From CBDUXP01 sp965371225 [NCBI: uncultured bacterium] (GTDB lineage: Bacteria > Abyssobacteria > SURF-5 > CBDUXP01): a stretch of DNA of 8,260 nucleotides. Shown in pieces: positions 1-8,260 of the stretch (its first letter is position 1; each line of letters begins with the position of its first letter). Below the pieces are notes generated by a model that searched no databases, was not told where the DNA came from, and saw only the letters and a list, made by a program, of their open reading frames with translations. The stretch spans positions 1 through 8,260 of the forward strand of contig CBDUXP010000106.1 of NCBI GenBank assembly GCA_965371225.1. The letters are read 5' to 3'. The translations under genes and the position numbers were made by a program.

Positions 1-2823
1 GCCCCCACCCCCGCCGCCGCCGCCGCAGGTGAGCACCGTCAGCGCGGCGGTGAACAGGAGCAGGCGCACCGGAAGCAGCACGCCGCGGAGACGGCGAATC
101 CGGCCCGCCAGCAGCGCCGGCACTACCAGCAACAACGCCAGGGGCGTGACCCCGGCCGCGGTCGCCGCGGTGTCGACGCCGGCGCGCACTTTGTCCAGAT
201 CGATCTCGTACGCCACCAACAGTTGGACCACCTCGCCCGGCTGGAGGAGGTACACGTCCTCGAAGACCACGGCGGCGTCATCCCCGTCCTCGACACATTC
301 GTCCCCGTAGCAGGAGATGCCCACTGGCAAGGCGAAGGGGCCGGTGGCTTCGATTGCGCCGTCCTGATGTCTGGCCGGGTCCGCGTCGTTCCGGTCGATG
401 TAGAGTTTGACGTTGTCGATCGCGGTGGGGTCCGCGAAGCCGGTCTCGCGGAACACGATCCGTTCGAGGAGGATCGGTTCGTCGAACGACGCGCCGATGC
501 GGAGGCCCAGGACGACCTCGTCCAGCACATCCGTGGTGAGCACGCGGGCCGGCTCCGGATCGGGGAGCCCCAGTGCTGCGGCGTGCAGGGCTTGGCCGGG
601 GCCGGTGGGCAGCGTGAGGATCTCCACCACGGTGAAATTGAACCGGCGCTGGCGCCGGAAGGGCACCGCCTCCTCGAACCGGTCGGTCGGCGCGATGTCG
701 AGCACTTCTTCTTCCGGCGGGACCCGCGTGCCCACGACGCTGCCGACGGACAGCCGGCCGTCGTACGCGCCACTGCCCGCGTACTCGCCGAAATAGTTCG
801 CGTAGATGCCGTCGCCGGCTCGGGCATCCCCATGCCCGTGTTTGCCGTCATCGAACAGCTCGATTTCCAAGACCCGGGAATCGGGCCGGGTGATGGTGCC
901 CCGCACGGTGGCGCCGGTCACGGCCGTGCCGTCCGCCCCGACGGCGGCTTCGATCAAGACGGGTTCCGGCGAGAGGGCCACAAGGGGCGTGGTGGTGACG
1001 GTGAACTGCACCCGCTGCCGGGGATCTTCGGCGCGCACCTTGAACGTTTGCGGCGCCAGGGTCGCGATGGCGTCCACCTGCATCTGCCACGTGCCGGACG
1101 GGGGCGTCAGAATCTGGTAGGTCTGCGACGTGCCGATCTGCTCGAACGTCACCCCCGGGTCCGTGGGGGCTACCGGGGTGCTTTCACCCGGGCGGAAGAG
1201 ATTCAGGTTCAGATCCCCCTCCGTCCAACTGAGGCGGACGATCAATTCCCGCACGAATTCGTCCACGAAGACCCCGGGGCCGTTCGCGTCCTCGATGATG
1301 ACACTCTCTCCGGGGGCGATCTCGTCATCGACTGCCAGGAGTTCAGGAAGCGGCGCACCCGAGAGCAGCAGAATCAATGCGGGCAGATCGCTCACGGACA
1401 CGGCGGTGGCGGAGACGCCGCCCGTCATTTCCGCGATGTCTTCCAACAAGGGGGTGGTGATATCGGTGCCGATGGCGATCGTGTTGACCGCGATGCCTTC
1501 ATCGATCAGCGCTTGCACGGTGCCGGCCACGATCGGGTCATCCCCCTGATTGTGATCGCCATCCGCCAGGAGCACGATCAATTCATCCGGAAAACGTGGG
1601 GTCGCCAGGATTTGTTGCAGGGCCGCGTTCAGCCCATCGGTCACATTGGTTGAGCCAAAGGCCACGAGGCCGTCGATGGCCGAGCGGGCCGCTGCGCGGA
1701 CGCTCTGACTCAGCAGGGGTTGCACGGGAAAGTCCACCGTCGCATCGGTCGCGAAGGACACCACCCCCAGCAACTGGCCGATGGGCGCATTGTCCACCAC
1801 CAGCCTGGCGCCGATCTTGGCCAGCCCGATGCGGTTGTCGATCAGCATGCTTCCGGACCGGTCCAACACCAGCACCAGCTTGTCCGGCGGCGGCGGGATG
1901 GGGATACACCCGGTCGAGAAGATCCAGGTAACGCCGGGGATAAGGGGGATAAACCCGGTCAGGTCATCTTCGGGTTCCCCGAACGGCAGGAAGACGGGCA
2001 GGCCCCGCTCCGCCATGTTGTCTTGCAGCGTTTCCCAGGTCGACGTTCCATGCCGCACCTGCTGCAGGTTCCGAACGAGAATGTCTTCATCCTCGGTCCG
2101 GCCGCGCACGGTCTGCGGGGAGAAACCCGTGTAATGCGCCGTGGCGATGCCGCCGGCGCTCGGCGTGCAGAATTCGGTGCGCAGCACGCGCGGGGATTCC
2201 GGATCGCCGGGGTCCAGGGTCGCCACGGTCGTCGCGCCGCCGTCCATCACGCACGCGGGGCCGCGGTTCTCCGGCGCCGCACAGAAGAAGGCTTCCACGG
2301 GGACGTCCAGGGAAGTCCCGGCCGGCAGCACGAGCTGCGTGGCCGCCCCGTTGTGCTCGTACTCCAGCCCAAACGCATACCGGCCGATCTGTTGCACTAG
2401 GCCCAGCTGGCCAAACACGGAGTCGCCGGTGGCCTTATGCGTGCGCGAAATATAGATGTGGCGGCCGCGTTCGCCCAGACCCAGCACATCGGCGCGGGCT
2501 CCTTCGGTCTCGCCGCTGACGATCACGTCCGCGATTTCCCGGTCCAGAGGACACCCGCCCAGCAGCAGGGTGATCTGACCGAACTGGACCTGCTCTTCCG
2601 TGGCGTTATAGAGGAGGGCGGAACTGGCGTTAAACAGGTCGAACCAGGTACTGGCTTCGGCCTCGTCCACCGGAAAATCGAAGTAGACGGTCAGATTCAG
2701 GAAATACGGCGGTCCAGGGGTGGCATCATCCCGGATATCGCCGAGGCCCGCGCGAGCCACGTGCGGGCTCCCAAGTACTACGAAAAGCAGCGCACCCGCT
2801 GCGACGAACCGCTTGAACCTCAT
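1..2823 (-). CDS. CLCA-like VWA-domain exported protein, partial (3' end beyond left edge)
   Basis: The frame is open for 941 codons from ATG at 2823 to the left edge, so the C-terminus is missing. Residues 1-25 look like a Sec signal peptide (MRFKRF, hydrophobic core, cleavage near ARA-G). Residues about 40-300 resemble the CLCA N-terminal metallohydrolase domain: YAFGLEYE at 149-156, TEFCTP at 216-221 and TWETL at 262-266 match family landmarks. The HExxH site itself reads QQIGR (144-148), so no zinc protease is expected. A VWA domain spans about 314-490, with MIDAS residues D321, S323, S325, T392 and D421 (DRSGS, GSTN, ADGD). A beta-sandwich follows, with FDDG at 657-660 and AGDGIY at 669-674, as in CLCA proteins. 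Residues about 765-880 form another beta-rich domain (VKLYIDRND at 805-813). The end holds hydrophobic stretches 891-907 and 914-932, then Cys933 and at least eight glycines. I infer a cell-surface metal-binding adhesion or scaffold role; no ligand is visible. The coding call is firm and the family call rests on recalled homology. Confidence 0.85.
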   Translation of the reverse strand, partial: MRFKRFVAAGALLFVVLGSPHVARAGLGDIRDDATPGPPYFLNLTVYFDFPVDEAEASTWFDLFNASSALLYNATEEQVQFGQITLLLGGCPLDREIADVIVSGETEGARADVLGLGERGRHIYISRTHKATGDSVFGQLGLVQQIGRYAFGLEYEHNGAATQLVLPAGTSLDVPVEAFFCAAPENRGPACVMDGGATTVATLDPGDPESPRVLRTEFCTPSAGGIATAHYTGFSPQTVRGRTEDEDILVRNLQQVRHGTSTWETLQDNMAERGLPVFLPFGEPEDDLTGFIPLIPGVTWIFSTGCIPIPPPPDKLVLVLDRSGSMLIDNRIGLAKIGARLVVDNAPIGQLLGVVSFATDATVDFPVQPLLSQSVRAAARSAIDGLVAFGSTNVTDGLNAALQQILATPRFPDELIVLLADGDHNQGDDPIVAGTVQALIDEGIAVNTIAIGTDITTPLLEDIAEMTGGVSATAVSVSDLPALILLLSGAPLPELLAVDDEIAPGESVIIEDANGPGVFVDEFVRELIVRLSWTEGDLNLNLFRPGESTPVAPTDPGVTFEQIGTSQTYQILTPPSGTWQMQVDAIATLAPQTFKVRAEDPRQRVQFTVTTTPLVALSPEPVLIEAAVGADGTAVTGATVRGTITRPDSRVLEIELFDDGKHGHGDARAGDGIYANYFGEYAGSGAYDGRLSVGSVVGTRVPPEEEVLDIAPTDRFEEAVPFRRQRRFNFTVVEILTLPTGPGQALHAAALGLPDPEPARVLTTDVLDEVVLGLRIGASFDEPILLERIVFRETGFADPTAIDNVKLYIDRNDADPARHQDGAIEATGPFALPVGISCYGDECVEDGDDAAVVFEDVYLLQPGEVVQLLVAYEIDLDKVRAGVDTAATAAGVTPLALLLVVPALLAGRIRRLRGVLLPVRLLLFTAALTVLTCGGGGGGGG

Positions 2824-2832
2824 GTCCCCCGG

Positions 2833-2839
2833 CCTCCTC
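2833..2839 (-). promoter_or_regulatory. Ribosome binding site of the CLCA-like gene
   Basis: On the minus strand GAGGAGG lies 9 nt before the ATG at 2823. It fixes this start, which is also followed directly by a signal peptide. Confidence 0.75.
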
Positions 2840-2986
2840 ATACTGCCTGCGGAGGGGCTTCCCCCTTGCAGCAAACCGGCTCAGCCCCGTCCCGGAGGCT
2901 GACACATTACCTCGTGTCTAGGGGACGCCGTACGACGCAGTGGGCGGCCCAACCAACCAGTCGAGCTACAGCGACAGCAGAATTGG

Positions 2987-3014
2987 TGCTAAACAGGTAA
3001 TTTCTGTTTCAGCA
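2987..3014. repeat. Imperfect inverted repeat upstream of the CLCA-like gene
   Basis: TGCTAAACAG and CTGTTTCAGCA pair as arms with one bulged base around a 7-nt AT-rich centre. It lies about 165 nt before the CLCA-like start, inside the 5' leader if the promoter at 3115-3143 is real. It could be an operator or an RNA hairpin; neither is shown. Confidence 0.4.
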
Positions 3015-3114
3015 CATACACGCGGAAACGGCCCAAATCCTCTCGATTTGCTGAGGCTTTGCGCCTCCGGCCGCCGCTTCCTCCCAATGCACACCGTGCC
3101 CCCGACACACTGGC

Positions 3115-3143
3115 ACGCTATCACTGCCCTCGCCCCCTGTCAA
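3115..3143 (-). promoter_or_regulatory. Candidate sigma-70 promoter for the CLCA-like gene
   Basis: On the minus strand a perfect TTGACA (3143-3138) is followed after 17 nt by TAGCGT (3120-3115), preceded by TGA as in an extended -10. If used, it gives a leader of roughly 285 nt. The -10 hexamer matches consensus at only three of six positions, so this is tentative. Confidence 0.35.
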
Positions 3144-3428
3144 GAACGCGTTCCACGCATCCCCCTGGGTTGGGACAATCCCCAACTCGCACACGAGTAT
3201 ACGCTTACGCGCCTGGGAACCGCAGGCGAACTGCGCGGAATTGGGGGACGGTGAGGGCCGCGGCTGTGCCCGGTCGGACCCTTGCAGAGAATGCGCGGAT
3301 GCCCCTGGCCACCACGCGAGTGCTTGAGGAACTGGCAGCGAATGCCTGACCTGCGCCGGTAGTCCGGGTGGTCGACGGGTGGCGGCTGCGGTTCAACTGG
3401 GGGAAGACGGGGCGCGCGCGGCGCGCGT

Positions 3429-4301
3429 TCACCCGCGCGGGTGGTATTTCGTGTGTGCGGACTTCAGCCGGTCCTGGCTCACGTGGGTGTAGATCTGCGT
3501 GGTAGAGATGTCCGCATGGCCCAGCAACTCCTGCACGCTGCGCAGGTCGGCGCCCCCCTCCAGCAGGTGGGTCGCGAAAGCGTGCCGCAGGCTGTGGGGG
3601 CTCAGCGTGCGCGGCAGTCCCGCCGCCTGCAGCGCCCGCTTCACGGTCTGCCACACCCGCTGACGCGAGAGCGGCCGGCCGCGCGCGCCGAGAAACACAT
3701 GCTCCTCCGATGCGGGAGCCCGCGACTCAAGATACCGCTCCAGCGCCCCGAGCGCCCGCTGCCCGAGGGGCACCTGCCGCGTCTTGCTCCCCTTGCCGGT
3801 TACGCGCACGAACCCGTCCGCCACGCGCAGGTCGCGCCGGCGCAGGTCGACCAGCTCGCTGACACGCAGGCCGCACCCGTACAGCAGGGTCAGAACCGCG
3901 CAATCGCGCACGCCGTCGGCCGTCTCCCCGTCCGGCGCAGCCAGGAGCCGCTCGATCTGCGCCCGCGACACCACCGGCGGGAGGGGCTGGCCCGTCCGCA
4001 GCGGCTCCATCAGGTCGGTGACATCCGTGGGGATCAGCCCCTCCGCGGCGCAGAAGCGGTGGAGGCGGCGAATGGCCACCTGACGCCGGCGCAGGGTGTT
4101 CGCGGCCAAGCCGCGGGCCTTACAGGCGTACAGGTAGTCGATGACGTCCGTCCGCTGCACGGCCGCCAAGTCCGCATGACCGTGGGTGTCCAGAAACGCC
4201 AAATAGTCCGTGAGGTCCCGGCGATAGGCGTCGCGCGTGTTCTGCGCCAGCCCGCGCTCCACGCGGAGGGTGTCCAGAAAAGTCTGCAGTGGGGCGTGCA
4301 T
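3429..4301 (-). CDS. xerD: Site-specific tyrosine recombinase XerD
   Basis: 290 aa from ATG 4301, close to the usual XerD length of about 298. With XerC this recombinase resolves chromosome dimers at dif under FtsK control. The N-terminal SAM-like DNA-binding domain covers about residues 1-100 ([17 protein letters not shown]). The catalytic domain carries all six expected residues: R146 (GLRVSELV), K170 (GKGSK), H236 and R239 (HSLRHAF), H262 (LLGHAD) and nucleophile Y271 (TTQIYTH). The C-terminal ending YHPRG resembles the HHPRA end of E. coli XerD and favours XerD over XerC or a phage integrase. The start is uncertain: an in-frame ATG at 4337 has a GGGAG 8 nt upstream and would add 12 residues, while ATG 4301 lacks a clear ribosome binding site but best matches family N-termini. 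The gene is divergent from the 437-aa gene. A 12-bp palindrome (ACCCGCGCGGGT, 3431-3442) overlaps its last codons. Confidence 0.93.
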
Positions 4302-4355
4302 GCGGCGCGGCGGGCACCGGTGGGGCCAGTGTACCATCCCGAGCACTCCCGGAAT

Positions 4356-4386
4356 TTGACACGCTGCGGAAAGCATCGATTACCAT
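4356..4386 (+). promoter_or_regulatory. Candidate promoter of the nitroreductase-like gene
   Basis: TTGACA at 4356-4361 is followed after 19 nt by TACCAT (4381-4386; four of six positions match). The spacing is slightly long. An 11-bp palindrome GGTACGGTACC (4390-4400) lies just downstream, about where transcription would start, and could be an operator. The gene start is about 70 nt further on. Confidence 0.4.
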
Positions 4387-4454
4387 AGAGGTACGGTACC
4401 CGCCGTGGCGGCTCCGTGAGGGGGGTCCGCGTGCACCAGGGCCGGCGACAGCCG

Positions 4455-4460
4455 AAGGAG
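4455..4460 (+). promoter_or_regulatory. Ribosome binding site deciding the start of the 437-aa gene
   Basis: AAGGAG ends 6 nt before ATG 4467. It selects this start over the in-frame ATG at 4416, which has no such site and would add a low-quality 17-residue leader. Confidence 0.8.
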
Positions 4461-4466
4461 ACCGTC

Positions 4467-5780
4467 ATGAGCGACACGCAGCAAAAGATAGGCAGCTTGC
4501 CCGAGGTGGAAGCGGCCTGGAACTACCCGTTGTTCGACGCCATGTTCAACCGGCGGTCCCGCCGCTTCGGGGCCGGCATGGAAATCGACGCGGGGCCGAA
4601 CCAGTTCAAATCGAAGCTCGATCCCCAGCCCCTGAGTGAGCTGGAAGAGGCGATGCTGGTGGCGGCGGCGACCGGCATTACCGGCACGAACCTGGCCGAC
4701 ATGCCCTATCCCGGCCTCAACTGCAACACCATGATGCAGTTCACGGGCCGCACCTACGCGAGCCCCTGCGCCAACCACGGCACGGAACTGTTCTTCACGA
4801 ACGATTCCGGTTGCTACATGGTGAAGCTGCGCGACGTGCAACCGGAAAACATGCGCGAGTACGCGAAGCTGGACGATCGCGAGAAGATCCTCTACATGTA
4901 CCGGGAGAACCGCGTGAAGCTCAGCGACGAGCGGCTCGACATGCCGCGCATGGTACCGGCCATCTTCTCCTTCAACCTGTACAACGTGAACCAGCCGGGT
5001 TCCACCCTGTTCATGCCGGTGACCGATCTGTCCCTGGAGTACATCAACCTCCTGCTCCTCATGACGGATGAGCCGTACTGCATGAACTTCGTGGACGACC
5101 TGAACGACCACTGCAACATGGGCACCGATGAGTTCGTGAAGAGCGGCTACCTCAAGGAGGAACTCGTCTACACCATGACCGGCATCGAGCGCAGCATCAC
5201 CGCGCAGATCGCCGGCGCGGAAGAAGCGTTCATGGGGCAGAACATCATGCTCGCCGAGCAGGCCATGGGCCTGGGCGGCTGGCTGTTCGGCGGCTTCACG
5301 GGCATGATCGCCATGGGCGGCACCCCGTTCGCCAAGGGCCTCGAATTCCGCCACACCTTCGGCAAGGGGAAGAACCCCACCCCGGTCCCGGTGGGGCGCG
5401 ACGGCCTCATGGAGGCCTTGGTCCCGCCGTACGTGAAGGACATGGACGAGGCGGTGGACAAGGTCGTGGACCTCAAGTTCGGCAAGAAGGGCCTGTTCGC
5501 CGCCGGTGGCGGCGCGAACCCGCACGCCGACCGCAAGCACTTCGAAGACGGCACGCCGCGCATCGGCGAGCGCGCCATCGCGGCCACCAAGGCCATCTGC
5601 AATTACATCTGGGAGACGTACGGCCGCTTCCCGGCCACTGCCGAGCCCATGCAGATGCTCATGTGGATCCAGTCCCATCACATCGACATGGAGTTCTACG
5701 ACACGTACTACAAGGACGGGGCGTACACGGACACGCAGCGCCGGCATCAGGAACTCTGGCACAACGGCTGCGACCACTGA
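4467..5780 (+). CDS. Nitroreductase-like protein of unknown substrate (437 aa)
   Basis: The 437-aa product has no signal peptide or evident membrane segment, so it is probably cytoplasmic. Residues 28-34 (NRRSRRF) and 55-73 (PLSELEEAMLVAA...) resemble the N-terminal FMN-phosphate-binding arginine region and first helices of the nitroreductase superfamily. Residues 259-277 (MLAEQAMGLGGWLFGG) resemble the helix after which such proteins contact flavin. Classic nitroreductases have about 200 residues, so this would be an enlarged relative with an insertion at roughly 100-250 and a C-terminal extension at about 300-437. The extension is rich in His, Tyr and Trp (IQSHHIDMEFYDTYY, 401-415). Cys residues at 86, 101, 116, 205, 216, 378 and 435 form no obvious cluster motif. 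Codon use is strongly GC-biased and regular, as in an expressed gene. The reaction is unknown; FMN-dependent redox chemistry is inference. It could also be an uncharacterised family sharing only the fold. Confidence 0.85.
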   Translation: MSDTQQKIGSLPEVEAAWNYPLFDAMFNRRSRRFGAGMEIDAGPNQFKSKLDPQPLSELEEAMLVAAATGITGTNLADMPYPGLNCNTMMQFTGRTYASPCANHGTELFFTNDSGCYMVKLRDVQPENMREYAKLDDREKILYMYRENRVKLSDERLDMPRMVPAIFSFNLYNVNQPGSTLFMPVTDLSLEYINLLLLMTDEPYCMNFVDDLNDHCNMGTDEFVKSGYLKEELVYTMTGIERSITAQIAGAEEAFMGQNIMLAEQAMGLGGWLFGGFTGMIAMGGTPFAKGLEFRHTFGKGKNPTPVPVGRDGLMEALVPPYVKDMDEAVDKVVDLKFGKKGLFAAGGGANPHADRKHFEDGTPRIGERAIAATKAICNYIWETYGRFPATAEPMQMLMWIQSHHIDMEFYDTYYKDGAYTDTQRRHQELWHNGCDH

Positions 5781-5790
5781 GGTGAGGGTA

Positions 5791-5817
5791 CGCGCCGCCG
5801 CGATTGCGCCCGGCGCG
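5791..5817 (+). terminator. Stem-loop after the 437-aa gene, possible terminator
   Basis: CGCGCCG (5791-5797) and CGGCGCG (5811-5817) form a perfect 7-bp stem 10 nt past the stop codon. No U-run follows, so intrinsic termination is doubtful. Confidence 0.35.
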
Positions 5818-5834
5818 CGTGAGGGGAAGAATGT

Positions 5835-5930
5835 AACCGCAGATGGACGCGGATGAACGCTGATGGTGTTCAGCCCGGTCCGCGTCGCGTCGCCGCCTCT
5901 ATCTGCGACTATCTGCGTGCGACCGCGGTT
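5835..5930. repeat. Short palindromic element of 10-bp tandem units
   Basis: Three imperfect 10-bp units (CGCAGATGGA, CGCGGATGAA, CGCTGATGGT) run from 5838 to 5867. Two inverted units (TATCTGCGAC, TATCTGCGTG) run from 5900 to 5919. The outer ends AACCGC and GCGGTT close the element as inverted repeats. Similar CGCAGATGAACGC-type intergenic repeats occur in many bacterial genomes, so I infer a dispersed non-coding repeat. It separates the 437-aa gene from the 77-aa gene. Confidence 0.6.
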
Positions 5931-5964
5931 TCATCTTCCGCGGATCCAGTAGGGGGAGGGCATC

Positions 5965-6198
5965 GTGATTAAAGTCGTATCGCCGACCGGCGAGTTTCCC
6001 ATGAGCTTCGAGAGCGCGCACGTGGAAGGCGACTCGCTCGTGCTCGTGGGCAAGATGGGCATCTGGAAAGCCTCCACCCACATGTCCGCCACCGACATGC
6101 TCGGCATGCTGCCCCTCATGCTCAAGCCCAGCATTCTCTGGTTCCTCCTCAAGCTCCCCTTCCTCGCCCTCAAGGCCAAGTTCGGCAGCAGTAGCTGA
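5965..6198 (+). CDS. Small protein of unknown function (77 aa, GTG start)
   Basis: GTG at 5965 is preceded by GGAGG (5955-5959) with a 5-nt gap, inside a longer purine tract, which makes this a well-supported start. Residues 1-45 look like a small beta-rich region (IKVVSP, SLVLVGKMGIWKA) and residues 46-72 are rich in Met, Leu and Phe with spaced Lys and Pro (LLKLPFLALK). That stretch could be a membrane-associated helix or an amphipathic tail; it is not a clean transmembrane segment. The protein ends in GSSS. I do not recognise the family. It lies 184 nt downstream of the nitroreductase-like gene on the same strand, with a repeat between, so cotranscription is possible but not shown. Its 3' end faces the 96-aa gene across a hairpin-rich spacer. 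Confidence 0.75.
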   Translation: MIKVVSPTGEFPMSFESAHVEGDSLVLVGKMGIWKASTHMSATDMLGMLPLMLKPSILWFLLKLPFLALKAKFGSSS

Positions 6199-6203
6199 GG
6201 AGG

Positions 6204-6223
6204 GCCGGACCGGCGTATCCGGC
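6204..6223. repeat. Degenerate copy of the GG-CC hairpin repeat
   Basis: GCCGGAC and ATCCGGC pair with one mismatch around the loop CGGCGT, starting 5 nt after the stop of the 77-aa gene. Loop and arms resemble the hairpin at 6288-6309 (loop CTGCGT). It may help end transcription of the 77-aa gene. Confidence 0.45.
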
Positions 6224-6230
6224 GAGGACC

Positions 6231-6400
6231 GCGGGTGCGATGAATTGTGCCCTTACGAACTGGCCGACGTGGCCGGTTCGTGCGTAGGGGCGGACCTGCG
6301 TGTCCGCCCGTGCACGCGGGCGCGCTGAATCGCACCCCGACGTATGAACGAAAGCTGCGAAACCGTGCGTAGGGGCGATCCTCGCGATCGCCCACTGCGC
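6231..6400. repeat. 85-bp imperfect tandem duplication with hairpins
   Basis: Unit 1 (6231-6315) and unit 2 (6316-6400) align without gaps at an offset of exactly 85. They share GCGGG, GCG-TGAAT and an identical 11-base TGCGTAGGGGC box (GTGCGTAGGGGC in context of unit 2). The middle of the unit has diverged. Each unit ends in a hairpin: GGGCGGAC/GTCCGCCC at 6288-6309 and GGGCGATC/GATCGCCC at 6373-6393. The stems differ by compensating changes. The array fills the space between two convergent genes, a usual place for REP-type repeats. Confidence 0.7.
6256..6280. repeat. Long stem-loop in unit 1 of the duplication
   Basis: CGAACTGGCC and GGCCGGTTCG pair over 10 positions (one G-U type pair) around GACGT. 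Further outward, CCTTACG faces CGTAGGGG, which extends the fold. Unit 2 has lost this pairing, so it is specific to unit 1. Confidence 0.5.
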
Positions 6401-6427
6401 GCAACGGGATCGGCAGCCGGTGCGGTG

Positions 6428-6718
6428 CTACCGCTGGCGGGTGGAGCGGCGGAGGACCTTCCCCCCGGAACTCATCACCCCGACGGTCGTGCCCTCCGTG
6501 ACCTCCAGCGCCTTGCGCGTCGCCGCAGGGTCGGCACCGGCGATGTACACGGACCGCCGGTAGCCCCGGAGGTTGCGGATACCGTTCCGGATGGTCCTGG
6601 CGCTTTCCACCTCGATCGCGCGGCGGCCCGTCAGGATGTCGGCGCCCCGCCCACGGTTGTACTCGGTCCGTTCCCGTGTGGCGATCCGGCTAGCTGTTCT
6701 GTCGTGTGTCGATGGCAT
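6428..6718 (-). CDS. Small basic protein, possible minimal PD-(D/E)XK-like fold (96 aa)
   Basis: ATG 6718 has GGGAGG (6729-6724) 5 nt upstream, a strong start. The open frame reaches back to 6838, but that extension is Cys-rich, lacks a ribosome binding site and covers the promoter. The 96-aa product is strongly basic at both ends (RIATRERTEYNRGRG; RRSTRQR). Its middle reads GADILTGRRAIEVES (25-39), then SVYIAG (56-61) and TTVGVMSSGGKV (77-88). An Asp (D27), a hydrophobic strand with E36-V-E38 and a following strand are the order seen in PD-(D/E)XK nuclease cores, although the usual lysine is Glu here. I infer a nuclease-like fold, perhaps inactive or a DNA- or RNA-binding derivative. I know no named family. 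The gene is divergent from the glycosidase-like gene and convergent with the 77-aa gene, and its promoter is packed with palindromes. Confidence 0.75.
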   Translation of the reverse strand: MPSTHDRTASRIATRERTEYNRGRGADILTGRRAIEVESARTIRNGIRNLRGYRRSVYIAGADPAATRKALEVTEGTTVGVMSSGGKVLRRSTRQR

Positions 6719-6754
6719 GGTGGCCTCCCAACAACGTCCGTTTCGGCAAATACT

Positions 6755-6769
6755 ACTACAGACTGTAGT
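6755..6769. promoter_or_regulatory. Perfect palindrome, candidate operator (BlaI/CopY-like)
   Basis: ACTACAG and CTGTAGT form perfect 7-bp arms around one base. The core TACA-N3-TGTA resembles the TACA-N-TGTA operators of BlaI/MecI/CopY-type repressors, though those usually have a 2-nt centre. It lies about 8-22 nt downstream of the predicted transcription start of the 96-aa gene, a place where a repressor would block elongation. No repressor gene is in the window. Confidence 0.5.
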
Positions 6770-6783
6770 CCAATACGCACACA

Positions 6784-6812
6784 ATCCTACCACATGTTGT
6801 GGTTGGCGACAA
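6784..6812 (-). promoter_or_regulatory. Predicted promoter of the 96-aa gene
   Basis: On the minus strand TTGTCG (6812-6807) and TAGGAT (6789-6784) are 17 nt apart, the ideal spacing. Each hexamer matches consensus at four positions. A palindrome CCACA-TGT-TGTGG (6790-6802) fills the spacer, and TGGCG-ACAAA-CGCCA (6804-6818) spans the -35 element. The leader to ATG 6718 would be about 60 nt. Confidence 0.55.
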
Positions 6813-6881
6813 ACGCCATACATTTTGTAGACGCACATGAGACTTGCACCCGGTTTCCCCGTGCGGCATAGTTCGCCTCGT

Positions 6882-7895
6882 ATGAAGATCAGGTGGATCT
6901 GGATGCTCGCGGCGGCCGTGGGGCTCGCTCCGCTACCGGCCCGCGCGGAACTGGACTACCGCGGCGTTGCGGTCGGCCTGTGGGGCAGCAACCCGAACAC
7001 CACGTACCTGCCGCAGTTCCGTGAGGTCCAGTCCCTGGGCGCGAACGCGGTGCTGTTCCCCGTGCTGCTGTACGTCGACACGGTCGCCGGCTCGACGGTG
7101 TACCCCATCGACGGCCGCACGACGCCGGACGCGGTGCTGCGGCGCGCCGCCCGCGAGGCGCAGGAACTCGGACTACGCACCGCGCTCATGCCCGTGGTGC
7201 GCATCGAGCACCGGGTGGACCGCGAGTGGCGCGGCCAGTTGGCGCCCGTAGACCGCGACGCGTTCTTTGCGAGCTACGGCGAGATGCTGGGGCGCTACGC
7301 CGCCCTCGCGGAGTCGGTGGGGGTGGACCTCTTCCTCATCGGCAGCGAGCTGGCGTCGCTGGAGGACGCGCCGCACTGGGGGCCGCTCATCGAACGCGTG
7401 CGCGCCGCCTACCACGGCGCGGTCAGCTACTCCGCGAACTGGGACCACTACGAACACGTCCCCTTCTGGTCCGCGCTGGATGCGCTTGCACTGACCGGCT
7501 ACTACGAACTCAGCGACACTTTCGACCCCACGCAGGCGCAACTCACCGCCTCGTGGCAGGCCGTGCGCGCGAATCTGGAAAGCTGGCAGGCGCAGCATCC
7601 GGGCAAGCGCATCATCTTCACTGAGGTGGGCTACCCCGCGCAGGACGGCGGCGCGGCCACGCCCTGGGACTACACGCTGGCCAATCCCGTCGACCTGGAA
7701 GAGCAGCGCATGTGCTACGAGGCGTTCATCACCACGTGGCGCGGCCACCCGGCCCTCGCCGGCGTGTTCTTCTGGGAGTGGACGGGCGCCGGCGGCCCGC
7801 AGGACGGGCACTACACCCCGCGCGGCAAGCCCGCCGCCGCCGAAATGCGCGCGTACTTCACGGACGACGCCGCAGCAGCCGGTCCCGCGGAATAG
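6882..7895 (+). CDS. Exported TIM-barrel glycosidase-like protein (GH113/clan GH-A type)
   Basis: 337 aa from ATG 6882. Residues 1-22 are a Sec signal peptide (KIRW, hydrophobic core, cleavage after ARA), so the enzyme works in the periplasm or outside. The mature part is a single TIM-barrel-sized domain. Landmarks follow clan GH-A order: beta-strand ends with GVAVGLWG (28-35), FLIGSELASLE (151-161) with E156 as likely acid/base, YSANWDHY (183-190), TGYYEL (205-210), FTEVGYP (246-252) with E248 as likely nucleophile, and FFWEWTG (296-302). This pattern fits GH113 beta-mannanase relatives and the similar GTA TIM-barrel domain. The substrate is probably a beta-linked polysaccharide or cell-surface glycan; which one is unknown. 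An upstream in-frame ATG at 6837 would put 15 charged residues before the signal peptide and was not chosen. No Shine-Dalgarno site is evident. A weak promoter (TTGGCG-N17-TGTAGA, 6803-6831) is possible. The gene is divergent from the 96-aa gene. Confidence 0.88.
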   Translation: MKIRWIWMLAAAVGLAPLPARAELDYRGVAVGLWGSNPNTTYLPQFREVQSLGANAVLFPVLLYVDTVAGSTVYPIDGRTTPDAVLRRAAREAQELGLRTALMPVVRIEHRVDREWRGQLAPVDRDAFFASYGEMLGRYAALAESVGVDLFLIGSELASLEDAPHWGPLIERVRAAYHGAVSYSANWDHYEHVPFWSALDALALTGYYELSDTFDPTQAQLTASWQAVRANLESWQAQHPGKRIIFTEVGYPAQDGGAATPWDYTLANPVDLEEQRMCYEAFITTWRGHPALAGVFFWEWTGAGGPQDGHYTPRGKPAAAEMRAYFTDDAAAAGPAE

Positions 7896-7926
7896 GCCCC
7901 CGCAGAGTACCGGGCCCCGAATGGCC

Positions 7927-7965
7927 GCGCGCCCACGGGTGTCAGGGAAATGACCGTGGGCGCGC
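7927..7965. terminator. Strong stem-loop between convergent genes
   Basis: GCGCGCCCACGG (7927-7938) and CCGTGGGCGCGC (7954-7965) form a perfect 12-bp stem with a 15-nt loop, 31 nt after the glycosidase stop. The convergent gene ends at 8019, so the hairpin could serve both strands. No U-run follows on either side. It is called a terminator by position and stability only. Confidence 0.55.
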
Positions 7966-7982
7966 TCCCCAAAACGGGGCGC
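7964..7982. repeat. Second small hairpin sharing an arm with the previous one
   Basis: CCCC and GGGG pair around AAAAC, extended by GC/GC beyond one mismatch. It overlaps the 3' arm of the 12-bp stem by two bases, so the two folds could compete. Confidence 0.3.
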
Positions 7983-8018
7983 CGAACGGGGCCGACCGTC
8001 CGGTGGCAGCTCAGGAAC

Positions 8019-8260
8019 TCACACGATCCAAATACGTTCCAGCATGGTGGCGATGCGCTCTTTGTTGCTGGCGATCCGCCGGGTGTTCGACTCGATATCC
8101 AGCAACAAGCTGATCCGCGCGTGCACCCCCAACAGCAAGATGACCCCCACGAGGCCGGTGGCGAGAATGGCAACCAGCGCGAGCCCCAGGTGCTGCCAGC
8201 TCTCCCACGTGATGCTGACCGCCGCCAACAGGGCCAGCGTCGCCAGCCCCTGCACCCCGT
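8019..8260 (-). CDS. Small membrane protein with coiled-coil tail, probably 5'-partial
   Basis: The frame ends at TGA (8021-8019) and stays open to the right edge. A GTG at 8255 would give 78 aa, but no ribosome binding site can be checked there and the true start may lie outside the window. Counting from that GTG, residues 2-15 and 22-44 are hydrophobic helices (LATLALLAAV; LVAILATGLVGVILLLGV) joined by a short Trp-rich loop (TWESWQHLG). Residues 46-78 form an amphipathic helix with I54, I61, I68 and I75 spaced by seven and partners L51, T58, K65 and L72, so a short coiled coil is likely. That suggests an oligomeric inner-membrane protein. I do not recognise the family. A holin is possible from size and topology, but there is no phage context. 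It converges with the glycosidase-like gene. Confidence 0.7.
   Translation of the reverse strand, partial: GVQGLATLALLAAVSITWESWQHLGLALVAILATGLVGVILLLGVHARISLLLDIESNTRRIASNKERIATMLERIWIV

Follow-up and report, generated by a model that had tools for sequence, protein, structure and literature searches.

CLCA proteins are animal mucus proteins that normally carry a zinc-dependent protease part. In a stretch of 8,260 nucleotides (hereafter the window), a gene open at the first base encodes a protein of comparable layout, which reads QQIGRYAFGLEYE at the columns of the HExxHxxxGxxDE motif. A preliminary description, made from the sequence alone, took this protein for a CLCA-like pseudo-protease kept as a structural scaffold. 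The locus raises two questions: whether the catalytic site has been lost from a genuine CLCA-type domain, and what the protein could do without it.

Gene and domain order

The gene and its parts were placed as follows.

1..2823, (-) strand: CLCA-like gene; ATG at 2823, 941 codons with no stop, open at base 1
2749..2823, (-) strand: probable signal peptide, residues 1-25 (MRFKRFVAAGALLFVVLGSPHVARA), from the translation read by eye
1924..2712, (-) strand: N-terminal CLCA-type zincin-like domain, about residues 38-300, from alignments with L003/L033 and 11 other relatives
2356..2394, (-) strand: erased active site QQIGRYAFGLEYE, residues 144-156, at the HExxHxxxGxxDE columns, from the translation and alignments
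1384..1878, (-) strand: VWA domain, residues 316-480 (PF00092, 5.7e-12; TIGR00868, 4.3e-18)
763..864, (-) strand: choice-of-anchor-X-like stretch, residues 654-687 (NCBIfam, 23.3 bits against a cut-off of 25)
1..165, (-) strand: C-terminal tail; two hydrophobic stretches separated by basic residues, followed by Cys933 and a run of eight or more Gly where the window ends

The C-terminus of the protein is cut by the window edge, and 941 residues fall inside. The GC content of the three codon positions was 0.70/0.46/0.84, and third-position GC stayed between 0.75 and 0.89 in every sixth of the gene. The unbroken frame of 941 codons and the coding-type GC, which includes the N-terminal third, argue against an obvious pseudogene.

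When the 941 codons were scanned with Pfam, only VWA models scored above cut-off, PF00092 covering residues 316-480. The MIDAS was said to be intact at the outset, and its residues are indeed in place: D321, S323, S325, T392, and D421, which we take to be the MIDAS set. TIGR00868 (calcium-activated chloride channel, CLCA subfamily) gave 64.5 bits, against a full-length cut-off of 900.85. Its best stretch in the window protein was 308-470; L003, the nearest relative found, matches TIGR00868 positions 260-720 in one piece. Behind the VWA domain, homology extends into the beta-rich region, as seen indirectly through the alignment with L003 (residues 17-732).

The N-terminal family model behaved differently from the VWA models. 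PF08434 (CLCA_N) was unmatched by residues 1-318 at a limit of E 10, where the HMMER filters discard most matches above about 0.1. The same residues matched no NCBIfam model and a single Pfam model at chance level (E 0.15). Six relatives were scanned with PF08434, which matched L034 (E 0.076) and L038 (E 0.024), both below cut-off, and none of the other four. It was found in 0 of 395 genomes of the phylum, but also in 0 of 14 controls, so this count is uninformative. The proposed profile check therefore bore out the VWA half of the assignment (PF00092, and TIGR00868 below cut-off) and left the N-terminal half unmatched by PF08434. Since that model is unmatched, we call the protein CLCA-like rather than strictly CLCA. 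The designation as a CLCA-like pseudo-protease stands in the sense of homology to bacterial CLCA-type zincin domains with the site erased.

The window protein shares with the CLCA family (PF08434; TIGR00868) the order of a zincin-like domain, a VWA domain with its MIDAS behind it, and later domains, together with the motif landmarks. Bacterial and archaeal CLCAs are described by Lenart et al. 2013 (PMC3650047), who also place catalytic-site loss in some members of the family, as in the window. The window protein departs from PF08434 CLCAs in its C-terminal part, which is choice-of-anchor-X-like and carries a tail of bacterial type, and in its active site: HExxHxxxGxxDEY is absent, and both His, the Glu, and the Asp have been lost. 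The choice-of-anchor-X model scored 34.1 bits in L003, 41.9 in L034, and 42.6 in L035, all three with an intact motif. The tail resembled Synerg_CTERM below cut-off (NCBIfam, E 0.067, residues 889-906), and is possibly a sorting or lipid-anchoring tail, judging from its sequence.

The erased active site

An intact HExxH elsewhere in residues 40-300 had been named as one finding that would speak against the loss. Neither HExxH nor HxxxH occurs anywhere along the 941 residues that the window covers, and the His residues among residues 1-320 are confined to positions 21, 122, 129, 157, 230, and 258. At the columns of QQIGRYAFGLEYEH in the window, the full-length relative L003 reads HELGHYVFNLHDEY. 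Both His and the catalytic Glu are thus gone from residues 144-156, as first described.

The register of this comparison was also obtained with a profile of five intact relatives, from which the window was excluded. The profile aligned residues 142-153 (LVQQIGRYAFGL) to its LaHElgHyvygl columns with top posterior. Its score was 27.4 bits for residues 41-270 and 190.7 bits for residues 315-746. Because a window-free profile gives the same register, we regard the register as beyond chance. The flanking landmarks reported as retained can be followed in pairs between the window and L003: VMDGG/IMDGG, TEFCTP/TEWCTP, TAH/TAH, and STWETL/SCWEEI.

The fate of the motif Asp needs a correction. It had been described as replaced; it is absent, but HMMER and MAFFT both open a two-residue gap late in the motif (FGL--EY vs FGLxDEY), so that Asp was more likely deleted together with its neighbour. 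With the gap, Glu154-Tyr155 fall on the EY of DEY, and without it the Asp column holds Tyr; the Asp is gone both ways.

Five of the twelve homologues carry HExxH at the same columns where the window protein has no catalytic residue, which is the pattern of a pseudometalloprotease. At the level of sequence, we consider the homology, the loss of the catalytic residues, and the retention of the landmarks and the MIDAS to be demonstrated.

Relatives and the number of losses

Relatives were collected from genome searches centred on G001, the genome of L002, a locus reached through the neighbouring gene at 4467-5780. Of 297 genomes of this phylum, 23 matched, nearly all via the VWA domain. L003 (genome G239) was first met there by a match over query residues 16-405 (1.1e-18); a whole-protein phmmer comparison gave 7e-56, and L003 is collinear with the window protein over residues 17-732. 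An N-terminal profile, A2, matched 6 of 395 genomes at E up to 0.01. A second N-terminal profile, A3, built from the window and six relatives, matched 8/148, 4/148, and 4/148 genomes at E up to 0.001, and returned no relative from the class of G001 (0/42 genomes) or the phylum of G002 (0/61). The genome sets overlap; 12 distinct genomes matched in total, with handles numbered to G632, and one protein from each was used. Duplicates were dropped (L003 and L048 are L033; L004 and L050 are L034), as were the re-fetches L040, L041, L049, and L051 (of L036, L037, L035, and L038, respectively) and L039, a second piece of the L038 protein. The other loci of the 297-genome search, L005-L032, were left out, as they matched through the VWA domain or shortly before it.

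The remaining collections added no N-terminal relative. The N-terminal query gave 44 pattern matches in genome_contigs and no relative among them, hence no close orthologue. Nothing was found in viral_contigs with the N-terminal, A2, L003, or L037 queries, and residues 1-318 produced a single chance-level match (E 0.06) in the plasmid collection. The plasmid search with L003 gave 25 rows, 22 of them confined to the VWA part; H2 extends past the VWA domain, and H3 and H4 start before it but after the motif. Both of the two phage rows were restricted to the VWA domain. The patchy spread of the relatives agrees with what Lenart et al. report on bacterial CLCAs (PMC3650047).

All twelve relatives keep both His and the Asp, and in the window protein these three and the Glu are gone. 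Among the 13 aligned rows, the zinc ligands are missing from the window alone. The suggestion that homologues might share the loss was not borne out: none of the twelve relatives found, all of them distant, shows the full erasure. In five of them the motif is intact (L033 and L038 HELGH, L034 HEMGH, L035 HESGH, L047 HEFVH), each followed by DEY. The intact HELGHYVFNLHDEY of L003/L033 presumably marks an active enzyme; this protein resembles the window protein in its landmarks and in three Cys residues, and differs in that motif. L035 has its HESGH intact, yet no VWA domain was recognised in it by Pfam, so the zincin-like domain and the VWA domain are not strictly coupled.

In the other seven relatives (L036, L037, and L042-L046), Leu or Ala occupies the position of the catalytic Glu, and DQY takes the place of DEY. 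Within one bacterial class, 7 of the 148 genomes searched carry this Glu-less clade. Each of them gave a single match, and no active paralogue was seen among the candidates scored, a subset of those from the first look. Like the window protein, the members combine a CLCA_N-like domain and a VWA domain with a disabled catalytic site. Unlike it, they retain HxxxHxxxGxxD, only the Glu being replaced, and probably still hold a metal. They also differ by a long insert before the VWA domain, seen as a long extra stretch in L036 and L037. In the same two proteins an acidic insert, e.g., CGNGRDDDGDASIDERPC, directly follows DxSxS of the VWA domain; as a guess, it could be a calcium-binding loop.

A tree was calculated from the 13 rows with the motif columns excluded, using 200 bootstrap trees. 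The seven Glu-less rows formed one side of a branch (100/99), with the window outside. The window paired weakly with the intact L033 (74/65) across long branches; the tree program warned of the long branches at this join and of an odd letter make-up in L033, L034, and L035. In none of the bootstrap trees (0%) were the intact rows set apart from the rest by a single branch, which favours two losses. A tree uniting the window with the Glu-less rows was not rejected (p-AU 0.155). From these sequence comparisons, independent losses in the window and in the Glu-less clade are favoured, though not proven.

Lenart et al. (PMC3650047) infer about five independent catalytic-site losses in the CLCA_N tree. 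Since repeated loss in CLCAs has already been reported there, the present observations add cases and no new principle. To these known losses the window protein adds an extreme case.

Retained residues and the proposed role

Several residues of the N-terminal domain are retained downstream of the erased motif.

2281..2283, (-) strand: Cys181; Cys column in L033 and L038 (2/12), and in the seven Glu-less relatives a Cys one column earlier
2251..2253, (-) strand: Cys191; Cys column in L033 and L038 (2/12)
2245..2247, (-) strand: Met193, Met-turn-like; Met in 10/12 relatives in the alignment used
2167..2169, (-) strand: Cys219, within TEFCTP; Cys column in L033 and L038 (2/12)

The Cys trio is not general, being confined to these two of the twelve relatives. 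Glu154-Tyr155 match the EY of the five intact relatives. The name "Met-turn" is taken from the metzincins, as used in PMC11266112. The Met-turn-like Met, the EY pair, and the three Cys argue for a folded scaffold.

We consider it likely that the CLCA-like protein is a folded, non-catalytic pseudoprotease, secreted and surface-anchored, whose zincin-like domain serves structure or binding next to a VWA domain with a MIDAS metal. The signal peptide, zincin-like domain, VWA domain, Ig/anchor-like region, and hydrophobic tail would fit a secreted and probably surface-anchored protein. The zincin-like domain would bind no catalytic zinc and would cleave neither itself nor other proteins; it most likely folds, and could adjoin the VWA domain as a structural or binding module. 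The VWA domain, in turn, would bind a ligand through its MIDAS metal, with an adhesive role on the cell surface. A scaffold or binding role beside a metal-dependent VWA adhesin is the likely reading of this architecture.

The probable inactivity of the domain can be set against human CLCA2, the analogy on which the contrast with self-cleaving CLCAs depends. According to PMC10669480, CLCA2 cleaves itself in trans, and replacement of the motif Glu by Gln alone abolishes this cleavage. In the window protein not only that Glu but also the zinc ligands are missing, and its inactivity is strongly inferred. Pseudoproteases of the ADAM family offer a parallel by description. They belong to the metazoan M12 family, and a review (PMC11266112), which makes no mention of CLCA, describes zincin domains without catalytic residues, in which the Met-turn is typically kept and which serve protein contacts.

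The retained EY and Cys residues could have another meaning. Speculatively, the domain may still have a structural site, either metal or disulfide, and in one version of this idea Glu154 and Cys181/191/219 hold a second, structural metal, as in Peptidase_M64, the domain being a metal-stabilised ligand-binding module. In the M64 structure 3P1V, according to PMC3650047, a second zinc is bound by three conserved Cys together with the Glu of DEY, and the window retains the EY and three Cys in common with L033 and L038. The spacing does not agree, however: the Cys lie 37-75 residues past residue 144, as compared with 90-100 residues from HExxH in M64. In an exported protein, the Cys may also pair as disulfides. 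We regard such a metal site as rather unlikely.

Decay of the N-terminal domain was considered as well, that is, a domain that left selection after its activity was lost while the VWA and anchor parts are still used. This would suit the window's position as the sole row of 13 without zinc ligands, and its insertions relative to L003. Identity to L033 is also lower in the N-terminal domain outside the motif (62/217, 29%) than in the VWA domain (63/175, 36%); behind the VWA domain it is 68/212. A decaying domain would not be expected to run without a stop or frame break and with coding-type GC in its N-terminal third too, nor to retain Cys181/191/219, Met193, TEFCTP, TAH, and STWETL, and we judge decay to be improbable.

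That residues 1-318 form a non-zincin module, matched to the CLCA active site by a chance register, would accord with the missing above-chance family match, the low identity to the relatives, and a low-confidence AlphaFold2 model (window sequence alone, residues 19-508, pLDDT 34.7), but it is highly improbable given the collinearity with L003, the top posterior of the independent profile, and the landmarks in common downstream of the motif. When the A3 profile was compared with PDB sequences, it met zincins only, weakly and around the motif (a small zinc protease at 0.024 and an IgA protease at 0.092, not significant).

A broader picture may be drawn, which we put forward tentatively. In bacteria, CLCA-type surface proteases may have become non-catalytic receptors more than once and in two ways: the Glu-only clade is one, and the window protein, which drops the catalytic zinc site and keeps a Cys/Glu structural site, the other. 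Were this true, pseudozincins joined to a VWA domain would make up a class of surface receptors in bacteria, and the older common function of the architecture could be the binding of ligands, not proteolysis. Dead proteases often tell more than live ones about what a domain binds. The intact relative, the clade with the Glu-only loss, and the fully erased window form a natural series, along which one may ask what lies at the core of CLCA-like function, proteolysis or the binding of a ligand. Among the best-ranked open-licence papers, no title or abstract dealt with this protein or with a Glu-less bacterial clade.

Four further genes were noted in the window. The gene at 3429-4376, (-) strand, encodes a XerD-type tyrosine recombinase (TIGR02225, 343.7 bits against a cut-off of 329.6); XerD matched 173 of the 198 genomes searched, with a best identity of 50% among the matches listed. 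The 437-aa protein encoded at 4467-5780, (+) strand, had no Pfam match and a weak NCBIfam nitroreductase hint (E 0.012). Its relatives in genome_contigs, L001 (43%) and L002 (37%), come from MAGs labelled Nitrososphaeria and Deltaproteobacteria. At 6428-6775, (-) strand, lies a small protein with GADI(x7)EVE and no Pfam or NCBIfam match; this arrangement may resemble a PD-(D/E)xK nuclease pattern. The gene at 6882-7895, (+) strand, encodes a GH113-like glycoside hydrolase (PF22612, 3.9e-43).
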